64,000 nt of DNA from Chloroflexota bacterium (GTDB lineage Bacteria; Chloroflexota; UBA6077; FW602-bin22; CADDYW01). Numbering within the stretch: position 1 is the first letter of the stretch; each line of letters begins with the position of its first letter. The translations under genes were made by a program, and so were the position numbers. Below, in pieces: positions 1 through 64,000 of the stretch. The notes under the pieces are model-generated. The model searched no databases. It worked only from the letters and a program-made list of their open reading frames with translations, and was not told where the DNA came from. The stretch is taken from the NCBI GenBank assembly GCA_019690095.1, contig JADGGD010000001.1:1-64000 (forward strand), read 5' to 3'.

Positions 1-1
1 G

Positions 2-529
2 AACATGGTAATAGATGACCGCACGCGCCTGGATCTAAGCCGCCGCCTGCTGGTAATGCAGGGGGGGCAGCTAGATGTAGAGTGTCATGGCGAGGGTGAT
101 ATTTCGATACGCTTGGTGCTTCCCACGGGAAGCGTTCCGACGATCCTGATCATTGATGATAACCCGGATGTCCTGCGTCTCTTCCAGCGCTATCTGCAGT
201 CAGCAAGTGTTCGGTTGATCCAGGCGACCAATGCCGAACAGGCGCTCTGCTTTCTCCAGGAGATCCGTCCCCGTCTTATCATCCTTGATCTGATGATGCC
301 TGCGCGTGACGGCTGGGATCTCCTCCAGACCCTGAAGAAGGATCGGGCTACTCACCAGATCCCCATCGCGGTCTGCTCAGTTGTTCACGAACGCTCTCTT
401 GCCCTCGCCCTCGGCGCCTCGTATTTCCTCCCCAAGCCGATCAGCCGCGATGCCTTGCTCGAGGTGCTGGCGCACTGCGGCTTGGGGACGCTGGACCGCT
501 TCGATGCCTGTACGGAGGCACCGCATTAA
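2..529 (+). CDS. Hybrid histidine kinase/response regulator, C-terminal part (cut by window start)
   Basis: The reading frame is open through the left edge, so this is the 3' end of a longer gene. The first ~45 residues (LSRRLLVMQGGQLDVE, then a Gly-rich stretch and IRLVLP) match the last strands of a histidine kinase ATPase domain. They are followed by a complete receiver domain. The acidic pair is in LIIDDNP, the phosphoacceptor Asp in IILDLMMP, the Ser switch residue in AVCSVV and the Lys in FLPKPIS. The protein is therefore a hybrid sensor kinase that ends in a phosphorylatable receiver. The ATG at 5 is not a credible start because it would leave half an ATPase fold. Its last ~150 bases overlap the convergent kinase gene at 377-2650. 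Confidence 0.8.
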   Translation, partial: NMVIDDRTRLDLSRRLLVMQGGQLDVECHGEGDISIRLVLPTGSVPTILIIDDNPDVLRLFQRYLQSASVRLIQATNAEQALCFLQEIRPRLIILDLMMPARDGWDLLQTLKKDRATHQIPIAVCSVVHERSLALALGASYFLPKPISRDALLEVLAHCGLGTLDRFDACTEAPH

Positions 530-2650
530 CTCGCGGATCGAGAGGCCTCCGCGCTGGCTAAAGCTAAGGAGATCAGCAGTGACGGTCTCGTCGCCCAGCC
601 CATGCCCTGTCACCAAGATGACCGGGATATCCCGAAGAGCCGGATTCTCTCGCATGCGGCGGAGGAGATCATCTCCACTCAGGTCCGGCATGACCAGGTC
701 CAGCAGTACCGCGTCCGGCGGCCGCGTTTCCAACAGCGTTAGCGCTTCTTGACCGTTCCGTGCCTCCAGAATCGTGTACCGCCGCGAGGTCAGTTGGACA
801 AGACGGCCAAGCAGGCGGATCATCTCCGGATCGTCATCCGCAATAAGGATCGTGCGGATCTGGCGACCCAGTCGCCGTAGAGCCAGGCGTATCTGCTCGC
901 GCGTAATCGGCTTGGTCAGGCAGTCGGCTACTCCCAGTGCCCGGGGAGTTACCTTCCGTGTCTTTAGGGAGCAAGCAGCCACCGGAACGTCCGGGAATAC
1001 CTCGCTGATTCGGTGCAGGGTGGTGGGATCGGGAGGCCCATGGCTACCTGTCACCACGACCGCATGGACAATGCTTCTCTCAATCTGCCTCCGCGCCTGC
1101 TCGGCGCTCCGGGCAATGACCACCTGATAGCCGTCGAGGTGGCGAGCGAAGAGGCGTCCAGCCTCGCCCTCGCGGTCGAGGACGACGATTGTGCGAGTAT
1201 CCACACTGTCAGAGCTGGTAGGTGGGGGCCACCGATCGCTCCGGGGTGGAACCGGCGAGGCGATGACGCTTCCGCAGCGCGGAAGGCTGAAGTAGAAGAC
1301 GCTCCCCTGTCCAGGAGAGCTCTCGACCCACATTGAGCCACCATGGAGCTCGACAAACCGCTTGCTGACTGCAAGCCCAAGGCCACTGCCGATCACGCGT
1401 TGCTCCCCCAGGACATGGATCTGGCGGAACTCCTCGAAGACTGCGGGAAGATGCTCCGGCGCGATCCCAATGCCAGTGTCGCGCACCGCGACCACGACAT
1501 CCATCCCCTCGCTCCATGCCCGAATGGTTACGCCACCCTGATTCGTGAAGCGGACCGCATTGTTCAGGAGATTGATCAGCACCTGGCGTATGCGGGTACG
1601 ATCGGCGTAGACCGGCGGAAGGTCGAGGGGAACTTCAACTTCGAGCGAAAGCCCCTTGGCCGCATAGAGACGCGCGATAGTCGTGACAGCCTCATCAACT
1701 ACCGGGGCAAGGCGAAGTTGCTCTTTCTGTAGGCCCATGCGATCGGCTTCGATCTGGCTCAGATCCAGAACGTCGTCGACAAGGTTGGAGAGGTGACAGG
1801 CGTTGCGGTAAATTGCTTCGAGGTCGCCGCGATAGCTCTCGGGGAGAGGTTGCCCATACGCGCGCGGAGTCGTCACCATCATCTCGCTGAAGCCAATAAT
1901 CAAATTGAGCGGGGTCCGGAGTTCATGGCTGATTGCGGCGGCGAACTCGGCTTTGAGCCGACGTGCCTGTTCGGCATCCTGCCGCGCTCGTGCCAGTTCG
2001 AGATTGAGCTGTTCGAGCCGTTGATAGGCGATGGCCAGGCTCTTCAGGGTCCGCTCGACCTGGGCCTGGCGGTCGCGAAGCTCTTCGGTCAGATGCACGG
2101 CATGGAGATAGTTGTGCCAGGCCCAGTCCAGGGCGGTGCGCGTGGGGTGTGAAAGGACCCAGCAGATGAGGACGCTCACCCAGGCGAGCAGAAGGGCGTA
2201 GAGAGCAAGGTCACCAGGCATCACGTGGGTAAGGCTGGCAGCACCGATCACCCCACTGGCCACAACCGCGCCAGTGATGCCCGCAGACCATCCGAGGAAC
2301 GCCCCGCTCAGGATGACGACCGGTGAGAACCAGAAAGCGAGGAGTGGGGCCTGGAACGCGAGCACGCCCGCCCCCAGAAGGACCGACAGGATCGCCGTCA
2401 GGAGACCAGCGGCGAGGGCAGGGCCAAACCGCAGGGCCCAGTAGGTGAGGATGACCGCCAGGACAATACCGCACATCAGGCCGAATCGCCTGGGATCGAC
2501 GGTGTTCGTGATCGCGCTCAGGGCATAGTGGACGTAAATAGCCAGGACGGCAAGGACGATGAGGGTGAGGCGCAGGGCCTCGTCATGGAGTTCGGAGATC
2601 TCATCGGCGATATCGCTATCAGATCGCCTGTGCTTCGTCTGCGCGGCCAT
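377..2650 (-). CDS. Membrane hybrid sensor histidine kinase with two receiver domains
   Basis: A 757-residue sensor kinase. Start ATG at 2650 is chosen because a GGAGGGG site lies just upstream and the extension beyond it is low-complexity Arg/Ser/Pro. Residues ~25-168 hold about six membrane segments with no large outside domain. A coiled coil (~185-232) leads to HisKA with His242 (ISHELRTPLN). HATPase has the N box (LLNNAVRF), DTGIGI and GSGLGLAVS. Receiver 1 (~487-595) keeps Lys580 but has no Asp at the acceptor position (VVVTGSHGP). Receiver 2 (~598-715) has Asp651 (LLDLVMPD) but lacks the conserved Lys-Pro. The last ~50 residues run into the antisense of the upstream kinase gene. The ligand is unknown; signal sensing within the membrane is inferred. 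Confidence 0.85.
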   Translation of the reverse strand: MAAQTKHRRSDSDIADEISELHDEALRLTLIVLAVLAIYVHYALSAITNTVDPRRFGLMCGIVLAVILTYWALRFGPALAAGLLTAILSVLLGAGVLAFQAPLLAFWFSPVVILSGAFLGWSAGITGAVVASGVIGAASLTHVMPGDLALYALLLAWVSVLICWVLSHPTRTALDWAWHNYLHAVHLTEELRDRQAQVERTLKSLAIAYQRLEQLNLELARARQDAEQARRLKAEFAAAISHELRTPLNLIIGFSEMMVTTPRAYGQPLPESYRGDLEAIYRNACHLSNLVDDVLDLSQIEADRMGLQKEQLRLAPVVDEAVTTIARLYAAKGLSLEVEVPLDLPPVYADRTRIRQVLINLLNNAVRFTNQGGVTIRAWSEGMDVVVAVRDTGIGIAPEHLPAVFEEFRQIHVLGEQRVIGSGLGLAVSKRFVELHGGSMWVESSPGQGSVFYFSLPRCGSVIASPVPPRSDRWPPPTSSDSVDTRTIVVLDREGEAGRLFARHLDGYQVVIARSAEQARRQIERSIVHAVVVTGSHGPPDPTTLHRISEVFPDVPVAACSLKTRKVTPRALGVADCLTKPITREQIRLALRRLGRQIRTILIADDDPEMIRLLGRLVQLTSRRYTILEARNGQEALTLLETRPPDAVLLDLVMPDLSGDDLLRRMRENPALRDIPVILVTGHGLGDETVTADLLSFSQRGGLSIRELMRCLRTGIEAVQRPQAAVRQHLEQGIAADRLGEEIRGAEGEGKRAFVNN

Positions 2651-2855
2651 TTTCCCCTCCAACGCCGCTGGAGCCAGGGACTCCTGAGCCCTCCCCGACC
2701 GGTCCACAGAGGGTCTACCAGAACGAGCCCTCCGTGGCGCAGTCGACCCGGTGGCACCAGCGCGGCTGGCGGCACTTCGGTAGCGGTCGAAGAGGTGTAA
2801 GGCAGGCAGAGGCGGAGAGCAGGCGTCCGGCCGCGCCGGCCCGGCCTGTTCCATC

Positions 2856-3698
2856 CTAGCTGCGTGGCACCGGGCGATCAACGGGCTGCGATCGACGTGC
2901 GGAGAGCCGCGGTCCCGCCAGTCGCGCGAGGAGGTAGAAGGCGAAGCCCAGCGCGGAGATATAGAAGCTGACCGGAAACCGGCTGTAATAGGCCAGGGTG
3001 ATCCCGGCCCAGGTCTCCAGAAGCGCGAGCAGAACACTGAGGCCAATCGCCCCCGATGGGCTCCGCGTAAGGCTACTCGCCGTCGCGGCCGGGGCGACGA
3101 GGAGGGTGAAGACGAGGAGCACGCCAACCACCTGCACCGCTTCGGCCACCGCGACGGCGACGATCATCAGGAAGACGACCGAGATCAGCTCGACCGGGAC
3201 GCCCCGCGCCGCGGCAACCTCTGGATCGAGGGAGGCAAAGACCAGCGGTCGGAAGAGGGCGGCTACGGCGACGAGAAGGACGATGCCGAGTGCGAGGCTG
3301 ACGATAACATCATCGCGGCTGACCCCAAGGATGGTTCCAAAGAGGATGCTGTACGCCTGGGTCGCGTAGCGGGTGTAGAGCGATAGGAAGAGCGCGCCGA
3401 GGCCGAGCGCAAAGGCCAGGACGACGCCGATTGCGACGTCGCGGCCGCGGAGACGCTCCCCGAGGAGCCCCATGGTGAGCCCGCTCAGAAGGGTGAAAGC
3501 CAGCAGGCCGAGCAGTGGATCAATGCCCAGAAGGATGGCGCCGGTAGCCCCGGCGAAGCCAATGTGCGAGAGGGCATGCGCGGCGAAGCTCAGCCCTCGG
3601 AGAACTACGAAGAACCCAACGACCGCGCTCGCAATCGCGATGATCGTCCCGGCGGCATAGGCGTTTTGCATGAAGTCGTACTGGAGGGGGATCGGCAT
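2856..3698 (-). CDS. znuB: Zinc/manganese ABC transporter permease (ABC-3 family)
   Basis: A 280-residue polytopic protein with about eight hydrophobic segments, matching the ZnuB/MntB/TroC (ABC-3) permease family in length and in motifs such as GLSFAAHALSHIGFAGA and the late VGVLLVFTLLVAPAA segment. It forms the inner-membrane channel for divalent metal import. Start ATG 3698 is chosen because it overlaps the ATPase stop as TGATG, a translational coupling arrangement. It is the last gene of the fur-binding protein-ATPase-permease run on the minus strand. Whether Zn or Mn is carried cannot be decided from the permease. Confidence 0.92.
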   Translation of the reverse strand: MPIPLQYDFMQNAYAAGTIIAIASAVVGFFVVLRGLSFAAHALSHIGFAGATGAILLGIDPLLGLLAFTLLSGLTMGLLGERLRGRDVAIGVVLAFALGLGALFLSLYTRYATQAYSILFGTILGVSRDDVIVSLALGIVLLVAVAALFRPLVFASLDPEVAAARGVPVELISVVFLMIVAVAVAEAVQVVGVLLVFTLLVAPAATASSLTRSPSGAIGLSVLLALLETWAGITLAYYSRFPVSFYISALGFAFYLLARLAGPRLSARRSQPVDRPVPRS

Positions 3699-4534
3699 CA
3701 CCGGCGTACTCCATCGCGATGCTGGTGGTGCGCCCATTCGTCCGGCAGGGAGACAAAGAGCCGCCCCTGAATCTCGAATACCTCCACCGGTAACCCGTAG
3801 AGCTGGCTCAGGACATCGGAGCGGATGACCTCGCTGACCGGACCGATAACCGCGTGTCCCCGGGCCAGATACCAGACACGGTCTATGACCCCGAGCAGAG
3901 GATTGATCCCGTGTGTGACGAAGAGAACGGCGAGGGCGCGCTCACGGCGCAGGCGATCGACCAGCTCAATGATCTCGCCCTGGCTCCGAACATCAAGGCT
4001 GGCCAGCGGCTCGTCCAGGAGTAGAAGCGAAGGATCACCGACAAGCGCCTGGGCGATCGCGAGCCGCTGTTGCTCACCTCCGGAGAGCTGCCCCAGCGGG
4101 GCATCGGCTAAATGCCCGGCCCCGACGGCCTCGAGCACCGCCATGATGCGCGCATCCCGCCGTGCGTCGGGCAGGCGAATGCCCCAGCGGTGCCCATCCA
4201 GCCCCAGGCCGACAAACTCGCGGCCGGTGATCGGGAGATCCCGATCGAAGGAGCGGTGCTGCGGGCAGTAGCCCAGGTGGGGATTCCCGCGGCGGACTGG
4301 TGATCCCAGGATTCGGATCTCGCCTGCGGTTGGACGCACGAGCCCCAGCAGGATCCGGAGCAGGGTGCTTTTCCCCGCGCCATTCGGGCCGATGATCCCG
4401 ATGAACTCACCAGGCCAGATCGTCGCGGAGATATCCCGCAAGACGGTTCGGGTGCCGAGCTGGACCGTCACCTGCTGGATCTCAACAAGTGGTGCCGGCG
4501 GCCCTGCCGTCCGCTGGGTTGATGGCGCGGTCAT
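3698..4534 (-). CDS. znuC: Zinc/manganese ABC transporter ATP-binding protein
   Basis: ABC ATPase of 278 residues that powers metal import with the neighbouring permease. Walker A is GPNGAGKST at ~49-57, the signature LSGGEQ at ~150-155, Walker B LLLLDEP at ~170-176 and the H-loop FVTHG after it. The sequence after Walker A (CPQHRSFDRDLPIT) is typical of ZnuC/MntA-type ATPases. Start ATG 4534 overlaps the stop of the binding-protein gene by 4 bases (ATGA). The in-frame ATG 48 bases further upstream would give a longer overlap and is less likely. The C-terminal ~50 residues extend beyond the core fold. Confidence 0.92.
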   Translation of the reverse strand: MTAPSTQRTAGPPAPLVEIQQVTVQLGTRTVLRDISATIWPGEFIGIIGPNGAGKSTLLRILLGLVRPTAGEIRILGSPVRRGNPHLGYCPQHRSFDRDLPITGREFVGLGLDGHRWGIRLPDARRDARIMAVLEAVGAGHLADAPLGQLSGGEQQRLAIAQALVGDPSLLLLDEPLASLDVRSQGEIIELVDRLRRERALAVLFVTHGINPLLGVIDRVWYLARGHAVIGPVSEVIRSDVLSQLYGLPVEVFEIQGRLFVSLPDEWAHHQHRDGVRR

Positions 4535-5493
4535 GGGCTGGAGAGCGCCTGATCCAGGCGCGAGAGCTGGTCGAGCATCCATTGCTGGTACGTCATCCCC
4601 TCGGGCTCAGTCTCCGAGACCGGCACGACCGCGAGGCCCGTCTGCCGTGCCAGCGCGAGCATCTGGGTAGTGACTGGCGTGACCGTCTGCCGGTTGTAGA
4701 TCAGGACCTTGACCGCGCGTGTGGTGATCTGCTCGCGGAATGCCACCACTGCCGCGGCCGGGGGGTCATTTCCCGCCTCGACTGCCCTTTGAAAAGCTCC
4801 ATCGCGATCAACGACGACCAGTCCAAGCGCCTCGGTCAGATAGTCGAGAACGGGCTCGGTCGCGAGCACGCGGGTGCCCGCGTGGCGGGCGCGAATCGCC
4901 GCGATCCGATCGTCGACCGCTGTCTCGGATGCCTGGAACTCCTGGAGGCGCTGGGCGAAGTAGTCCGCATCCGATGGGTCAAGGCGGGTCAGGGTGTCCG
5001 CGAGCGACCGAGCGACCCGCGGCATCGTCGCTGGATCGTACCACAGGTGCGGATTATCCCCGTCGCGGTGGCCGGTGAGGTGGCCGACGTCGATCACGAT
5101 TCGATCCGGGCGCGGTGAGGCGGCAAGGAGCCGATCGACGAACGCGTCATAGCCGAGACCATTCTTGATCACGATCCGGGCGCCAGCGACCGCCTTCGCA
5201 TCCGCAACGGTCGAATCGTACTCGTGCGGATCGACTGTGGGATCTTTCAGGATGCTGGTGACCACCACCCGGTCTCCCCCGATCTGACGGGCGAGATCGC
5301 CGTAAACATTCTCTGCCGCGACGATTGGGATCGGCACAGATGTCGGGGCTGTGGCCCGCGCACCTGCGCCGGGCGCATCCGACGGGGCCGCCGTGCGGGC
5401 GCAGGCGGTCCCGATCAGGGCAGCTATGATGAGCACGACGGCGAGGACGCCCCGTGCGGGCTGGCTGTGGTGGGGAAGCAGGGGTGAGGACAT
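4531..5493 (-). CDS. znuA: Zinc/manganese-binding lipoprotein (TroA/ZnuA family)
   Basis: A 320-residue extracellular metal-binding protein. A hydrophobic signal runs from ~14 to 30 and ends at Cys31, a probable lipidation site although the lipobox (IGTAC) is not ideal. Metal ligands of the TroA fold are visible: His in DPHEYDSTV, His in DNPHLWYDP, and Glu rather than His in TEPVLDYL, which is the pattern of Mn-binding PsaA/MntC as well as some Zn-binding members. The His-rich loop of classical ZnuA is absent. Start ATG 5493 follows the probable operator at 5509-5527. Metal identity (Zn or Mn) is open. Confidence 0.88.
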   Translation of the reverse strand: MSSPLLPHHSQPARGVLAVVLIIAALIGTACARTAAPSDAPGAGARATAPTSVPIPIVAAENVYGDLARQIGGDRVVVTSILKDPTVDPHEYDSTVADAKAVAGARIVIKNGLGYDAFVDRLLAASPRPDRIVIDVGHLTGHRDGDNPHLWYDPATMPRVARSLADTLTRLDPSDADYFAQRLQEFQASETAVDDRIAAIRARHAGTRVLATEPVLDYLTEALGLVVVDRDGAFQRAVEAGNDPPAAAVVAFREQITTRAVKVLIYNRQTVTPVTTQMLALARQTGLAVVPVSETEPEGMTYQQWMLDQLSRLDQALSSP

Positions 5494-5508
5494 GGGGAGA
5501 TCAACCGA

Positions 5509-5527
5509 AATGCGATTCATTCGCAAT
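5509..5527. promoter_or_regulatory. Probable Fur-family (Zur/Mur) operator upstream of znuA
   Basis: The 19-mer aatgcgattcattcgcaat contains the inverted repeat TGCGA-N5-TCGCA. It matches 15 of 19 positions of a second palindrome at 5957-5975 that overlaps the regulator gene start. It sits in the 52-base gap between the regulator stop and the znuA start. Just before it, the minus strand has a weak hairpin (CGCTG...CAGCG) followed by TTTCTTTTT, which could trim read-through from the regulator gene. Confidence 0.7.
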
Positions 5528-5545
5528 ACAGCCGACAAAAAGAAA

Positions 5546-5968
5546 CTAGCGCTGGCACGCCCGACAGCGGCCGTAGAACTCCAGGATGTGGCTGTCGATC
5601 TCGAAGCTGGTCGCGTCGTGGATGGCGGCGGCAACGGGCTCGATCAGGCACGCATCGACATCCGCGACATGCCAGCAGCGTGTACAGATCACGTGATGAT
5701 GGTGACCGGGCTGGCAGACGATATACCGTGCCTCCTCTCCTGCCTGCCGCACCGGCTCGGCAAGACCCAGGCGGGTCAGAAGCTCGAGGGTGCGATAGAT
5801 GCTTGCCAGGCTGACTCCCCGCGCAGCCAGCGCCCGATGCAGGTCACTCGCCGTCATCGCGCGCGACTGGGTGATCAGCGTCTCGATGATCGACCGACGT
5901 GGCCTGGTCAGTCTATGGCCGTGTGCCTGAAGACGCGCAAAGCAGTCGCGCTGTTTATTGCGAACCAT
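5546..5968 (-). CDS. zur: Fur-family metal-responsive repressor (Zur or Mur type)
   Basis: A 140-residue Fur-family protein. The N-terminal winged helix includes RLTRPRRSIIETL and the recognition helix SLASIYRTLELL. The hinge metal site is GHHHHVICTRC, and a second Cys pair (CRAC) at the C-terminus completes a structural zinc site. Start ATG 5968 is chosen over a TTG at 5974 because the -10 element (5977-5982) would place the transcript start at about the ATG, giving a leaderless message. The gene heads the znu-type operon and carries a palindrome over its own start, so autoregulation is likely. The name zur is based on context and could equally be mur. Confidence 0.85.
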   Translation of the reverse strand: MVRNKQRDCFARLQAHGHRLTRPRRSIIETLITQSRAMTASDLHRALAARGVSLASIYRTLELLTRLGLAEPVRQAGEEARYIVCQPGHHHHVICTRCWHVADVDACLIEPVAAAIHDATSFEIDSHILEFYGRCRACQR

Positions 5969-5975
5969 TTGCAAT
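5957..5975. promoter_or_regulatory. Probable Zur/Mur operator over the regulator start
   Basis: The 19-mer attgcgaaccatttgcaat has arms ATTGC and GCAAT and is 15/19 identical to the site at 5509-5527. It lies directly downstream of the -10 element and covers the predicted transcript start and the ATG, a position where a bound repressor would block initiation. Confidence 0.72.
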
Positions 5976-5976
5976 T

Positions 5977-6005
5977 ATTATCCCCCATCCGCCCGGCCGC
6001 GTCAA
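5977..6005 (-). promoter_or_regulatory. Promoter of the zur-znu operon
   Basis: On the minus strand, TTGACG (6000-6005) and GATAAT (5977-5982) are separated by 17 bases. The expected start site, 6-8 bases downstream, falls at or next to the ATG at 5968, predicting a leaderless mRNA. Confidence 0.65.
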
Positions 6006-6097
6006 GAGAATGGCGCGGGACTGCCGGATGGTGAAAGTCAGGCGCGGGGCGAACACCCTATCCGCACCGGGGGGCGCGTCTATCCGGGGGTGTGGCT

Positions 6098-6125
6098 TTG
6101 CGAACGGTCGGGATCGCCGTACAAT
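6098..6125 (+). promoter_or_regulatory. Candidate promoter of the aldo/keto reductase gene
   Basis: TTGCGA (6098-6103) and TACAAT (6120-6125) are spaced by 16 bases, about 100 bases before the reading frame at 6227. The -10 match is good; the -35 matches four of six. Confidence 0.5.
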
Positions 6126-6226
6126 GAACGGGCCGCGGCTGGCCACGGGGCCATGGTGCTCTCTGGGTCGGCATAATCTCGGCCACCGGTCCGATCGAAC
6201 GGACCGTTCGGCTGCGAGGGGGAAGC

Positions 6227-7165
6227 ATGCTCTACGGAAGCGTTCCTGGTGTTAGCGACCGCATCTCACGCCTCGTGCTGGGTAGCCTGATCTTCTCACC
6301 CGAGCGCATGGAGCTGACCAGCGAGCTTCTCGATCGATTTGTCGCTGCGGGCGGAACGGCCATCGATACGGCGCGCGTTTACGGCCGCGGGACCAGCGAG
6401 GTCGCGATTGGCGAATGGCTCCGGCGGCGCGGTCGTCGGGATGATCTTGTCATCATCACCAAAGGGGCCCACCACGCGCCGGATGGGACGCGTCGGGTAA
6501 CGCCCGCGGCGATTGCCGAGGACCTCATGCAAAGCCTCGCGGCGCTGGGCGTCGAGACGATCGATCTCTACTTCCTGCACCGCGATGATCCGGCAATGCC
6601 GGTCGGTCCTATCGTGGAATGCCTGAACGCGCATCTGGAGGCGGGGCGGATCCGGGCTTTTGGCGCTTCGAACTGGACCCACCAGCGCATCGCCGAGGCC
6701 AACGCCTACGCCGCGGCCCACCACCTGCGCGGCTTCGTGGCAAGTAGTCCCAATCTCGCCCTGGCCGTGCCCACCGAGCCGATGTGGCCGAGCTGTATCT
6801 CGGTGGCCGGGGATCCCGAGGCACTGGCCTGGTACCGCGCGCAGCGCCTGCCGCTCTTCGCCTGGTCATCCCAGGCGAGCGGCTTCTTCTCCGGCCGCTT
6901 CTCGCCGGAGGATACAGGCGACCCGAACATGGTGCGGGTGTACTACCGCCCGGACAACTGGGAGCGGTTGCGCCGGGTGCGGGAGATGGCGGCGCGCCAC
7001 AATACGACGCCGACCCGGGTCGCGCTGGCGTGGGTCCTGCACCACCCGCTCCATCCCTTTGCCCTGATCGGGCCGCGTACCCTGGCCGAACTGGAAGATT
7101 GCCTGGGCGCGCTGGAGGTTCGCCTGACGCCAGACGAGGTCGCGTGGCTGAACCTGGAGCAGTAG
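6227..7165 (+). CDS. Aldo/keto reductase
   Basis: A 312-residue NADPH-dependent oxidoreductase of the aldo/keto reductase superfamily (TIM barrel). The catalytic tetrad is visible as Asp47 (AIDTARVY), Tyr52, Lys79 (IITKGAHH) and His118 (YFLHRDD). The cofactor-binding C-terminal part includes FGASNW and IGPRTLAEL. Length is normal for the family. An AGGGGGA site lies just before the ATG. The Gly-Ala-His-His after the active-site Lys and the short N-terminus place it near YajO/Gcy-like reductases, but the substrate cannot be read from sequence. It converges on dnaN with 45 bases between the stops. Confidence 0.9.
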   Translation: MLYGSVPGVSDRISRLVLGSLIFSPERMELTSELLDRFVAAGGTAIDTARVYGRGTSEVAIGEWLRRRGRRDDLVIITKGAHHAPDGTRRVTPAAIAEDLMQSLAALGVETIDLYFLHRDDPAMPVGPIVECLNAHLEAGRIRAFGASNWTHQRIAEANAYAAAHHLRGFVASSPNLALAVPTEPMWPSCISVAGDPEALAWYRAQRLPLFAWSSQASGFFSGRFSPEDTGDPNMVRVYYRPDNWERLRRVREMAARHNTTPTRVALAWVLHHPLHPFALIGPRTLAELEDCLGALEVRLTPDEVAWLNLEQ

Positions 7166-7210
7166 CGAGCCGCCGCGCCTGTCTCGCCGCTGTTGTCTGT
7201 CGTGCCGCGC

Positions 7211-8380
7211 TCAGCCGGACCGGCTCAGGTGCATCGGCATAATCACGTGGGTGTAGTTGCTCACGCCAACCGGCCGAACAACCCCCGGGCTGGAGGGACT
7301 GTTCAATTCCAGGCTCACCTGGGCGGTTGTGATGACCCCCAGGACGTCGCTGAGGTACTTGCCGTTGAAGGCGATCGTGAGCTGGGTCTGCTCACCCTCG
7401 ACGACCGCCGCAAGCTGGCCTTTCGTATCGCCGATATCGGCCATAGCGCCCACAGTCAGCGTTCCTGGCGTTCCCCCGCCATCCACCCCCTCTGGCGGAG
7501 CGTCGGCCTCGCTGATGGTAAGCCGGACAATATTGTTGGCATCCCGTGCGATGAGCGAGGCGATCTTGTTCGCGTTCTGGAACTCCCGGGTGTTCAGGAT
7601 CACCCGTGTAGCTGCCCGCGTGGGGATAACCTGCTGGACGTTCGGATAGGTGCCCTCGATGAGACGGGACACCAGATCCACGCTCGCCAGGCGGAACAGG
7701 ACCTGACTGCGGTTGGGCGTGACCATAATCTCGATCGGCTCCTCCTGGTCACCCAGGATCCGCGCCAGCTCCTGCACCGTCCGCAGGGGGACGATGATGT
7801 CGATATCCTGCCCAAGCGGCCGGGCGACCTCGAGCTGGCGCACGGCTAGCCGGAAGCCGTCAGCGGCGGTCAGGGTGAGGGTGGAGCCGCGAAAGGAGAA
7901 CAGGATCCCGGCCAGCACCGGCCGGGTGTCGTCGGTCGCGGCGGCAAAGGAGACCTGGCCGAGCGCCTCGGCCAGCTCCCGGGGACCGATGGCACAGCTG
8001 GGCTCGTTGGGAACCCCGGGAATGACCGGAAACTCCTCGGCCGGGATGCCGCGGAGGTTCGCCTCGAAGCCGTCGCAGGAGATGTGTAGGCTCCCTCCTT
8101 TCGTCTGGAGGTGAACGACCTTCTCCGGGGCCAGCGATGCGATCAGCTCGCTGAACAGGCGCCCCGGCACGGTGATGCTGCCCTCCTGCTCGACCATCGC
8201 CCCCACCCAGCAGGTGATCCCCACCTCCAGGTTGGTGGCGGCGAGCTTGAGCCGCGACTGATCGGTCTCGATCAGGATGTTGCCGAGGACCGGTAAGGTA
8301 CTGCGCGTGGCCACCGCCCGCCCGACGATCGCAAGGCCCTTTGCTAGATTCTCTTCAATGCAGGAGATGCGCACGGTCAT
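7211..8380 (-). CDS. dnaN: DNA polymerase III beta subunit (sliding clamp)
   Basis: A 389-residue protein covering all three beta-clamp domains, with the family's N-terminus (MTVRISCIEENLAKGLAIVGRAV, quoted in part), ATNLEVGI, and the conserved end YTHVIMPMHL that lines the client-binding pocket. It encircles DNA and tethers polymerase. dnaA and recF are not beside it in the window, so it is either outside the classical oriC cluster or a stand-alone clamp gene, as in several Chloroflexota. GGGGAGGATG sits at the start codon. Confidence 0.96.
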   Translation of the reverse strand: MTVRISCIEENLAKGLAIVGRAVATRSTLPVLGNILIETDQSRLKLAATNLEVGITCWVGAMVEQEGSITVPGRLFSELIASLAPEKVVHLQTKGGSLHISCDGFEANLRGIPAEEFPVIPGVPNEPSCAIGPRELAEALGQVSFAAATDDTRPVLAGILFSFRGSTLTLTAADGFRLAVRQLEVARPLGQDIDIIVPLRTVQELARILGDQEEPIEIMVTPNRSQVLFRLASVDLVSRLIEGTYPNVQQVIPTRAATRVILNTREFQNANKIASLIARDANNIVRLTISEADAPPEGVDGGGTPGTLTVGAMADIGDTKGQLAAVVEGEQTQLTIAFNGKYLSDVLGVITTAQVSLELNSPSSPGVVRPVGVSNYTHVIMPMHLSRSG

Positions 8381-8410
8381 CCTCCCCGCTTACCCGCTTG
8401 CAGGACCCCC

Positions 8411-8416
8411 ATTATA
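8411..8416 (-). promoter_or_regulatory. Candidate -10 element for dnaN
   Basis: TATAAT on the minus strand, 31 bases upstream of the dnaN ATG, in an A/T-rich patch. No convincing -35 element is seen 16-18 bases further upstream. Confidence 0.35.
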
Positions 8417-8471
8417 GCGTATGCCGCGCTAGTATAGTGCATCGGGTGTGCGAGTCCCGAGCTGGCCGAAA

Positions 8472-8500
8472 TTGACACGGGGGCACGCGTATGGTATAAC
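8472..8500 (+). promoter_or_regulatory. Strong promoter for the peptide transporter operon
   Basis: TTGACA (8472-8477) and TATAAC (8495-8500) are spaced by exactly 17 bases, the best vegetative promoter in this part of the window. The start site should be near 8507, giving a ~240-base leader before the binding-protein ATG. Confidence 0.75.
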
Positions 8501-8749
8501 GGCGACGCCCGACGGCCGTATCCGGTGTTTTGCACGTGCTGTAAGGAGGTGACCGATTGGATCTATCGCCGGGCGGCAGATCGGGCTCGCGAGGGCCCGG
8601 GCCAGATTGTGCCCGGCGCATCCCACGGGTTGCTCGATGTGTATCCCTGGCGCCTGTTCCTTTACACTGGTGTTGCTTCACGGCTTGATCCCACGGCGGC
8701 AAGGCGTGGGATCGAAACCGAGTTCGGAAAGGGGAGGTCCGCGTTACTC
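8501..8749 (+). other. Structured 5' leader of the binding-protein gene
   Basis: This ~250-base leader has no conserved gene. It holds a perfect anti-16S sequence AAGGAGGTGA (8543-8552), seven bases from a TTG that opens a 43-codon frame ending at 8688. It also holds a perfect 8-bp hairpin, GATCCCAC (8687-8694) with GTGGGATC (8706-8713), and a small hairpin CCGA-GT-TCGG just after it. The hairpin begins inside the stop of the short frame. No known riboswitch class was recognised. Confidence 0.4.
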
Positions 8750-10684
8750 ATGGAGAAGCCCGAGACAGGTTCGTTGATCAGTCGCCGCCGCCTGTTGAAG
8801 TCGGCCGGACTGTTGAGCGGGATGGTGCTCCTGGCAGCCTGCGGCCAGGCGCCCGCCGCAAGTCCTACTGCCCAGCCGCAGCAGGCGGCTCCCACCGCGC
8901 AGGCGACTACTGCGCCAGCGGGCGGGGCCCAGCCCACTGCAACTCAGGCGCCGCCGCAGGCGCAGCCGATCACCACCCCGACCCCAGTCGCCCAGGCCGC
9001 TCCGCAGCCGACACCGAGCACCCTCGCCAAGATCCCGCGCAACCGGACCCTGATCCTGATGTGGCAGGGCGGCTCGACGAATGGTCGGTGGACCGACTGG
9101 GATATCTGGCAGGAATACACCCAGGGTAGCAGCCACCAGAACGGGCTTGGCATCTTCTTCGAGCCGCTTGCCTACTATAGCGCCTTCGCTGATAAGGAAT
9201 ACCTCTGGCTTGCCGAGAGCTACCAGTACAACGATGACTTCACCCAGCTCACGATCAAGACCCGCTCGGGCATTAGCTGGAGTGACGGTCAGCCCTTCAC
9301 CGCCGAGGACGTGGCCTACACCTTCAACACCCTGAAGGATCTCGGCGCCAAGGTCGTCTGGGGGCACGAGGTCCAGCAGGTGGTTCAGGAGGCCAAGGCG
9401 GTCGATCCCAACACGGTGGTCGTCCAGTTCAAGTACCCGGCGCCGCGCTTCTTCTGGCTGTGCACCTACAAGTACGATATCGGCGTCCCGATTGTCCCCA
9501 AGCACATCTTCTCCCAGCAGCAGGACTGGACGAAGTTCAAGAACTTTGACATCGCCAAGGGATGGCCGGTCACGACGGGCCCCTGGAAGCTGGTCTTCTC
9601 CTCGCCGGAGCAGAAGATCATCGACCGCCGGGATGACTGGTGGGCGGCCCGCGCTGGTCTGGCCAAGATGCCCCAGGTCGAGCGCATCATCTACCTGCCC
9701 TTCGTTGGCGAGACCCAGACGGCTGAGGCCGCGATCAAGGGGCAGATTGATGCCTCCCTGGACCTGCGGCCCGAGACTATTCGGACCGTTCTGGAGAAGA
9801 ACCCCAAGATCACGACCCACACCGGCAACAAGCCGCCATACGGGTATCAGGACTGGTGGCCAACCTCGCTCTGGTTTAACTGTGAAAAGGCGCCGTACAG
9901 CAATCCCGAGGTGCGCTGGGCGATCAGCTACTATCTGGACCGCCAGCAGATCATCGACGTGGCCTACAGCGGTGCGTCCGAGCCGTCGCCGCTTCCGATG
10001 CCGCAGTACCCGCCGCTGATGAAGTACTTCGAGGCGGTGAAGGATCTGCTCCAGCAGTACCCGACTAACGCCTATGATCCCAAGAAGGGCGACGCCTTGC
10101 TGGAGAAGAACGGCTTCAAGAAGGGGAGCGATGGCATCTGGGCCGATGCCCAGGGGAACAAGCTGAAGTTCGACATCTTCGGCTGGACCGTCTTCGCGGA
10201 CATCGGGCCGGTGGTCGCGGCCATGCTCAAGAAACACGGCATCGACGCGACCTACAGCATGCCGCCGGACGCGGGTGACCGCTACGCCGCGGGCAACTTC
10301 ATCGCGGCCCTCAACGGCCACGGAGGAAGCATCCGCGATCCGTATGATACGCTGCACCTCTACCAGAGTGACAGCGTGGCAGTTCCGGGCTCGCACCAGG
10401 TCAATTTCGCCCGCTGGAAGAATGCCGACTTCGATAAGGTTGTCGACCAGGTCTATCAGACCCCCATGGAGAACACCGGCAAGCTCCAGGAGCTCTTCCA
10501 CAAGGCGATGGAGATCTGGCTGCCGAACCTGCCGGATGTCCAGATCGATGAGTGGTACCACCGGATCCCCATGAATACCGAGTACTGGACCAACTGGCCG
10601 ACCGAGAAGAACCCCTACGTCAACGGCGCTTTCTGGCACTACACCTTCCCGATCATCCTCTGGAACCTCCAGCCGGTGTCCTGA
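8750..10684 (+). CDS. Peptide/nickel-type ABC transporter substrate-binding lipoprotein
   Basis: A 644-residue family 5 extracellular solute-binding protein. The N-terminus has a twin-arginine-like SRRRLLKS and a lipobox ending at Cys31 (LLAAC). Residues ~32-90 are a Pro/Ala/Gln/Thr-rich linker, then the binding fold begins. Family features include GISWSDGQPFTAEDVAYTF and TGPWKLVF. Start ATG 8750 is the one that gives a proper signal sequence; GGGGAGG lies ~12 bases upstream. Transported substrate is probably an oligopeptide but could be another small solute. Two permease genes follow after an intrinsic hairpin. Confidence 0.92.
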   Translation: MEKPETGSLISRRRLLKSAGLLSGMVLLAACGQAPAASPTAQPQQAAPTAQATTAPAGGAQPTATQAPPQAQPITTPTPVAQAAPQPTPSTLAKIPRNRTLILMWQGGSTNGRWTDWDIWQEYTQGSSHQNGLGIFFEPLAYYSAFADKEYLWLAESYQYNDDFTQLTIKTRSGISWSDGQPFTAEDVAYTFNTLKDLGAKVVWGHEVQQVVQEAKAVDPNTVVVQFKYPAPRFFWLCTYKYDIGVPIVPKHIFSQQQDWTKFKNFDIAKGWPVTTGPWKLVFSSPEQKIIDRRDDWWAARAGLAKMPQVERIIYLPFVGETQTAEAAIKGQIDASLDLRPETIRTVLEKNPKITTHTGNKPPYGYQDWWPTSLWFNCEKAPYSNPEVRWAISYYLDRQQIIDVAYSGASEPSPLPMPQYPPLMKYFEAVKDLLQQYPTNAYDPKKGDALLEKNGFKKGSDGIWADAQGNKLKFDIFGWTVFADIGPVVAAMLKKHGIDATYSMPPDAGDRYAAGNFIAALNGHGGSIRDPYDTLHLYQSDSVAVPGSHQVNFARWKNADFDKVVDQVYQTPMENTGKLQELFHKAMEIWLPNLPDVQIDEWYHRIPMNTEYWTNWPTEKNPYVNGAFWHYTFPIILWNLQPVS

Positions 10685-10704
10685 GGTCGCCTGCGATTCC
10701 TGGG

Positions 10705-10735
10705 AAAGAGAGCCCGGCTCGACCGGGCTCTCTTT
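10705..10735 (+). terminator. Hairpin between binding-protein and permease genes
   Basis: AAAGAGAGCCCGG (10705-10717), a 5-base loop, then the exact complement CCGGGCTCTCTTT (10723-10735). This 13-bp perfect stem ends in TTT. It can act as a partial terminator or as a stabiliser that leaves binding-protein mRNA in excess of permease mRNA, as is common in ABC operons. Confidence 0.75.
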
Positions 10736-10810
10736 CCTGCCTGGAGGGTTCTCCCGCTTTACCGTGACGGCCACGCGAATGAACCTCTGGAGGGGCGAGG
10801 GAGGTAGAGG

Positions 10811-11815
10811 ATGCGTATCGATTATGTACTGAAGCGAATTGGGGTCTTCTTCCTGGTGGTCTGGCTGGCCGCGACGGTCAACTTCTTCGCGCCCCGCCTC
10901 ACCGGAACCGATCCGATCCGCCAGAAGCTTATCCAGCAGGCGATGGCGGGCGGCTACGTCCAGCAGGGCCTCGAAGATATGGTCAAAATCTATGACCGCG
11001 AGTTTGGCCTCGACAAGCCGCTCTGGGTGCAGTACCTCAATTACCTCCGCCAGATCTCCGGTCTGGATCTGGGGTACTCGATCACCCACTACCCGAAGCA
11101 CGTCAAAGAGCTTCTTGGCCAGGGCATCGTCTGGTCGCTTGCCTTGATGGGGACGACCACGATTCTTGCCTTCCTGCTCGGTACCTTTCTCGGGGCGCTT
11201 CTGACCTGGCCGAAGGCGCCGCGTTTCCTCCAGTACCTCTTGCCGCCGCTGCTGACGCTCTCGGCGATGCCCTACTACATCCTCGGGTTGGTCCTGCTCT
11301 ACCTCTTTGCCTTCCAGACAGGGTGGTTTCCGATCTTCGGCGGCTACAGCGAAGGGACTGTCCCCTCGATGACGCTCGGTTTCTGGCTGGATGTTCTGCG
11401 TCATACAGTGCTCCCGGCGCTGTCGATCATCCTGGCGGCGATGGGCTTCTGGGCGCTCGGGATGCGGGCCATGATGGTAACGGTTCAGGGGGACGACTAT
11501 ATGATCTTCGCTGAGGCGAAAGGCCTGAAGGAGAAGACGCTCTTCCTGCGCTACGCGATCCGGAATGCCCTGCTCCCCCAGGTGACCGGACTCGCGCTGA
11601 GCCTCGGCTATATCGTGTCGGGTTCGGTGCTGGTCGAGGTTGTATTCGGGTATCCGGGAGTGGGGAGCATCCTCTACCAGGCCATCAGCGAGTTTGACTA
11701 CCCGACGATTCAGGGGATCGTTTTCGTGATTATCGTGTCCATTGGTCTGGCGACCCTGGCGGTCGACATCCTCTATCCGCTCCTTGACCCGCGCATCACC
11801 TACCGGAGGGCCTAG
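10811..11815 (+). CDS. Peptide ABC transporter permease, DppB type
   Basis: A 334-residue inner-membrane permease with the DppB/OppB layout: an N-terminal membrane segment (~10-28), a large outer loop, then five more segments. The ATPase-docking (EAA) loop is FAEAKGLKEKTLFLRYAIRN, followed by GYIVSGSVLVEVVFGYPGVG. GAGGGAGGTAGAGG precedes the ATG. It pairs with the next gene to form the channel for the solute bound by the upstream lipoprotein. Confidence 0.93.
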   Translation: MRIDYVLKRIGVFFLVVWLAATVNFFAPRLTGTDPIRQKLIQQAMAGGYVQQGLEDMVKIYDREFGLDKPLWVQYLNYLRQISGLDLGYSITHYPKHVKELLGQGIVWSLALMGTTTILAFLLGTFLGALLTWPKAPRFLQYLLPPLLTLSAMPYYILGLVLLYLFAFQTGWFPIFGGYSEGTVPSMTLGFWLDVLRHTVLPALSIILAAMGFWALGMRAMMVTVQGDDYMIFAEAKGLKEKTLFLRYAIRNALLPQVTGLALSLGYIVSGSVLVEVVFGYPGVGSILYQAISEFDYPTIQGIVFVIIVSIGLATLAVDILYPLLDPRITYRRA

Positions 11816-11817
11816 CG

Positions 11818-12666
11818 ATGGAGGGAGTACTCCGGTATTTGCGGCGCAATCCGGCCCTGATCGTGGGCCTGGTGCTCCTGCTCGTGCTCCTGCTCTTCTG
11901 TGCGATCGGACCGTTTTTTGTGGATACAAGCAATGCAACCTCGCTCTCGGTGCCGGCGAATCGACCGCCTTCCTTGAAGTACCCGCTGGGTACGGACCGG
12001 CAGGGGCGTGATATCCTCGCAGTCATGGTCGCCGGAACCCCTCTGACCCTGCGGATCGGCTTTGAAGCCGGGCTGATTGGTGTCAGCCTGGGCACGATCC
12101 TGGGGTTCGTCTCGGCTTATTACGGGGGACTGGTAGATACGATCATCAAGGGGATCGTGGATATCGGTCTCACCGTGCCCGGTCTCCTGGTCCTGGTGAT
12201 CATCGCCGTGTCGCTCAAGCAGGGGCTTACGGTGGATGAGATGGCGCTGGTCGTGTCGGTGCTCTCCTGGCTGTCACCAACCCGGACGATTCGCTCGCAG
12301 GTGCTGACGATGCGCGAACGGGCGTGGGTGCAGGTTGCACGTCTGTCCGGGATGAGCGGTCCGGAGGTGATTGTCAAGGAGCTGGTACCGAACCTGCTCC
12401 CGTACCTGGGTGCTTCACTGGTCGGGGCGGTATCCTCGGCGGTGCTCGCCTCAATCGGGCTCGAGGCACTGGGCCTGGGACCGATCGAGTCCCCGACGAT
12501 CGGCATGACCCTTTACTGGGTTATCTACTACGGCGCGCTCCTGCACGGCCTGTGGTGGTGGTGGATGCCGCCGGTCGTCGTGCTGATTATCCTGTTCGTC
12601 GGCCTCTTCAGCCTGTCGGTCGGACTTGACGAGATCGCCAACCCGCGGCTGCGCCGATCGGTTTGA
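11818..12666 (+). CDS. Peptide ABC transporter permease, DppC type
   Basis: A 282-residue permease that starts two bases after the DppB-type stop, with GGAGGG as the binding site inside that gene's end. It has the DppC family N-terminal segment, GTDRQGRDILAVMVAGT, and the EAA loop (VQVARLSGMSGPEVIVKELVPN, in part). The end of the gene runs into a 15-bp hairpin shared with the convergent ATPase gene. Confidence 0.93.
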   Translation: MEGVLRYLRRNPALIVGLVLLLVLLLFCAIGPFFVDTSNATSLSVPANRPPSLKYPLGTDRQGRDILAVMVAGTPLTLRIGFEAGLIGVSLGTILGFVSAYYGGLVDTIIKGIVDIGLTVPGLLVLVIIAVSLKQGLTVDEMALVVSVLSWLSPTRTIRSQVLTMRERAWVQVARLSGMSGPEVIVKELVPNLLPYLGASLVGAVSSAVLASIGLEALGLGPIESPTIGMTLYWVIYYGALLHGLWWWWMPPVVVLIILFVGLFSLSVGLDEIANPRLRRSV

Positions 12667-12671
12667 GGTCA

Positions 12672-12708
12672 CCGGCCGGGCCGGTGCGCGTTACACCGGC
12701 CCGGCCGG
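12672..12708. terminator. Bidirectional hairpin between convergent transporter genes
   Basis: A perfect 15-bp stem: CCGGCCGGGCCGGTG (12672-12686) and CACCGGCCCGGCCGG (12694-12708), with a 7-base loop. No T-tract follows on either strand. The right arm codes for the last residues of the ATPase gene. It probably blocks read-through from both sides. Confidence 0.6.
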
Positions 12709-13746
12709 CTTCCGCGGCTCCGCCTGCGGTGTGGTGGTGACGAATACGCTCCCCATCTCGGTGTTCTCGATCACTGCCGCATCCCGGTAGAGGTAGCACG
12801 CCGCAACGCGGTGGGGATCCGTCCGGTAGAGTGGTGGGGGGCTCTGGCGACAGATCGGCATCACGTGCGGGCAGCGATCAGCAAACTTGCACCCCGTGTT
12901 GCTGCCGTTGACCGCACCTGCTGCTTCAGCCAGTCTTTCCTTCTCCCAGGAGCGCCGTGGATCCGGCAGGGGAATCGAGTTCACGAGCAGGCGGGTGTAA
13001 GGATGCTGGGGGCTCTTGACCACCAGCTCCACGTCGCCCGCTTCGGCGACTGACCCGCGGTAGAGCACGACGATGTTCTCGCTGATCTGGTAGGCTGTGG
13101 TCAGGTCGTGGGTGATGTAGATCAGGGAGATGCCGAAGCGCTGGTTCAGCTCGCGCAGGTTCTCCAGGATCGTCGCCCGGAGAGAGGCATCGACCATGGA
13201 GACGGGCTCATCAGCGATGATGAGGCGGGGGCGGAGCAAGAGGGCGCGCGCGACCATTACGCGCTGGCGCTGACCGCCGCTCAGTTGATGCGGATAGCGG
13301 CCGAGGGTCTCTTCGGGGCGCAGTCCAACCGCCTGGAGTGTCTCCTCCATTAAAGCCCGTGCCTTCTGGCGCGAGGGTGCAAGGCCAAACTTGGCGATCG
13401 GCGTCTCGAGGACGTGGTCGACCTTGTAGAAGGGGTTGTAGACCTCATAGGGGTCCTGGAAGATCACCTGGATATCCCGCAGATACCGCCGCCGCTCCGC
13501 GCCGGTCAGCGTCTGGAGATCCTTGCCCTCATAGAGGACTTTCCCGCTCGTCGGCGAGATCAGACCGAGGAGCAGGCGGGCCAGCGTCGTCTTCCCGCTT
13601 CCGCTCTCGCCGACGATCGCGGTGATCGACGGGGGATTGCCCTCGATCACGAGCGAGAAATCCTGGAGCGCGACGGTCACGTTCCGCTGAAACAGACCGC
13701 CGCCGAATACCTTGGTCACATTGCGGGCTTCGAGCAGGGGGGGCAT
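12691..13746 (-). CDS. Peptide ABC transporter ATPase, DppF type
   Basis: A 351-residue ATPase. Walker A is GESGSGKTT, the signature LSGGQRQR, Walker B LIIADEP. The C-terminal oligopeptide-transporter extension carries a Cys cluster (CKFADRCPHVMPIC) that may hold an iron-sulfur cluster, as known for DppD/DppF proteins. Preceded by GGAGAGACCC. It lies 141 bases downstream of the DppD-type gene on the minus strand and faces the permease genes, so one transporter is split into two convergent units. Confidence 0.92.
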   Translation of the reverse strand: MPPLLEARNVTKVFGGGLFQRNVTVALQDFSLVIEGNPPSITAIVGESGSGKTTLARLLLGLISPTSGKVLYEGKDLQTLTGAERRRYLRDIQVIFQDPYEVYNPFYKVDHVLETPIAKFGLAPSRQKARALMEETLQAVGLRPEETLGRYPHQLSGGQRQRVMVARALLLRPRLIIADEPVSMVDASLRATILENLRELNQRFGISLIYITHDLTTAYQISENIVVLYRGSVAEAGDVELVVKSPQHPYTRLLVNSIPLPDPRRSWEKERLAEAAGAVNGSNTGCKFADRCPHVMPICRQSPPPLYRTDPHRVAACYLYRDAAVIENTEMGSVFVTTTPQAEPRKPAGPV

Positions 13747-13859
13747 GGGTCTCTCCTCAGTCGTGACTGATACTCCGCGCGAGCCGGGGTGGGAAATGAT
13801 TCACAAACCACCTCCTCCCCACGGCGGCGCTGGCCTCGAGCAGGGGCAGGAAGCTCTCC

Positions 13860-13877
13860 CCCGGGAGCTCTCCCGGG
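13860..13877. repeat. Short perfect hairpin between the two ATPase genes
   Basis: CCCGGGAG-CT-CTCCCGGG is a near-palindrome in the 141-base gap between the DppD- and DppF-type genes. It has no T-tract. It may be an mRNA-processing stem. Confidence 0.4.
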
Positions 13878-13887
13878 AATAGCACGT

Positions 13888-14847
13888 TCACGCGTACAGG
13901 TGGCAGGCAACCCATCGGTTAGGTCGAACCTCGCGGAGTTCGGGCTCCTCCACCTCACAGCGATCGAAGGCCTTGGGACAGCGAGTCCGGAACGGACAGC
14001 CAGTGGGCCGATCCAGGAGCGATGGGGGCAGGCCCGGAATCCCTCGCAGTGTTCCCTTTCGGTCAAGCGACGGCAGACTGGCGATCAGGAGCTGGGTGTA
14101 AGGGTGCAGGGGCTCGGCAAAGATCGCCTCGACCTCGGCGATCTCAACCAGGTCACCCGCGTACATGACCCCGAGCCGCTGGACAACCTGGGCCATCAGC
14201 CCCATGTCGTGACCAATCAGGATGATCGAGGCGCCAAGCTGTTGCTGAACGTCCTTGAGCGTTTCTATGACCTGCCGCTGCACGACCACATCGAGCGCGC
14301 TCGTTGGCTCGTCCGCGATGATCACCTTGGGCTGGAGGCTGATCGCGATCGCAATGCAGGCACGCTGTTTCATGCCGCCGCTCAGCTCGTGCGGGTACAT
14401 GTCGGCAACCTTCGCATCAAGGCCGACCCGCTCGAGGAATTCCCGAATCCGATCGTTCAGCTCGCGTGGCGGCAGGTGGATGTCGTGGTCCTCGAGGGCG
14501 TCCTGAATTTGTGTCCGCACCCGCAGGACGGGGTTCAGGGAGTTCATAGCTCCCTGGGTAATCAGGGCAATCTTGGCCAGGCGGATCTTCCGCATCTCCT
14601 CGTCGGGGACTGTGAGGAGGTTCACGCCGTCGAGATAGGCCTCACCGCTCTCGATCCGGCCGGGTGGCTTGATCAGGCGCATGAGGGCGAGGGCAATAGT
14701 CGACTTGCCGGATCCCGACTCGCCAACCAGCCCGAACCGCTCGGCGGGTGCAACGCTAAAGCTCACCCCATTCACTGCCTTGACCGCGCCCCGTGGGGTG
14801 TGGTAGTACACGCGGAGATCACGAACCTCGAGGACTTTGGAACTCAC
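13888..14847 (-). CDS. Peptide ABC transporter ATPase, DppD type
   Basis: A 319-residue ATPase with Walker A GESGSGKST, signature LSGGMKQR, Walker B VIIADEPTSALD and the C-terminal Cys motif CPFRTRCPKAFDRC. The GTG at 14847 is taken as start because AGGAGAG lies just upstream and the ABC fold begins at once (SSKVLEVRDLRV). The upstream extension in the same frame is not ABC-like. A good promoter lies ~145 bases upstream. Confidence 0.9.
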   Translation of the reverse strand: MSSKVLEVRDLRVYYHTPRGAVKAVNGVSFSVAPAERFGLVGESGSGKSTIALALMRLIKPPGRIESGEAYLDGVNLLTVPDEEMRKIRLAKIALITQGAMNSLNPVLRVRTQIQDALEDHDIHLPPRELNDRIREFLERVGLDAKVADMYPHELSGGMKQRACIAIAISLQPKVIIADEPTSALDVVVQRQVIETLKDVQQQLGASIILIGHDMGLMAQVVQRLGVMYAGDLVEIAEVEAIFAEPLHPYTQLLIASLPSLDRKGTLRGIPGLPPSLLDRPTGCPFRTRCPKAFDRCEVEEPELREVRPNRWVACHLYA

Positions 14848-14992
14848 AGTGCTCTCCTGCCTGATCCCTGGCGGGCCATGACGTGGACCTCGGCTGGTCG
14901 CGCCCCGCCCGGGGCCGGCGGTTTCGGCCGCGGCGTGACCCTGGTGCGGGCCGGTGCCAGTGACTGATCTGGGCTGGCCAAGGTCGGCACCA

Positions 14993-15021
14993 TATCTATC
15001 ACAGGGAGAAGGGATAGTCAA
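14993..15021 (-). promoter_or_regulatory. Promoter of the ATPase unit
   Basis: On the minus strand TTGACT (15016-15021) and TAGATA (14993-14998) are spaced by 17 bases, with TG one base before the -10 (extended -10). The predicted leader to the GTG start is ~140 bases. Confidence 0.6.
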
Positions 15022-15130
15022 CACTATATAGCCAGCGCCAGCGTGTCGTGCCCGGGCGATCGGGAGTTCCTCCTCGTTCGAGGCTTCCGCGATCGCTCTG
15101 GATAAGGGCACACGGAGGGGAGAAATCACC

Positions 15131-15772
15131 ATGCAGTCGTCGCTTGGTCTGTACCATCGCGTCCAGCCGCCGCGGACAGCCGCGTCTCCACCCTATCCGG
15201 CGGTCGTTCTGCTCCACGGTCGCGGTGCAGATGAGACTGACCTCCTGGGCCTCGCGGATGCCCTTGATCCGCACCTCTTCGTGGTCAGCGTGCGAGCCCC
15301 GCTCTCGCTCGCGCCCGGGTTCGAGTGGTATCGTCTGGAGAGTATTGGAAGTGCCGAACCGGTCAGCTTCCGTGCTGGCCTGGGTGCTCTCCAGGCCTTC
15401 ATCGAAGATCTCCCGCGTGCCTACCCGATTGATCCCCGGCGCATCGTTACGCTCGGCTTCAGCCAGGGGGCGGTGATGGCCGGGACACTCCTCCTGACCC
15501 GTCCCGACGCTGTCGCCGCAACCGTCATGCTCAGCGGCTATCTCCCCCTTGATCAGGGGCTTCCGGTCGACGAGGCAGCACTCGCCGGTCGCCCGGTCTT
15601 CGTTGCTCACGGAACGGCCGATCCGCTAATCCCGGTGTCCTGGGCGCGCGTGGTCCGCGACTACCTGGAGCGACTGCGGACTGATCTGACCTATCGCGAA
15701 TATCCGATTGGCCACGCGATTGGACCGGAGGAGCTTGCCGACGTCGCAAGCTGGATGGCCGGGCGAGTCTAG
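15131..15772 (+). CDS. Phospholipase/carboxylesterase-family alpha/beta hydrolase
   Basis: A 213-residue serine hydrolase of the small esterase (YpfH/lysophospholipase II-like) family. The triad is Ser111 in GFSQG, Asp164 in GTADPLIP and His195 in IGHAIGP. The oxyanion loop is LLHGRGADE. No signal peptide is present, so it should be cytoplasmic. GGAGGGGAG precedes the ATG. It is transcribed away from the ATPase unit and converges on the prenyltransferase gene. Its true ester substrate is unknown. Confidence 0.9.
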   Translation: MQSSLGLYHRVQPPRTAASPPYPAVVLLHGRGADETDLLGLADALDPHLFVVSVRAPLSLAPGFEWYRLESIGSAEPVSFRAGLGALQAFIEDLPRAYPIDPRRIVTLGFSQGAVMAGTLLLTRPDAVAATVMLSGYLPLDQGLPVDEAALAGRPVFVAHGTADPLIPVSWARVVRDYLERLRTDLTYREYPIGHAIGPEELADVASWMAGRV

Positions 15773-15782
15773 TCAGGCTCGC

Positions 15783-16718
15783 CTACCGCGAGACGTACAG
15801 GATGACGATAGCGGTCAGAAGCCACAGCACGACCGTTATCAGGAGGGGAAGATCGCCCAGGAGAATGTCCTCCGGGCTTCCCCCTCCCCCTCGCTGGTGG
15901 ACCAGGTAGAGATAGCGGAAGAAACCATAGAGGACGAACGGGATCGTGAGCATCATCGAATGGTCGCGCGGCAGGTTGTCAGCAGAGAAGGTGTACAGGG
16001 AGTATGCCATGATCGTCGCGGCAGTCACGATGACGATGAGCTGATCGAGCAGGGGAAGGCTGTATTCCTCGAGGATCGGCCGGTGGTTCCCGGCGTTCTC
16101 GCTCAGCAGGAGAAGCTCCTGGCGACGCTTGCCCAGGCCCAGAAAGAGTGATGCCAGCACCGTGCAGACGTAGAGCCAGGGTGAGATGGGAACCCCAACG
16201 ACGACCGCGCCAGCTGCCGCTCGAAGAACGAATCCTGCGGCCAGGATGAATACGTCGATCAGGACAACGTGCTTGAGCCGCAGGGAATAGAGGATCGTCA
16301 GCACGACATAGAGGATGGTAAGCGCCGCGAAGCCAGTGCCCAGGGCCAGACCGGCGACCATGGCGCCGACCAGAAGGATGCTGGCCAGGCTGATGGCCTG
16401 ACCCGGCGTGATAATGCCCGCTGCTAACGGTCGCAGGCGCTTCCGCGGGTGGAGACGATCCTGCTCGAGATCAACAAGGTCGTTAATGATGTAGACGCCG
16501 CTGCTGGCGGCGCAAAAGACCAGGAAGCCCGCGATGGCCCGTCCGACCAGGACCGGGTCGGTCAGCTTCAGCGCGAAGATCAGCCCAAAGAACAGGAGCA
16601 CGTTCTTTGACCACTGCTTCGGACGGCAGGCGCGAAGGAGGCCAAGGAAGAGAGAGGGCCGGGCCGGACGTGGCAGGGCAACCGCTGGATCCAGCGAGGA
16701 GGTTTCGGGATCACCCAT
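15783..16718 (-). CDS. UbiA-family prenyltransferase, decaprenyl-phosphate phosphoribosyltransferase-like
   Basis: A 311-residue membrane protein with about eight or nine segments. The first Asp-rich motif is NDLVDLEQDRLHP followed by KRLRP (79-97), the pattern of mycobacterial DPPR synthase (Rv3806c) rather than of menaquinone UbiA enzymes. DPPR synthase joins polyprenyl phosphate to phosphoribosyl pyrophosphate, the first step toward polyprenyl-linked arabinose or ribose donors. The second motif is less clear here. A menaquinone or other prenyltransferase role cannot be excluded, but the envelope glycosylation genes nearby (27973-32449) support a sugar-lipid role. Confidence 0.75.
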   Translation of the reverse strand: MGDPETSSLDPAVALPRPARPSLFLGLLRACRPKQWSKNVLLFFGLIFALKLTDPVLVGRAIAGFLVFCAASSGVYIINDLVDLEQDRLHPRKRLRPLAAGIITPGQAISLASILLVGAMVAGLALGTGFAALTILYVVLTILYSLRLKHVVLIDVFILAAGFVLRAAAGAVVVGVPISPWLYVCTVLASLFLGLGKRRQELLLLSENAGNHRPILEEYSLPLLDQLIVIVTAATIMAYSLYTFSADNLPRDHSMMLTIPFVLYGFFRYLYLVHQRGGGGSPEDILLGDLPLLITVVLWLLTAIVILYVSR

Positions 16719-16779
16719 CGGATGGCACCTTACGTTACCGCTCGATCAGTCCCGGGCGCACTGTCGGAATTCTCTGCTG

Positions 16780-16807
16780 CGGGCATCCCTGCGACCGGGG
16801 ATGCCCG
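16780..16807. terminator. Hairpin upstream of the prenyltransferase gene
   Basis: CGGGCATCCC (16780-16789) pairs with GGGATGCCCG (16798-16807) around an 8-base loop. It lies just downstream of the isomerase-like gene ending at 16829 on the same strand, so it can end or attenuate that transcript. No clear T-tract. Confidence 0.5.
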
Positions 16808-16828
16808 GCGTGGTAGCCCTGATTCGGA

Positions 16829-17680
16829 TCATGTCCGGCGCTCCCGGGGGACACCTGCCTCCACGAAGGCCCGGCTCACGACCGCGTACGCCTGGCGCGC
16901 CGCTGCCCAGGGGTCATAATGCGGGCGGCGCTGGACCATCAGACTGATCTCGATGCCGATATCACCGGTCCAGCCGGCCCGGTGCATTGCCCGGAGGTAA
17001 CGGACATAGTCGAACTCGCCCTCGCCCGGGATCAGGAACTCGAAGTCCGGCACGCGCCCGCGCTCGTCTTTAATATGGGTAAAGCAGGCAACCGGCGCCA
17101 TGAGCGCGACACTGTGTTCGATCGGAATCCCCTGGATGTTGAAATGACTGATATCGAAGGTGACCTTCAGGTTCGGGTGCCGCACCAGATCGAGCAACTC
17201 GCGGGTGCGCTCGGGGGTCTCGAGGACGTCGTTGATGTGGGGCTCGATGCCGACAGTCACTCCGCGCTCGGCCGCGTAGTCGCACAGGCGGGTTAGACGC
17301 TCGACGAGGAGATCGCGGCAGGCATCCCAGCTCTGGCCGTGGGCACCAACGGTCGTATCGAGCGATGGGGGGCCGTCTGGACCGGCCAGTTCGACGCAGA
17401 GATCGATCGCACCGGTCAGACGCCGCCAGTTCTCGGCGTGCTCGTCCGGATCGGCTGCCAGGAGCGGGCGGTGGCCAGCGATAGCCGGCAGGGCCAGGTT
17501 GTACTGATCGAGCAGGCGCCGGATGCGCTGCCGCTCGGCCCGATCAAGGGTGTCGAGCTCAGTGCTCCAGCCAGGGATGACCGTGAGCTCGACACTGTCG
17601 AAGCCAATGGCGGCAAGATTCTGCAGGATCTCATCGATGCCGGGCTTCTGCATGCTCCAGGTGCTGTAGCACAATCGCAT
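16829..17680 (-). CDS. Sugar phosphate isomerase/epimerase-like TIM-barrel protein
   Basis: A 283-residue xylose-isomerase-like (AP endonuclease 2 fold) protein. Metal-site signatures include VGIEPHIND, VTFDISHFN, CFTHIKDERG and the late Glu in DIGIEISLM. Such proteins isomerise or epimerise sugars such as keto-inositols or hexuloses, but the reaction cannot be fixed by sequence. It sits 51 bases downstream of a second member of the same fold, so the two probably form an operon for one sugar or inositol pathway. GGAGTGATCTTCC precedes the ATG. Confidence 0.82.
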   Translation of the reverse strand: MRLCYSTWSMQKPGIDEILQNLAAIGFDSVELTVIPGWSTELDTLDRAERQRIRRLLDQYNLALPAIAGHRPLLAADPDEHAENWRRLTGAIDLCVELAGPDGPPSLDTTVGAHGQSWDACRDLLVERLTRLCDYAAERGVTVGIEPHINDVLETPERTRELLDLVRHPNLKVTFDISHFNIQGIPIEHSVALMAPVACFTHIKDERGRVPDFEFLIPGEGEFDYVRYLRAMHRAGWTGDIGIEISLMVQRRPHYDPWAAARQAYAVVSRAFVEAGVPRERRT

Positions 17681-17731
17681 TGGAAGATCACTCCTTCGCC
17701 TCTGCTGTCTCCCCTGCCCGTGCCGCTCGGC

Positions 17732-18535
17732 TTACTGGGCCAGCCACTCCCGCAGGAGCCGCGCGCTGCGGATGACCGTCGGCATCGGATCCGCATCGTG
17801 CGGCTCGTGCTCGATGGAGACCGCTCCCTGGTAGCCGATCTCCTTCAGGGCGTTCACAACCCCCGCAATATCGACGACCCCTTCATCATACGCGCAGGTG
17901 TGCCATTCGTCGCCTACCTGTCGGACCTGCTTCAGGTGCACGTGGAGCAGATGATCCTTGAGTTCATGGGTCGCCTTGACCGCGTCATATCCGAACATGC
18001 CCCAGAAACCGGTATCCTGGGTCAGGCCGATCACCTCACCGTACTCGCCGATCCGAGCAAGCAGCTCGCCGGGCGTCCGCTCCGGGTGGTTCTCAATGGC
18101 GTAGCGGATGCCGTACTCTTTGCCGAGCTCGTATGCGAGCAGGGCGTTGGAGGGATGAAGGCCGACCCCCAGAAGCGGTGCTCCGATCGCCCTGGCCGTC
18201 TGATAGACCTTCTCGGCCTCTGCTCGACTCATATCCGGCCGCCCAAGACCGGCCGTGTAGGCGACGACAGTCAGTCCGTGGCTTTTCAGGATCGCGGCGG
18301 CCTCGTCAACCATTGTGCGCGTGGCGACAAATGGATTCAGGTGGGCAACCCAGAGGTCGATATGCGTGAAGCCGGCCTCGCGCACCAGACGACACAGCTC
18401 GTTGAACTTCTCGGCGAAGCGGGGGCCGTGGAAGGCCTCAACCGTAGCGCGATCCGCCGCGCCCCAGGAGAACGGTCGGAGGGCATAGCCGACTTCGCGG
18501 GCGACGTAGTTGGCGGTGATGAAGGATACGCGCAT
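17732..18535 (-). CDS. Sugar phosphate isomerase/epimerase-like TIM-barrel protein (first of pair)
   Basis: A 267-residue protein of the same xylose-isomerase-like superfamily as its neighbour, with metal-site segments YAIENHPERTP, IGLTQDTGFWG, LLHVHLKQV and AVSIEHEPHD. Start ATG 18535 has AAAGGACAG upstream and begins the barrel directly (MRVSFITANYVAREVGY). The upstream leader carries an exact 14-bp tandem repeat (18554-18581) and an extended -10 promoter. Substrate unknown. Confidence 0.82.
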   Translation of the reverse strand: MRVSFITANYVAREVGYALRPFSWGAADRATVEAFHGPRFAEKFNELCRLVREAGFTHIDLWVAHLNPFVATRTMVDEAAAILKSHGLTVVAYTAGLGRPDMSRAEAEKVYQTARAIGAPLLGVGLHPSNALLAYELGKEYGIRYAIENHPERTPGELLARIGEYGEVIGLTQDTGFWGMFGYDAVKATHELKDHLLHVHLKQVRQVGDEWHTCAYDEGVVDIAGVVNALKEIGYQGAVSIEHEPHDADPMPTVIRSARLLREWLAQ

Positions 18536-18553
18536 TGTGATGGTCTGTCCTTT

Positions 18554-18581
18554 CGTGTTCTGATCGCCGTGTTCTGATCGC
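18554..18581 (-). repeat. Exact 14-bp tandem repeat in the isomerase leader
   Basis: CGTGTTCTGATCGC occurs twice back to back (18554-18567 and 18568-18581), 19 bases before the ATG on the minus strand. It could be a regulator site or a recent slippage duplication. Confidence 0.6.
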
Positions 18582-18640
18582 GCCCCTCTCGCGCTGGGAG
18601 GTGGGCACGGTCCGCCGAGAGTGGCGAGTAATCCACAGCT

Positions 18641-18649
18641 ATTGTACCA
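18641..18649 (-). promoter_or_regulatory. Extended -10 promoter for the isomerase pair
   Basis: TGGTACAAT on the minus strand is a TG-N-TACAAT extended -10 element, ~106 bases before the ATG at 18535. No good -35 is seen, which is usual for this class. It abuts the stop of the isopentenyl-diphosphate isomerase gene. Confidence 0.5.
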
Positions 18650-18654
18650 GCGAT

Positions 18655-19758
18655 TCACGGCCCTGCGGGGTATGCTGGTGCCAGCCATGCTGCTGTTCGG
18701 CCGCTGATTCGACGTGGACGCATCCGCAGATCGGCCAGGCTTGCTGATCCGGTGAGGAACATCGCCACGCGCAGCTCCTCAATGAAGCCGGTGAGCCACT
18801 CGATCACGGCATCGGCGGAGATCTCCGCCTGGGCGAGGACCGGCCGGGCGATGCCGACCAGTGCCGCGCCGAGGTTGATCGCCTTCGCCGCGTCAAGCCC
18901 GCTCCGGATACCGCCGGTCGCGATGATCGGCAGCCCGGCGGTCCGGGCTTCGATGATCGCGACCGGTGTCGGAATGCCCCAATCAGCGAAGGTCTCGCCG
19001 AGCCGCTGTCGGAGGCGGTCACCCCGCCGCTCGGCGCGCCGTGCTTCGAGCATCGCCATGTTGCTGCCGCCCAGTCCTCCGACATCGAGGGCGCGGACGC
19101 CGAGCGTGCGGAGGCGCAGGGCAGCCAGTGCACTCATTCCTGCGCCGGTCTCCTTGGCGATTACCGGCACCGGCACCTCCCGGCAGATCCGCTGGATCGC
19201 TGCAGCCGCGCCGCGGGCACGCGTATCGCCTTCGGGCTGGCAGGCCTCCTGGAGGAAGTTCAGGTGGATAGCCAGTGCATCCGCCGAGATAGCCTGGATC
19301 AGGGCGCGGATCTGCTCGAGGGTGTAGGGCGGCCGTGTGGCCTGGGTGATGAGCTGAGAAGCACCGACGTTCGCGATCAGGAAGGCCCCGGGCGCGGTCT
19401 CGCGGGCGATCGTGTAGGTCGAGAGCAGGGACGGCTCTTCGACCGCCGCGCGCTGGCTTCCAACCCCCATCGCGATCCCCAGCCGCTCCGCCGCGACCGC
19501 CAGACGGCGATTGATCTCGAATGCCCGCGGGTGTCCGCCGGTCATCCCGGCGATCACGATCGGCGCCCGGAGCCGGTGACCGAGGAACGTAACCGACAGG
19601 TCGATCGCATCGCGGTCCACCTCCGGAAGGCAGTCGTGGACCAGCCAGATATCGTCCCAGCCGGCGCCCCGGGTGTGCTCGATCGCCCCGCTCGCCGCGA
19701 TGTCCAGATGCTCGACCTTCCGTTGGGAGGTCAGACCGGTGGTCTCATCAGTGGCCAT
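18655..19758 (-). CDS. fni: Type 2 isopentenyl-diphosphate delta-isomerase
   Basis: A 367-residue FMN-dependent enzyme that interconverts IPP and DMAPP for isoprenoid supply. Family features are RKVEHLDIA near the start, PIVIAGMTGGH, MGVGSQRAA, IANVGASQL, HLNFLQEACQPEGD, VIAKETGAGMS, DVGGLGGSN and IIATGGIRSGLDAAKAI for FMN and substrate binding. Start ATG 19758 is set by AAAGGACA upstream and by family length. The upstream extension in the same frame is not protein-like. It is divergent from the short-chain dehydrogenase at 20005. Confidence 0.93.
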   Translation of the reverse strand: MATDETTGLTSQRKVEHLDIAASGAIEHTRGAGWDDIWLVHDCLPEVDRDAIDLSVTFLGHRLRAPIVIAGMTGGHPRAFEINRRLAVAAERLGIAMGVGSQRAAVEEPSLLSTYTIARETAPGAFLIANVGASQLITQATRPPYTLEQIRALIQAISADALAIHLNFLQEACQPEGDTRARGAAAAIQRICREVPVPVIAKETGAGMSALAALRLRTLGVRALDVGGLGGSNMAMLEARRAERRGDRLRQRLGETFADWGIPTPVAIIEARTAGLPIIATGGIRSGLDAAKAINLGAALVGIARPVLAQAEISADAVIEWLTGFIEELRVAMFLTGSASLADLRMRPRRISGRTAAWLAPAYPAGP

Positions 19759-20004
19759 CGAACGTGTCCTTTCGGGGGCGCCACGCTCTGGAGAATGTCG
19801 CCGGCCGTGCGCCCGGTTATCCCGAGAGGGATTATCTCTTATTCGTCCACAGGCGTCGAGCCGAGCGCATCGATTGAACATCAGGACGCCTGGCGATTCG
19901 GGCCGGCGTGTTCGGCGCGCCGCCCGGTTGTCCACTGTACATTGACGAGCCGCCGTGACCGGTGCTATCGTGGCGACGATATTGTCGCTGGGAGCAAGGG
20001 AGCC

Positions 20005-20769
20005 GTGGCACTGACGATCGATCTTTCCGGAAAGGTGGCTATTGTTACCGGCGCCGGAACGGGTATTGGCGTTGGTATTGCCGAGTCGCTTGCCGAGGCC
20101 GGAGCAGATGTTGCCCTGGTCTACCATGCGAGCCGCGAGGGTGCCGAGAGGCTGGCGGAGAAGGTCCGCCAGATGGGGAGGCGGGCGATTACGATCGCTG
20201 CAGATCTCCAGCGGCTTGCCGATATCGACCGCCTCGTCGCCACGACAGTTGCGGAACTCGGTCCGGTCGATATCCTGATCAACAACTCCGGCATCACTGA
20301 TCCGCACCCGCCGCTCGAGCTCACCGAGGAGCAGTGGGATCGCACGCTCGATATCAACCTGAAGGGGATGTTCTTCTGCTCGCAGCGCGTGGCCCGAGTG
20401 ATGATCGAGCACCGGATCCGGGGAGCCATGGTCAACCTGAGCTCGGTGCATTCCACGGCCCCCTATCTCAACCATACCCACTACGCAGCGAGCAAGGCGG
20501 CCATCAATCAGATGACCCGCTCGCTGGCCCGGCACCTCGCGCCGTACGGCATCCGGGTGAATTGCATCGCCCCGGGAGCGGTGGAGGTTGAGCGCTACTT
20601 TCGGACGATGCCTGATTACAACCGCGACGAGTGGGCAAAGCGGATCCCGCTCGGGCGTGTGGGCTCTCCCGCCGATATCGGACCGGCCGCGGCGTTTCTC
20701 TGCTCGGAGTACGCGAGCTGGGTGACCGGCCAGGTGATCTTCATTGATGGCGGCGGCCTGCTCATGTAG
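20005..20769 (+). CDS. Short-chain dehydrogenase/reductase
   Basis: A 254-residue classical SDR. NAD(P)-binding VTGAGTGIGVGIAE lies near residue 12, NNSGITDP replaces the usual NNAG, and the catalytic set is Ser in NLSSVHS, Tyr and Lys in HYAASKAA. The C-terminal IFIDGGGLLM is typical. The start is a GTG at 20005 with GGAGCAAGGGAG upstream; the long in-frame extension before it is antisense to the isomerase gene and is rejected. It most resembles glucose 1-dehydrogenase/3-oxoacyl reductase-like SDRs. Substrate unknown. Confidence 0.88.
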   Translation: MALTIDLSGKVAIVTGAGTGIGVGIAESLAEAGADVALVYHASREGAERLAEKVRQMGRRAITIAADLQRLADIDRLVATTVAELGPVDILINNSGITDPHPPLELTEEQWDRTLDINLKGMFFCSQRVARVMIEHRIRGAMVNLSSVHSTAPYLNHTHYAASKAAINQMTRSLARHLAPYGIRVNCIAPGAVEVERYFRTMPDYNRDEWAKRIPLGRVGSPADIGPAAAFLCSEYASWVTGQVIFIDGGGLLM

Positions 20770-20845
20770 AGAGACGAGCAGGAAGGCACGGGAGGGACAG
20801 CCGCCAACCAGCCGGTCCCGGGAGCGGCTCTCGCTTCAGCGGTTC

Positions 20846-21829
20846 TCAGTACGCTGCGAGCTGACGGATCGCCTGTTCGATCTTGGGTGCGCTGGGCAGG
20901 TATGCCTCTTCAAGCCGATCATTAAACGGGGCCGCTGGCGCATCGGGTGCGGCAACCCGGATGATCGGCCCATCCAGGGTATCGAAGGCCTCGCTGGCGA
21001 TGATTGCCGCAATCTCCCCGCCGAAGCCGCCGGTGAGCGAATCCTCGTGGACGATCACGACCTTATGAGTCCGCTCGACGGACTCGAGGATGGCAGGCTT
21101 ATCGAGAGGGGAGAGGGTCCGTAGGTCTACCACCTCGACCTCGATGCCGTCGGCGGCGACCGCCTCGGCCGCCTTCAGGCTCTCGTGCACCATCATGCCG
21201 TAGGTCAGGATCGTGAGGTCGCGCCCGGGGCGCCGGACGATGGCCTTTCCCAGGGGGACGGTGTAGTCCTCATCCGGCACCTCCTCTCGAATGAGACGGT
21301 AGGTCCGCTTGTGCTCGAGGAAGAGCACGGGGTCCGGGTCGCGGATCGCGCTTTTGAGCAGCCCTTTGGCATCGCGCGGTGTCGCTGGCGCGACCACCTT
21401 GATCCCCGGCACGTGGGCGAAGGTTGCCTCAATCGACTGGGAGTGGTACAGCCCACCGTGGATGCCCGCCCCATACGGTGTTCGGATGACCAGCGGACAC
21501 CCCCAGGTTCCGTGAGAGCGGTAGCGCATACGTGCGGCTTCGCTGACGATCTGATCCATCGCCGGCCAGATGAAATCAGCAAACTGGATCTCGGCAACCG
21601 GCCGATAGCCGCCGATGCTGGCACCGATCGCGACCCCGATGATCGCCGATTCACTGAGCGGCGTGTCAATCACCCGTCTCTCGCCGTACCGGGCGAGCAG
21701 ACCATCACTGGCGCGAAACACGCCACCGCGGACCCCCACATCCTGTCCGAGGAGGATCACCCGCTCATCCCGTGCCATCTCCTCATCGAGCGCGTCGTGA
21801 ACGGCCTGCAGGACGTTCTTGATGCTCAT
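20846..21829 (-). CDS. 2-oxoacid dehydrogenase E1 component, beta subunit
   Basis: A 327-residue transketolase-like beta subunit with GQDVGVRGGVFRAS, DTPLSESAIIGVAIG, EIQFADFIWPAMDQI and the C-terminal half (VVDLRTLSPLD, VIVHEDSLTGGFG). With the alpha subunit it decarboxylates a 2-oxoacid using thiamine diphosphate. Sequence flavour (branched-chain type: FIWPAMDQIVSEAARMRYRS) suggests branched-chain 2-oxoacids, but pyruvate cannot be excluded. It overlaps the alpha-subunit stop by 4 bases (ATGA). No E2 or E3 gene follows. Confidence 0.93.
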   Translation of the reverse strand: MSIKNVLQAVHDALDEEMARDERVILLGQDVGVRGGVFRASDGLLARYGERRVIDTPLSESAIIGVAIGASIGGYRPVAEIQFADFIWPAMDQIVSEAARMRYRSHGTWGCPLVIRTPYGAGIHGGLYHSQSIEATFAHVPGIKVVAPATPRDAKGLLKSAIRDPDPVLFLEHKRTYRLIREEVPDEDYTVPLGKAIVRRPGRDLTILTYGMMVHESLKAAEAVAADGIEVEVVDLRTLSPLDKPAILESVERTHKVVIVHEDSLTGGFGGEIAAIIASEAFDTLDGPIIRVAAPDAPAAPFNDRLEEAYLPSAPKIEQAIRQLAAY

Positions 21830-22851
21830 GAGCTCTCGCCCTCCTCTGCGAACACATGGGTCAGCAGATCGGACACCTCGGGCTCCGGTGCGGCTTCTGC
21901 GAACGCCACTGCTTCGTCGACCTCAGCGACAACGCTGGCCTGGAGGTCACGATCGGTCGCCTCATCAAGGAAGCCGAGCTCCTTCAGGCGTCGGGCAAAG
22001 GCAGGGATCGGGTCATTCGCCAGGGCGGCCTCGACCTCCTCGCGGGGACGGTACAGGCGATCGTCGTCATCACTGGAATGCGCGGTGAAGCGCGCAACTT
22101 TCGCCTCAATGAGGGTTGGGCCATCGCCGGCCAGCGCACGATTGCGTGCCTCGCGGACTGCCTGATAGACAGCGATGGGATCGCCTCCATCGACGACAAC
22201 CCCGGGCATGCCGTAGCCGGCCGCGCGGCTCGCCACGTCCCGGATCGCCATCTGCTTATGCTGGGGAACTGAGATCGCGTAGCCGTTATTCTCGCAGAAG
22301 AAGATGACCGGCAGGCGGTGGACGGCGGCGAAGTTCAGCCCCTCGTGGAAGTCGCCCTTACTGCTTCCCCCATCGCCAAAGCAGGTGACTGCAATGACAT
22401 CCTCGCCCGAGAGCTTCGCGCTGAGAGCCAGCCCGACTGCGTGCAGGATCTGGGTCGAGACGACGCTCGATCCGGAGATGATGCGCCAGCGAGGATGACT
22501 GAAATGCATGGGAAGCTGACGTCCACCACTGCAGAGATCGGTCGCCTTGGCGAAGATCGTGAGCATGATCTCCCGCGCGGTCATGCCAATGCCGAGCACG
22601 AGCGCCATATCTCGATAGTACGGGCAGATCCAGTCTCGCCCCCGATCAAGCGCGAAGGCCAGGCCAATCTGGGCGGCCTCGTGGCCGCGACTGGTGATGA
22701 CAAATCGGGCACGCCCCTGACGGCTGAGCGCCCAGGCGCGGACATCAAGTGCTCGGCTGAGGAGCATGCAGCGGTACAGCTCGACGAGGGTGTTGGGGTG
22801 CAGGCCAATGCGGTCCAGTAGTGCATCGGATGATTGGCGTGTCGAGACCAC
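21826..22851 (-). CDS. 2-oxoacid dehydrogenase E1 component, alpha subunit
   Basis: A 341-residue alpha subunit. The thiamine diphosphate motif runs from FGDGGSSKGDFHEGLNFA to FFCENNGYAIS, and the phosphorylation-loop-like region is ARFTAHSSDDDDRLYRP. SRGHEAAQIG and GRQLPMHFS match branched-chain enzymes. The GTG at 22851 is preferred because GGGAGGAGAG lies ideally upstream; the ATG at 22893 would translate that binding site into protein. It heads a two-gene operon with the beta subunit. Confidence 0.88.
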   Translation of the reverse strand: MVSTRQSSDALLDRIGLHPNTLVELYRCMLLSRALDVRAWALSRQGRARFVITSRGHEAAQIGLAFALDRGRDWICPYYRDMALVLGIGMTAREIMLTIFAKATDLCSGGRQLPMHFSHPRWRIISGSSVVSTQILHAVGLALSAKLSGEDVIAVTCFGDGGSSKGDFHEGLNFAAVHRLPVIFFCENNGYAISVPQHKQMAIRDVASRAAGYGMPGVVVDGGDPIAVYQAVREARNRALAGDGPTLIEAKVARFTAHSSDDDDRLYRPREEVEAALANDPIPAFARRLKELGFLDEATDRDLQASVVAEVDEAVAFAEAAPEPEVSDLLTHVFAEEGESS

Positions 22852-23428
22852 CTTCCTCTCTCCTCCCTCGGACCGTCTGGCGTGGGATGGCATCGGTCCT
22901 TCGATACAGCATGTGCGAGGGGCGTGCCCTCGTTTCCGTGCCGCTACGGGAGGGCCCGGGGACTGTTCGTGTTCATCCCGTTGCTGGCAATTCCCTCCCG
23001 CTCTCTTGACCGGCTACCAGGGGATATAACACGCAATGGACAGTTTCGGTACGGGTCGGGCGAGCCTCTCACGGCTTTCGGGCACAGCACAACTGCCCGG
23101 GGCACGGCTGATCCTGCGGACCATCGATCCGGGTCTCCGAGTATACGGGGCGGCGAAGGGCTCGTCAAGGGCGCACGTTCACACGGCCGTGCAGACAGCC
23201 GGGCCAGCGGGTGCGGCGTTGCCGCGTATACGATCGGTGTGATAGAATCACCGCGGCCGGTTTGACCGCCGGATCCGTCCGCGTGGCGATCCACGACGGG
23301 CCGTGACGGTGGCGCCGGGGCGATGCCCGTCGGGATGTCAACCGCCGGCCGGGCGTTGTTTCTCGCCAGGTGGCGCCGTCTGATGACCGCGCGGCGCGGC
23401 CGGATGTTACCCCACGCGAGGAACGACC
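22852..23428. other. 577-base intergenic region
   Basis: No open frame here has protein-like composition. It separates the divergent E1 operon and the HlyD-like gene. The only clear element is the promoter candidate at 23219-23248. A TTGACC...TATAAC pair near 23010-23035 has only 13 bases between the boxes and is not a normal promoter. Confidence 0.5.
23219..23248 (+). promoter_or_regulatory. Candidate promoter of the HlyD-like gene
   Basis: TTGCCG (23219-23224), an 18-base spacer and an extended -10 TGATAGAAT (23240-23248). The leader to the GTG at 23429 would be ~175 bases. Confidence 0.45.
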
Positions 23429-24097
23429 GTGAACCGAAAGCGCATCGCCCTCTACGCAGTATTGAGCCTCCTGCCCCTGCTGGCGGCCCTCTGGATCGCC
23501 GGCGTGGACCCGAACTACATCCTCGGCAACTATGTCACAACAAGCAGCGCCTTCGTGACCGGCAACCTGATCGAGGCGAGCGCGCCCGCAAGCGGGGAGG
23601 TCACCCGCATCGTCAGCAGTGTCGGCGATCCGGTCCATCCCGGCCAGATTGTTGCCTACCTGACGACCCTTCCTCAACCGGACCGCCAGCTGCCGGTTGT
23701 TCCGCAGGTCCGGGCCCCAGCAGCCGGGACGATCGTCCACCTGTCCGTGCTTGTCGGTCAGCGCGTGGCCGTGGGAGATCCTGTGGCGATGATCGCCGAT
23801 CTCCAGCAACTTTGGGTGATCGCGGGGATTGACGAAGGCTCCTTCCATGCCGTGCATATCGGCCAGCGCGCCGATGTCTACCTGCCCGCGCTCGACCGCA
23901 CCTTCCCCGGTCGGGTTACCCAGCTCTCGCCGGATCTGAGTGCGAGCGCGCCGCGGTCGGGAGGAACAGCGGCGAGCGGAACAGCCAGCACCTTTCGGCA
24001 GAACAACCAGGTGCCGGTGCGGATCGACTTCGATTACGGTGATGCGCTGGTATACCCGGGGATGTCGGCGAACGTCACCATTTACGTGCGGGGCTGA
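23429..24097 (+). CDS. HlyD-like membrane-anchored adaptor protein (short)
   Basis: A 222-residue protein with one N-terminal membrane segment (~6-25), then a biotinyl-lipoyl-like barrel split as SAPASGEVTRIVSSVGDPVHPGQIVA and VRAPAAGTIVHLSVLVGQRVAVGDPV (each quoted in part by position), and a beta-barrel ending in VRIDFDYGDALVYPGMSANVTIYVRG. The coiled-coil hairpin of typical EmrA/HlyD adaptors is missing, so it is a minimal version. No transporter partner is adjacent. Start is GTG with GAGGAA upstream. Its 3' end overlaps the convergent PHP gene by 16 bases. Confidence 0.78.
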   Translation: MNRKRIALYAVLSLLPLLAALWIAGVDPNYILGNYVTTSSAFVTGNLIEASAPASGEVTRIVSSVGDPVHPGQIVAYLTTLPQPDRQLPVVPQVRAPAAGTIVHLSVLVGQRVAVGDPVAMIADLQQLWVIAGIDEGSFHAVHIGQRADVYLPALDRTFPGRVTQLSPDLSASAPRSGGTAASGTASTFRQNNQVPVRIDFDYGDALVYPGMSANVTIYVRG

Positions 24098-24951
24098 TCC
24101 GGCGCGTTGCGCGCCCGCCAGCGGCGCATGCGCTCAATCGTCTCCGGCGGGATCTCGCGGTCACCGAGGTCGGTCGGGTACATCCCCCGTCCGTGGAAGT
24201 CGGTACCGCCAGTGGGGATGAGGTCAAACTGGCGAGCGATCTCGCAGAGCTGCTCGACCGTGGCAGGCGGGTAGTCACCGTAGTAGCATTCGATGCCCAC
24301 CAGGCCGGCGTCAACGAGCTGACGGACGAAAGCAGTGAGGTCGAAGTCGCTGTCCTCACCGGGGCTGATGTAGGTGGGGTGGGCCAGGACCGGCATTCCG
24401 CCAGCGCGGCGAATGAGCTGGAGCGCCTCAACTGGCGTCAGCTTGAATCGTTCGACGTAGGCCGGGCCGTTGCGGCTGAGGTAGAGATTGAAAGCATCGC
24501 GGATGCTCTCCACGTAGCCCTTCTCGACCATCGCCTGGGCGATGTGCGGGCGTCCGACCGCCCCACTGCCGGCGAGCTCGCGAACGCGGTCGTAGCTGAT
24601 CTCCATCCCGAGGCTGTTCAGCTTGGCCACGATCTGCTGGGCGCGCTGGATGCGCGAGTCGCGCAGTCGCGCCAGGGTCTCCTGAAACTCGGCGTTGTTG
24701 ATATCGACGAAATAGCCGAGCATGTGCACCTCGGAGCGCGGCACGTCGGTGCTGATCTCGACACCCGGCCACACCTCGAGCGGGGTGCCCTGGGCGCGAG
24801 CGAGGGCTTCGACCACCCCGTTGGTCGAGTCGTGATCGGTGATCGCCAGGAGGCGCAGTCCCCGCTCAAGGGCAAAGTCCACCAGTTCAGACGGCGTCAT
24901 CTGGCCGTCCGAGGCTGTTGTATGGGCGTGTAAGTCAACTCGATCGCTCAC
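24082..24951 (-). CDS. PHP-domain phosphoesterase (TrpH/RnaAM-like)
   Basis: A 289-residue metal-dependent phosphoesterase. The PHP metal motifs are visible: DLHAHTTASDG, ITDHDSTNG, GVEIS, VLAHPTYISPG and GTDFHGRG. Family members cleave nucleoside 3',5'-bisphosphates or trim 5' ends of rRNA. The GTG at 24951 has GGGAG at good spacing and is preferred to the ATG at 24981, which would overlap the RNase Y end. The link to an RNase gene just upstream supports an RNA or nucleotide turnover role, by inference. Confidence 0.87.
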   Translation of the reverse strand: MSDRVDLHAHTTASDGQMTPSELVDFALERGLRLLAITDHDSTNGVVEALARAQGTPLEVWPGVEISTDVPRSEVHMLGYFVDINNAEFQETLARLRDSRIQRAQQIVAKLNSLGMEISYDRVRELAGSGAVGRPHIAQAMVEKGYVESIRDAFNLYLSRNGPAYVERFKLTPVEALQLIRRAGGMPVLAHPTYISPGEDSDFDLTAFVRQLVDAGLVGIECYYGDYPPATVEQLCEIARQFDLIPTGGTDFHGRGMYPTDLGDREIPPETIERMRRWRARNAPDQPRT

Positions 24952-24970
24952 GAACTCTCTCCCGCCAGGC

Positions 24971-26509
24971 TCAGCGTGCATAGTCGACCGCTCGCGTCTC
25001 GCGCAGGACGGTCACCTTGATCTGCCCCGGATACTCCAGCGTCTCCTCGATCCGCTTGACGACATCGCGAGCAAGGCGCACTGCCGAGAGGTCATCCACC
25101 TCCTCAGGCTTGACGATAATCCGCACCTCGCGACCGGCCTGGATCGCGAACGATCGTTCGACTCCGGGGAACGAGTTCGCGACCGATTCGAGCGCCTCCA
25201 GGCGCTTGATGTAGTTTTCGACGGTCTCACGCCGGGCCCCGGGGCGGGCCCCGGAGATCGCGTCTGCCGCCTGCACAATGATTGCCTCAAGGGACTGCGG
25301 CTCGTCCATCTCGCCGTGGTGATTGCCGACTGCCGCGGCGATCTTCGGCGACTTGCTGTAGCGGCGAACCAGCTCCGCACCGACCAGCGCGTGCGGTCCC
25401 TCGACTTCGTGGCTCAGGGCCTTGCCGATATCGTGCAGGAGGCCGGCCGTGCGCGCCACGTTGACATCCGCGCCGAGCTCAGCGGCAAGAGCGGCCGACA
25501 GGTGAGCGACCTCGATCGAGTGGGTCAGGATGTTCTGCCCGTAGCTCGTCCGGAACTTCAGGCGCCCGAGGAATTTGATCAGCTCGGGATGGAGGCCGTG
25601 GACCCCGGCCTTGAGGGCTGCCTGCTCCCCTTCCTCCCGGATGATGTTCTCAACCTCTTGCCGCGCCTTGGCGACAACCTCCTCGATCCGAGCCGGATGG
25701 ATTCGACCATCGGCGATGAGCTTCTGGAGCGCGATCCGCGCGACCTCCCGTCGGATAGGATCGAAGCCGGAGAGGGTGACCGCATCGGGGGTATCATCGA
25801 TGATGACATCAACACCGGTTGCGCTCTCCAGGGCCCGGATGTTGCGCCCCTCCCGACCGATGATGCGGCCCTTCATCTCCTCGTTGGGCAGAGGGACGAC
25901 CGATACCGTTGTCTCGGCAACCTGTTCGGCGGCACAGCGCTGGATCGCTAGGGCGATGATCATGCGTGCCCGTCGGTCAGCCTCCTCACGGGCCTGCTGC
26001 TCGATCTCGCGGACGCGGCGCGCGGCATCAGCCTTGACCTCCTGCTCGATCTCGTGCAGGACGATCTCTCGCGCCTCCTCCATGGTCAGGTGGGCGATTC
26101 GCTCGAGCTCGTGCTGGCGCTCCTTTTTCAGCTCCTCGAGTTGCTGGCGCAGTGCCTCGACCTGATGCTCCTTCTCGGCGAGGGCGCGCTCCCGGCGGTC
26201 CTGGACCTCGATCCGACGATCAAGGGTCTCCTCCTTTTGCTGGAGCCGCCGCTCCTGACGGTGCAGTTCGGCCCGACGGTCACGAATCTCGGCCTCGGCC
26301 TGGCTCTTGATCCTCAGGGCTTCGTCTCGTGCTTCCAGGAGGAGTTCACGCTGCCGGTTCTTCGCTTCATCGATGAGCCGGTCGGCTGACTCCGCCGCCA
26401 GCCTTGCACTGTGATGATATTGCCGATTGCGGACGAACCATCCGAGGGCGAAGGAGCTGAGACCGACGATGATGACGGCGATCACCGAGATGATGACGTA
26501 CGTCAGCAT
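24971..26509 (-). CDS. rny: Ribonuclease Y
   Basis: A 512-residue endoribonuclease that starts mRNA decay at the membrane. Residues ~2-24 form the membrane anchor, ~35-195 a long charged coiled coil, then a KH domain ([21 protein letters not shown]) and an HD domain with [16 protein letters not shown] and VGNHHGEM. The end RVTV-like IKVTVLRE is typical. AAGGAGGTG lies right before the ATG. It is preceded by an attenuator-like leader (26541-26705). The PHP gene follows 19 bases later. Confidence 0.96.
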
Positions 26510-26540
26510 CCTTCACCTCCTTACATAAAGTATCTATCAC

Positions 26541-26572
26541 GCGGGCCGTGCAGTCGACAGAGCGCGGCCCGC
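26541..26572 (-). other. Second hairpin in the rny leader
   Basis: GCGGGCCG (26541-26548) and CGGCCCGC (26565-26572) form a perfect 8-bp stem with a 16-base loop, between the terminator and the rny binding site. Confidence 0.55.
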
Positions 26573-26578
26573 ATACAC

Positions 26579-26599
26579 AAAAAGGGCGCATGCGCGCCC
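26579..26599 (-). terminator. Intrinsic terminator upstream of rny (attenuator)
   Basis: On the minus strand GGGCGC-GCAT-GCGCCC is followed by TTTTT. It lies 70 bases before the rny ATG and ~70 bases after the predicted transcript start, so it would stop transcription before the coding region unless bypassed. On the plus strand the same region reads GCCC...GGGC followed by TTTT, so it may terminate in both directions. Confidence 0.7.
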
Positions 26600-26615
26600 A
26601 GTGGTCTCGGGCCTT

Positions 26616-26669
26616 TTAGCTTACCGCGGCAGCATATGCCGCGCAAGCCAGATCGTTATTTTCCAGCAT
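26616..26669 (-). CDS. Possible 17-residue leader peptide upstream of rny
   Basis: Short frame ATG-TAA coding for MLENNDLACAAYAAAVS. The ATG coincides with the predicted transcript start (seven bases below the -10), so it would be read from a leaderless message. A 7-bp hairpin (26625-26631 with 26637-26643) lies inside it. Ala-rich composition (seven Ala in 17) could couple its translation to the downstream terminator. Too short to be supported by homology. Confidence 0.35.
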   Translation of the reverse strand: MLENNDLACAAYAAAVS

Positions 26670-26675
26670 TCTCTA

Positions 26676-26705
26676 ATCATAAAAGCCCGGTGCCATCCAT
26701 GTCAA
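26676..26705 (-). promoter_or_regulatory. rny: Strong promoter of the rny leader
   Basis: TTGACA (26700-26705) and TATGAT (26676-26681) on the minus strand with an 18-base spacer. The start site is expected at ~26669. Confidence 0.75.
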
Positions 26706-26788
26706 GCGAGAGACCGACCCATTGTACGGATACACGTGCGCGCCTCTGAAGAATCCCCTTGCGAGCGGAAGACGATCAGTTGCCAGTG

Positions 26789-26797
26789 TGCGATAAT
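26789..26797 (+). promoter_or_regulatory. Extended -10 promoter for thiO
   Basis: TGCGATAAT is a TG-N-GATAAT extended -10, ~77 bases before the thiO ATG. No clear -35. Confidence 0.4.
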
Positions 26798-26873
26798 CCA
26801 GGGCGTGCCGGGATGATGCGCGCGGCCGGTACCGGGCGCGCTGGGATCTGTTCGGATGAGGGGGAGACAAGCT

Positions 26874-28007
26874 ATGGAGCGAGCCGACGTGGTTGTTGTC
26901 GGTGCGGGCCTGATCGGAAGCGCAGTGGCCTGGCGCCTGGCGCAGGCCGGACTGCGGGTGGTTCTCCTCGACCGCGGTGAGCCGGGCCAGGAGGCTTCGT
27001 GGGCGGGGGCCGGCCTGCTCCAGCCGGAGGCCGGGCGAGAGGCCTCGCCGGAGTTGCTTCGCCTCTGGTTGGAAAGCCTGGCGATGTACGGTGACTTTAT
27101 CCGGGAGTTGCGAGAGGCGACCAGTGCGGATGTCGAGTTTCGTCTCTGCGGGCGGCTCGTGCTCGCGCTGGACACGGCGGAGGAAGCCGCGCTTCACCAG
27201 CGAGCCGAGGCCCAGCGCGCGGCAGGCATTCCCTGCGAGTGGCTGACTGCCGCAGAGGTGCGGCGTCGAGAGCCCGCGGTGACGCCCGATGTGCGCGCTG
27301 CCCTCTACTTCCCCCAGCACGGCCTCGTTGACAATCGGCGCCTGGTCCGGATCCTTGCCCTGGCTGCGGCGATGGCTGGCGCGCATGTCCGTGGCTACGA
27401 GCCGGCCGTGGCGATCGCCACACGCGGGGGACGGGTCGAAGGGGTTGCTACAGCTAACGGGCGCATCGCCGCCGATGTCGTGGTGAACGCGGCAGGGTGC
27501 TGGGCCGGCCAGCTCCTCCCCGAGCGATGGCCATCTCTGGGCGGGGAAGAATCCCCATCCCCAATCATTGGCCCGGCGAAGGGGGAGATTATCGCCCTCG
27601 AGGCGCAGCCGCGACCGCTCGCGCACGTGGTCTCCACCCGGGATGCGTCGGTCTCGGCCCGGGCGGATGGCCGCATCGTCGTCGGCGCCACAGTCATTCA
27701 CGGGACCTTTGACCGCCAGGTCTCGGTGGATGGCCTCACCCGCCTGCTCACAGCGGCGACAACGGCCGTTCCCGCTCTGCGCACGGCGCGCTTCGTCGAG
27801 GCCTGGACCGGCCTGCGTCCCTATACGCCGGATGAGCAGCCGATCCTGGGGCCGGACGAGATCACCGGCCTGTACTGGGCGACTGGTCACTATAAGATGG
27901 GCATCCTATCCACGCCAGCGACGGCCGCAGTGGTGGCAGACCTCGTTGCCGGGCGTTCCCCCCGCATGCCGATCAGCTCGATGAGCCCACGGCGCTTCGC
28001 GCGGTGA
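26874..28007 (+). CDS. thiO: Glycine oxidase ThiO (FAD-dependent amine oxidase)
   Basis: A 377-residue FAD protein of the DAO/ThiO family. The dinucleotide fold is VVVGAGLIGSAVAWRLA, then LLDRGEPGQEASWAGAGLL. The mid segment DNRRLVRILALAAA and the late GLRPYTPDEQPILG plus WATGHYKMGILSTP are typical of ThiO, which oxidises glycine to dehydroglycine for thiazole synthesis. AGGGGGAGA precedes the ATG. No other thi gene is present, so a general glycine or D-amino-acid oxidase role is possible. Its 3' end overlaps the convergent glycosyltransferase gene by 35 bases. Confidence 0.86.
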   Translation: MERADVVVVGAGLIGSAVAWRLAQAGLRVVLLDRGEPGQEASWAGAGLLQPEAGREASPELLRLWLESLAMYGDFIRELREATSADVEFRLCGRLVLALDTAEEAALHQRAEAQRAAGIPCEWLTAAEVRRREPAVTPDVRAALYFPQHGLVDNRRLVRILALAAAMAGAHVRGYEPAVAIATRGGRVEGVATANGRIAADVVVNAAGCWAGQLLPERWPSLGGEESPSPIIGPAKGEIIALEAQPRPLAHVVSTRDASVSARADGRIVVGATVIHGTFDRQVSVDGLTRLLTAATTAVPALRTARFVEAWTGLRPYTPDEQPILGPDEITGLYWATGHYKMGILSTPATAAVVADLVAGRSPRMPISSMSPRRFAR

Positions 28008-29463
28008 GATAGGCGTTGCGAACGCCTGCAGAGAGGGCCGCAAGGCGGGCGCGTCTGCGGGCATCGGATCGCGCGGCCCCACTATGCGATCGCTGGCTGG
28101 CCAGGATCATCATCGCCAGCGCCGGCAGAAAGGTGAGTGGCACGACGATCAGGTGAATCGTGGTCAAGCTCATCGTTGCCTGGTTCCACCACCACAGGTA
28201 GGCCCAGATTGGGGTCGCGAGTGTGGTGGTGAAAGTGAAGAGAGCAATCCGCACGCGCACCCACCAGTCATGACCGAGGGCTGCCAGGGCGACCAGTGGT
28301 GCAAGGTACCAGCCAGCGAAGTGGGACGCCGCAAGAATCGTGACAAACAGCACCTCGAGCGCGGCCCGGGCGGGATCGATCTTCCCCTCGTGGAGTGCCC
28401 GGGCACCCCATAGACAGACCATCCCCAGCAGGCAGAGGCGGGCGGCAGTCAACCAGGAGGCTGCCCCTGGTAGGAGAAGGATGAGCAGGGCCGGGATCGA
28501 GGAGAGAAAGTTCGCATCGACGGCCAGGGCCCGCTCGATCGTGGCGGTGCCGGACCAGAACGGGGCGTAGGTCCCCGCGGCCAGGCCGATCATAACCGCC
28601 AGGCTCGCGATAAGATTGCGAATGCGTCTGCGAAGCGGCCGATCCGCTTCCGTCCGTGCCTGTGCCAGGAGGAAGAACGGGACCACGCCGACCGTGATGT
28701 ACTTGATCAGCACAGAGGCCCCCATCGCCAGCGCGGCCGGGATGGTATGCCGTCGCTTCAGCAGGACGAGCGCGAAGACGAGGAAGAACGTCAGGATCGC
28801 ATCGTTGTGGCCATTCCCAACCATCTCAATCTGCACGAGGGGATTCCAGCCGAAGAAGATGGCGGCGAGCGCGCTAGCCCGCGGGCCGCGGTCGGCGAAG
28901 GCTCCTGCCAGGAGCACTGTTGTCCCGATCACCGCTAGCGCGGCAAGCCCCTTCAGCAGGAGCACAGCAAGCGTGACGTTGGGGCCGGCCAGACGAGCGT
29001 CCAGCATTGTCAGGAGGATCCAGAGAGGCCCGTACGGCGAGGTCGACTGGGCCCACATGCCGGCGAAGCCGACGAAGGGGTCATTCGTCACGGTGGCGGG
29101 AGCGGTGACCAGCGGGTTCAGCCGATGGAAGAGCGCAACGTGCCCCTGCACGGCGTAGTTGTACACGTCGATCGCCGAGACGGGGTACAGCAAAACGAGC
29201 GTACCGCTGAACAGTACGGTCCCCCCAATTGCCAGGGGGACCGCCCGCGGCGTGCCGGTCACCGCGAGGAGCGCAATTCCATACAGAATGAAAAGGAGAA
29301 CGAGACCCGCCGTCACCAGGACTGCCGCCGATGGCTGGTAGGCGGTGAGCTTGCCCAGATCGGTGAGCTCGTTTCCATGGGAGAGGAGGGCAAATGGACC
29401 GAGGGCGGCGGCAAGATAGATAAGCTCGATAGCGATCCCCGCCGTCAGACCGTGGCGCGTCAT
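27973..29463 (-). CDS. Polytopic mannosyltransferase-like glycosyltransferase (MptA/B, GT87-like)
   Basis: A 496-residue integral membrane protein with about twelve segments. The first outer loop (IDVYNYAVQGHVALFHRLNP, then STSPYGPLW) and NPLVQIEMVGNGHNDAIL match polyprenyl-phosphomannose-dependent alpha-mannosyltransferases of the MptA/MptB kind. It should use a lipid-linked sugar on the outer face of the membrane. Start ATG 29463 follows GAGGAG at the stop of the methyltransferase. It is the last gene of the envelope glycan operon. The acceptor is unknown. Confidence 0.8.
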   Translation of the reverse strand: MTRHGLTAGIAIELIYLAAALGPFALLSHGNELTDLGKLTAYQPSAAVLVTAGLVLLFILYGIALLAVTGTPRAVPLAIGGTVLFSGTLVLLYPVSAIDVYNYAVQGHVALFHRLNPLVTAPATVTNDPFVGFAGMWAQSTSPYGPLWILLTMLDARLAGPNVTLAVLLLKGLAALAVIGTTVLLAGAFADRGPRASALAAIFFGWNPLVQIEMVGNGHNDAILTFFLVFALVLLKRRHTIPAALAMGASVLIKYITVGVVPFFLLAQARTEADRPLRRRIRNLIASLAVMIGLAAGTYAPFWSGTATIERALAVDANFLSSIPALLILLLPGAASWLTAARLCLLGMVCLWGARALHEGKIDPARAALEVLFVTILAASHFAGWYLAPLVALAALGHDWWVRVRIALFTFTTTLATPIWAYLWWWNQATMSLTTIHLIVVPLTFLPALAMMILASQRSHSGAARSDARRRARLAALSAGVRNAYLTARSAVGSSS

Positions 29464-29467
29464 CGTT

Positions 29468-30181
29468 TTACTCCTCGGGCCGCTCGAGTGCCCAGAAGAC
29501 GCGGGACCGCGCGCTAGCCGGGACCCGCGGTTCCAGCTGATCGAGAAGGTGCACCAGGGTGAGCGGAAGGAGACGGTAGAGATACGGTGAGAACAGGAAG
29601 CATGCCCGCCGCTCCACGACCTGAAGGCCTGCCGCATCGGCTGCCCGCTCGATAGTGGCGGGGGCGTGGATGAAGACCTTCCCCCCCCACGACTGCCTCC
29701 CCACAGCAAACCAGGCCCGCGGGGTCCAGCGATACGTATCAAAGACGAAGCGTCCCCCCGGCCGGAGGAGCGGCGCGACGGACCGAATCAGCACATCGAC
29801 TTCGGCGAAATGGAAAACAACGCGCAAGGCGACGACCGCATCGAACGAGGCGGCAGCGAAAGGGAGCGCAAAGGCATCGGCCAGCACCGCCGGGGCCCCG
29901 ACCGCGGGAACCGCGCGCGCGAGCATGGCATCCGAGGCATCGAGCATGATAACGTTGCATCCCTGCTCGGCGAGGCTTCGGCTCAAGCGGCCGGTGCCGC
30001 ACCCGAGGTCGAGCACACGTCGGGCCCCAGCGATCAGATCGATGACCTGCCTGATCTCCCGCTGGTTGACCCAGGCACCGCTCGGACTTCCGAAGCGCTG
30101 CTGGTCATACGCGGCGGCGATCCGCTGCTGCCGGTAGAACTCGCGCTTTTCACGAACACCCGGACCGTGCAACAACGCCAT
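29468..30181 (-). CDS. Class I SAM-dependent methyltransferase
   Basis: A 237-residue methyltransferase with motif I VLDLGCGTGRLSRSLAE, an acidic ribose-binding VIMLDAS, FDAVVALRVVFHF and LRPGGRFVFDTYR. The C-terminal ~80 residues are hydrophobic and Arg-rich (FLFSPYLYRLLPLTLVHLLD), suggesting contact with a lipid substrate. It overlaps the upstream glycosyltransferase gene by 32 bases and is followed directly by the mannosyltransferase gene. A role in methylating a glycolipid or glycan is inferred from context. Confidence 0.85.
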   Translation of the reverse strand: MALLHGPGVREKREFYRQQRIAAAYDQQRFGSPSGAWVNQREIRQVIDLIAGARRVLDLGCGTGRLSRSLAEQGCNVIMLDASDAMLARAVPAVGAPAVLADAFALPFAAASFDAVVALRVVFHFAEVDVLIRSVAPLLRPGGRFVFDTYRWTPRAWFAVGRQSWGGKVFIHAPATIERAADAAGLQVVERRACFLFSPYLYRLLPLTLVHLLDQLEPRVPASARSRVFWALERPEE

Positions 30182-31328
30182 AGTCGTAGATCTCCTCGTA
30201 TTGTCGCACCAGGCGCGCTGGATCGAAGGAAAAGCGCATCAGAAAGCGTTGCGCGCGAACCATCTGTGCGCGGTGGGCCGGATCGTCGAGCAGGCGGCAG
30301 ATCGCCCGCGCGAGATCCTCCGGATCCTCCGGATGGGCCAGCTCCGCTTCGCGCCCGGGCTCGATGATTTCACGGAGGAGGGGAAGATCGCTCGTAACCA
30401 GCGGGACCCCGGTCGCCATCGCCTCGAGCACCAGTCCCGGATAGGCCGCCTGACCGATCGTCAGACGGTAGGGCAGTGCAAAGACGGTGCTCCGCCGCAA
30501 GAGCCCGGCGACCGGCACCCGCCCGATCAGGTGGACCCGCTCGCCGACACCGGTCTCGCGAATGGCCTTCCAGATCGGGCCGCGCGGTCCCAGACCGCTC
30601 CAGGCGATCACCAGATGTGCCGTGGGATGTCGCTCCAGTACGAAGGGCATTGCCCGCACGAGCACATCCACTCCCTTGACGTGGTTGAAATGACCGATGT
30701 AACTGATGATCGGTCCGTGCTGGGGAAGGGCAACCGCGTCGGGATCCAGGTCTTCATCAAGCCGGCTGAGATCGACCAGGTTGGGGATCACGCTGATGCG
30801 GTCGCGCGGAACGCCCAGGCCCTCTAGCTCGGCGGCCTGGAGCGCACTCGCCACGACGTAGCGGGCCGCGCGGAAGCGCGCCGTCCGCGCGATCAGCCGG
30901 TTATTGATCAGGAGTTGGGGGAGGTAGAACTGGGGAGCCGCGACCAAGCGCCGGGAGACGAGATCCCGCACGGCCGGCAGGTGAGCCTCAAAACCGACAA
31001 CGATCGGCCGGCCGAGCAAGGCCTGGACGATGTCACCGACGAGGGCAAAGCTCGGAGTGGGAAGGTTCATCTGGACGACGTCGGCATCCAGGGCTGTGTT
31101 CTGGAGCCGGCGAACGATGCGCACCACGCGGGCCAGCTTGGAAAGGAGCAGACCGGCATTTGCCTCCGGCCCGTAGATCCGCTCGGGATCGAGCAGGCGC
31201 GTCTCGGCAAACGCGGTGACTAGCTGGACCTCATGTCCCCGATCGCGGAGCCCCCGCGCCAGGCCAACCAGCGCGTTGATCTGTCCGCTCAAGAGACGCG
31301 GGTGGATCGAAACCAGGCAAACTTTCAC
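30150..31328 (-). CDS. Family 4 glycosyltransferase (GT-B)
   Basis: A 392-residue glycosyltransferase. The N-terminal Rossmann domain starts VKVCLVSIHPRLLSGQINAL; the nucleotide-sugar domain contains VIPNLVDLSRL, ISYIGHFNHVKGVDVLVRA and the late GQAAYPGLVLEAMATGVPLV with the conserved Glu. The GTG at 31328 overlaps the flippase-like gene stop as GTGA, with GGAGAG upstream. Cytoplasmic. Donor and acceptor sugars are unknown; it would build a glycolipid with the genes around it. Confidence 0.88.
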   Translation of the reverse strand: MKVCLVSIHPRLLSGQINALVGLARGLRDRGHEVQLVTAFAETRLLDPERIYGPEANAGLLLSKLARVVRIVRRLQNTALDADVVQMNLPTPSFALVGDIVQALLGRPIVVGFEAHLPAVRDLVSRRLVAAPQFYLPQLLINNRLIARTARFRAARYVVASALQAAELEGLGVPRDRISVIPNLVDLSRLDEDLDPDAVALPQHGPIISYIGHFNHVKGVDVLVRAMPFVLERHPTAHLVIAWSGLGPRGPIWKAIRETGVGERVHLIGRVPVAGLLRRSTVFALPYRLTIGQAAYPGLVLEAMATGVPLVTSDLPLLREIIEPGREAELAHPEDPEDLARAICRLLDDPAHRAQMVRAQRFLMRFSFDPARLVRQYEEIYDYGVVARSGCS

Positions 31329-32449
31329 GATCTCTCCTCGACGAGTAGGCTCTCCGGGATACTTGCGTCGCGCGGGTCGCCGGTGGGTTTCCCCGGCCCC
31401 AGTAAGAAGGCGGCGAGCCCGATGACCACCCACAGCCAGAAGATCAACAGGCGAGTGGCGACGGCCGCGACGACCGCGGGACCCAGAGGGGCCCCATGCG
31501 CGACGATCAGCCCGATCAGGGTTGCCTCGGCAGTCCCCATGCCGCCCGGGGCGAGGCTCAGCCCACCGACCAGCCCCGCGCTTCCGATCATCAAAAGCGC
31601 GGCCGGATACGAGACCGGATAGCCGACCACGCGGGCCATCTCCCACAGGATCACGCCGTCTCCCAGCCGCCCGATCGTTACGCAGGCCAGGGCGAGTGCC
31701 AGCGTCAGAGGATGACCGATGCGCGCCCCACCTGTTTGCAGCTCGCTGATCGCCCCGCCGAGCCTCTGGGCGCCGGGGAGTCTGGATATCCATCGGCCGC
31801 CCCATCGACGCAGGCGCACGATGAGTCTGCGCGTGATACGCGCCGCGGCATCACTCCGCTGGCCCTGCTGAATGAGGATGGCTGCGATGATCACTCCGAT
31901 TCCCAGGGTTGCCCAGCCCAGCGCACGGTTCCTGGCCACGACATGGGAGAGATCGAGCGTGCCGCCAATAAGAACGAGCAGACCGAACGCGGTGAGATCC
32001 GTGATTCGCTCGACAACAATAGCCGGCAGTGACTGTGCAACCGGGACCCGCGCGGTCTGCTCCAGGAGCTTGAGCTTGTAGAGCTCGGCAATTCGGCCGG
32101 GCGTGACCGCCAGAGCAAAACCCACAAGCTGGGTATAGCCGCTCGTCCGCACCGACAGCGCGGGCGCCAGCCGTCGGAGCAGGGTGTGCCAGCGCACGAG
32201 CCGGAGCCCGAAGCTCCAGCAGGCGAAAGGAAGGACCCAGATCAGGACGACCGGGCGAAAACTCCCGGATGAAAGAGCGAGCGATTGCCAGATCGCCCGC
32301 ATAGCGACAACAGCGAGAGCCGCGCTGATCAGGATCAGACTGACCGTGATGATCCGATAGCGTAGCCGTGCCGCCAGCCCGGTGGCGTTTCGCACCTGCT
32401 TGTGATCCTCTCTGCAAGCATCCCGCCTGTCCGCTGGGGCCGCACGCAT
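31325..32449 (-). CDS. Flippase-like integral membrane protein (AglD/MprF N-domain family)
   Basis: A 374-residue protein with about eight membrane segments, of the lysylphosphatidylglycerol synthase transmembrane family (UPF0104). Family marks are GFALAVTPGRIAELYKL, ERITDLTAFGLLVL and GGLSLAPGGMGTAEATLIGL. Such proteins are linked to lipid or glycolipid transfer across the membrane. Start ATG 32449 has GGAGG at good spacing. It heads the four-gene envelope operon (flippase-like, GT4, methyltransferase, mannosyltransferase). Confidence 0.85.
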   Translation of the reverse strand: MRAAPADRRDACREDHKQVRNATGLAARLRYRIITVSLILISAALAVVAMRAIWQSLALSSGSFRPVVLIWVLPFACWSFGLRLVRWHTLLRRLAPALSVRTSGYTQLVGFALAVTPGRIAELYKLKLLEQTARVPVAQSLPAIVVERITDLTAFGLLVLIGGTLDLSHVVARNRALGWATLGIGVIIAAILIQQGQRSDAAARITRRLIVRLRRWGGRWISRLPGAQRLGGAISELQTGGARIGHPLTLALALACVTIGRLGDGVILWEMARVVGYPVSYPAALLMIGSAGLVGGLSLAPGGMGTAEATLIGLIVAHGAPLGPAVVAAVATRLLIFWLWVVIGLAAFLLGPGKPTGDPRDASIPESLLVEERS

Positions 32450-32532
32450 GCCGCCTCCTGCCCGAGCAGACGGGATGGGTTTACCGGAGTCCAGAACAGG
32501 TTCCCGCCGGACATCCCGAGGACCAGCTAGCG

Positions 32533-32554
32533 GGAACGGGGTAGTCCCTGTTCC
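32533..32554. other. Hairpin in the envelope operon leader
   Basis: GGAACGGGG (32533-32541) pairs with CCCTGTTCC (32546-32554) with one G-T pair and a 4-base loop, in the 264-base gap upstream of the flippase-like gene. Confidence 0.4.
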
Positions 32555-32659
32555 AGTACTCCCGCGGGGACGGCCGGGCGGTTTGATGCTGGATGCGCAC
32601 GTCTCGGTCCGGGACCGCCCGCGCTCGTCTGCCAACGGGAGGGAGGATATCGCTTCACT

Positions 32660-32706
32660 CTGAGAAGAGGCTAAGCTGAACCTGAAATGAAACTGAGAAG
32701 CCTGAG
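32660..32706. promoter_or_regulatory. CTGA/TTCA direct repeats, possible response-regulator site
   Basis: Plus-strand CTGA recurs at 32660, 32676, 32682, 32693 and 32702. Read on the minus strand, the units GTTTCATTTCA, GGTTCAGCTTA and GCCTCTTCTCA follow each other at an 11-base period, which is the layout of PhoB/PHO-box-like OmpR-family sites. It lies upstream of the envelope operon and at the 3' end of the kinase gene. Confidence 0.35.
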
Positions 32707-32718
32707 AGATTTCTCAGG
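32701..32718 (-). terminator. Hairpin at the end of the histidine kinase gene
   Basis: CCTGAGA-N4-TCTCAGG, a 7-bp stem overlapping the kinase stop codon. No long T-tract follows. Confidence 0.45.
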
Positions 32719-34132
32719 ATACCGGCAGCAGAGGGGCCGGCTCCAGGGCAGGGAGGGTGACGGTGAAGGTGCTTCCCACGTCCGGCACGCTCTCGACAGT
32801 GATCCGGGCGTTGTGCTCACTGGCGATCCAGCGGGCAATCGCTAGCCCCAGCCCGGTACCGTCCTCTGAGCGCGCGTGCGGGGACCGGTAGAAGCGCTCG
32901 AAGACGTGCGGCAGATCCTCAGGGGCGATGCCCCGGCCGGTATCGGAGACGGAGATGCGGTGGATCCGTCCCTCAGTCCGGGCGGTCAATCGAACGAGCC
33001 CGTTCGGGCGATTGTACTTGACCGCATTGTCGAGCAGAATGGTGAAGAGTTCCCCGAGCCGATCAGGATCGGCCATGACCCGGGCGCCCGGCTCCAGCCG
33101 ATTCAGGGCAAGTTCGACAGTAATCGTGCGCGGGCGGGCAAGCGCCTGAGCGTGGTGGAAGCAGTTCTCGATGATGGACCGGAGTTCGACCGGTCGGCGC
33201 TCCAGGTGTCGGCCGGCGTCGGCGCGCGCCAGGGCCAGGAGCCCGTTAACGAGCCGGGCCATACGCGATGCCTCGTCAGCGACATCGTTCAAGGCCTCAA
33301 TGCGCTCGGCAGCGGGCATATCCGGGTTGCGCAGGAGGAACTCCACATTCCCCTGAATGGTCGTCAGCGGAGTGCGGAGCTCGTGAGAAGCATCGGCAAC
33401 GAAGCGCTGCTGTGCGACAAAAGCTGCTTCCAGCCGGTCGAGCATCTCGTTGAAGGTCGCGGCGAGGTGGCCGATCTCGTCGGCGACCGGCGGGGTCGGT
33501 AGGCGTCGGTCGAGCCGCTGGGCCTGACCGATCGCCCGTGCGGCCTGGATGATCTGATCGATCGGTCGCAGGGCGGCGTGGGCCAGGAGCCAGCCCCCGC
33601 CACCCGCGGCGGCCAGGGCGATGACAATACTCACGACCAGCCAGAGCCGAAGCTGTTTCAGCGCCGCGTCGATGTCCGCCAGGTTTCGCCCAACCTGTAC
33701 GTAGCCGACGACCCGCCCATTTACCAGGATCGGGGCGGTGTACAGGCGCACGGCCTGCCCCGCCTGGAAAACAGTCTCGATGACCGGCGTCCCTGCCTTG
33801 GCACTGGCCAGTGTAGCCGCGCTGGCCGGTAGATCGCTTCCCTGCAAGGTGTCCGAGCGCCAGACGACATCGCCGTGAATGTCACGAATCTCCGTGTAGA
33901 GAGTAGGGGCCCGGAACTGGCTCTCCGGAACGCGCACCCGGGTTGGGACGAAGAACTGCTGGTTTTCGTAGCGAACGCTCAGGGCGGCATCATGGGCCTT
34001 GTTCTCGACCGAGGCATCAACATCGGCGTGGAGTTCGCCGTTCAGCAGGGCATAAACGAGCGCGCCAAACAGGATCATCGCGATGGCGAGAACGGCTGTG
34101 AACCAGAGGGTGAGGCGGGCTCGCAGTGACAC
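32714..34132 (-). CDS. Membrane sensor histidine kinase
   Basis: A 472-residue kinase. Membrane segments at ~8-30 and ~163-185 enclose an outer sensor domain (~31-160). A HAMP domain (~185-240) leads to HisKA with His250 (VADASHELRTPLTTIQG, in part), the N box LLDNAVKY, DTGRGIAP and GTGLGLAIA. The GTG at 34132 is chosen because the membrane helix begins right after it and the start lies 4 bases past the response-regulator stop. It partners the regulator at 34137-34811. The signal is unknown; the layout resembles MprB/BaeS-type envelope sensors. Confidence 0.9.
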   Translation of the reverse strand: MSLRARLTLWFTAVLAIAMILFGALVYALLNGELHADVDASVENKAHDAALSVRYENQQFFVPTRVRVPESQFRAPTLYTEIRDIHGDVVWRSDTLQGSDLPASAATLASAKAGTPVIETVFQAGQAVRLYTAPILVNGRVVGYVQVGRNLADIDAALKQLRLWLVVSIVIALAAAGGGGWLLAHAALRPIDQIIQAARAIGQAQRLDRRLPTPPVADEIGHLAATFNEMLDRLEAAFVAQQRFVADASHELRTPLTTIQGNVEFLLRNPDMPAAERIEALNDVADEASRMARLVNGLLALARADAGRHLERRPVELRSIIENCFHHAQALARPRTITVELALNRLEPGARVMADPDRLGELFTILLDNAVKYNRPNGLVRLTARTEGRIHRISVSDTGRGIAPEDLPHVFERFYRSPHARSEDGTGLGLAIARWIASEHNARITVESVPDVGSTFTVTLPALEPAPLLPVS

Positions 34133-34136
34133 GCCC

Positions 34137-34811
34137 TCATGCCTCCCGGAGGACGTATCCCGCCCCGCGTACCGTCTGGATGAGTCGGGGCTCGCCGCCC
34201 TCCTCGAGCTTGTTCCGGAGGTAGCCGACATAGACCTCGAGCACGTTGGCATCGCCCCCAAAATCGTATCCCCAGACCTGCTCAAGGATCACATCCCGCG
34301 TGAGCACCTGGCGGGGATGCCGCATAAAGAGGGCGAGGAGTTCGTACTCCTTGGTCGTCAGCTCGATTACCCGATTCCCGCGCATCGCTTCCCGGCGCGC
34401 CGTGTCAAGCTTGAGATCGCCAAAGGAGAGAACGGTGCTGGCCGAGCCGTCGCGGCGGCGAAGGAGCGCACGGACGCGGGCGGTCAGCTCTTCGAGGGCA
34501 AACGGCTTGACCAGGTAATCATCGGCGCCCGCATCCAGGCCAGCGACCCGATCCGGTACCTCGTCACGCGCGGTCAGCATCAGGATGGGGACATCTCCCC
34601 CCGTGCGCAGTCGTCGGCAGACTTCGAGGCCGTCCAGGCCGGGCATCATCACGTCGAGGATGACCAGGTCGGGCGGACGGTCGCGGGCGATAAGGAGGCC
34701 CTTGGTTCCATCGCTGGCAATATCGACCTCATAGCCCTCATAGGCGAGGGCCCGGCGTAGCATCGCCGTGATCCGCCGATCGTCGTCGATAACCAGAATG
34801 CGTGCCGCCAT
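34137..34811 (-). CDS. OmpR/PhoB-family response regulator
   Basis: A 224-residue regulator. The receiver has DDD near residue 10, phosphoacceptor Asp53 (VILDVMMPG), Thr in LTARD and Lys in LVKPF. The C-terminal winged-helix domain (~130-224) has [16 protein letters not shown], the recognition helix [14 protein letters not shown] and the wing TVRGAGYVL. It is MprA-like. It is phosphorylated by the adjacent kinase and may control the envelope operon at 32449, whose upstream region has 11-base-spaced repeats. Confidence 0.93.
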
Positions 34812-34964
34812 AACCGGGCTTTCCGGACGTCAAGATTTAATCTGGTAGCGGGCCCGGAGACGGGGAGCTCGCGGTCCCCGAACGATCCTCCACCGTACTC
34901 GCCGGACACCCGGATGCGCGATACACAATGCGAGTCGATATCGTGAGCCCAGAGTACCAGGCCA

Positions 34965-34970
34965 ATTATA
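34965..34970 (-). promoter_or_regulatory. Candidate -10 element for the two-component operon
   Basis: TATAAT on the minus strand inside TATACTATAATTGG, about 155 bases before the regulator ATG. The -35 region is weak, so activation by a regulator is possible. Confidence 0.4.
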
Positions 34971-34993
34971 GTATACGGATAGATCAAGTGGTC

Positions 34994-35023
34994 GCAGTGC
35001 CCGGACGTTCACCCGGGCACTGC
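34994..35023 (-). terminator. Hairpin after the YbhB-family gene
   Basis: Perfect 11-bp stem GCAGTGCCCGG (34994-35004) and CCGGGCACTGC (35013-35023) with an 8-base loop. It lies between the YbhB-like gene and the two-component promoter on the minus strand. No T-tract. Confidence 0.55.
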
Positions 35024-35065
35024 AATGCTCGTGGGGCGGCCGGGGGAAGTCTGAACCGCGCCGGG

Positions 35066-35620
35066 CTAGCGCCCGTACATGCCCATGAGTTCGGCCTCGC
35101 CAAGAATGTGGCCCTGCATAGCCTGGCGTAGCTCCGACGCCGAGGCGCCGGGGGTGAGGTCGACCGGCCCATCGAGTGCATAGGCGTGGAAGATGTAGCG
35201 GTGGGCCGGTCCGCGCGGCGGGCAGGGGCCGCCGTAGCCAACGCGCCGGAAGTCGTTGCGTCCCTGCCGGGCGCCGTTCGGGAGAATGGCCTGGTGGGAA
35301 ACCCCCGCGGCGAGCTCGGGAGGATCGGGCGGCAGGTTGTAGAGGACCCAGTGGACGAAGGTTCCCCGCGGCGCATCCGGATCCTCGACGATGAGGGCAA
35401 GGGCGTGGGTCCCCGCAGGCAGATCGGACCAGCGGAGCGGTGGAGACTGGTCGGCACCGTCACAGGTATGCTGGCGCGGGATCGTCGCCCCGGGGGCGAA
35501 GGCCGGGCTTTCCAGGGTGAATGCCATGGTTGCCTCCAGTGTCGCTCGACCAGGCGGCTGCGCCGCACGGCAGCCGACCAGGAGGGCGAGCAGGATCAGT
35601 CCTCGGGCCAGATGGGTCAT
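35066..35620 (-). CDS. YbhB/YbcL-family (PEBP-like) lipoprotein
   Basis: A 184-residue phosphatidylethanolamine-binding-protein-like protein. The N-terminus LILLALLVGC is a lipoprotein signal with Cys17. The domain shows PRQHTCDGADQSPPLRW, ALIVEDPDAP, FVHWVLYNLP and YGGPCPPRGPAHRY, the ligand-pocket motifs of the family. In bacteria most members are cytosolic or periplasmic; this one is predicted to be anchored outside. Function in bacteria is poorly known. A second ATG at residue 32 (MAFTLESPAF) would give a cytosolic form; the lipoprotein start is preferred. Confidence 0.87.
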   Translation of the reverse strand: MTHLARGLILLALLVGCRAAQPPGRATLEATMAFTLESPAFAPGATIPRQHTCDGADQSPPLRWSDLPAGTHALALIVEDPDAPRGTFVHWVLYNLPPDPPELAAGVSHQAILPNGARQGRNDFRRVGYGGPCPPRGPAHRYIFHAYALDGPVDLTPGASASELRQAMQGHILGEAELMGMYGR

Positions 35621-35819
35621 GGCCTGATTATAGCGCCGGGGCGCTCGGATGCGCCCGGCGCCGGCACGCGGCCTGGCGAGACCGGTTGATGGGGTGGTCC
35701 CGTCCGGCTTGACTCCGTGCGGGCTATGGCGCACCATAGAGCCACGGCCACGCCATCTCGGTCGCGGTCCGCACTGGCCCTGGCTTCCGTCCAGATCCAG
35801 AAGATACGGGGGTGGAACA

Positions 35820-37112
35820 ATGGCGCAGGTTCGGCATGGCACGCTTGTCGAGCGGTGGTCCGAGCGGCGGCCCGGATCGGCCGCGCTCTATCGTCGCGCG
35901 CGTGCGGTGTTTCCCAGCGGCGTCACCCACGATGCCCGGTACATGGAACCCTTCCCGATCTACATCACCCGTGCCCAGGGGTCACGGAAATGGGATGTGG
36001 ATGGGAACGAGTACATCGACTACTGGTCGGGCCATGGGGCCCTTCTGCTCGGTCACAACTACCCGCCGATCTGCGAGGCGGTGGTCGAGCAGGCCCGGAA
36101 GGGGACCCACTACGGCGCCTGCCACGAGCTCGAGGTCGAGTGGGGAGAGCTGGTACACCAGATTGTCCCCTCGGCGGAGAAGGTGAAGTTCTTCAGCTCC
36201 GGCACCGAGGCGACGCTGATGGCCATGCGGCTCGCCCGGGCATTCACCGGCCGGGATAAGATCCTCAAGATTCAGGGGCACTTCCACGGCTGGCACGACT
36301 ATGCAACCTTTGCCATGACCCCGCCCTACGAAGAGCCGGTCTCGCGGGGGATACCGCGGGTGCTCCGCGAGACGATGATCTCCGTGCCGTTCAAGGATAT
36401 CGAGGCTCTGCGCGCGGCGCTGGACGCCAACCCGGATGTAGCCGGGCTGATCATGCTCTGCAACGGCGCGGGGACTGAGTATCTCCAGCAGGTCCGACAG
36501 CTCACCCGCGAGCGGGGGGTTATCCTCATCTTCGACGAAGTTGTGACCGGTTTCCGGTACGCGCCGGGCGGCTGCCAGGAGTATTACGGGGTCACGCCGG
36601 ATCTGACGACGATGGCGAAGATCCTGGCCGGCGGCCTGCCGGGTGGAGCCATCGGCGGACGTGCCGATATCCTCGCGCTCCTCGAGTTCCGTGATGATCC
36701 CCAGTGGATGCGCTTCGGCCGGATCAACCATCCGGGAACATTCAACGCCAATCCCCTGTCAGCAGCGGCCGGCGTGGCCTGCCTCAAGATCGTCCGCGAT
36801 CCCTCAGTGCAGCGGAAGGCGGCTGAGACGGCCGACCGGCTGCGGGCCGGCTTCAACGAGGTTCTGAAGCGCCGTGGGGTGAACGGCGAGGCGGGAGGAG
36901 AGGTATCCCTCCTGTCGCTGAGCTTCCCTGAGGCACGGCTGAAAGGACGCGCCTTCAGCGATCGCCTGCGCATGGCGATGCAGATCGGTGGCGTCGACTT
37001 CAATGGCTCTGGTATGATCGTCTCGGCTGTGCACTCGGATGAGGATGTCGCCCGTACGGTCGAGGCGTTTGACCAGGCGATCGGGCTTCTCCAGGAGGAC
37101 GGCGCGCTCTAG
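35820..37112 (+). CDS. Class III aminotransferase, glutamate-1-semialdehyde aminomutase-like
   Basis: A 430-residue PLP enzyme with GSA aminomutase-like features: FPSGVTHDARYMEPFPIYIT, FFSSGTEATLMAMRLAR, HFHGWHDY, IFDEVVTGFR and the PLP lysine Lys267 in MAKILAGGLPGGA. A true HemL usually has other residues around the active site (GGLPVGA), and the E1 genes downstream suggest a catabolic aminotransferase, for example on an omega-amino acid. GGGGGTGG lies near the ATG. It runs 107 bases ahead of the E1 alpha gene in the same direction. Confidence 0.85.
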   Translation: MAQVRHGTLVERWSERRPGSAALYRRARAVFPSGVTHDARYMEPFPIYITRAQGSRKWDVDGNEYIDYWSGHGALLLGHNYPPICEAVVEQARKGTHYGACHELEVEWGELVHQIVPSAEKVKFFSSGTEATLMAMRLARAFTGRDKILKIQGHFHGWHDYATFAMTPPYEEPVSRGIPRVLRETMISVPFKDIEALRAALDANPDVAGLIMLCNGAGTEYLQQVRQLTRERGVILIFDEVVTGFRYAPGGCQEYYGVTPDLTTMAKILAGGLPGGAIGGRADILALLEFRDDPQWMRFGRINHPGTFNANPLSAAAGVACLKIVRDPSVQRKAAETADRLRAGFNEVLKRRGVNGEAGGEVSLLSLSFPEARLKGRAFSDRLRMAMQIGGVDFNGSGMIVSAVHSDEDVARTVEAFDQAIGLLQEDGAL

Positions 37113-37219
37113 CGCCGGATGGCCCGGTGGGGATGCCCCGCCAGGGCTCGCAATCGGATAGCAGCCGGCGGCCGGCGCGGAGCGGCACCGGTCCCGCGCC
37201 AGTTCAGGAGGACGTGAGG

Positions 37220-38194
37220 ATGGCGGTCAAGGCTCTTCCCCTTGCTAAGACGACGATGCTCGAGATGTATGATCGGATGCTGACGATCCGGCGGTTCGAG
37301 CTGCGCGTGATCGAGCTGTTCCGGGAGGGGGTCATCCGGGGCTCCACGCATACCTACATTGGTATGGAGGCGAATGCGGTCGGCTGTTGTACCGCGCTTC
37401 GGCCGGATGATTACATCACCTCGACCCATCGGGGACACGGCCACTGCATCGCCAAGGGGGGCGATGTGCGCCTGATGATGGCCGAACTCCTGGGGAAAGC
37501 GACTGGCTACTGCAAGGGGAAAGGCGGCTCAATGCACATCGCCGACCTGGATGTGGGCATCCTGGGGGCCAATGGAATCGTCGGGGGCGGCATTGGCATC
37601 GCGACTGGCGCGGCCCTCTCGGCGAAGATGCGCGGGAGCGGGCAGGTCTGTGTCTGCTTCTTTGGCGAGGGCGGCATAAACCAGGGGACTTTCCACGAGA
37701 ATGCCAATCTCGCCAGCATCTGGAAACTGCCCGTGATCTACTTCTGTGAGAATAACCAGTACGCCATGTCGATGTCAGTGAAGCGGGCAACGGCGGTGGC
37801 GGATATCGCCAGCCGGGCCGCGGCGTACGACATGCCGGGCGTGAATGTCGACGGGATGGATGTGCTGGCGGTCTATGAGGCGACCCGCCAGGCGGTTGAA
37901 CGGGCCCGGGCGGGCGAAGGACCGTCCCTGATTGTCGCGACCACCTATCGTTTCGAGGGACACAATATCGGCGACCCTCAGCCGTACCGAAGCCGCGACG
38001 AGGTCGAGGAATGGCGGAAGCGCGACGCGATCGAGCGTTTCGGGCGCTTCCTCATTGACGAAGGGATCGCGACCCGTGCCGAGATCGAGGCGATTCACCA
38101 GGCTGTGGATCAGAAGATCGATGAGGCGGTCGAGTTCGCTCGCCAGAGCCCGGAGCCAGAGCTGTCCAGTCTGGAGGACGATGTCTATGCCTGA
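37220..38194 (+). CDS. 2-oxoacid/acetoin dehydrogenase E1 component, alpha subunit (second copy)
   Basis: A 324-residue alpha subunit of the AcoA/PdhA type. Thiamine diphosphate motif [19 protein letters not shown] to [11 protein letters not shown]; substrate-entry region [14 protein letters not shown] and [10 protein letters not shown]. These motifs are closer to acetoin or pyruvate E1 than to the branched-chain pair at 20846-22851. Start ATG 37220 has GGAGGACGTGAGG upstream. It overlaps the beta-subunit start by 8 bases. No E2 or E3 gene is nearby. Confidence 0.9.
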
Positions 38195-39218
38195 TGCGAC
38201 GATGGCGGCTTCCCCTGGTACACCAACCGCGACCCGCGAGATTACCTACGTGATGGCGCTGAACGAGGCGCTGCGCGAGGAGATGCGGCGGGATCCGCGG
38301 GTCTTCGTCATGGGAGAGGACGTGGCGATCTGGGGGAATCGCGGCGGTGTCTATGGGGTTACCCAGGGGCTGTACGATGAGTTCGGGCCGGAACGGGTCC
38401 GCGACACGCCGATCTCCGAGGAGGCGATCGTTGGGACCGCTGTGGGCGCGGCTGTGACCGGCATGCGGCCGGTCGCCGAGATCATGTACATCGACTTTAT
38501 GGCCCTGGCCATGGATCCCCTGGTGAACCAGGGGGCAAAGCTCCGCTATATGTTCGGCGGCAAGGCGCGGGTCCCGGTGGTTATTCGGACCCAGGAAGGG
38601 ACCGGGCGCGGGATCGCCGCCCAGCACTCGCAGAGCCTCGAAGCGTGGTTCGTGCACGTGCCGGGGATCAAGGTCTGCGTCCCATCGACGCCGTACGATG
38701 CGAAAGGGCTGCTGAAGACGGCGATTCGGGACGATAACCCGGTGATGTTTATCGAGCACAAGATGCTGTATGCGACGCGCGGTCCCGTGCCGGAAGAGGA
38801 GTACACGATCCCCTTCGGTGTGGCCGATGTCAAGCGCGAGGGGCGCGACGTTACCTTCATCGGCATTCATACGATGGTCATAAAGGGGCTGGCGGCCGCC
38901 GAGAAGCTGGCTGCCGAGGGCATCAGTGTCGAGGTCATTGACCCGCGCACCCTCGTTCCGCTCGATATTGAGACGATCGTAAACTCGGTGAAGAAGACCG
39001 GACGGGTGGTGATCGCCCACGAAGCCTGTGAGCGGGGGGGCGTCGCGGGCGAGATCGCAATGCAGATCATGGAGCACGCCTTCGATTACCTGGACGCGCC
39101 GATCGTCCGGGTCGCCGGGCGGAATGTGCCGATTCCTTATAACCAGCGGCTGGAGCGCGCCGCCGTTCCCCAGGAGGAGGACATTATCGCCGCGATCCGG
39201 CGGATCGTACCGCGGTAG
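38187..39218 (+). CDS. 2-oxoacid/acetoin dehydrogenase E1 component, beta subunit (second copy)
   Basis: A 343-residue beta subunit with [53 protein letters not shown] and [18 protein letters not shown]. It completes the alpha2beta2 E1 with the overlapping upstream gene. Start ATG 38187 follows GGAGGACG in the alpha gene. The substrate may be acetoin, pyruvate or a related acid; the aminotransferase upstream could supply the oxoacid or semialdehyde (inference). Confidence 0.9.
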
Positions 39219-39295
39219 TGCGATAGGGAAGCCCGTGGCGGGCAAAGGACCGCGGGGACTGGTGCGGCCGGATCCGGTTCCCCGCCGACCAGGCA

Positions 39296-39556
39296 ATGCG
39301 GATCGTTATCCGATATAACGCCGAGCGCGGTTTCGAGGATGCGGCGCTCGCCCTTGCCCGACGCTTCTTCGCACGCTTTGATGCAGCGATTGATTCCCTG
39401 ACACTGGCCCCGACGGCCGGTGTGGATCTGGAACTGTTCCTGGACGGTCGACTGCTCTATGCCGCTGGAGCGGGCAGCCGATTGCTGCCTCCGTCCGATA
39501 TCGTTGCGGCACTTCCTGGCCGGGTAGAGCCTTCCCCTGCGCCTCCGCGCTCCTGA
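39296..39556 (+). CDS. Rdx/SelW-fold protein lacking the redox CxxC
   Basis: An 86-residue protein with the beta-alpha-beta-beta layout of the Rdx (SelT/SelW/SelH) family: IRYNAERGFEDAALALARRF, LTLAPTAGVDLELFLDG and LLPPSDIVAALP. At the place where SelW-type proteins have CxxC or CxxU, this one has N-A-E-R, so no redox centre is left. It may be a binding or scaffold version. It is 77 bases downstream of the E1 beta stop. Assignment is by pattern only. Confidence 0.5.
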   Translation: MRIVIRYNAERGFEDAALALARRFFARFDAAIDSLTLAPTAGVDLELFLDGRLLYAAGAGSRLLPPSDIVAALPGRVEPSPAPPRS

Positions 39557-39755
39557 TCCCACGGCAGGCCCGATCGCCCCTCTCTTTTTCCCCAAACGGT
39601 GGATAGAGCGGAGGGGAGATGCTCTGACGTGCGTCTGAGTCGCTTCTTGCGCGTTTTTGACGCGAGATATCATACGCTTGACTATGCCGACAGGAGGTGC
39701 CCCGCGCGGGGCACCACACCGCGGTAAGCTCACGGATGGAAGGAGGTGAGGTGCC
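39557..39755 (+). other. hsp20 upstream region with possible RNA thermometer
   Basis: GGCACCACACC (39710-39720) can pair with GGTGAGGTGCC (39745-39755), 10 of 11 positions, which covers the 3' half of the ribosome binding site (AAGGAGGTG, 39740-39748) right up to the ATG. The same left strand can also pair in a perfect 8-bp hairpin with GGTGCCCC (39696-39703 with 39708-39715). These two folds exclude each other. No CIRCE or HAIR element and no clear promoter were found in the rest of the region. Confidence 0.45.
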
Positions 39756-40223
39756 ATGGCTCGGAACACGAAGCAGCAGAACACTGCGGTAGTGGCTCGC
39801 CGTCCGGAAGAGCGCTATCTTCCGCTGAGCCAGGTCATCGATCGCCTCTTCCAGGAGAGCTTCCTGCCGCAGTCGATGCTGGATGGTTTTGGCCCGCGGT
39901 TTGGTTCTGATGGGACCAATCTGTGGGAGACTGGTGATCGCTACATCGTTCAGCTTGCGATGCCCGGCGTGAATCCGGGCTCGATCTCCTGCCGCATTGA
40001 GCAGAATGTCTTGATCTGCACCGGCGAGTCGGCCCTTCAGCCGCCGAAGGACGCAACCCCGATCTGGGAGGCCCTTGGCGGTAACGTCGAGCATCGTATC
40101 GAGCTGCCGACCGAGGTCGATCCGGGCAAGGCAGAGGCGACCTATGAGCACGGCGTACTCACCGTGACTGTACCCAAGGCCGCTCACGTGCGCGCCCATT
40201 CGATCAAGGTCACAGCGAAGTGA
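39756..40223 (+). CDS. Small heat shock protein, Hsp20/alpha-crystallin family
   Basis: A 155-residue ATP-independent chaperone. The alpha-crystallin domain runs from ~52 to 145: DRYIVQLAMPGVNPGSI, EHRIELPTEVDPGKAEATY and the family signature GVLTVTVPKA. The N-terminal region is short and polar, and the C-terminal I-X-I-like motif appears as SIKV. AAGGAGGTGAGG lies before the ATG and may be masked by upstream pairing. It holds unfolding proteins in soluble form during heat stress. Confidence 0.93.
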   Translation: MARNTKQQNTAVVARRPEERYLPLSQVIDRLFQESFLPQSMLDGFGPRFGSDGTNLWETGDRYIVQLAMPGVNPGSISCRIEQNVLICTGESALQPPKDATPIWEALGGNVEHRIELPTEVDPGKAEATYEHGVLTVTVPKAAHVRAHSIKVTAK

Positions 40224-40278
40224 TCCTTCCCCGGTCCGCGGCCAGGCGGACCCAGGGAGGGTAACCCATAACGTGCGT

Positions 40279-40314
40279 CCGGGAGGCCCCTGTCGTCAGG
40301 CAGGGGCCTCCCGG
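40279..40314 (+). terminator. Hairpin downstream of hsp20
   Basis: Perfect 14-bp stem: CCGGGAGGCCCCTG (40279-40292), an 8-base loop, and CAGGGGCCTCCCGG (40301-40314). No T-tract. It lies 22 bases before the peroxiredoxin ATG and may end the hsp20 message or block its decay. Confidence 0.65.
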
Positions 40315-40335
40315 CGTGATCGGGAGGTGCACACC

Positions 40336-41073
40336 ATGACCGGACGACCATATACGCGGCGACTCAATGATCTGGAGGAACGATTTGCCGCTCTCGCCCC
40401 GGATATTCCCGAGGGACCGTCAAAGGAGGCTCTCTCGCTTCTGCACGGGATGATCCAGGAGCTCTGGCGGGCGCTCCGTCCCGGCGCGGCCGAGTCGACG
40501 AATCAGCTGACACTCGATGACATTGCCAATCTGTACAAGACGGCGCCTCGGATGGAAGGGATCGCCGAGAACCAGCCTCTACCAGTGGGAACCCCGGCGC
40601 CCGATTTCACCCTGCCCGATGCCAATGGTCAGCCAGTGTCGCTCCGAGATTTCCGCGGCTCGCCGGTCGTCCTCGTCTTCTATCCCCTGGACTGGAGCCC
40701 AACCTGTAGTGATCAGCTGAGCCTTTACCAGGCGGAGATCGACGAGTTCGCGCGATATGGGGCGCGCATCCTGGCTGTTTCGGTGGACAGCATTTACAGC
40801 CATGGTGCGTGGGCGGCCGTGAGAGGCCTGACTTTCCCACTGCTCTCGGATTTCGAGCCCAAAGGAGAGGTGGCGCGGCTCTATCGGGTCTGGCGCCAGC
40901 GTGATGGATTCTCCGAGCGCGCCCTTTACATTATTGATCCCGATGGGATCATCCGCTACGCCCACGTCTCGCCCCGGCTTGATCAGGTACCGGATATCTA
41001 CGAACTGTACCGCGCCCTGGAGGGGATCGCGCGGCCCGAACGGGCGGCTGCCGCGGGCGTGGCTGGAGGGTGA
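40336..41073 (+). CDS. Peroxiredoxin (AhpC/TSA) with N-terminal helical extension
   Basis: A 245-residue protein. Residues ~1-80 are a charged helical extension with no family I recognise. The peroxiredoxin domain (~84-235) starts VGTPAPDFTLPDANGQPVSL; the peroxidatic Cys124 is in PLDWSPTCSDQ, and the Arg of the active site is in the later EVARLYRVWRQ region. No clear resolving Cys is visible, so it may rely on the glutaredoxins encoded just downstream. GGGAGG precedes the ATG. It is the first gene of a probable thiol-redox operon. Confidence 0.87.
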   Translation: MTGRPYTRRLNDLEERFAALAPDIPEGPSKEALSLLHGMIQELWRALRPGAAESTNQLTLDDIANLYKTAPRMEGIAENQPLPVGTPAPDFTLPDANGQPVSLRDFRGSPVVLVFYPLDWSPTCSDQLSLYQAEIDEFARYGARILAVSVDSIYSHGAWAAVRGLTFPLLSDFEPKGEVARLYRVWRQRDGFSERALYIIDPDGIIRYAHVSPRLDQVPDIYELYRALEGIARPERAAAAGVAGG

Positions 41074-41077
41074 AGCC

Positions 41078-41383
41078 GTGTCGCTCTTTCGGACCGGTCG
41101 ATATGCCCCCTACGGGGTCCGCAGTGCACCGGTGATCGCCCCGGTCACGGTCTATGGGACATCCTGGTGCGCTGCGACCCAGCTGATTCGACGGTACCTG
41201 GATCGAGCCGGCATTCCCTACCGGTACGTGGATCTGGAGAGCAATCCTGAGGCCGCGGCCCGTCTCCGCTGGCTGACCGGTGGCTACGTCAGCCATCCGA
41301 CTGTGAGTGTCGCGGGTGAGATCCTGGTTGAGCCGAGCCTCGGTGAGCTGGACTGGGCGTTGAGTCGCGCGGGCTTGATCTAA
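41078..41383 (+). CDS. Glutaredoxin-like protein (single active-site Cys)
   Basis: A 101-residue glutaredoxin/mycoredoxin-like protein. The active site is YGTSWCAATQ with only Cys31; the second Cys position is Thr. The cis-Pro loop is SHPTVSVAGEIL. The GTG at 41078 follows the peroxiredoxin stop by 4 bases with GGAGGG upstream, so the two are translationally linked. A monothiol redoxin of this kind could reduce the peroxiredoxin via a low-molecular thiol. Confidence 0.83.
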   Translation: MSLFRTGRYAPYGVRSAPVIAPVTVYGTSWCAATQLIRRYLDRAGIPYRYVDLESNPEAAARLRWLTGGYVSHPTVSVAGEILVEPSLGELDWALSRAGLI

Positions 41384-41396
41384 AGCTATGCTGTCT

Positions 41397-41448
41397 GACG
41401 CGGCCGGCCGTGAGGCATGGTGAGTGGGGTGTCGCGGCTGGCCGCGTC
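41397..41448 (+). other. Long stem-loop between the two glutaredoxin genes
   Basis: GACGCGGCCGGCC (41397-41409) pairs with GGCTGGCCGCGTC (41436-41448), 12 of 13 positions, around a 26-base loop. It may separate expression of the selenocysteine-type gene from the upstream two. Confidence 0.5.
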
Positions 41449-41510
41449 CGGCGCCGTTCGCATTCTGGGGATCACGTTGGTCGTGCCCCGAGGGATTGAG
41501 AGGAAGCACG

Positions 41511-42020
41511 ATGGGTGCTCTTGAGGGGTCGGTTACCGTCTACAGCACGCCGACCTGACCATGGTGCACGCGTGCGAAGGAGTTCCTTCGCCAGCACGGC
41601 ATCCCCTTTCAGGAGAGGGATGTCTCGCGTGATCCATCCGCGGCCCAGGAGCTGGTGCGCCGCAGTGGGCAGATGGGCGTGCCGGTCATCGTGGCGGGGG
41701 ACGAGGTCATCATCGGATTCGATCGATCCCGCCTTGCTCGCCTGGTAGAGCGCATGCGGGGACAGATTTCCCGTCCGCGCCTCGGCGCCCTGGTGAAGGA
41801 GATGCCGGGGAAAGGCCTTCTGGTCGGGGGAGTGCGGGAGGGGTCTCCCGCAGCGCAGGCTGGCCTGCGCCCGGGCGATCTGATCGTGACGGTGGATCGT
41901 GTGCCGGTTCGGACGATCCCTGATCTCCAGCACATGATCGGGGAGCGGCGTCCAGGGGAATCGGCACGTCTCGAGATTTACCGGGATGGTCAGCCGCTCA
42001 TACTGCAGCTCGCGTTTTAG
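41511..42020 (+). CDS. Candidate selenocysteine glutaredoxin-PDZ fusion (in-frame TGA at 41556-41558)
   Basis: Read through one TGA this is a 169-residue protein. Residues 1-80 are a glutaredoxin (YSTPT-U-PWCTRAKEF, later SGQMGVPVIVAGDEVIIGFD). The TGA takes exactly the place of the first Cys of the usual CPxC active site, giving U16-P-W-C19. Residues ~88-169 are a PDZ domain (GGVREGSPAAQAGLRPGDLI). The frame is intact on both sides, the ATG has AGAGGAAG upstream, and a 7-bp hairpin lies 22 bases after the TGA. Alternatives are a nonsense mutation or a sequence error; the exact Cys replacement and hairpin favour selenocysteine. A fragment starting after the TGA would lack the redox site. Confidence 0.7.
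41571..41598 (+). promoter_or_regulatory. SECIS-like hairpin after the in-frame TGA
   Basis: GCGAAGG (41574-41580), apical loop AGTT (41581-41584) and CCTTCGC (41585-41591) form a perfect 7-bp stem. An alternative keeps GAAGG/CCTTC and adds a lower stem CGTGC (41571-41575) with GCACG (41594-41598) below a GCCA bulge. The loop starts 22 bases after the TGA and has G in its first two bases, as in bacterial SECIS elements. Confidence 0.6.
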
Positions 42021-42247
42021 CTCGCCGGACATCCCCGTCTGCTTTCCTCTCCGCGGACTGCGCTTTCTGGAAGGCTTCTGATCCAGAGAGAACTTCCAGA
42101 TCGCTGCGCGGATAAGAGTTGTTGACATCCCGGACGCGGGCAATTCGATCGTCAATATTCCAACTGATAGCTGATCTATTTCTTACGGGAACCAGATAGT
42201 TCGTGGTCTACGCTGAACGTGGACAACGGTTCCTGCTGGAGGATGCG
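42021..42247 (+). other. Gap upstream of ftsH
   Basis: A 227-base non-coding stretch. TTGACA occurs at 42122-42127 but no matching -10 lies 16-18 bases below it, so no promoter is called. The A/T-rich part (42150-42185) may hold one. Confidence 0.3.
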
Positions 42248-44203
42248 ATGCGCCGCGTTCCTCTTAAAGGGTGGGTAATCATTCTCATCCTCGTCGCGAT
42301 CTGGAACCTGCTCTTCTATGCTCCGATTTTGACGTCGACTCAACCCCCACCAACAGTCACCCTTCCGTACAGTGCATTCGTGCAGCAAGTAGAGCAGGGG
42401 ACCGTTCAGAAGGTGATGATCAGCGGAACGACGATTACAGGTGAGTTTCGCCAGCCCGTAACCCTGGGTGCAGAGGGGAAACCGCCCCGGTCGTACCGTT
42501 ATTTCTCGACCGAGGTTCCGGCGGTCTCGGATCGGCTCCTCGCCTTGCTCGAGCAGGAGAACGTCGAGATCACCGTGCATAATCCGGAGCCGCCGCTCTG
42601 GCTCCAGGCCCTCGGCGTGCTGGCTAATATCCTGCCGTTGCTGTTCCTTCTCGGTCTCTTTGGCCTGAGTGCCTATCAGGTGCGGCAGGCACAGGGCGGG
42701 CTGGGGAACGTGTTTGGCTTCGGCAAAAGCCGGGCGCGCGTCTACACCGAAGAGCGGCCCCGGGTGACCTTTGCGGATGTCGCCGGCTGTGAGGAGGCGA
42801 AGCAGGAGCTGCAGGAGGTTATTGCCTTCCTGCGCGATCCGCAGCGGTTCCATCGCATCGGGGCACGAATCCCTCGGGGGGTTCTGCTGTCGGGGCCTCC
42901 CGGCACGGGTAAGACCCTGCTTGCGCGAGCTGTCGCCGGAGAGGCCGGCGTTCCCTTCTTCAGTATCAGCGCCACCGAGTTTGTCGAGATGTTTGTTGGC
43001 GTCGGGGCGAGCCGCGTCCGCGACCTGTTCCAGCAGGCGAAGGCGAAGGCTCCGTGCATCATCTTCATCGACGAAATCGACGCCGTTGGACGGGCGCGCG
43101 GCGGCGGGTTTGGTGCGGTCAATGACGAGCGCGAGCAGACCCTCAATCAGCTCCTGGTCGAGATGGATGGCTTCGAGACCAATCAGGACGTGATCGTTCT
43201 GGCGGCGACCAACCGTCCCGATGTTCTCGATCCGGCCCTGCTCCGGCCAGGACGGTTTGATCGTCAGGTCACCGTGGATCGGCCCGATCGCCGTGGACGT
43301 GAAGCGATTCTCCGTCTGCATACTCGGGGCAAGCCAATCGCGCCGGACGTGCGGCTCGACATCATTGCCCAGGAGACGCCGGGTCTGGCGGGCGCAGATC
43401 TGGCCAACCTGGTCAACGAGGCCGCCCTGGCCGCGGCGCGGGCGGGTAAGTCGGAGATTGGCCAGGACGAGTTCGCCGAGGCCATCGATAAGGTACTGCT
43501 GGGGGTCCGACGAGGGATTCTTCTTGATCCCGAGGAACGGCGGGGTGTGGCCTACCACGAGGCAGGGCACGCGATTGTGGCGGCGTTCACGCCAGGGGCT
43601 GATCCGATCCAAAAGGTTTCGATCATCCCACGCGGTCGGGCCCTGGGTATTACCCAGCTCGTGCCCATGGATGACAAGCATAACTACACCCGCTCGTACC
43701 TCCTGGGACGACTGGCGATCATGCTGGGCGGCCGCGCGGCCGAGGAGATCGCTCTCGGCGAGGTCACGACCGGTGCCGAGAACGATCTCAAGGAGGTTCG
43801 GCGGCTGGCGCGGAAGATGGTCACAGAGTGGGCGATGGTGCCCGGATTGCCGCCCAGCGCGCTCGAAGATAGCGACGCTCCCACATTTGCAACCCGTCCG
43901 TGGCCTAGCGAGGGGCGGGAGCACAGTGAGCAGACTGCTCGTATGATTGATGAGGCGATCGCATCGCTCGTCGGGGAGGCCTACCAGCGCGCTCGGCAGA
44001 TTCTGCTGGCCCGGCGCGCCCAGCTCGACGCGCTCGCGGAGGCCCTGCTTCGCGAGGAGACGATCGAGGGTGAGGAGATCCGGCGCCTCCTGGGGGAGGC
44101 TGTCACTGCAGAAGCGAATCCCGACGGCCGGGTGACCGCGCCGGATCTGGCAGACCTGCCGCGCGCTTCCAGTGGATCTCCATGGAGCGGAGGTGAGGCA
44201 TGA
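42248..44203 (+). CDS. ftsH: ATP-dependent zinc metalloprotease FtsH
   Basis: A 651-residue membrane protease. Membrane segments at ~9-28 and ~118-140 flank a small outer domain. The AAA domain has Walker A GPPGTGKT, Walker [12 protein letters not shown], and the second-region Arg fingers (RPGRFDRQ). The zinc site is HEAGH (437-441) with the third ligand Asp in GAENDLKEV. It degrades membrane and short-lived proteins. Start ATG 42248 has GGAGG upstream. The stop overlaps the metallophosphoesterase-BON gene start by 4 bases (ATGA). Confidence 0.96.
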
Positions 44204-45414
44204 AAATCCTGGCAATTGCAGATATTGCCGGCCGTGTCGATCTTCTTGACCGGCTGGTGAGCGAGGTGCGTGAGACGGGTATTGAGGCGGTCTTCTTTGT
44301 CGGCAATGCGCTGACCGGTGGAGCCCGGCTGGACGAATGGATGCGCTCGCAGGTTGATGGGCGTCCGCCGCGCTACCACCTGGCCGAGCTCGAAAGCCAG
44401 GAGCGCCAGGACGCCCAGACCCTCGATGAGATCCTCGATCTCCTGGGGCGCTTCGGCGTGCCGGTTCGGCTCGTCCCGGGTGATCTCGATGCACCGGAGC
44501 GCCTGTTCGTCCAGGCCGTGCGCAATCACGAGCTGATCACGCCGGATGTTGTCTGCGTCCATCGCTCGTTCACGCTGGGCCCGCGCAACTATGCTGTCGC
44601 TGGCTTTGGCGGGCTGATAGATGACGGTGCGCGCGAGCATACGCTGGTCCTGCGCTATCCCTCCTGGGAGGCCAAGGCCGGTCTGGATTTTGTTCGGCGC
44701 CTTGAACGCGATCTGATTCTCCTCTTCCATACGCCGCCGCGATTTGGATCACTTGATCGCCACGATGGGGCGTTGGTTGGCTCGCCAACCATCGAGGAGA
44801 TCATTCATACCTACGATCCACACCTCGTCGTCTGTGGCCACGCGGCCAATGGGCAGGGCGCGACGGTTGTCGGCCGGACCCTTGTCGTGAACCCCGGTCC
44901 GCTGTGCTACGGCGCGTATGCGCTCATTGACCTCGCCTCTCGGGACGTGGAGTTTCGCCGCCTTGAAGGCGGTGGGCCCGCACAGTCGGAAGCCGATCGC
45001 GCCCTCCAGCGGCAGATCGAGCAGGCGCTGGAGGAGGAAGCAGTCACGCGCGGCTCCGGGATTAGCGTCGTCGTGCGTGATGGCATCGCGCGTCTCTTCG
45101 GCACGGTTCGTTCGATCGCGGTCAAGGCCAGGGCCCACGAGGTGGCCCGCTCGGTTCACGGTGTTCGCGAGGTCGAGAATGTCCTGACAGCCGACAGTAC
45201 GCTCGCCGCGCAGATCACCGCGCGGCTGGCCAGCGACCCACGCACGGCCCTGGCGACGATCGACGTGACATCAGTTGGCGGTGAGGTAACCCTTTCTGGC
45301 ACAGTCGAGTCGCCGGGGATCCGTGAAGCGGCCGAGCTGATCGCCCGCTCGGTGCCGGGGGTGAAGCTCGTAATCAACGAGCTTAAGGTCGCCGCTCGCG
45401 CTTCCAGTTCATAA
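44200..45414 (+). CDS. Metallophosphoesterase-like protein fused to two BON domains
   Basis: A 404-residue protein. Residues ~1-255 have the calcineurin-like fold with altered metal motifs: DIAG for DxHG, GNALTGG for GDxxD, PGDLDAPE for GNHD, then LFHTPPR and [11 protein letters not shown], which are better kept. Two BON domains follow (~275-338 and ~345-400: [13 protein letters not shown] and [14 protein letters not shown]), each ending in a VxGVxxVxN-like pattern. BON domains usually bind membranes or lipids. Its start is coupled to ftsH (ATGA). The phosphatase may be partly degraded or act on an unusual substrate. Confidence 0.75.
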
Positions 45415-45456
45415 ATTGATCGGTGCAGGCGGCTGTCAGGGAAGACAGCTGTCACA

Positions 45457-45499
45457 GATGGCCTGGAAGGCCGTCTTTCTCCCTGCCTTCCAGGCCATC
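45457..45499 (+). terminator. 15-bp perfect inverted repeat after the BON gene
   Basis: GATGGCCTGGAAGGC (45457-45471) and GCCTTCCAGGCCATC (45485-45499) with a 13-base loop of pyrimidine-rich sequence. It lies 43 bases after the stop and may terminate or protect the ftsH-BON message; there is no T-tract. Confidence 0.6.
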
Positions 45500-45602
45500 G
45501 TGATATTCTGGTCACGCATGCGCGACAAACCGGACGCCGGCGGCCGATGGGAGGAAGCGAGCAGCGACCGCCAGAGGGCATCGCGTCTTCGCGGCCGTCT
45601 GG

Positions 45603-45800
45603 GTGGCGGCCGATCGGCGCGATATCTTCGAGCGTCCGGCTGCGCTGGTGGTCAGCCGCTCCACGCGGGACGACCAGCGCCCGTGCGGCAAGAGGAGCGC
45701 CGCCATCGTCCGGACGAGGTGGGGCTACCCCATCCCGGACCACTGGGGGAAGGTGATCGGATCGGAGCACGTGCCTCCGTCCGACCACCGATCATCGTGA
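45603..45800 (+). pseudogene. Possible small or decayed reading frame
   Basis: A frame of 65 codons from a GTG at 45603 to TGA at 45800, with coding-like third-position GC. Protein-like stretches include VAADRRDIFERPAALVVSRS and IVRTRWGYPIPDHWGK. The same bias extends upstream to ~45570 without any start codon, so this could be a 5'-truncated gene remnant. No family recognised. Confidence 0.25.
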
Positions 45801-46016
45801 TCAGGATAGGGCCTGGAGCGGGCGGCGCAGCGATCCTCACCCGCGTATCGCCAGTGTACCCCATCTGTGTTAGAGCGTGGTGAGAAGCTTGTAAGAGATA
45901 TGTTCAGCCCCTCCCTATCGTCCACCCTCCCCATCACCTATCTCATCCTTCGCTGGAGGCTGGCGCGCGGCCCGGGGCGAGACGAATGACTGCCCCGGTA
46001 CGGGTAGACACAGCCC

Positions 46017-46856
46017 TCACAGCCAGGCCGTCTTGATTTGAACAGTTGCCGACTCCTGTGGGGTGATCGATTGGGGAGCCAGGAAGACCTCGCGGGCGGT
46101 CCAGACGCCGTCTGGGTGTACATCGCCTACGATAACCCAGCCGTCTGAACAGCCGTAGTTGATCCGCTCCCCGTTGATGCCAGCCGTTGCGCCAGTGAAG
46201 AAATTGCATACAGTTCCATCGGCAAGCTGGAGAAACCACGGTCGCGGTGGGACCGGTACTATCTCGGCCGGAGGAAGCGGCTTCTCCAGTACCAGGCGCA
46301 CGATCGAGCCAGGGTCGAGTGGATCGCGGACGCAGGTCACGGCCGTCTGATCACCGGACACGGCGAAGCACGGATCATAGATCACGTTGCCCGCGCTGCA
46401 GCGCCAGGCATCGGTGCGAGGCGCGGCGATCGAGCTGGCGAAGCAGGAGCCAGAGGTCTGGTGGCTGGCCGAAGCAGGAGGGACAAAGTGCACGACCGCA
46501 GTCGCGGCTACGGACGCGCGCTTTTCCCAGGGGAATCGGCTCGAGTTCAGCCGCTCCTGCAGGCCGAAGGGACCATTGATCCAGGTGCGGTACCCGTTGG
46601 TGAAAGCGGTGTAGTTATCCATCTTTCGCCAGACGAGCAGGCCGTTCGTGGTGTGCTGGACGGCGTCGCCGTTTGCGGTATGGCTCTCGTTATCGACGCA
46701 CGCGCCTACGATTGAAGGGATCAGATCGTGGAGGGTCTTGAAGCCGAGAACAAACCGGCAGGAAGCCGTCTGTTCCATGGGTGCCGCGGCTACTGCCGGC
46801 GTCAGTGCCGCCAGGGCCATTGTGATGCCCATCAGAATCCGCACGAGGTAGCGCAT
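46017..46856 (-). CDS. Secreted Cys-containing protein of unknown function
   Basis: A 279-residue exported protein with a signal peptide (~4-23, cut near AVAAAP). Residues ~30-105 hold a domain with LGFKTLHDLIPSIVGACVD, HTTNGLLVWRKMDN and FTNGYRTWINGPFGLQ; a second half carries several Cys (CFASS, WRCSAG, DPCFAV, TCVRDP) and DGTVCNFFTGATAGINGE. I know the first segment as a recurrent secreted module of actinobacteria and Chloroflexota but cannot give a function. Start at the ATG 46856 follows GGGAGAG. Transcribed alone on the minus strand. Confidence 0.75.
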   Translation of the reverse strand: MRYLVRILMGITMALAALTPAVAAAPMEQTASCRFVLGFKTLHDLIPSIVGACVDNESHTANGDAVQHTTNGLLVWRKMDNYTAFTNGYRTWINGPFGLQERLNSSRFPWEKRASVAATAVVHFVPPASASHQTSGSCFASSIAAPRTDAWRCSAGNVIYDPCFAVSGDQTAVTCVRDPLDPGSIVRLVLEKPLPPAEIVPVPPRPWFLQLADGTVCNFFTGATAGINGERINYGCSDGWVIVGDVHPDGVWTAREVFLAPQSITPQESATVQIKTAWL

Positions 46857-47012
46857 CATCTCTCCCACTGGACCAATAAAACTCCGTGTCTGGCCGGAAG
46901 AGGCGCGATGCCGCCGCTCCCCCAGCCAGTCGGCAGGAAGTGTGCCCTTGCTGCCCCGAGATCTAAAACGCTTGTGTGGGCTCGGCGGTCACGACTGCAG
47001 TCCCCATACGGC

Positions 47013-48077
47013 CTAATGAAGTCGCCGCATGCGTGTCACTGCTGACGCGGTTGTCCGGGCGGCCAGGGCGTCCGCGAGGATCTCCAGGTGGTGGCGGCTC
47101 GACATCGGCGTGGGCGGCGTCGCCGGGGGAAGCCAGACGTGCTGCAGGGCCTCCGTTGTCGGCACCAGTGTGCCCCCTGTGGGGGAGCAGAGGAAGGCAT
47201 GGGTAATCAATCCCCGGGGCTGCCCGCGGTACGTGCGCGGGCGGGCGTAGATCCCGACCAGGCGATCGATCGCGATCTCCAGCCCGGTCTCCTCGCGCAC
47301 CTCGCGGATGACCGCCTCATCGGGCGCCTCGTCGGCATCGATGAAGCCGGCCGGGAGGTTCCAGCCGTGCCCGTCCGCGCGCTCACTGAACAGGACGTGA
47401 TCACCGTCCATCACGACCGCAACCACGCCGACCAGGGGTGTGAATAGGGTTGTCTGTGCGAGTATGCCCAGCCAGGGGTGCTGTGGATCTTGGGCCTCTG
47501 TCTGATCGACCGCCGCCGCGCGGACCTCGAATCCAGCCCGCTCGAGGTACAGCTCCAGCTCGTAGCGCCCGAAGTAGGTGATGCGGCGGGGCGTACCGGG
47601 GCCGTAGATGCCGTCAGTTATCTCTTCTCCCTCGCCCAGCTTCACGGTCAGCCCGAGATAGCCGTGGCCAAGCAGACGGCGAAAGGACGCCAGTACATCC
47701 GGCACCTCGGATCGCGATAGGTGGAGGAGTGCGGCGCAGCACCAGATACCGTCAAACGAGGATGGCGGGAAAGCCAGATGACGAAGATCCGCCCGTTGGA
47801 AGTCAACACCGGGCACGCGGCGGCGGGCCTCGGCAAGCATCCCGTCAGACAGATCGACGCCGATGACCTGGAATCCCTGCTCGTGGAACCACTTGCTATC
47901 GCGCCCGGGGCCGCAGCCGGCATCAAGGATGCGAAAACGGTTGGGCGGTGCCCGCTCGACGATAGCACGTGCAAAGGCCGCGCGCCGCTCTGCGAGCTCA
48001 GGGGATATGGTGTCGAATGTACGTTCCGCGAACGTGCTCGCGATGCGGTCGTAGGTCGCGATGGTGGGATCATCCAT
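47013..48077 (-). CDS. SAM methyltransferase-Nudix hydrolase fusion
   Basis: A 354-residue two-domain protein. Residues ~1-200 are a class I methyltransferase with ILDAGCGPGRDSKWF, VIGVDLSDGM and FDGIWCCAALLHL. Residues ~215-335 are a Nudix hydrolase: GWNLPAGFIDADEAPDEA, then REVREETGLEI gives the Nudix box. Nudix enzymes cut nucleoside diphosphate-linked compounds, so the pair may process a methylated nucleotide or coenzyme; this is inference. Start ATG 48077 has AAGGAGA upstream. Two further ATGs upstream are possible. Confidence 0.82.
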   Translation of the reverse strand: MDDPTIATYDRIASTFAERTFDTISPELAERRAAFARAIVERAPPNRFRILDAGCGPGRDSKWFHEQGFQVIGVDLSDGMLAEARRRVPGVDFQRADLRHLAFPPSSFDGIWCCAALLHLSRSEVPDVLASFRRLLGHGYLGLTVKLGEGEEITDGIYGPGTPRRITYFGRYELELYLERAGFEVRAAAVDQTEAQDPQHPWLGILAQTTLFTPLVGVVAVVMDGDHVLFSERADGHGWNLPAGFIDADEAPDEAVIREVREETGLEIAIDRLVGIYARPRTYRGQPRGLITHAFLCSPTGGTLVPTTEALQHVWLPPATPPTPMSSRHHLEILADALAARTTASAVTRMRRLH

Positions 48078-48248
48078 CGTCCGCGGGTTCTCCTTCCCCT
48101 GCATCATCCAATATTCGGGCCGATCAGCTTCCGGCACGTCAGGAGCGCGGTTGCCTCACCCGGCAGCGCATGCACACGTCAGCGGCCGTCCCGAAAGCCC
48201 ATTCCGCTTCATGGGATATTCTACGCTGATAAGGCAGGAAATCCACTT

Positions 48249-48280
48249 GGGCAGAGAGAAGTATGGGCAGGGGGAAGTAT
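48249..48280. repeat. Near-exact 16-bp tandem repeat
   Basis: GGGCAGAGAGAAGTAT and GGGCAGGGGGAAGTAT lie head to tail (48249-48264, 48265-48280), differing at two positions. They are in the 244-base gap between the fusion gene and the ABC ATPase gene. Possible operator. Confidence 0.45.
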
Positions 48281-48321
48281 CAGGCCGTGAAGGATCGCAC
48301 AGTGACGATAACAGGCAGTGA

Positions 48322-49404
48322 TCAAGCCAATGGATCAGCCCTCTCCTGTTCCGGGAAAGCTCGGGTGGCATCGATTGACCGGGAGGGTGGCGTCTGCCAG
48401 CGCTGGTACAGCGCCGCGATCACGTCGTCGATCGGAACGCGGTGAGTTTCGACATCCAGGATGCGCGTCTGCGCCGCGGCCTGGTCGAGGAGGGCGGCGA
48501 TGCTCACTGCGGCCGCATCGAAGACGTACTCGTGGCGTCCGTTCTGACTGTGAAGCCATACGGCGCCCTCCAGGAGAGGGGGATGGTCCGTGATCGTCTC
48601 GATGAGGAGATGGCGGCGATCACCGAGAGCACGGCGAAGGCGGGCAAAGTCGCCGTCGAAGGCGATGGATCCGCGATGAATCAGCACGATGCGCCCGGCC
48701 AGCCGTTCCAGGTCATCCATATCATGGCTCGTCACGACGACAGTAACGCGGCGCTCGCGGTTCAGTTGCTGGATGAAGCCCAGGATCTGGCGCTTCGCCA
48801 GTACATCAAGCCCGATGGTCGGCTCGTCGAGGAAAAGCAGTTCAGGCTCGTGGAGAAGGGCCAGGCCAAGCTCAGCGCGCATTCGCTGTCCCAGGCTCAG
48901 CTCGCGTGCAAGGGTCTGGTAGAAGTCATCCAGGCCAAGGATCTCGCGGAGAAAGCCGAGAGTGCGGTGGTAACGCTCAGAAGGGATATCCCACACGACG
49001 CGCTTCCACTCGAAGCTGGCGGCCACCGAGTGGTCCCACCACAGCTCGGTGCGCTGGCCGAAGACGACCCCGATGCGCTGCACGTAGGGAATGCGATCGC
49101 GGATGGGGTCCATACCGAGCACGCGGATGCGCCCGGCATCCGGCGCGAGCAGGCCGGTGAGGAGCTTGATCGTTGTGCTCTTACCAGCGCCGTTCGGACC
49201 GGCGTAGGCGACGATCTCACCGCGTTGGATCGTCAGGCTAATGCCGCGCAGTGCCTCAACCCGGCGGACCTGCGGGTGGAGAAGGCCGCGGATGATGTCG
49301 CGGAGCCGACCGGCCCGCTGGATCTGATGGTATACCTTCCAGACGTTTGACAGCTCAACGACGATGTCCGAATGACAGGTAGCGCTGGGAACCAACGCGT
49401 CCAT
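48322..49404 (-). CDS. ABC exporter ATP-binding protein
   Basis: A 360-residue ATPase of the NatA/YcbN-like ABC-2 exporter group. Walker A GPNGAGKST, signature ELSLGQRMRAELG, Walker B LLFLDEPTIGLD, and a ~110-residue C-terminal extension after the core. HPQVRRVEALRGISL before Walker A is typical of this group, which works with DUF990-type permeases. It overlaps the downstream-numbered permease gene by 50 bases, so the three exporter genes form one unit. Substrate unknown. Confidence 0.9.
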   Translation of the reverse strand: MDALVPSATCHSDIVVELSNVWKVYHQIQRAGRLRDIIRGLLHPQVRRVEALRGISLTIQRGEIVAYAGPNGAGKSTTIKLLTGLLAPDAGRIRVLGMDPIRDRIPYVQRIGVVFGQRTELWWDHSVAASFEWKRVVWDIPSERYHRTLGFLREILGLDDFYQTLARELSLGQRMRAELGLALLHEPELLFLDEPTIGLDVLAKRQILGFIQQLNRERRVTVVVTSHDMDDLERLAGRIVLIHRGSIAFDGDFARLRRALGDRRHLLIETITDHPPLLEGAVWLHSQNGRHEYVFDAAAVSIAALLDQAAAQTRILDVETHRVPIDDVIAALYQRWQTPPSRSIDATRAFPEQERADPLA

Positions 49405-50197
49405 AGTGCATCAGCCCTCGGTAAAAGACAATGACCGCGAGGCCGCTCAGGAGGACTGCGGCGAGAGGGGTCACGGCCGGTGCGTACGGCGCCGGGTCGA
49501 TCCCGAGGAGGGCGCGGCACGGATACCAGGCGACGAAGCCGGTGGGAAGCACCGTGAGCAAACCTCCCAGCCAGACCGGCCCGAGCCCGTCGAGAGGGAA
49601 CGGGGAGATCTCGCGCATGATGCTCATGGCCGCGCTACTGATCTCCTCTGCCGCTCGTGGTGCCCAGTAGGCCACGCTTCCCCAGAGAAAAGAGAACGCC
49701 AGGGTGATCGCACAGGAAGCGAGCAGATTGATTACGGCCAGGCCGAGCCACAGGGCGGTCGGGTGGAGGGCAAGCTGTCTGGCCGCCCAGAGCACCAGCG
49801 CGATCCCCGGGACGAGCGCCATCGCGCCCGAGAAGGGGATGAATCCCTCGGTCAGGAGGGTGAGCCAGACCGGGTGCGGTTGGATCAAAACGTGATCGAG
49901 CTGGCCGCGCCCGATTCGCCGGCTGATGATCGCGACGTTGAATCCGAAGAACATGTCCTGGACGGCCCGGACGAGCAGGGCATAGCCGAGCATAAAGACC
50001 ACGCGCGGCTCCGACCAGGGACCGATGCCCTCGAAACGCGCGGCAAGCAGGAAGGTCGTCGCAATCGTGCCGAGCGCCAGTAGCATATCGGAGACAAAGT
50101 AGGTAAGAAAGAAGCCGGGCTGACGCGTGATCCAGACCAGGTCCATCCAGGCAAACAGACGCCAGTGGCGCAGGATCGTGCGCAGGGTCCTTCCCAT
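49355..50197 (-). CDS. ABC-2 family exporter permease (first subunit type)
   Basis: A 280-residue protein with six membrane segments, of the DUF990 (PF06182) ABC-2 permease family: FFLTYFVSDMLLALGTI, QDMFFGFNVAIISRRIGRGQLDHVLIQP (in part) and the late LPTGFVAWYPCRALLG. Start ATG 50197 is chosen because GGGAG lies 7 bases upstream. It pairs with the second permease (50223-51101) and the ATPase. Confidence 0.88.
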   Translation of the reverse strand: MGRTLRTILRHWRLFAWMDLVWITRQPGFFLTYFVSDMLLALGTIATTFLLAARFEGIGPWSEPRVVFMLGYALLVRAVQDMFFGFNVAIISRRIGRGQLDHVLIQPHPVWLTLLTEGFIPFSGAMALVPGIALVLWAARQLALHPTALWLGLAVINLLASCAITLAFSFLWGSVAYWAPRAAEEISSAAMSIMREISPFPLDGLGPVWLGGLLTVLPTGFVAWYPCRALLGIDPAPYAPAVTPLAAVLLSGLAVIVFYRGLMHYGRVGSQRYLSFGHRR

Positions 50198-50222
50198 CGG
50201 CTCACTCCCTATACCCATCGGC

Positions 50223-51101
50223 TTACCCCCCGTAGCAGGCTAGCTTCTCCCGGTTGGTCTGCCATGCCCGGAGGGCTATTGCCCACAGAACAATGGCCCA
50301 CCCGACCTGGAGCGGGATCAGGAGCAGGGGTGCGCCGGTGGCGGTATAGAGGCGGAGCGGCGCCGAGGCCATCGAGGCATAAGGGAGCCAGGCAAGAACA
50401 TCGCCGAGGCCCCACGGCATCAGCGCGAGCGGGACCACCGCGCCGGAGAGAACCATCGCCAGGGCGCCGCGCAGCGCTTCGATCCCCCACGGGCTCTGAT
50501 CGAGGGCGACGATCAGGGCGAGAAACAGGTACTCGAGTGCAAAGCCGATCACCGCGGCCAAGACCAGGCTTACCGCGAAGGCGACCGCGGCCAGCGGGCT
50601 TGCTGGCCATGGGTTGACCCCGAGCGCCGGGGAGGCCAGCAGCAGGGGAATGGAAAAGAACACGAGGGAGAATCCCCAGCGCCCAACCGTTCTGGCCACG
50701 ACCTGGCTTGCCAGCCGGGTGGGCTGGAGGAAGAAGGACGTAATGCTCCCCTCCCATAGGGCCATGATGAGGTCAGTACGGCAGTTAAGGATATCGGCGA
50801 AGACCTCGGAGATCAGCGTATAGGTGAGGACTGCATCGGTAGAGATCCCCGAGACCGTGCGCGATCCGCCGAGGACGGTACGCCAGAGCGAGAGGAGGAC
50901 CACCACGCGCGCGAGGCGGAGGAGATAGTCGAGGGGAAACCACGGGCTATCGCCCGCGTAGGCAGCCGCTGCCATGGCCGCCGTCTTGTAAAATCGTCGG
51001 GCCGATCCGATGAGCGCGGTGATGCGATGGAGCGGCTGGCTCCGCCGCGGCTGATGCCAGCCAGAACTCTCTGCCGCGGCCGATGCGTGGTCGAGCGTCA
51101 T
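50223..51101 (-). CDS. ABC-2 family exporter permease (second subunit type)
   Basis: A 292-residue six-segment permease of the same ABC-2 group: LSLWRTVLGGSRTVSGIS, ILNCRTDLIMALWEGSITSF and VVPLALMPWGLGDVLAWLPY. The ~40-residue N-terminal arm is polar. Start ATG 51101 (a GTG three bases earlier is also possible) with GGGAG upstream. First gene of the three-gene exporter operon. Confidence 0.87.
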   Translation of the reverse strand: MTLDHASAAAESSGWHQPRRSQPLHRITALIGSARRFYKTAAMAAAAYAGDSPWFPLDYLLRLARVVVLLSLWRTVLGGSRTVSGISTDAVLTYTLISEVFADILNCRTDLIMALWEGSITSFFLQPTRLASQVVARTVGRWGFSLVFFSIPLLLASPALGVNPWPASPLAAVAFAVSLVLAAVIGFALEYLFLALIVALDQSPWGIEALRGALAMVLSGAVVPLALMPWGLGDVLAWLPYASMASAPLRLYTATGAPLLLIPLQVGWAIVLWAIALRAWQTNREKLACYGG

Positions 51102-51262
51102 CACGCTCCCTTCTGTATCCAGTGAGGGTAGAAAGCCGGGGGAAATCCGGGCAGACTGCCGGACCCCGGCTCGTCCACTAATGATACGTGATCCTGACTA
51201 TCGGCCGCGAATGCCCCTGGCTTCCCTGTCTGCGGTCAGGGGAGAGGAAACAGGTATTCCAC

Positions 51263-51880
51263 CTAACCGGTCCGCGTCTCCAGACGCTCGAGGATCCGCT
51301 GGCGGAAGAAGTAGCAGATCACGTGGCCGATCTGCATGTGGACGTCCTCAACAATGCCGTAATGGTTGCTGTCGACCACGATCCCGAGGTCAACGAGTGT
51401 GGCAAGCTTACCGCCGCCGAAGCCAGTCAGGCCAATCGTCGTCGCGCCGACCTCCCGTGCGTAGCGGATCGCGCGCAGGACATTCTCGGAGTTGCCGCTT
51501 GCTGAGATGCCCAGGACGACATCACCGGCGCGCACGTACGGCCGAAGCTGGCCCAGGAACACGCTGTCGTAGCCGACATCGTTGGCCCAGGCGCTCAGCA
51601 GGGGAAGATTGTCGGTCAGCGAGAAGGCGCGCACCGGCCGGGCCGGCGCATCCCCCCGATGCCCGAGTGCTCCCTTGGTCAGATCGGTGACGATATGCGA
51701 AGCGGTGGCCGCACTCCCTCCATTGCCGAGGACGAAGATCTGCTGATCATGCTCGTAGGCGGTCCAGAGCGTCTCCACCACTCGTGCCACGGTCGCAAGA
51801 TCCAAGCGACCCAGCGCGGCGGTGAGCATATCGATATAGCCGCGGGCGAAGGTCTCGGGGTCGGTCATTGAAGAATCCAT
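51263..51880 (-). CDS. SIS-domain sugar isomerase, phosphoheptose isomerase-like
   Basis: A 205-residue SIS protein close to GmhA/DiaA: IFVLGNGGSAATASHIVTDL, SAWANDVGYDSVF, GISASGNSENVLRAI and the C-terminal HMQIGHVICYFFRQRI. GmhA turns sedoheptulose 7-phosphate into heptose 7-phosphate for envelope sugars; no other heptose genes are nearby, so the exact reaction is open. AAGGAAGG lies before the ATG. It is 83 bases downstream of ccmD on the same strand. Confidence 0.87.
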   Translation of the reverse strand: MDSSMTDPETFARGYIDMLTAALGRLDLATVARVVETLWTAYEHDQQIFVLGNGGSAATASHIVTDLTKGALGHRGDAPARPVRAFSLTDNLPLLSAWANDVGYDSVFLGQLRPYVRAGDVVLGISASGNSENVLRAIRYAREVGATTIGLTGFGGGKLATLVDLGIVVDSNHYGIVEDVHMQIGHVICYFFRQRILERLETRTG

Positions 51881-51963
51881 TGAAAACCTTCCTTCTGCCG
51901 GTCCACCCGCACCCGGAATAGCCCTTGCAGGGCGCGTTCCACTTGTTCTCGAACCGTTTTGCC

Positions 51964-52143
51964 TCAGCCGTGCATCTCCCCTGGCGTCGTTGGTGCACCG
52001 TCATCGCGGTGCCGCTGGCGCAGGGCCTCGAGCTGGCTCCTGAGATCCCCGACTTGCTGGGACAGAAAGAGCAGGTAACCAAAGAGCACGACCCAGACGA
52101 TTGTATAGGCAGCGAAAAGATAAACCAGATTCTGCGCGGGCAT
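51964..52143 (-). CDS. ccmD: CcmD-like small membrane protein of cytochrome c maturation
   Basis: A 59-residue frame: MPAQNLVYLFAAYTIVWVV opens a single membrane helix, followed by an amphipathic basic tail with a short coiled coil (LRSQLEALRQRHRDD). CcmD proteins are this size and shape and hold the CcmABC-CcmE complex together. The start lies 6 bases after the ccmC stop, with GGATGATGC before it. Its size and place after ccmC support the call. Confidence 0.82.
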   Translation of the reverse strand: MPAQNLVYLFAAYTIVWVVLFGYLLFLSQQVGDLRSQLEALRQRHRDDGAPTTPGEMHG

Positions 52144-52149
52144 GGTGCA

Positions 52150-52875
52150 TCATCCTTCCGCTTCTTCGAGAAGCCGTTCAATCTCGTCACGCATGAGCTC
52201 GATGCGGAGCCGCTGACGCATCACCACAATGTAGAACAGGGTGAAGGCCAGCAGACTGATCAGCATCGTCACGAGCATCGAGGGGGGGAGGCCACCCTCT
52301 TCGATCACTGGCTGTGGATGGAGGGTCCGCCACCAGACAACCGACATCTGCACAATCGGGACATCGGCGAAGCCGATGATCCCCAGGACTGCCCCAAAGC
52401 GTGCTCCCCGGGCGCGGTCAGTCGTGTAGGCGCGGAGCATCAGGTAGACAACATAGATCACCCAGAGGATGAGAGTAGTCGTCAGCCGCGCGTCCCAGGT
52501 CCACCAGGTTCCCCAGATCGGCCGTCCCCACAGGGAGCCGGTGATCAGGACGAGCGTGGTGAACACGACGCCGACTTCGGCCGAGCAGCGTGCCAGGATA
52601 TCCCAGTGATCGGCCCGGCGCCATAGGTAGAGAAGGCTGGCCAGGAACACGACGAAGAAGGAGAGGTAGGCCAGCCAGGCCAGCGAGACGTGGAAGTAGA
52701 AGATGCGCTGGACATCCCCCTGGACCGCCTCGGTCGGTGCCCAGAGGAAGGCCGTGTAAAGCGCCGCCACGAATGCGATAAACAGCGCGCCCGCCAGCAC
52801 CCAGTCGTACCAGGCCAGCGCCCGCCAGCGTGACTCGCTGCGCCGGTTGGCGAGCGGAAGAGACGTGACACTCAT
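52150..52875 (-). CDS. ccmC: Heme exporter permease CcmC
   Basis: A 241-residue protein with six membrane segments. The heme-handling Trp-rich motif is WGTWWTWDARLT, and conserved His residues are in FYFHVSLAWLAY and later before the Trp-rich loop region. CcmC presents heme to CcmE on the outer face. It lies 3 bases past ccmB and 6 bases before ccmD in the ccm operon. Confidence 0.95.
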   Translation of the reverse strand: MSVTSLPLANRRSESRWRALAWYDWVLAGALFIAFVAALYTAFLWAPTEAVQGDVQRIFYFHVSLAWLAYLSFFVVFLASLLYLWRRADHWDILARCSAEVGVVFTTLVLITGSLWGRPIWGTWWTWDARLTTTLILWVIYVVYLMLRAYTTDRARGARFGAVLGIIGFADVPIVQMSVVWWRTLHPQPVIEEGGLPPSMLVTMLISLLAFTLFYIVVMRQRLRIELMRDEIERLLEEAEG

Positions 52876-52878
52876 CGG

Positions 52879-53553
52879 TCACTCCTCCACGACATAATCA
52901 AACACGACAAAGGAAAGGATACCAAAGATGAGATCGAACGCGACGAGCAGTTCGATCCAACCCGCCCGGCTGCTCGACGAGCTACGCGTCAGAAGCAGGG
53001 CAGTTGCCTCGACTGCCGCGATGACCACCGGGACTGCGATCGGGAAGATCATGAGTGGAAGCATCACCTCCCGGGCGCGCGTGCTAGCCGCCATCGCCGC
53101 GAAGAGCGTTCCGACACTGGCGAGGCCGACCGTACCGAGGAGAACGATCAGGGCAAGCTCGGGCAGGGCGATCCCGATGTTGAAGAAGGTGACGAAGACC
53201 GGCAGGGCGATCGCCTCGACGACGAGCATAAAGAAAAGATTCCCCAGGAGCTTGGCCAGGTAGATCGCCCCGCGGTCGACCGGCGCACTGAGCAGGCCGT
53301 CGAGCGCCCCCCGGTCCTTTTCCAGAATGAACGATCGCCCCAGGCCGATGATCCCGGCAAAGCTGATTGCGACCCAGAGGACGCCCGGCGCGACAGCCTC
53401 GATGGTGTCCACGCGGAGATCGAAGGCAAAGTTGAAGATGACCAGCACGAGCAGAGCGAAGACGACCATGCCGCCGAGCAGCTCGCGCGTCCGCGCCTCG
53501 GTGAGCAAATCCTTCCAGAGCAGTGCCCGGACCTGGCGCGCGAAAGAGCTCAC
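52879..53553 (-). CDS. ccmB: Heme exporter permease CcmB
   Basis: A 224-residue six-segment membrane protein with LLWKDLLTEARTRELL and FILEKDRGALDGLLSAPVDR, both typical of CcmB. It is the membrane partner of CcmA in the CcmABCD complex, which releases holo-CcmE. The GTG start overlaps the ccmA stop (GTGA). Confidence 0.94.
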   Translation of the reverse strand: MSSFARQVRALLWKDLLTEARTRELLGGMVVFALLVLVIFNFAFDLRVDTIEAVAPGVLWVAISFAGIIGLGRSFILEKDRGALDGLLSAPVDRGAIYLAKLLGNLFFMLVVEAIALPVFVTFFNIGIALPELALIVLLGTVGLASVGTLFAAMAASTRAREVMLPLMIFPIAVPVVIAAVEATALLLTRSSSSSRAGWIELLVAFDLIFGILSFVVFDYVVEE

Positions 53554-54296
53554 CGTCTCTCTCCCTCCCCCCGGAGCACCGCAGCGAGCACGGAAGGGGT
53601 CAGCTCACTGGCTGATCGATCGAAGACCTTGCGCCCGCGCGCGAGAACGATCACGCGATCGGCGAGCGCAAGTGCGAGCTCGGGATCGTGCGTCGTGAAG
53701 AGCACAGTGCGCGGGTGTCCTGTCACATCGTAGAAGAGTGACCCGAGCAGGGCGATCCCTGCGAGGTCAAGTCCAGTTTCTGGCTCGTCAAGGAGCAGAA
53801 GTGGCGGATCATGCACGACCGCCCGGGCCAGAGCCAGCCGCTGTTGGAGACCGCGCGAGAGGGTCCGGACGCGGTGTCCCGCGCGATCGGTGAGCCCGAC
53901 CTGCCCAAGAAGCGCGTCAGCGCGGCCGGGTGGGTCGGGCAGGCCGTACAGGTGGCCGTAGAAGATCAGGTTCTCGCGTGCGGTCAACTCATCGTAGAGA
54001 AAGGTCTGATGGGCCAGGAATCCTACGTAGCGGCGGACAGTGCTGGCCTGGGATGGGAGCTCCAGGCCGCCGACGCGCACCTGGCCGCGGGTCGGACGGA
54101 CCAGGGTCGCGAGGATGCGCAGGAGCGTCGTTTTGCCTGCCCCATTCGGCCCGAGAATGGCCACTCGCTGGTTCCACGGCACGACAAGGTCAAGACCATC
54201 GAGCGCGCGCCGGTATCCGTAGCGCCGCACCAGCCCCTCGATCTCGAAGGCAAGGTCGGTGGCGATAGACGGCGCGAGTCGGCTGGCGACTGCCAT
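53550..54296 (-). CDS. ccmA: Heme exporter ATPase CcmA
   Basis: A 248-residue ABC ATPase. Walker A LGPNGAGKTTLLRI, signature TLSRGLQQRLALARA, Walker B LLLLDEPETGLD and the His of LFTTHDPEL. LSRGLQQR rather than LSGGQ is the CcmA variant. Its ATG overlaps the stop of the upstream gene as TAATG. It uses ATP to release heme-loaded CcmE. Confidence 0.93.
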   Translation of the reverse strand: MAVASRLAPSIATDLAFEIEGLVRRYGYRRALDGLDLVVPWNQRVAILGPNGAGKTTLLRILATLVRPTRGQVRVGGLELPSQASTVRRYVGFLAHQTFLYDELTARENLIFYGHLYGLPDPPGRADALLGQVGLTDRAGHRVRTLSRGLQQRLALARAVVHDPPLLLLDEPETGLDLAGIALLGSLFYDVTGHPRTVLFTTHDPELALALADRVIVLARGRKVFDRSASELTPSVLAAVLRGEGERR

Positions 54297-55522
54297 TACC
54301 CTGCTCCCGACTCGCCCGGCACCCCTTGACTGCCGAGGATGAGATCAATCAGGGCACGCTTCTGGCGAGCCCGCTCGATCTGATAGGACGCGGCATCGAT
54401 CTGTCCTGCGGCAAAGAGATCGTCCAGACGGGCCAGGGACTCGAGCAGGGCCCGCCGTTGAGCCGCTGGGCTCGCCGCCACGGCCGCGCGCGGCCGGAGG
54501 CCCAGCAACAGGCCGGCTGCAAGGGCAAGGAGGATCAGGGCGATGCCGCCGATCTGGACGGCCCGTGGATCAAGCCGGTTCGCCGGGACGCTCGGCAGAC
54601 CGATCGCATCGACTGTGACGGGGGTGTTGGCGGCGAGATGATCCACAGCCAGGACGCGGTACGTCTGGCCATTGAGCTGGACTGTTCCGCCGTCTTGCAG
54701 ACGATCGCTCCGAAACTCCAGTCCGGCGTCTGGAGCGAGGAACCGCATCGTCGTGACCGGGTAAGGCAGGCTCATCTGTACTTCGACGACGCCGTCGGCG
54801 TAGCCGACCCGGTAGGTATAGACCACGGCGTGCGTGCCCGGGAGGACCGGCGCCGTGCTGGCGACCCCCCCTGCGACCGGTAGGAGGTGCGCCGGATCCA
54901 GCCCGACCTGCGGCTGGAAATCGCTCGCGCCCTGGGGCAGGGGGAGACGCAGTGTCCGGGGCTGTACGCCGGGCACCGCCGCGCCGGGGTCACCGCGCAG
55001 GTCCCCGGTGTAGGTCCGATCGCCGGCGTTGGTGATGCTCAGCATAACCAGCAGGGTGGCTTGCTGGGTCGATGGGTCGATCTCACCGAGCAGCCAGTTC
55101 GCGCTGTCAACGCGGATTGCAGCGTCGCTGGTCGTGGTCTCATAGATGCGGAGGGTGAGGGGACCCGTACCAGCCGATGAGGCATCCACCAGGTATGGAA
55201 TGCCGTGGTAGACGACCGAGACAACATCAGTCGCCCCGGCCTGGTCGGGTACATCGGCGAAGCTGAATCGCCCGGCGGCGTCGACAGTCGTCGAGCGGTC
55301 GAGCAAAACCTTGCCGTCCTGGCCTACCGCGCGCAGGGTCACAGTCAGGCCAGCCGGGACGTGCGCGCCAGCTGTCCCGTTTACGACGGTTCCCTGGATG
55401 GTGCGGGTCGTGGCCGCTGCAGCAGGAATAGCGGCGGCCGCGCTGAGAAGAAGGACGGTAAGGAGTGCCAGGATTCCGCGCCCGGCACCTGCCGGTAGTG
55501 CGAAATAGGGCTGTCGACTCAT
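54296..55522 (-). CDS. Exported protein with Ig-like/regulatory domain inside the ccm operon
   Basis: A 408-residue protein with a signal peptide (~17-37). Residues ~40-125 look like a carboxypeptidase-regulatory beta-sandwich (IQGTVVNG, AGRFSFADVPDQ). A second beta-rich domain ends at ~320, then one membrane segment (~325-347) and a cytoplasmic C-terminal helix pair (SLARLDDLFAAGQIDAASYQ) like a SHOCT tail. It is not a known Ccm protein but is coupled on both sides to ccm genes (TAATG with ccmA; ATGA with the zinc-ribbon gene). A maturation accessory role is inferred. Confidence 0.75.
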   Translation of the reverse strand: MSRQPYFALPAGAGRGILALLTVLLLSAAAAIPAAAATTRTIQGTVVNGTAGAHVPAGLTVTLRAVGQDGKVLLDRSTTVDAAGRFSFADVPDQAGATDVVSVVYHGIPYLVDASSAGTGPLTLRIYETTTSDAAIRVDSANWLLGEIDPSTQQATLLVMLSITNAGDRTYTGDLRGDPGAAVPGVQPRTLRLPLPQGASDFQPQVGLDPAHLLPVAGGVASTAPVLPGTHAVVYTYRVGYADGVVEVQMSLPYPVTTMRFLAPDAGLEFRSDRLQDGGTVQLNGQTYRVLAVDHLAANTPVTVDAIGLPSVPANRLDPRAVQIGGIALILLALAAGLLLGLRPRAAVAASPAAQRRALLESLARLDDLFAAGQIDAASYQIERARQKRALIDLILGSQGVPGESGAG

Positions 55523-55935
55523 CGCTTCGCCGTGGCCTTCAGGGCCTCACCACAGGAGGGGCAAAAGCGAGCCGTCAAGGGCACCTCCCCGCCGCAGGAC
55601 GGACAGAGACGCCGCCGGGCCCGGATCTCCCGGATCTCACGCTCGATCTCGTCGTCGATCGCCGCGACCTGCACATCGATCGCGCGCAGGAGCCGGGCGG
55701 CTTCCGTTTCAAGACGATTGCGCGTCTCGGTATAATCCTCGGCGCTCACCTTGCCGACCCGATAGTCGAACTCGAGTTCGCGCAGTTCGGCGTAGACCTG
55801 GTCGCGGCGCCGGAGGAGTTCCTCGGATACCCTGGGCAGATCGACCGGTGTCGTCTCTCCGCGCAGGAGAGGATAGAGCACGAAGGCCGCGACCGCGATG
55901 GTCAGCACGACGGCGGCGGTAACCAGGATCGTCAT
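55519..55935 (-). CDS. Membrane zinc-ribbon protein, CcmI-like
   Basis: A 138-residue protein: N-terminal membrane segment (~3-22), a helical region with the pattern RVSEELLRRRDQVYAELRELEFDYRVGKVSAEDY, quoted here only by its key parts (RRRDQVYAEL, ELEFDYRVGKVS), and a C-terminal zinc ribbon (CPSCGGEV ... FCPSCGEAL). The helical part is like the N-terminus of CcmI/CycH. It lies between ccmH and the exported accessory gene with 4-base overlaps on both sides. Confidence 0.78.
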   Translation of the reverse strand: MTILVTAAVVLTIAVAAFVLYPLLRGETTPVDLPRVSEELLRRRDQVYAELRELEFDYRVGKVSAEDYTETRNRLETEAARLLRAIDVQVAAIDDEIEREIREIRARRRLCPSCGGEVPLTARFCPSCGEALKATAKR

Positions 55936-56450
55936 CGCGTGCCCTCGAAACGCTCGAGGTCGCGTCGGACCTGCCGCCGGTAGCGGTCGAGCGTCGGATC
56001 ATCGATCTGGAGATGCTCGGCAGACAGCCGCCCGCGCTGGAGGCTCTGGCGGAGGAAGATCAGGACAATCGCCGCACCGATAACCACGGCGAGGATCGGC
56101 AGGTACCAGACCGCCAGGTTGAAGCCCTGGCGCGGCGGCTCCAGTAGGACGGCCTCGCCGTAGCGGCTGACAAAGTAGGCCACCACCTGATCGGGCGTCT
56201 CGCCTGCGGCAAGCTTCTCACGGATGATGCCGCGCATCTCCTCGCAGAGCTGGTTGTCGCATACGTTCAGCGGTAGGTTCGTGCAGATCGGGCATCCGAG
56301 CTGGCGTTCAACCTCCAGCTCCTTCTCTGCGAGCGGATCATCGGCGTATCCGACGCGGGGCACGGCCAGGCTTGCCAGGAGCGCGAGCCCGAGGGCGATG
56401 ACCAGGCTGACTCGCTGCCGCCGTCCCTGGAAGGTTTCAGATGGCCTCAA
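55932..56450 (-). CDS. ccmH: Cytochrome c-type biogenesis protein CcmH
   Basis: A 172-residue thiol-redox protein. A signal/anchor segment (~15-35) leads to the CcmH domain with LGCPICTNLPLNVCDNQLC; Cys53 and Cys56 form the redox pair (family motif LRCxxC), and two further Cys (64, 69) are unusual. A C-terminal membrane segment (~108-132) follows. CcmH keeps the apocytochrome heme-site thiols reduced. It overlaps ccmF by 14 bases. Confidence 0.92.
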   Translation of the reverse strand: MRPSETFQGRRQRVSLVIALGLALLASLAVPRVGYADDPLAEKELEVERQLGCPICTNLPLNVCDNQLCEEMRGIIREKLAAGETPDQVVAYFVSRYGEAVLLEPPRQGFNLAVWYLPILAVVIGAAIVLIFLRQSLQRGRLSAEHLQIDDPTLDRYRRQVRRDLERFEGTR

Positions 56451-58428
56451 CGCGGACCCCCTCGCCCACTGGCCGAAGCACCGGTACTCGCGCCGGCTCC
56501 CGGTCGGGCCAGAGTGTAATCAGCGCGCCGGCAAGGAGGACAGCGCCCCCGATCCAGAGCCAGAAGACCAGTGGGTTCACGAAGATGAAGAAGCTCGCCG
56601 ACCCATCGGGCTGCCAGCCGGCCAGCACGATGTAGAGATCATCCAGCGGCGTGCTCCGCAGGGCGACTTTCGTATTCGGCTCGGTTTCGAAGTTCACGTG
56701 GAACTCCTTCGCCGGCTCGAGCCGACCGGCGGGATGGCCGTCCTGTTGAATGGCCAGGTCTACCCAGACCTTCCGATAGCCGGGGAAGGAGCCTTCCTGC
56801 AGATGCCCCATCGTCAGGGTATAGCGGCCGATCGTCGTCGAGGCACCGGGACGGAGTACGACGTTCTTCTCAAGCTGATAGAAATGCGAGCCGACGACCG
56901 CGATCGCGATCAGGACGATTCCAATGTGGACAATGTACCCGCCGTAGCGCCGGCGGTTCGAGCGGATGACGTTTACCAGCGCCAGGGCCGGGTTCTGGCC
57001 GGCGCGCATCCGTACGCGCACGCCCCAGACGAACTCCTGCAGGGTGGTTGCGAGGACAAAGGTGCAGACGAAGAGGGCCACGTCGGCCGGTGCCTGCCGG
57101 ATTCCCGCGGCAAGCAGGAGGATCGTCACGCTTGCGGCGATCACCAGGGGAATCCCAAAGTTGCGCCGCAGGGTTCGCGGCGAGGCGCGCCGCCACGGCA
57201 TCAGCGGCCCAATGCCCATCAGGGCGACGAGCGCCAGGAAGAGCGGCCCATCAACCCGTTCGAAGAAGGGGGGGCCAACCGTGAGCTTCACCCCCTGCAG
57301 GGCCTCGGTGACCAGCGGGAAGATCGAGCCCCAGAAGGTGGCGACAACAATCCCGAGCAGGATCAGGTTATTGACCAGGAAGCTGGCCTCCCGGGAGAGG
57401 GCAGACTCAAACTCGTGCTCGCCGCGGAGCTCTGGCATCCGATAGAACAGCCAGCCGAGCGAGAACACCAGGGACAGCGCCAGGAACGAGAAGAAGTAGA
57501 TGCCGAGCGGTGACTCGGCAAATGAGTGCACTGATGACAGGATGCCGCTCCGGACGACGAATGTCCCGAAGATCGAAAGATTGAAGGTGATGATGACCAA
57601 CGCCAGGTTCCAGACCTTCAGCATGCCCCGGCGCTCCTGGATCATAACTGAATGGACGTAGGCTGTCCCGACAAGCCACGGCATCAGCGCCGCGTTCTCG
57701 ACCGGATCCCAGCCCCAGTAGCCGCCCCAGCCCAGCACGTGATAGGCCCACCACATGCCGAGGAGGTTCCCTGCTCCCAGGACAGCCCAGGCAAAGAGCG
57801 AATACTTACGCGTTGCACGAATCCACTCGCTCCCGAGCTGGCCGGTGATCAGCGCGGCCATGGCAAACGCGAAGGGAACCGACCAGCTCATGTAGCCGGC
57901 CAGTAGTACTGGCGGGTGAAGGAGCATGCCCGGGTCCTCAAGGAGCGGGTTAAGCCCGAGCCCATTCGGCGCAGTGAACGGCAGTCGCTCGAAGGGATTG
58001 CTGACGAAATTGAGCATCAGCAGGAAGAAAGCCTCGATCGCCAGCAGAATCGCCGTGACATAGGGCATCAACGAGAGATTCGCACGCCGGTTCTGAAGGA
58101 CCACAATCCCGAGGTAGATCGCCAGACCGGTTGCCCAGTAGAGGAGTGAGCCTTCCTGCCCGCTGTAGAACGAGGCAATCGTCAGCGGGAGGCTCATCTC
58201 CCGGCTGGAATGGGCGGCGACGTAACGGACCGAGAAGTCGTGGGTGACGAAGGAGTATACCAGGACTGCCGCCGCGATCGCCATGAGGATGGCTGTACTC
58301 CATGCGGCGTGTCGCCCACTGGCCAGGAGGGCTGGATCGCGCCGGAGGATGCCCAGCACATTGGCAAGGATGCCGTAAATGGTGACTGCCGCCGCGAGGA
58401 GCAGGGCTACCGAACCCAGATCGGCCAT
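56437..58428 (-). CDS. ccmF: Heme lyase CcmF
   Basis: A 663-residue protein with about fifteen membrane segments. The heme-handling motif is WGGYWGWDPVENAALMPWL; conserved His residues occur in LHPPVLLAGYM and AYVHSVM regions, and the long outer C-terminal domain (~500-620) is present. CcmF joins heme from CcmE to apocytochrome c. Start ATG 58428 lies 2 bases from the ccmE stop. The in-frame extension beyond it is not protein-like. Confidence 0.95.
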   Translation of the reverse strand: MADLGSVALLLAAAVTIYGILANVLGILRRDPALLASGRHAAWSTAILMAIAAAVLVYSFVTHDFSVRYVAAHSSREMSLPLTIASFYSGQEGSLLYWATGLAIYLGIVVLQNRRANLSLMPYVTAILLAIEAFFLLMLNFVSNPFERLPFTAPNGLGLNPLLEDPGMLLHPPVLLAGYMSWSVPFAFAMAALITGQLGSEWIRATRKYSLFAWAVLGAGNLLGMWWAYHVLGWGGYWGWDPVENAALMPWLVGTAYVHSVMIQERRGMLKVWNLALVIITFNLSIFGTFVVRSGILSSVHSFAESPLGIYFFSFLALSLVFSLGWLFYRMPELRGEHEFESALSREASFLVNNLILLGIVVATFWGSIFPLVTEALQGVKLTVGPPFFERVDGPLFLALVALMGIGPLMPWRRASPRTLRRNFGIPLVIAASVTILLLAAGIRQAPADVALFVCTFVLATTLQEFVWGVRVRMRAGQNPALALVNVIRSNRRRYGGYIVHIGIVLIAIAVVGSHFYQLEKNVVLRPGASTTIGRYTLTMGHLQEGSFPGYRKVWVDLAIQQDGHPAGRLEPAKEFHVNFETEPNTKVALRSTPLDDLYIVLAGWQPDGSASFFIFVNPLVFWLWIGGAVLLAGALITLWPDREPARVPVLRPVGEGVRVEAI

Positions 58429-58429
58429 A

Positions 58430-58915
58430 CTAGCGAACCGGCACCGGCGTGGGAATCTCCGCGGTAAACTTGGATGGGCACTTGGCGAGGAGCGTGCTCG
58501 CCTCGAAGACGCCAGCGGTGCTGTAGTGACCTTCGACGACGACCTGGATGCCCGGTCCAAAGATATCCGGTACCACGCCCCGGTAGACCACCGGGAGTGT
58601 CCCCCCGTTATCAGCGATCGTGAAACGAACGGTCGCGTCGGTCGCTGATCGCTGGATCGAGTTCGGCTGGACAACTCCGGCCACCCGAACCGCCTGTCCC
58701 GATGGACCCCTGGCGCGAAGCTCGCTCACCGTCAGGTAATAGACCGTCGTGCTCTGGAAACCGGTAATGATCAGATAGCCGATCGCCGCGATGACAACCA
58801 GGGCGACAGCCATCACGCGCATGGATCGCAGGCGCCCAGGCGAGTCCGGCTCCAGGCGGCGCGGAGTGCTCGCCGCGAAGGGCCGCTGATCCGCTATCAG
58901 GATGCGTTCACTCAC
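58430..58915 (-). CDS. ccmE: Heme chaperone CcmE, Cys-type variant
   Basis: A 161-residue protein with a membrane anchor (~35-52) and an OB-fold domain (VYYLTVSELRARG, VVPDIFGPGIQVVVEGHY). At the heme-attachment place, where most CcmE have HxxxY, it has C146-P-S-K-F150. This is the Cys-type CcmE known from some archaea, deltaproteobacteria and Gram-positive-like lineages (CxxxY), here with Phe in place of Tyr. It overlaps the ccmG stop by 4 bases. Confidence 0.9.
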   Translation of the reverse strand: MSERILIADQRPFAASTPRRLEPDSPGRLRSMRVMAVALVVIAAIGYLIITGFQSTTVYYLTVSELRARGPSGQAVRVAGVVQPNSIQRSATDATVRFTIADNGGTLPVVYRGVVPDIFGPGIQVVVEGHYSTAGVFEASTLLAKCPSKFTAEIPTPVPVR

Positions 58916-59490
58916 CGCAGGAGGTCCTCCAGAGTTCCGATCATCTGCATCGCATCCACCGGGCCGGTGAACTTCCGCGCAATCGTTCCGCTGCGGCTGA
59001 TCACGTACGTCTCTGGAAAGCCGACGACGCCGTAATTGATCGAGACCCGACCGCCCGGATCGGGAGCCATCGGGTAGGTCGTCTGGAACTCCTTGATGAA
59101 CGCGCGCGCATCGTGATCGTTATCCTGGACATCGATGCCGAGGAAGACGACCCCGCGATCGCGGTAGCGCTCCCAGAGCGTCTGGAGGAGCGGCTGCTCA
59201 TCCCGACAGGGGGCACACCAGGATGCCCAGAAGTTCACCACAACAACCTTGCCCCGGTAGCTTGCCAGATGCACCGTCTGGCCGTCGAAGGTGGTGAGTT
59301 GGAAGTCGGGTGCGACCATATCCGGACGGGGAACGAGCCCCGCCTGGAGCCGTTGCGTGGTCAGACCGTAGAGGAACAGCGCCAGGAGGAGAGCAACCGC
59401 CAGCCACGCCACTAGCGGAAGTGCACTCAGCCGGGCAGGCGTTCTCGACGGATCTCGCGCGATGCCGACGTCGGTCAACTCTCGTGACAA
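58912..59490 (-). CDS. ccmG: Thioredoxin-like protein CcmG/DsbE/ResA
   Basis: A 192-residue membrane-anchored thioredoxin. Anchor segment ~25-43, active site WCAPC (Cys92, Cys95) within VVVNFWASWCAPCRDE, and the cis-Pro region VVGFPETYVI. It passes electrons to CcmH and apocytochrome. First gene of the ccm operon on the minus strand, with a strong promoter just upstream. Confidence 0.93.
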   Translation of the reverse strand: MSRELTDVGIARDPSRTPARLSALPLVAWLAVALLLALFLYGLTTQRLQAGLVPRPDMVAPDFQLTTFDGQTVHLASYRGKVVVVNFWASWCAPCRDEQPLLQTLWERYRDRGVVFLGIDVQDNDHDARAFIKEFQTTYPMAPDPGGRVSINYGVVGFPETYVISRSGTIARKFTGPVDAMQMIGTLEDLLR

Positions 59491-59511
59491 CCTTTCGACT
59501 CGACCATAGGG

Positions 59512-59541
59512 ATATTAGTGGCAGGCCATGGAGTTTGTCAA
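59512..59541 (-). promoter_or_regulatory. Promoter of the ccm operon
   Basis: TTGACA (59536-59541) and TAATAT (59512-59517) on the minus strand with an 18-base spacer. Start site near 59505, only ~15 bases before the ccmG start codon. Confidence 0.7.
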
Positions 59542-59554
59542 ATAGCAGGCCCCG

Positions 59555-60946
59555 TCAGTACGGCGGAAGGTGGAGGAACCACCGCGCGCCCAGGAAGTTG
59601 CTTCCCACTGAGATGATCAGAAGCACGATGAACAATGCTCGCCACCCGATTCCGAGTGGACGGCGCAGGCCAAGCGCGGTGAGAATCAGCAGGAACGGCG
59701 TGAAGTCGAGCGAGAAGCGGTAGCCGTACTGGTACCAGCCGGTGTTGTAGTAGAGGAGATCCGGAAGGGCGACCAGGATCGTGCTGGCCCAGGAAGCCGC
59801 CGCAAGCAGGGTATCCCGTGCCCGGGGCCAGCGCAGTGCGAAGAGCAGGGCCGGTGATACTGCCCAGAGCCCGGTGCCCTCCGGATCGAAGCGCAGGGGA
59901 AAGGCAAGCCCCAGCAGGGACAACTCCGGCAGGTGCAACTGGCCCAGGAACGCAAAGGGGTTCCCACTCAGGATAAGCCAGACCGCAGGGCCGATCGGAC
60001 CGATGATCGGCGGTGTGATCAGGAAAGCGGCCAGGTTCCGGGGGAGAAAGTGGAGGCTGAACAGGCCGTAGCGCGCGCGATCAGGTGCCAGGCGCGGAGC
60101 AATGCGCATCGCGAGATAGCCGAAATCGAGGGGCGATCCGAAGCGCAGGGCATTCTGGCCAAGCAGGAGGATCAGAGCCAGGACCGACGGCGCGGCGAAC
60201 GCGACCAGGTGGCCAGCTAGTGGACGCCCGGACCGATCGCGGCGCAGGGCGCACGCCAGCCAGAAAACGCCGCCGAGCACCGTCGGCGTTCGGGCGAGGA
60301 ATGCGGCGGCCAGGGCAGCGCCCGCGACGAGTGGGCGCCCGCGGCCGGCGCATTCGATCAGGTAAAGGAGCATGAATGTGACCGCCACGACGTGGGCGGT
60401 GTACCAGACCGTACCGGCCACAGTCGCGTAGAAGTGGACCGTTCCAATCCCGAGCAGAACCGCGATTGCGATCGCCGCACGCCGGTAGACTGGAATGCCT
60501 GACGGCGCGGCGAAGCCCGGCCGGGCGAGCCGCCGTACCAGCAGGTAGGTGAGGGCAACGTTGAGCGATCCCAGGACAATCGTGAAGAGCACATCATTAA
60601 AGCCCGGGCCGACCAGGGCCACGAAGGGGAGCATCAGGAACGCGGGCATCGGCGGGAAGGAAACGTAGAAATGGCCCGCGAATGGTGTAATATCGCCAAG
60701 GCGTGCCGCACGCGCCGGGTCAATCCAGAGGCGTCCGTGGAGCAGGGCATCGGCCAGGAGAACAAAGTGCGGCTGTTCGGACTGCTGACCAATGCGCGAC
60801 CCGTCGGTCCATGCATAGACAAGGAAGGCCAGGAGGGCCAGGACCGCCGCGATAAGGCGGTCCCCCCCGGACCAGGTACCGGTGTCCATCGCGGTGTCCG
60901 GGGCGTGAGAGCTGGCTTCGACACGTACTGCGCGCGTGGTATTCAC
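59555..60946 (-). CDS. Polytopic membrane glycosyltransferase-like protein
   Basis: A 463-residue protein with about ten membrane segments. The first loop has an acidic SEQPHFVLLADALLHGRLW and FAGHFYVSFPPMPAFLMLP, the layout of GT-C enzymes (GT39/GT83-like) that use lipid-linked sugars. The rest has ITPPIIGPIGPAVWL and DLLYYNTGWYQYGYRFSLDF. The GTG at 60946 has GGAAGGAGG upstream; a Met-rich alternative further in is less likely. Donor and acceptor unknown. Confidence 0.75.
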   Translation of the reverse strand: MNTTRAVRVEASSHAPDTAMDTGTWSGGDRLIAAVLALLAFLVYAWTDGSRIGQQSEQPHFVLLADALLHGRLWIDPARAARLGDITPFAGHFYVSFPPMPAFLMLPFVALVGPGFNDVLFTIVLGSLNVALTYLLVRRLARPGFAAPSGIPVYRRAAIAIAVLLGIGTVHFYATVAGTVWYTAHVVAVTFMLLYLIECAGRGRPLVAGAALAAAFLARTPTVLGGVFWLACALRRDRSGRPLAGHLVAFAAPSVLALILLLGQNALRFGSPLDFGYLAMRIAPRLAPDRARYGLFSLHFLPRNLAAFLITPPIIGPIGPAVWLILSGNPFAFLGQLHLPELSLLGLAFPLRFDPEGTGLWAVSPALLFALRWPRARDTLLAAASWASTILVALPDLLYYNTGWYQYGYRFSLDFTPFLLILTALGLRRPLGIGWRALFIVLLIISVGSNFLGARWFLHLPPY

Positions 60947-61276
60947 GGGGGATGGTCCTCCTTCCCATCCTGTTTCGAGCCCGTCTACGTGTGGTGGCCT
61001 CCAATTCAGTTCCTGGACTGACCGCCGGGTTAGGGTAAACGATCCCGCGGTCGATCGGCAAGCTTCTCCTGTGCGGTTGCCAGCGCCGGGTGTTGTAGGC
61101 CGTGCATAGGGGAATCGAGGAACAGCTCCTCGCTGGCCAGGGCGCACAAGAAGAGCCACGATGCGTCACGCGAGAGATGGGCGGGGCTCCGGCCGACCGC
61201 GAGATGCGAGTCCGACGGGCGCCGGTTGCCGGAAGCTGGTTGTTGAATCTGGTTGTTTTAAGGGGGTAGAAGCGGG
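60947..61276. other. 330-base divergent intergenic region
   Basis: No gene seen. It holds a short hairpin near 61118-61134 (CGAGGA-N5-TCCTCG) and a direct repeat CTGGTTGTT at 61236-61244 and 61249-61257 (13-base period) just before the phosphatase start. No convincing promoter pair was found on either strand. Confidence 0.4.
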
Positions 61277-62074
61277 GTGAACGACTATGCGCAAGAGCTC
61301 GCGGGGGCTCGCGAGCTGGCCATTCAGGCGGGTGATGTCCTCGTCCGCCATTTCCAGACCGATCTCAGCGTAGAGATGAAGGGCTGGGCGGATCCGGTCA
61401 CTGCCGCTGACCGGGAGTCCGAGCGGCTGATTCGCAGCGGCCTGCAGGAACGCTTCCCGTCCGATGGTATTGACGGGGAGGAAGAGCCACCGGTGCGCGG
61501 CTCCTCCGGCCGCGTCTGGCTGATCGATCCGCTCGACGGCACGGCCGACTTCGCAGGTGGTCTGCCGATCTTTGCGGTTGTTCTCACCCTGATTGAGGCG
61601 GAGGCGCCCGAGCGGCCGCTGGTCAACGTGACGTATGACCCGATTCGCCGGGAGCTGTTCCACGCCGTGCGCGGCGGCGGGGCGTTCCTCAACGATCGTC
61701 CGATGCGGATGCGCCCGCGGAAGGATCTGGCATCTGCCCTGATCCATGTTGACTTCTTCTGGCGGCGTCAGGAAGCCTGGCAAACCAGCCTGGAGTTGGT
61801 GCGGCGGATCACCGCGGTCGCCCCGCACGTCCGGACGCTCGGCTCCGCTGCCTTGGCCCAGGCCTACGTGGCCGCTGGCCGGCTGGATGGCTACGCGAAG
61901 GTTGTCAGTGGCCGCTATGATATCGTCGGTGGGAACCTCCTGATCACCGAGGCGGGAGGCATCGTAACCGACCTGGCCGGTCGCCCATGGCGCTCCCGCG
62001 GGAGCTTGCTTGCGGCACCGCCCGATCTGCACAGCCAGCTGCTCTCCCTAACCCGGGACCTGGAGCTGTCCTGA
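61277..62074 (+). CDS. Inositol monophosphatase family protein
   Basis: A 265-residue Mg-dependent phosphatase. Motifs: GIDGEEEPP (first metal Glu), WLIDPLDGTADFAGGLPIF (metal Asp cluster) and YDIVGGNLLITEAGGIVTD. The residue after the DGT core differs from classical DGTxNF (here DGTADF), as in histidinol-phosphate phosphatase (HisN) members. So the substrate could be inositol phosphate, histidinol phosphate or a related sugar phosphate. GTG start with GGGGGTAGAAGCGGG upstream. Confidence 0.87.
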   Translation: MNDYAQELAGARELAIQAGDVLVRHFQTDLSVEMKGWADPVTAADRESERLIRSGLQERFPSDGIDGEEEPPVRGSSGRVWLIDPLDGTADFAGGLPIFAVVLTLIEAEAPERPLVNVTYDPIRRELFHAVRGGGAFLNDRPMRMRPRKDLASALIHVDFFWRRQEAWQTSLELVRRITAVAPHVRTLGSAALAQAYVAAGRLDGYAKVVSGRYDIVGGNLLITEAGGIVTDLAGRPWRSRGSLLAAPPDLHSQLLSLTRDLELS

Positions 62075-62210
62075 CCCGGCCCTCGGCTTGACGATCATCC
62101 GTCCGCCCGGTATCGTGGGCGGCAGACGCCCCGCCGCGGATGCCCGGCGTGCCGTTCCGGGTGGGATGCACCGGGAGCAATAGAAGCGGCAGGGAAGAGT
62201 GGAGGGGATC

Positions 62211-63200
62211 ATGCTGCGGGTCGGTCTCGTTGGGGCCGGGAATATTGGCCGCGAGCATCTGGCGTGTCTTCTGCAGCTTGATGAGGTGCGGGTCGTCGCC
62301 GTCGCCGATCCGGTCCTTGATCTCGCCCGTGATCTTGCGAATCGGGCTGGCGCGACCGCCTATGCCGATTACCGCGACCTCGTCGGACTGGTCGACGCGG
62401 TGTGGATCTGCACGCCGACCTTCCTGCACGCGGAACAGACGATCACCTTCGCCGAAGCGGGGGTGCACGTCTTCTGTGAGAAGCCGATTGCGCTCGATCT
62501 CGCCGGGGCCGACCGTATGATCGCAGCGGCCCGCTCGGCCGGGGTTCAGCTGATGATCGGGCACGTGATCCGGTACTACCCGGAGACGGTACTCCTCAAA
62601 CGGCTGATCGAGGAGGGCGAACTCGGCGAGCCCGTCTTCGCCTTTGGCCGACGGCTGATGGCCAGCGCGGTCGAGAAGCATGCGGGCTGGCGGCGCGACG
62701 TGCGGCTCTCCGGTGGGCTTGCCATGGACTCTGCGATCCACGAGGTCGACACGGTTCGGTGGCTGGCCGGTGAAGTCGCCACAGTGTACGGACGCGTTGT
62801 CCATGCCGATCCTTCCTACCCCGAGGTTGATACCGATTTTCGCGCGCTTCTTGGACTGCGTGGGGGAGCGACCGGAGCGGTTGAGTTCAGCATTCATATG
62901 CCGTTTCGCGACTGGTCGTGGGGGGTTGTCGGCACGCGGGCGACCGCCGTCAGCCCGCGGCGTGGCGAGGTGCGGGTCGCGCGTCTCGGCGAACGGGAGG
63001 AGCGGGTGATCGGCGTGGATCCGATCGTTGACCCCGCCTCGCGCGTCAACCAGATGATGCTGGCCGAGAATCGGGCCTTCGTTGAATCCATCCGGCAGGG
63101 CGTTCCTCCGCCGATTCCTGGCGAGGAAGGGCGGCGGAATCTGGAGGTTATCCTCGCTATCTATGAGTCGTCGCGCGAGGGCCGGCCGCTCACCCTCTGA
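62211..63200 (+). CDS. Gfo/Idh/MocA-family NAD(P)-dependent oxidoreductase
   Basis: A 329-residue dehydrogenase. Rossmann motif GLVGAGNIGREHL, VWICTPTFLHAEQ, the catalytic EKPIAL, and the C-terminal domain with GGLAMDSAIHEVDTVRWL (catalytic His pair region). Probably an inositol or sugar dehydrogenase; the neighbours (inositol-phosphatase-like gene upstream, sugar-binding lipoprotein downstream) fit this. Start ATG 62211 with GGAGGGG; a GTG at 62199 lies on the binding site and is rejected. Confidence 0.9.
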   Translation: MLRVGLVGAGNIGREHLACLLQLDEVRVVAVADPVLDLARDLANRAGATAYADYRDLVGLVDAVWICTPTFLHAEQTITFAEAGVHVFCEKPIALDLAGADRMIAAARSAGVQLMIGHVIRYYPETVLLKRLIEEGELGEPVFAFGRRLMASAVEKHAGWRRDVRLSGGLAMDSAIHEVDTVRWLAGEVATVYGRVVHADPSYPEVDTDFRALLGLRGGATGAVEFSIHMPFRDWSWGVVGTRATAVSPRRGEVRVARLGEREERVIGVDPIVDPASRVNQMMLAENRAFVESIRQGVPPPIPGEEGRRNLEVILAIYESSREGRPLTL

Positions 63201-63299
63201 GCGGCCCCTGGACAGCGGCATGATGCGGCCTCCCTGAAGCATCTCCCGTGCTGGCGGGGCTGTGCCGGAGCATCCGGCGCGCAGTCCCCCGCCCGTTTC

Positions 63300-63328
63300 T
63301 TGACATAACTATTCCCCTGGAGTACGAT
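63300..63328 (+). promoter_or_regulatory. Promoter of the sugar ABC transporter
   Basis: TTGACA (63300-63305), a 17-base spacer and TACGAT (63323-63328). Start site near 63335, about 48 bases before the GTG start. Confidence 0.65.
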
Positions 63329-63382
63329 GCCGGTCCGGCTTGACCTTGTAGTCGGCCGCTACCACAGGTGAGGTGTACCTTT

Positions 63383-64000
63383 GTGTTCCGCACGACGCGC
63401 AGACACGTGCTCCGGGCCGCTCTGGTCGGTGTGGCAGGAACGGCCATCGCAGCCTGTACTCGGGCCGGCTCGTTCTCGCCGGTCCCATCAGCAGCGCCGG
63501 GGTCGGCCAGCTCGACTGGCGGGAAGAGTGCCGCGCCGGTGACGATCACCCACTGGGACTGGTGGGTCACCCAGGGGCCAACGATTGACCAGGAGATCCG
63601 TTTCTTTCAGGAGAAGTATCCCCGCATAACCATCCGCAAGACGACCCAGGTTACGGACCAGTATCCCAGCCTGCTCCAGCTGGCCGTGAAAGGGGGCACG
63701 GCCCCTGATGTCTTCCTCATCCCGGGCACGCCGGACCTGATCGAGCAGATCGGCCAGGGATGGCTTCGGTCGCTTGATCAGTGGGCGACGGCGGAGTGGC
63801 GCGCGACCTTTCCACCGTACAGCTTTGCCGAGGGATCAAATATCTTCCAGGGGAAGCTCTACACTGCTCCCTTCGACGGCCCATCTCCCTGGCTCCAGCT
63901 CTATCTGAATGATCGCCTCTTCCGGCAGGCCGGTCTCGTCGATGCCCGGGGGAACGTCCAGGCGCCGCGTACCTGGGCCGAGGTCAGTGCTGCAGCCCGG
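63383..64000 (+). CDS. Sugar ABC transporter substrate-binding lipoprotein (cut by window end)
   Basis: Open to the right edge, 206 codons seen. The N-terminus has RRHVLRAALVGVAG and a lipobox ending in AIAAC, then a Ser/Ala/Pro linker and a family 1 solute-binding fold: ITHWDWWVTQGPTIDQEI, FFQEKYPRITIR and GTAPDVFLIPG. The GTG at 63383 is preferred (GAGGTG upstream); another in-frame GTG lies at 63368. Permease genes are expected beyond the window. Confidence 0.87.
   Translation, partial: MFRTTRRHVLRAALVGVAGTAIAACTRAGSFSPVPSAAPGSASSTGGKSAAPVTITHWDWWVTQGPTIDQEIRFFQEKYPRITIRKTTQVTDQYPSLLQLAVKGGTAPDVFLIPGTPDLIEQIGQGWLRSLDQWATAEWRATFPPYSFAEGSNIFQGKLYTAPFDGPSPWLQLYLNDRLFRQAGLVDARGNVQAPRTWAEVSAAAR

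Follow-up and report, generated by a model that had tools for sequence, protein, structure and literature searches.

Does an in-frame TGA mark a broken gene, a genuine terminator or a selenocysteine (Sec) codon, and, if the last, what kind of protein carries the Sec? The question is raised by a frame at 41,511-42,020 (+ strand) of the window, the 64,000-nucleotide stretch of Chloroflexota DNA analyzed here. The frame starts at an ATG preceded by the purine-rich stretch GAGAGGAAG, ends at a TAG, and comprises 169 amino acids when the UGA at codon 16 is read through. Its translation, MGALEGSVTVYSTPT*PWCTRAKEFL...LILQLAF*, confirmed the original observation of one TGA (41,556-41,558, + strand) inside an otherwise intact frame, at the first position of a UPWC active site, where the predicted residue is U16 of STPT-U-PWC. 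On the comparative data below, the gene probably encodes a selenoprotein in which a Sec redoxin of the YruB/Cp9 type is joined to a PDZ domain (probability roughly 0.88), and decoding of the UGA as Sec appears close to certain.

Exchange of selenocysteine and cysteine among homologues

A read-through search of 400 Chloroflexota genomes recovered, by count of rows, 31 glutaredoxin (Grx)-PDZ fusions with exactly one TGA and eight with Cys. Both in an initial set of 30 fusions and in those retrieved later, U or C always occupies one shared column, and TGA or Cys stands there in all active-site-keeping fusions examined. The alignment thus agrees with the prediction that homologues would have Cys or Sec at exactly the TGA column, and the window gene displays the defining pattern of a selenoprotein, an in-frame UGA where homologues have Cys. 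Because in other Chloroflexota the column holds TGA or Cys and never another stop, the window TGA is no chance event. Within the window's own order the gene is present in 12 of 13 genomes, 11 times with TGA and once with Cys. The tree needs about eight Sec/Cys changes, at least three of them forced by strongly supported branches, from which it follows that the two residues have been swapped repeatedly.

These data refute the readings of the gene as a pseudogene or as the product of a sequencing or assembly error that turned TGC or TGT into TGA. The source assembly is a fragmented metagenome-assembled genome (MAG; 3.8 Mb, 403 contigs, 5.3% contamination), and one base change would be enough, but 31 single-TGA fusions from many genera and families retain an intact frame elsewhere, the TGA falls at the active-site codon in every fusion examined, and the hairpin pairing described below is kept in all of them. 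Neither frameshifts nor decay, which had been named in advance as evidence against the proposal, were found in the homologues, and decay or error is left with a negligible probability. Equally negligible is insertion of tryptophan, or of some other standard amino acid, at the UGA through a variant code or a suppressor. That would fit the read-through frame taken alone, but the column alternates solely with Cys, never with Trp, in active-site-keeping fusions; a set of tRNA-Sec, SelA, SelB and SelD is present; and a hairpin beside the UGA would be out of place under a reassigned code.

Some members of the wider survey depart from this pattern. In genome G287 the Grx-PDZ gene seems to occur twice (C2:828503, C3:255365): one copy has TGA, and the matched stretch of the other contains a TAG. 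Four distant fusions (L171:3170-3748, L172:6390-6953, L173:6257-6892 and L174:6911-7525 (-)) have NDPQS or GDPAS in place of UPWC and no catalytic Cys, and seemingly form a redox-dead branch. A large gene lies just ahead of each, and encodes an SF1-type helicase (AAA_11/AAA_12) in L171 and L172, the two scanned. A Bacillota candidate, L120, was rejected as a fusion, being a lone Grx followed by a thioredoxin reductase (TrxR)-like gene.

A SECIS hairpin downstream of the UGA

A bacterial SECIS element is a hairpin located near and 3' of the UGA, with a G in a small apical loop (PMC1088965). The window gene has such a structure at 41,574-41,591 (+ strand), GCGAAGG-AGUU-CCUUCGC, beginning 15 nt past the UGA, with 7-bp arms at 41,574-41,580 and 41,585-41,591 and the AGUU loop at 41,581-41,584, of which 41,582-41,583 is the conserved GU. 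All UGA genes examined have an equivalent hairpin at equal spacing, its register varying between two positions that differ by a single base (e.g. GUGAAAGGGUUCCUUUCAC), and stem substitutions are seen on both strands across these genes.

The hairpin was scored over seven stem pairs against synonymous-codon shuffles in 31 UGA genes and 25 Cys genes; Cys relatives from a contig scan using a Cys active-site pattern served as controls. The UGA genes average 6.81 stem pairs vs 4.92 after shuffling, with six or seven of seven in each gene, and their mean folding-energy z is -1.56 (-0.01 for the Cys genes). The Cys homologues have no hairpin signal by the same shuffles (4.12 pairs vs 4.20, 0/25 significant), and GU at loop positions 24-25 is found in 31/31 UGA genes vs 9/25 Cys genes. 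Individually, 22 of the 31 UGA genes reach p<=0.05 and the window gene alone is borderline (p 0.047); since the UGA genes are related, these individual tests are not independent, and the strength lies in the whole set. In two Cys genes, L137 and L143, the 5' arm and loop are retained while the 3' arm is gone, as expected from relaxation of the SECIS signal. On these comparative grounds the hairpin is assigned as a bacterial SECIS element.

The hairpin also bears on whether the UGA is a real stop, with a 15-residue peptide made upstream, a PDZ protein started internally and the glutaredoxin half unused. An internal GTG (e.g. at 41,655) would indeed give a 121-aa ORF, and some termination and re-initiation at low selenium would be ordinary. 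This arrangement is nonetheless very improbable in view of the Sec/Cys exchange at the active site, the glutaredoxin domain, which is intact before and after the UGA, and the SECIS hairpin itself. For genes of the Sec redoxin plus PDZ type, the UGA is the point at which standard gene finders truncate.

Selenocysteine machinery of the source genome

The proposal called for selA, selB, selC and selD in the genome, and all four were found above their curated cut-offs: tRNA-Sec (selC) at 69.6 bits, selB at 357, selA at 564 and selD at 370. They lie on contigs other than that of the Grx-PDZ gene, and selD is split over contigs C35 and C400. The selD product is a selenoprotein too (GAGUACKLG), and a formate-dehydrogenase-alpha homologue (C147:4680-7433) has one in-frame TGA (NQARIUHSST) with a hairpin of loop GGUCU downstream. 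The genome also encodes a TrxR above cut-off (409 bits); contig C147 carries both a thioredoxin reductase and the TGA-bearing formate-dehydrogenase-alpha homologue.

Among fusion genomes checked, a SelB-like match is present in 30/30, exceeding the cut-off in 27/30, and a tRNA-Sec match above cut-off is present in 26/30, Cys-form genomes among them. The four genomes missing an over-cut-off tRNA-Sec and the three missing such a SelB are perhaps accounted for by incompleteness. As tRNA-Sec is retained in genomes with the Cys form, loss of Sec from the Grx-PDZ gene needs no loss of the Sec trait. Together, the Sec machinery, the Sec/Cys column and the SECIS hairpin in 31/31 UGA genes strongly support the earlier call that this UGA specifies Sec.

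Redoxin and PDZ domains

The N-terminal domain (residues 8-67; 41,532-41,711, + strand) matches Pfam Glutaredoxin (E 5e-22) and is YruB/Cp9-like; its cis-Pro motif is VPV (residues 57-59), and GFD lies just past the domain, at residues 69-71. Profile scores, computed with C substituted for U, place the window protein above the cut-off of the YruB family (TIGR02196; 93.6 vs 88.55 bits) and below those of glutathione (GSH)-dependent glutaredoxin 3 (TIGR02181; 57 vs 90 bits) and NrdH redoxin (TIGR02194; 52.3 vs 85.75 bits). Relatives L026 and L049 also pass the YruB cut-off, and the Cys relative L055 falls just below it, at 83.1. The window protein passes the Uxx-star subfamily model (NF041212; 71.7 vs 66 bits) and is below cut-off for UXX-star families 1 and 2; NF041212 does not define the Grx-PDZ family, since L049 and L055 are below its cut-off. 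No NCBIfam model spanning the whole fusion was found in the profile search of the window protein and its relatives. The label "glutaredoxin" originally given to the domain therefore holds for the Pfam fold, and needs amending in that the YruB cut-off was passed and that of GSH-dependent glutaredoxin 3 was not; the enzyme has more in common with redoxins of the YruB/Cp9/NrdH type than with glutaredoxins that depend on glutathione.

A GG motif is typical of GSH binding. In the window protein GFD stands where the GG would be typical, and a GRX_bact match, though present, is below cut-off while YruB is above it. These features argue against the view that Sec is correct but the protein is a (de)glutathionylating, GSH-dependent glutaredoxin or a metal handler to which the PDZ domain is a structural add-on. 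The matches to Pfam Glutaredoxin and GRX_bact lend this view some weight, as does passage of the Uxx_star cut-off, metal-binding roles having been suggested for UXX-star proteins in a review (PMC13188914). Also against it, the resolving Cys is retained, vs the UxxT of UXX-star family 1. About one chance in four may be allowed to this GSH or metal-handling alternative, and a Sec redoxin of the YruB/Cp9 type is preferred.

A full PDZ domain after the glutaredoxin domain had also been predicted, and is present by Pfam at residues ~94-163 (41,790-41,999, + strand; PDZ_2 at 94-163, E 8e-14; PDZ_6 at 105-158, E 1e-13), the PF13180 and PF17820 scores of 52.2 and 51.1 exceeding a gathering threshold of 27 bits. 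The prediction is refined in two respects: the domain belongs to the Deg/HtrA type found in bacteria, and about residues 80-93 form the linker. A conserved LG loop (residues 91-92) lies immediately N-terminal to the PDZ domain. In the predicted structure both domains are well formed (mean pLDDT 90.6), with an uncertain placement relative to each other (pTM 0.52), and by Foldseek the PDZ half resembles the PDZ domains of DegS, DegQ and HtrA in the PDB.

Relation to known selenoproteins

Sec glutaredoxins are on record from the Sargasso Sea survey onward (PMC1088965). Those with UxxC, such as the Clostridium oremlandii Grx (PMC13188914, PMC1088965), share with the window protein the Grx fold, Sec first in the active site, a resolving Cys and a bacterial SECIS within the coding region; the passages of those sources that deal with them describe them as glutaredoxins and leave a PDZ domain unmentioned, whereas the window domain is YruB/Cp9-like. 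The YruB/Cp9 redoxins (TIGR02196; BC3987, Cp9; PMC3720550) resemble the window domain in their CP[YW]C center, conserved Pro and Gly-Phe, but are Cys-only, single-domain proteins of 75-80 aa, without the Sec and PDZ of the window protein. A Trx7/PDZ selenoprotein (NF041199) is listed in reviews (PMC13188914, PMC9312934) and likewise joins a thioredoxin-fold domain to a PDZ with Sec; it differs in having a CxxU motif, where the window motif is UPWC, a Thioredoxin_7 domain and a 390-position profile, which the window protein matches at 37.6 bits, over its PDZ part only, vs a cut-off of 300. Finally, the Uxx-star (seleno)proteins (NF041212, NF041114, NF041211) have a Sec Grx-like domain as in the window protein, but their profiles span 70-71 positions without a PDZ, and family 1, as UxxT, lacks the resolving Cys.

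Papers on Dehalogenimonas genomes name SelD and formate dehydrogenase as selenoproteins, and neither a glutaredoxin nor a PDZ protein. The suggestion that the fusion is undescribed is consistent with the open-access papers searched, none of which was found to describe a Grx-PDZ fusion with Sec. By all comparisons made here, Grx-PDZ qualifies as an authentic selenoprotein family with a new domain architecture, its kind being already known.

Gene neighborhood

The window gene lies in the order Hsp20, AhpC/TSA peroxiredoxin, single-Cys glutaredoxin-like, Sec Grx-PDZ, FtsH. The peroxiredoxin gene (40,342-41,073, + strand) is the upstream neighbor whose product is a candidate electron acceptor. The small glutaredoxin-like gene between it and the Sec gene (41,141-41,383, + strand; start approximate) has a single active-site Cys (TSWCAAT) and is near mycoredoxin, yet below its cut-off. 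No conserved operon was found among 40 relatives, which gave only scattered matches to the window's neighbors; because the neighbors are not conserved across the family, context lends little support to any given substrate. In some genomes stress genes recur next to it, namely DnaJ (twice), GrpE, rubrerythrin, superoxide reductase or rubredoxin, these being raw counts. In another Chloroflexota genome (L158:2001-3788) rubrerythrin, superoxide reductase, Sec Grx-PDZ and rubredoxin form a single run.

In clostridia, Cp9/YruB redoxins sit between TrxR and peroxiredoxin genes, and peroxiredoxins are reduced by Cp9-type thioredoxins (PMC3720550). Relatives outside the Chloroflexota (L110, L120) show a lone Cys redoxin followed by a TrxR/AhpF-like flavoprotein gene.

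Proposed mechanism and implications

In the pathway we propose, SelB would attach to the hairpin that starts 15 nt past the UGA and deliver Sec-tRNA(Sec), so that the ribosome would read U16 and make the full 169-residue Grx-PDZ protein. Sec16 of U-P-W-C would then attack a substrate disulfide or sulfenic acid, and Cys19 would resolve the adduct to give a selenenylsulfide, reduced most likely by thioredoxin reductase; electrons would pass from TrxR to the Sec redoxin and on to a disulfide or peroxiredoxin substrate. Such a TrxR/peroxiredoxin-type function is tentative, with somewhat less than an even chance, the reductant, substrates and physiology all being putative.

Tethered by a flexible linker, the PDZ domain would be expected to grip a partner's C-terminus and, by holding it, to select the substrate, the likeliest partners being oxidant-defense or quality-control proteins such as the adjacent peroxiredoxin. 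Aiming of the enzyme at protein C-termini, as first suggested, is a reasonable but putative role; targeting of specific clients is doubtful, the ligand itself being conjectural. That a phylum-wide family uses PDZ domains to present a Sec redoxin to client C-termini, whether of peroxiredoxins or of chaperone and protease substrates, is similarly speculative.

If this were true, the protein would be a targeted selenium-dependent disulfide reductase linking redox repair with protein quality control. The idea that a PDZ domain directs a redoxin can be put to the test. A Sec redoxin joined to a PDZ domain adds to the selenoprotein architectures one that is common and long-lived in a single phylum, with the cultured, organohalide-respiring Dehalogenimonas probably among its carriers. 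Because Sec and Cys have been exchanged repeatedly, with coupled gain or loss of the hairpin, the family offers a good natural experiment on the benefit of selenocysteine.

Follow-up and report, generated by a model that had tools for sequence, protein, structure and literature searches.

A very probable bacterial SECIS hairpin in the coding region of a predicted selenocysteine glutaredoxin-PDZ fusion from Chloroflexota

In the established bacterial pathway, SelB carrying Sec-tRNA binds a hairpin and decodes the UGA upstream of it as selenocysteine. The bacterial SECIS (bSECIS) model of Zhang and Gladyshev describes such hairpins by an apical loop of 3-9 nt with at least one G in its first two bases, a stem of 4-16 bp, a distance of 16-37 nt from UGA to apical loop, and a hairpin energy of at most -7.5 kcal/mol (PMC13188914). 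A 2026 catalogue that covers 119 families of prokaryotic selenoproteins includes a glutaredoxin (Grx; PF00462, UxxC), marked there as verified by experiment, and a separate Trx7/PDZ selenoprotein, for which its text names PDZ once and nowhere else (PMC13188914). In the two reviews of prokaryotic selenoproteins that name both glutaredoxin and a PDZ domain, PDZ refers to the Trx7/PDZ family.

The hairpin described here lies in the window, the whole 64,000-nucleotide stretch of Chloroflexota DNA that was analysed. With a 7-bp stem, a 4-nt loop containing G then U, a spacing of 22 nt, and an energy of -10.4 kcal/mol, it falls within all published bSECIS parameters; beyond these, it is kept with UGA and absent with Cys. 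It differs from the model in nothing essential, its family having two stem registers. Comparison of homologous sequences makes it very probable that this is a genuine, working bacterial SECIS element within the coding sequence for a glutaredoxin-PDZ fusion. A bacterial SECIS had been proposed in the initial annotation, and conservation of the stem in TGA homologs, its absence in Cys homologs, and the selenocysteine machinery of the genome all support that proposal.

The gene and its hairpin

The features of the locus, all on the forward strand, are as follows.

41500..41506 (+), probable Shine-Dalgarno sequence GAGGAAG, as read from the sequence upstream of the start codon ATG (41511)
41511..42020 (+), coding region for the Sec-glutaredoxin-PDZ fusion; translating TGA16 as Sec gives 169 residues (translation, Pfam, AlphaFold2)
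41532..41711 (+), glutaredoxin domain, residues 8-67 (Pfam PF00462, 5.2e-22; TIGR02196 and NF041212 above cut-off)
41556..41558 (+), in-frame TGA, predicted Sec codon 16, with which the UxxC active site (TUPWC) opens; aligned with TGA in 33 homologs and with TGC or TGT (Cys) in 59
41574-41580/41585-41591 (+), putative SECIS hairpin, 7-bp stem (folding; conservation with covariation)
41581-41584 (+), apical loop AGUU (DNA AGTT), with GU at 41582-41583 invariant in 34/34 TGA sequences
41790..41999 (+), PDZ domain (PDZ_2), residues 94-163 (Pfam PF13180, 7.7e-14)

Translation of the ORF (41511-42020, +) gives MGALEGSVTVYSTPT-U-PWCTRAKEFLRQHG...; its single in-frame TGA is at 41556-41558, and there is no further internal stop when TGA is translated as U. 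NCBIfam places its Grx domain in both the YruB-type and the Uxx-star glutaredoxin-like families, above cut-off in each case. The active site T-U-P-x-C, a PF00462 site with Sec first and a resolving Cys, is invariant in 24 aligned homologs. An AlphaFold2 model built from 24 sequences (mean pLDDT 91.5, pTM 0.60) has two domains of high confidence with a linker of lower confidence between them, and Sec16 lies immediately before the first helix, the classical position of a glutaredoxin active site. From its domains, the product is probably a thiol/selenol reductase for which the PDZ domain provides a partner. The neighbourhood (39756-45414 of the window) contains genes for a small heat-shock protein, a peroxiredoxin, and a Cys glutaredoxin-like protein upstream and ftsH downstream. 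Inspection of the ORFs flanking 15 relatives revealed no obvious conserved partner; the inspected flanks differ from those in the window, and one relative (L027) has a DnaJ-like ORF directly downstream.

The stem arms, GCGAAGG (41574-41580) and CCTTCGC (41585-41591), pair perfectly over 7 bp, so the main stem and its AGTT loop stand as first annotated. The spacing had been misassigned: 22 nt was counted to the stem, which in fact starts 15 nt from the TGA, while it is the apical loop that starts at 22 nt (41559-41580 between). As the 16-37 nt rule concerns the apical loop, the element still passes. Similarly, G had been placed in the first two loop bases but occupies only the second (A-G-U-U), which suffices for a model asking for at least one. 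A lower helper stem (41571-41575 with 41594-41598) had also been suggested. It shares 41574-41575 with the main stem, so that the two cannot both form in full, and with 46% of its cells paired across the TGA sequences, hardly above the shuffled level, it is not conserved and was rejected.

Folded alone, the 18-nt hairpin has an energy of -10.4 kcal/mol, matched by 0 of 200 shuffles. Within 61 nt of context the minimum free energy structure contains the same stem (z = -2.3; 3/200 shuffles equally stable). The pattern of TGA plus hairpin occurs once in the whole genome. An Rfam scan of the window gave no match at the gathering score, and at E up to 10 only chance matches to unrelated families appeared around the site. 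Taken on its own, in G+C-rich DNA, the signal from this single sequence is modest: among the 1729 TGA triplets that the window contains, 57 (3.3%) are followed by an equally stable hairpin at allowed spacing, and when the same peptide was recoded with synonymous codons 20000 times, 285 versions (1.4%; p = 0.014) did as well or better. The case for a SECIS element is therefore made by conservation.

Conservation with TGA and absence with cysteine

Homologs were collected by family, class, and phylum searches and from species genomes. The active-site codon is TGA in 34 of them, that of the window included, and TGC or TGT in 59. The initial annotation had named two findings that would speak against its proposal, loss of the stem in TGA homologs and an equal stem in Cys homologs, and neither was observed. 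In each of the 34 TGA sequences, one of two registers retains no fewer than 85% of the stem pairs (every pair in 25 sequences), with the loop 22-23 nt from the TGA in every case, whereas none of the 59 Cys sequences has a complete stem; these counts are not independent, as the TGA sequences are related to each other. The remaining exception, L072, is a TGA sequence with one mismatch inside the stem. Hairpins scored with their loop 20-25 nt past the codon average -7.8 kcal/mol in TGA sequences and -0.1 kcal/mol in the others. GU is present in the loop of 34/34 TGA but 23/59 Cys sequences (Fisher 2e-10), and the Leu codon of the 3' arm is CTT in 31/34 TGA sequences, compared to 4 of the 53 Leu codons of Cys sequences. 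We regard this comparison of TGA and Cys forms as the decisive argument for SECIS function. A candidate recoding of TAG as Sec, in homolog L088, was rejected, the active site there being TGT (Cys) and the TAG lying elsewhere.

The same comparison bears on whether the conserved peptide AKEFLR/S and high G+C content could by themselves produce the hairpin, which would then have no function in RNA. Some stem complementarity is inherent in the peptide, and with wobbles and inner mismatches allowed, one register has 85% or more of its pairs in 8 of the 59 Cys sequences; the frequency of equally stable hairpins after TGA triplets of the window points the same way. However, each of these eight has a mismatch, sometimes wobbles, and mostly no loop G. 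Synonymous-codon tests reach p<=0.05 in 32/34 TGA sequences but in 0/61 non-TGA sequences, and Cys homologs with the same AKEFL peptide (L069 and L074) have a broken 3' arm. Together with the covariation of synonymous codons across the stem, this makes a by-product very improbable.

The stem of the family has two registers. A 7-bp stem with a 4-nt loop goes with Arg and an 8-bp stem with a 3-nt loop goes with Ser, seven sequences, including that of the window, having Arg (CGC) where others have Ser (TCN). In the 27 sequences of the 8-bp register, 96.3% of cells are paired, compared to 38-68% for slid structures, and there are 24 double-change cells, a number reached by 0 of 500 shuffles. The clearest case is the second pair, which changes from C-G to U-A as Ala GCG with Ser TCG becomes Val GTG with Ser TCA; nine sequences have GCG/TCG and 11 have GTG/TCA, and the other four with GCG or GTG have TCC. 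Since the choice of Ser codon is silent in the protein, the constraint acts on the RNA.

A phylogeny of 39 Grx-PDZ proteins implies six exchanges between Sec and Cys in its best tree, and no fewer than five independent ones when well-supported branches are counted; presence of the stem follows each switch. A sign test on five switches gives p = 0.06, the lowest value that so few switches allow. In this tree the window gene is closest to L069, a Cys form in which the 5' arm and the first Leu bases match and the 3' arm is broken.

Selenocysteine machinery and the decoding of UGA16

The same draft genome encodes SelA (470.8 bits), full-length SelB (357.4 bits), and SelD (370.3 bits), as well as a tRNA-Sec with anticodon UCA (69.6 bits); a tRNA search of the 64-kb window itself found none. 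With selA, selB, selC, and selD all present, the genome qualifies as Sec-decoding. The four genes lie on four different contigs of this assembly (G000: C276, C23, C35, and C294; L001, L012, L018, and L004) and are not visible as one operon. SelA was not found in G008, an 88% complete genome carrying a TGA gene, which may be due to incompleteness of the assembly. Three genomes with Cys forms (G005, G018, and G022) do have SelA, so Cys is used there despite the machinery.

Alternatively, the TGA could be a genuine stop codon, or it could stem from a sequencing error or from a lesion in a pseudogene. Standard annotation would indeed terminate the gene there after 15 codons, and the genome is a draft of 403 contigs. 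Yet 33 homologs, spread over many families, have TGA at this very codon, others have Cys there, and the protein is conserved on both sides of it, leaving this reading very improbable. Least likely is that TGA is an ordinary sense codon in this genome, which would likewise leave the ORF open, as TGA terminates neighbouring genes, such as that of the peroxiredoxin (41073), and the genome has a dedicated tRNA-Sec and SelB.

The SECIS reading, by way of the established SelB pathway, explains all observations on the hairpin, its coupling to TGA, and the machinery. When the ribosome reaches UGA, the 16th codon, SelB with Sec-tRNA(UCA) would bind the hairpin, probably contacting the GU of the loop 22 nt downstream, and selenocysteine would be delivered instead of termination. 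The predicted product is a redox protein of 169 residues in which a glutaredoxin domain with Sec-Pro-Trp-Cys is followed by a PDZ domain, which probably holds the protein to a partner or substrate.

Relatives and known selenoprotein families

Several further relatives were also observed. Among annotated plasmids, the best relative is from Candidatus Chlorohelix, in line with Chloroflexota as the probable phylum. In Candidatus Chlorohelix allophototropha (L135 2998-3543, NZ_CP128401.1), Grx and PDZ are two separate adjacent genes adjoining those for rhodanese, TusA, and thioredoxin reductase, a neighbourhood that hints at a sulfur or thiol role. Two Grx-PDZ relatives, L129 (around 219) and L130 (around 217), have Asp in the alignment column of Sec/Cys, and Ser close to the resolving Cys (NDPQS and GDPAS); by these residues they are apparently redox-dead paralogs. 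A second TGA-containing Grx in G011 (L086 1747-1800) has a conserved hairpin, and its frame stops 65 residues past the TGA, leaving no PDZ domain in that frame. TGA forms are found outside the phylum of the window as well, in Candidatus Zymogenus and Rubrobacteraceae (L044 1124-1177 and L053 1379-1432, respectively). Both are too short for a PDZ domain, and in L053 the stem sequence is largely changed with pairing intact (GAGGTAGAGTATCTATCTC). Cys homologs from Methanomicrobiales (L031, L032, L034, L037, L038, L039, L041, L042, and L043) extend for ~370 residues beyond the active site, possibly as a fusion with another domain.

What would appear under standard annotation as a truncated gene is a real one, and the Sec-Grx-PDZ form occurs in numerous families of one phylum. 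With its repeated switches between Sec and Cys, and its two registers tied to Arg or Ser, the family offers a natural experiment on how protein sequence is constrained by an RNA signal and on how that signal decays after Sec is lost. A wider view, which we hold to be doubtful, is that Sec-Grx-PDZ is an uncatalogued architecture, widespread in the phylum, in which PDZ would direct a selenol reductant to certain proteins by way of their C-termini; the targets may be misfolded or membrane proteins (in the window the gene is flanked by a peroxiredoxin/Hsp20 group and ftsH).

Regardless of that role, the hairpin itself is an ordinary bSECIS, and UxxC Sec-glutaredoxins are already known; it is the Sec-Grx-PDZ fusion that appears uncatalogued. 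No description of a glutaredoxin-PDZ selenoprotein, in Chloroflexi or elsewhere, was found in the literature searched. The protein shares with the catalogued selenoprotein Grx its Grx domain, UxxC active site, and Cys homologs, but has a C-terminal PDZ domain, and NCBIfam assigns it to the YruB type and not to glutaredoxin 3, where its 57 bits fall short of the cut-off of 90. With NF041212, the Uxx-star family glutaredoxin-like (seleno)protein, it shares U as the first residue of the active site; with Cys replacing Sec, P0001 scores 71.7 bits, above the cut-off of 66, and a six-frame search with the stop in place gives 65.1 bits, just under it. The NF041212 model, however, spans ~70 residues, the Grx domain alone, whereas a PDZ domain follows here. 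NF041199, the Trx7/PDZ domain-containing selenoprotein, likewise combines a thioredoxin-fold domain and PDZ in one selenoprotein, but with a CxxU motif and a Thioredoxin_7 domain where the present family has UxxC in a glutaredoxin; at 37.6 bits against a cut-off of 300, from the PDZ part only, our protein falls outside it.
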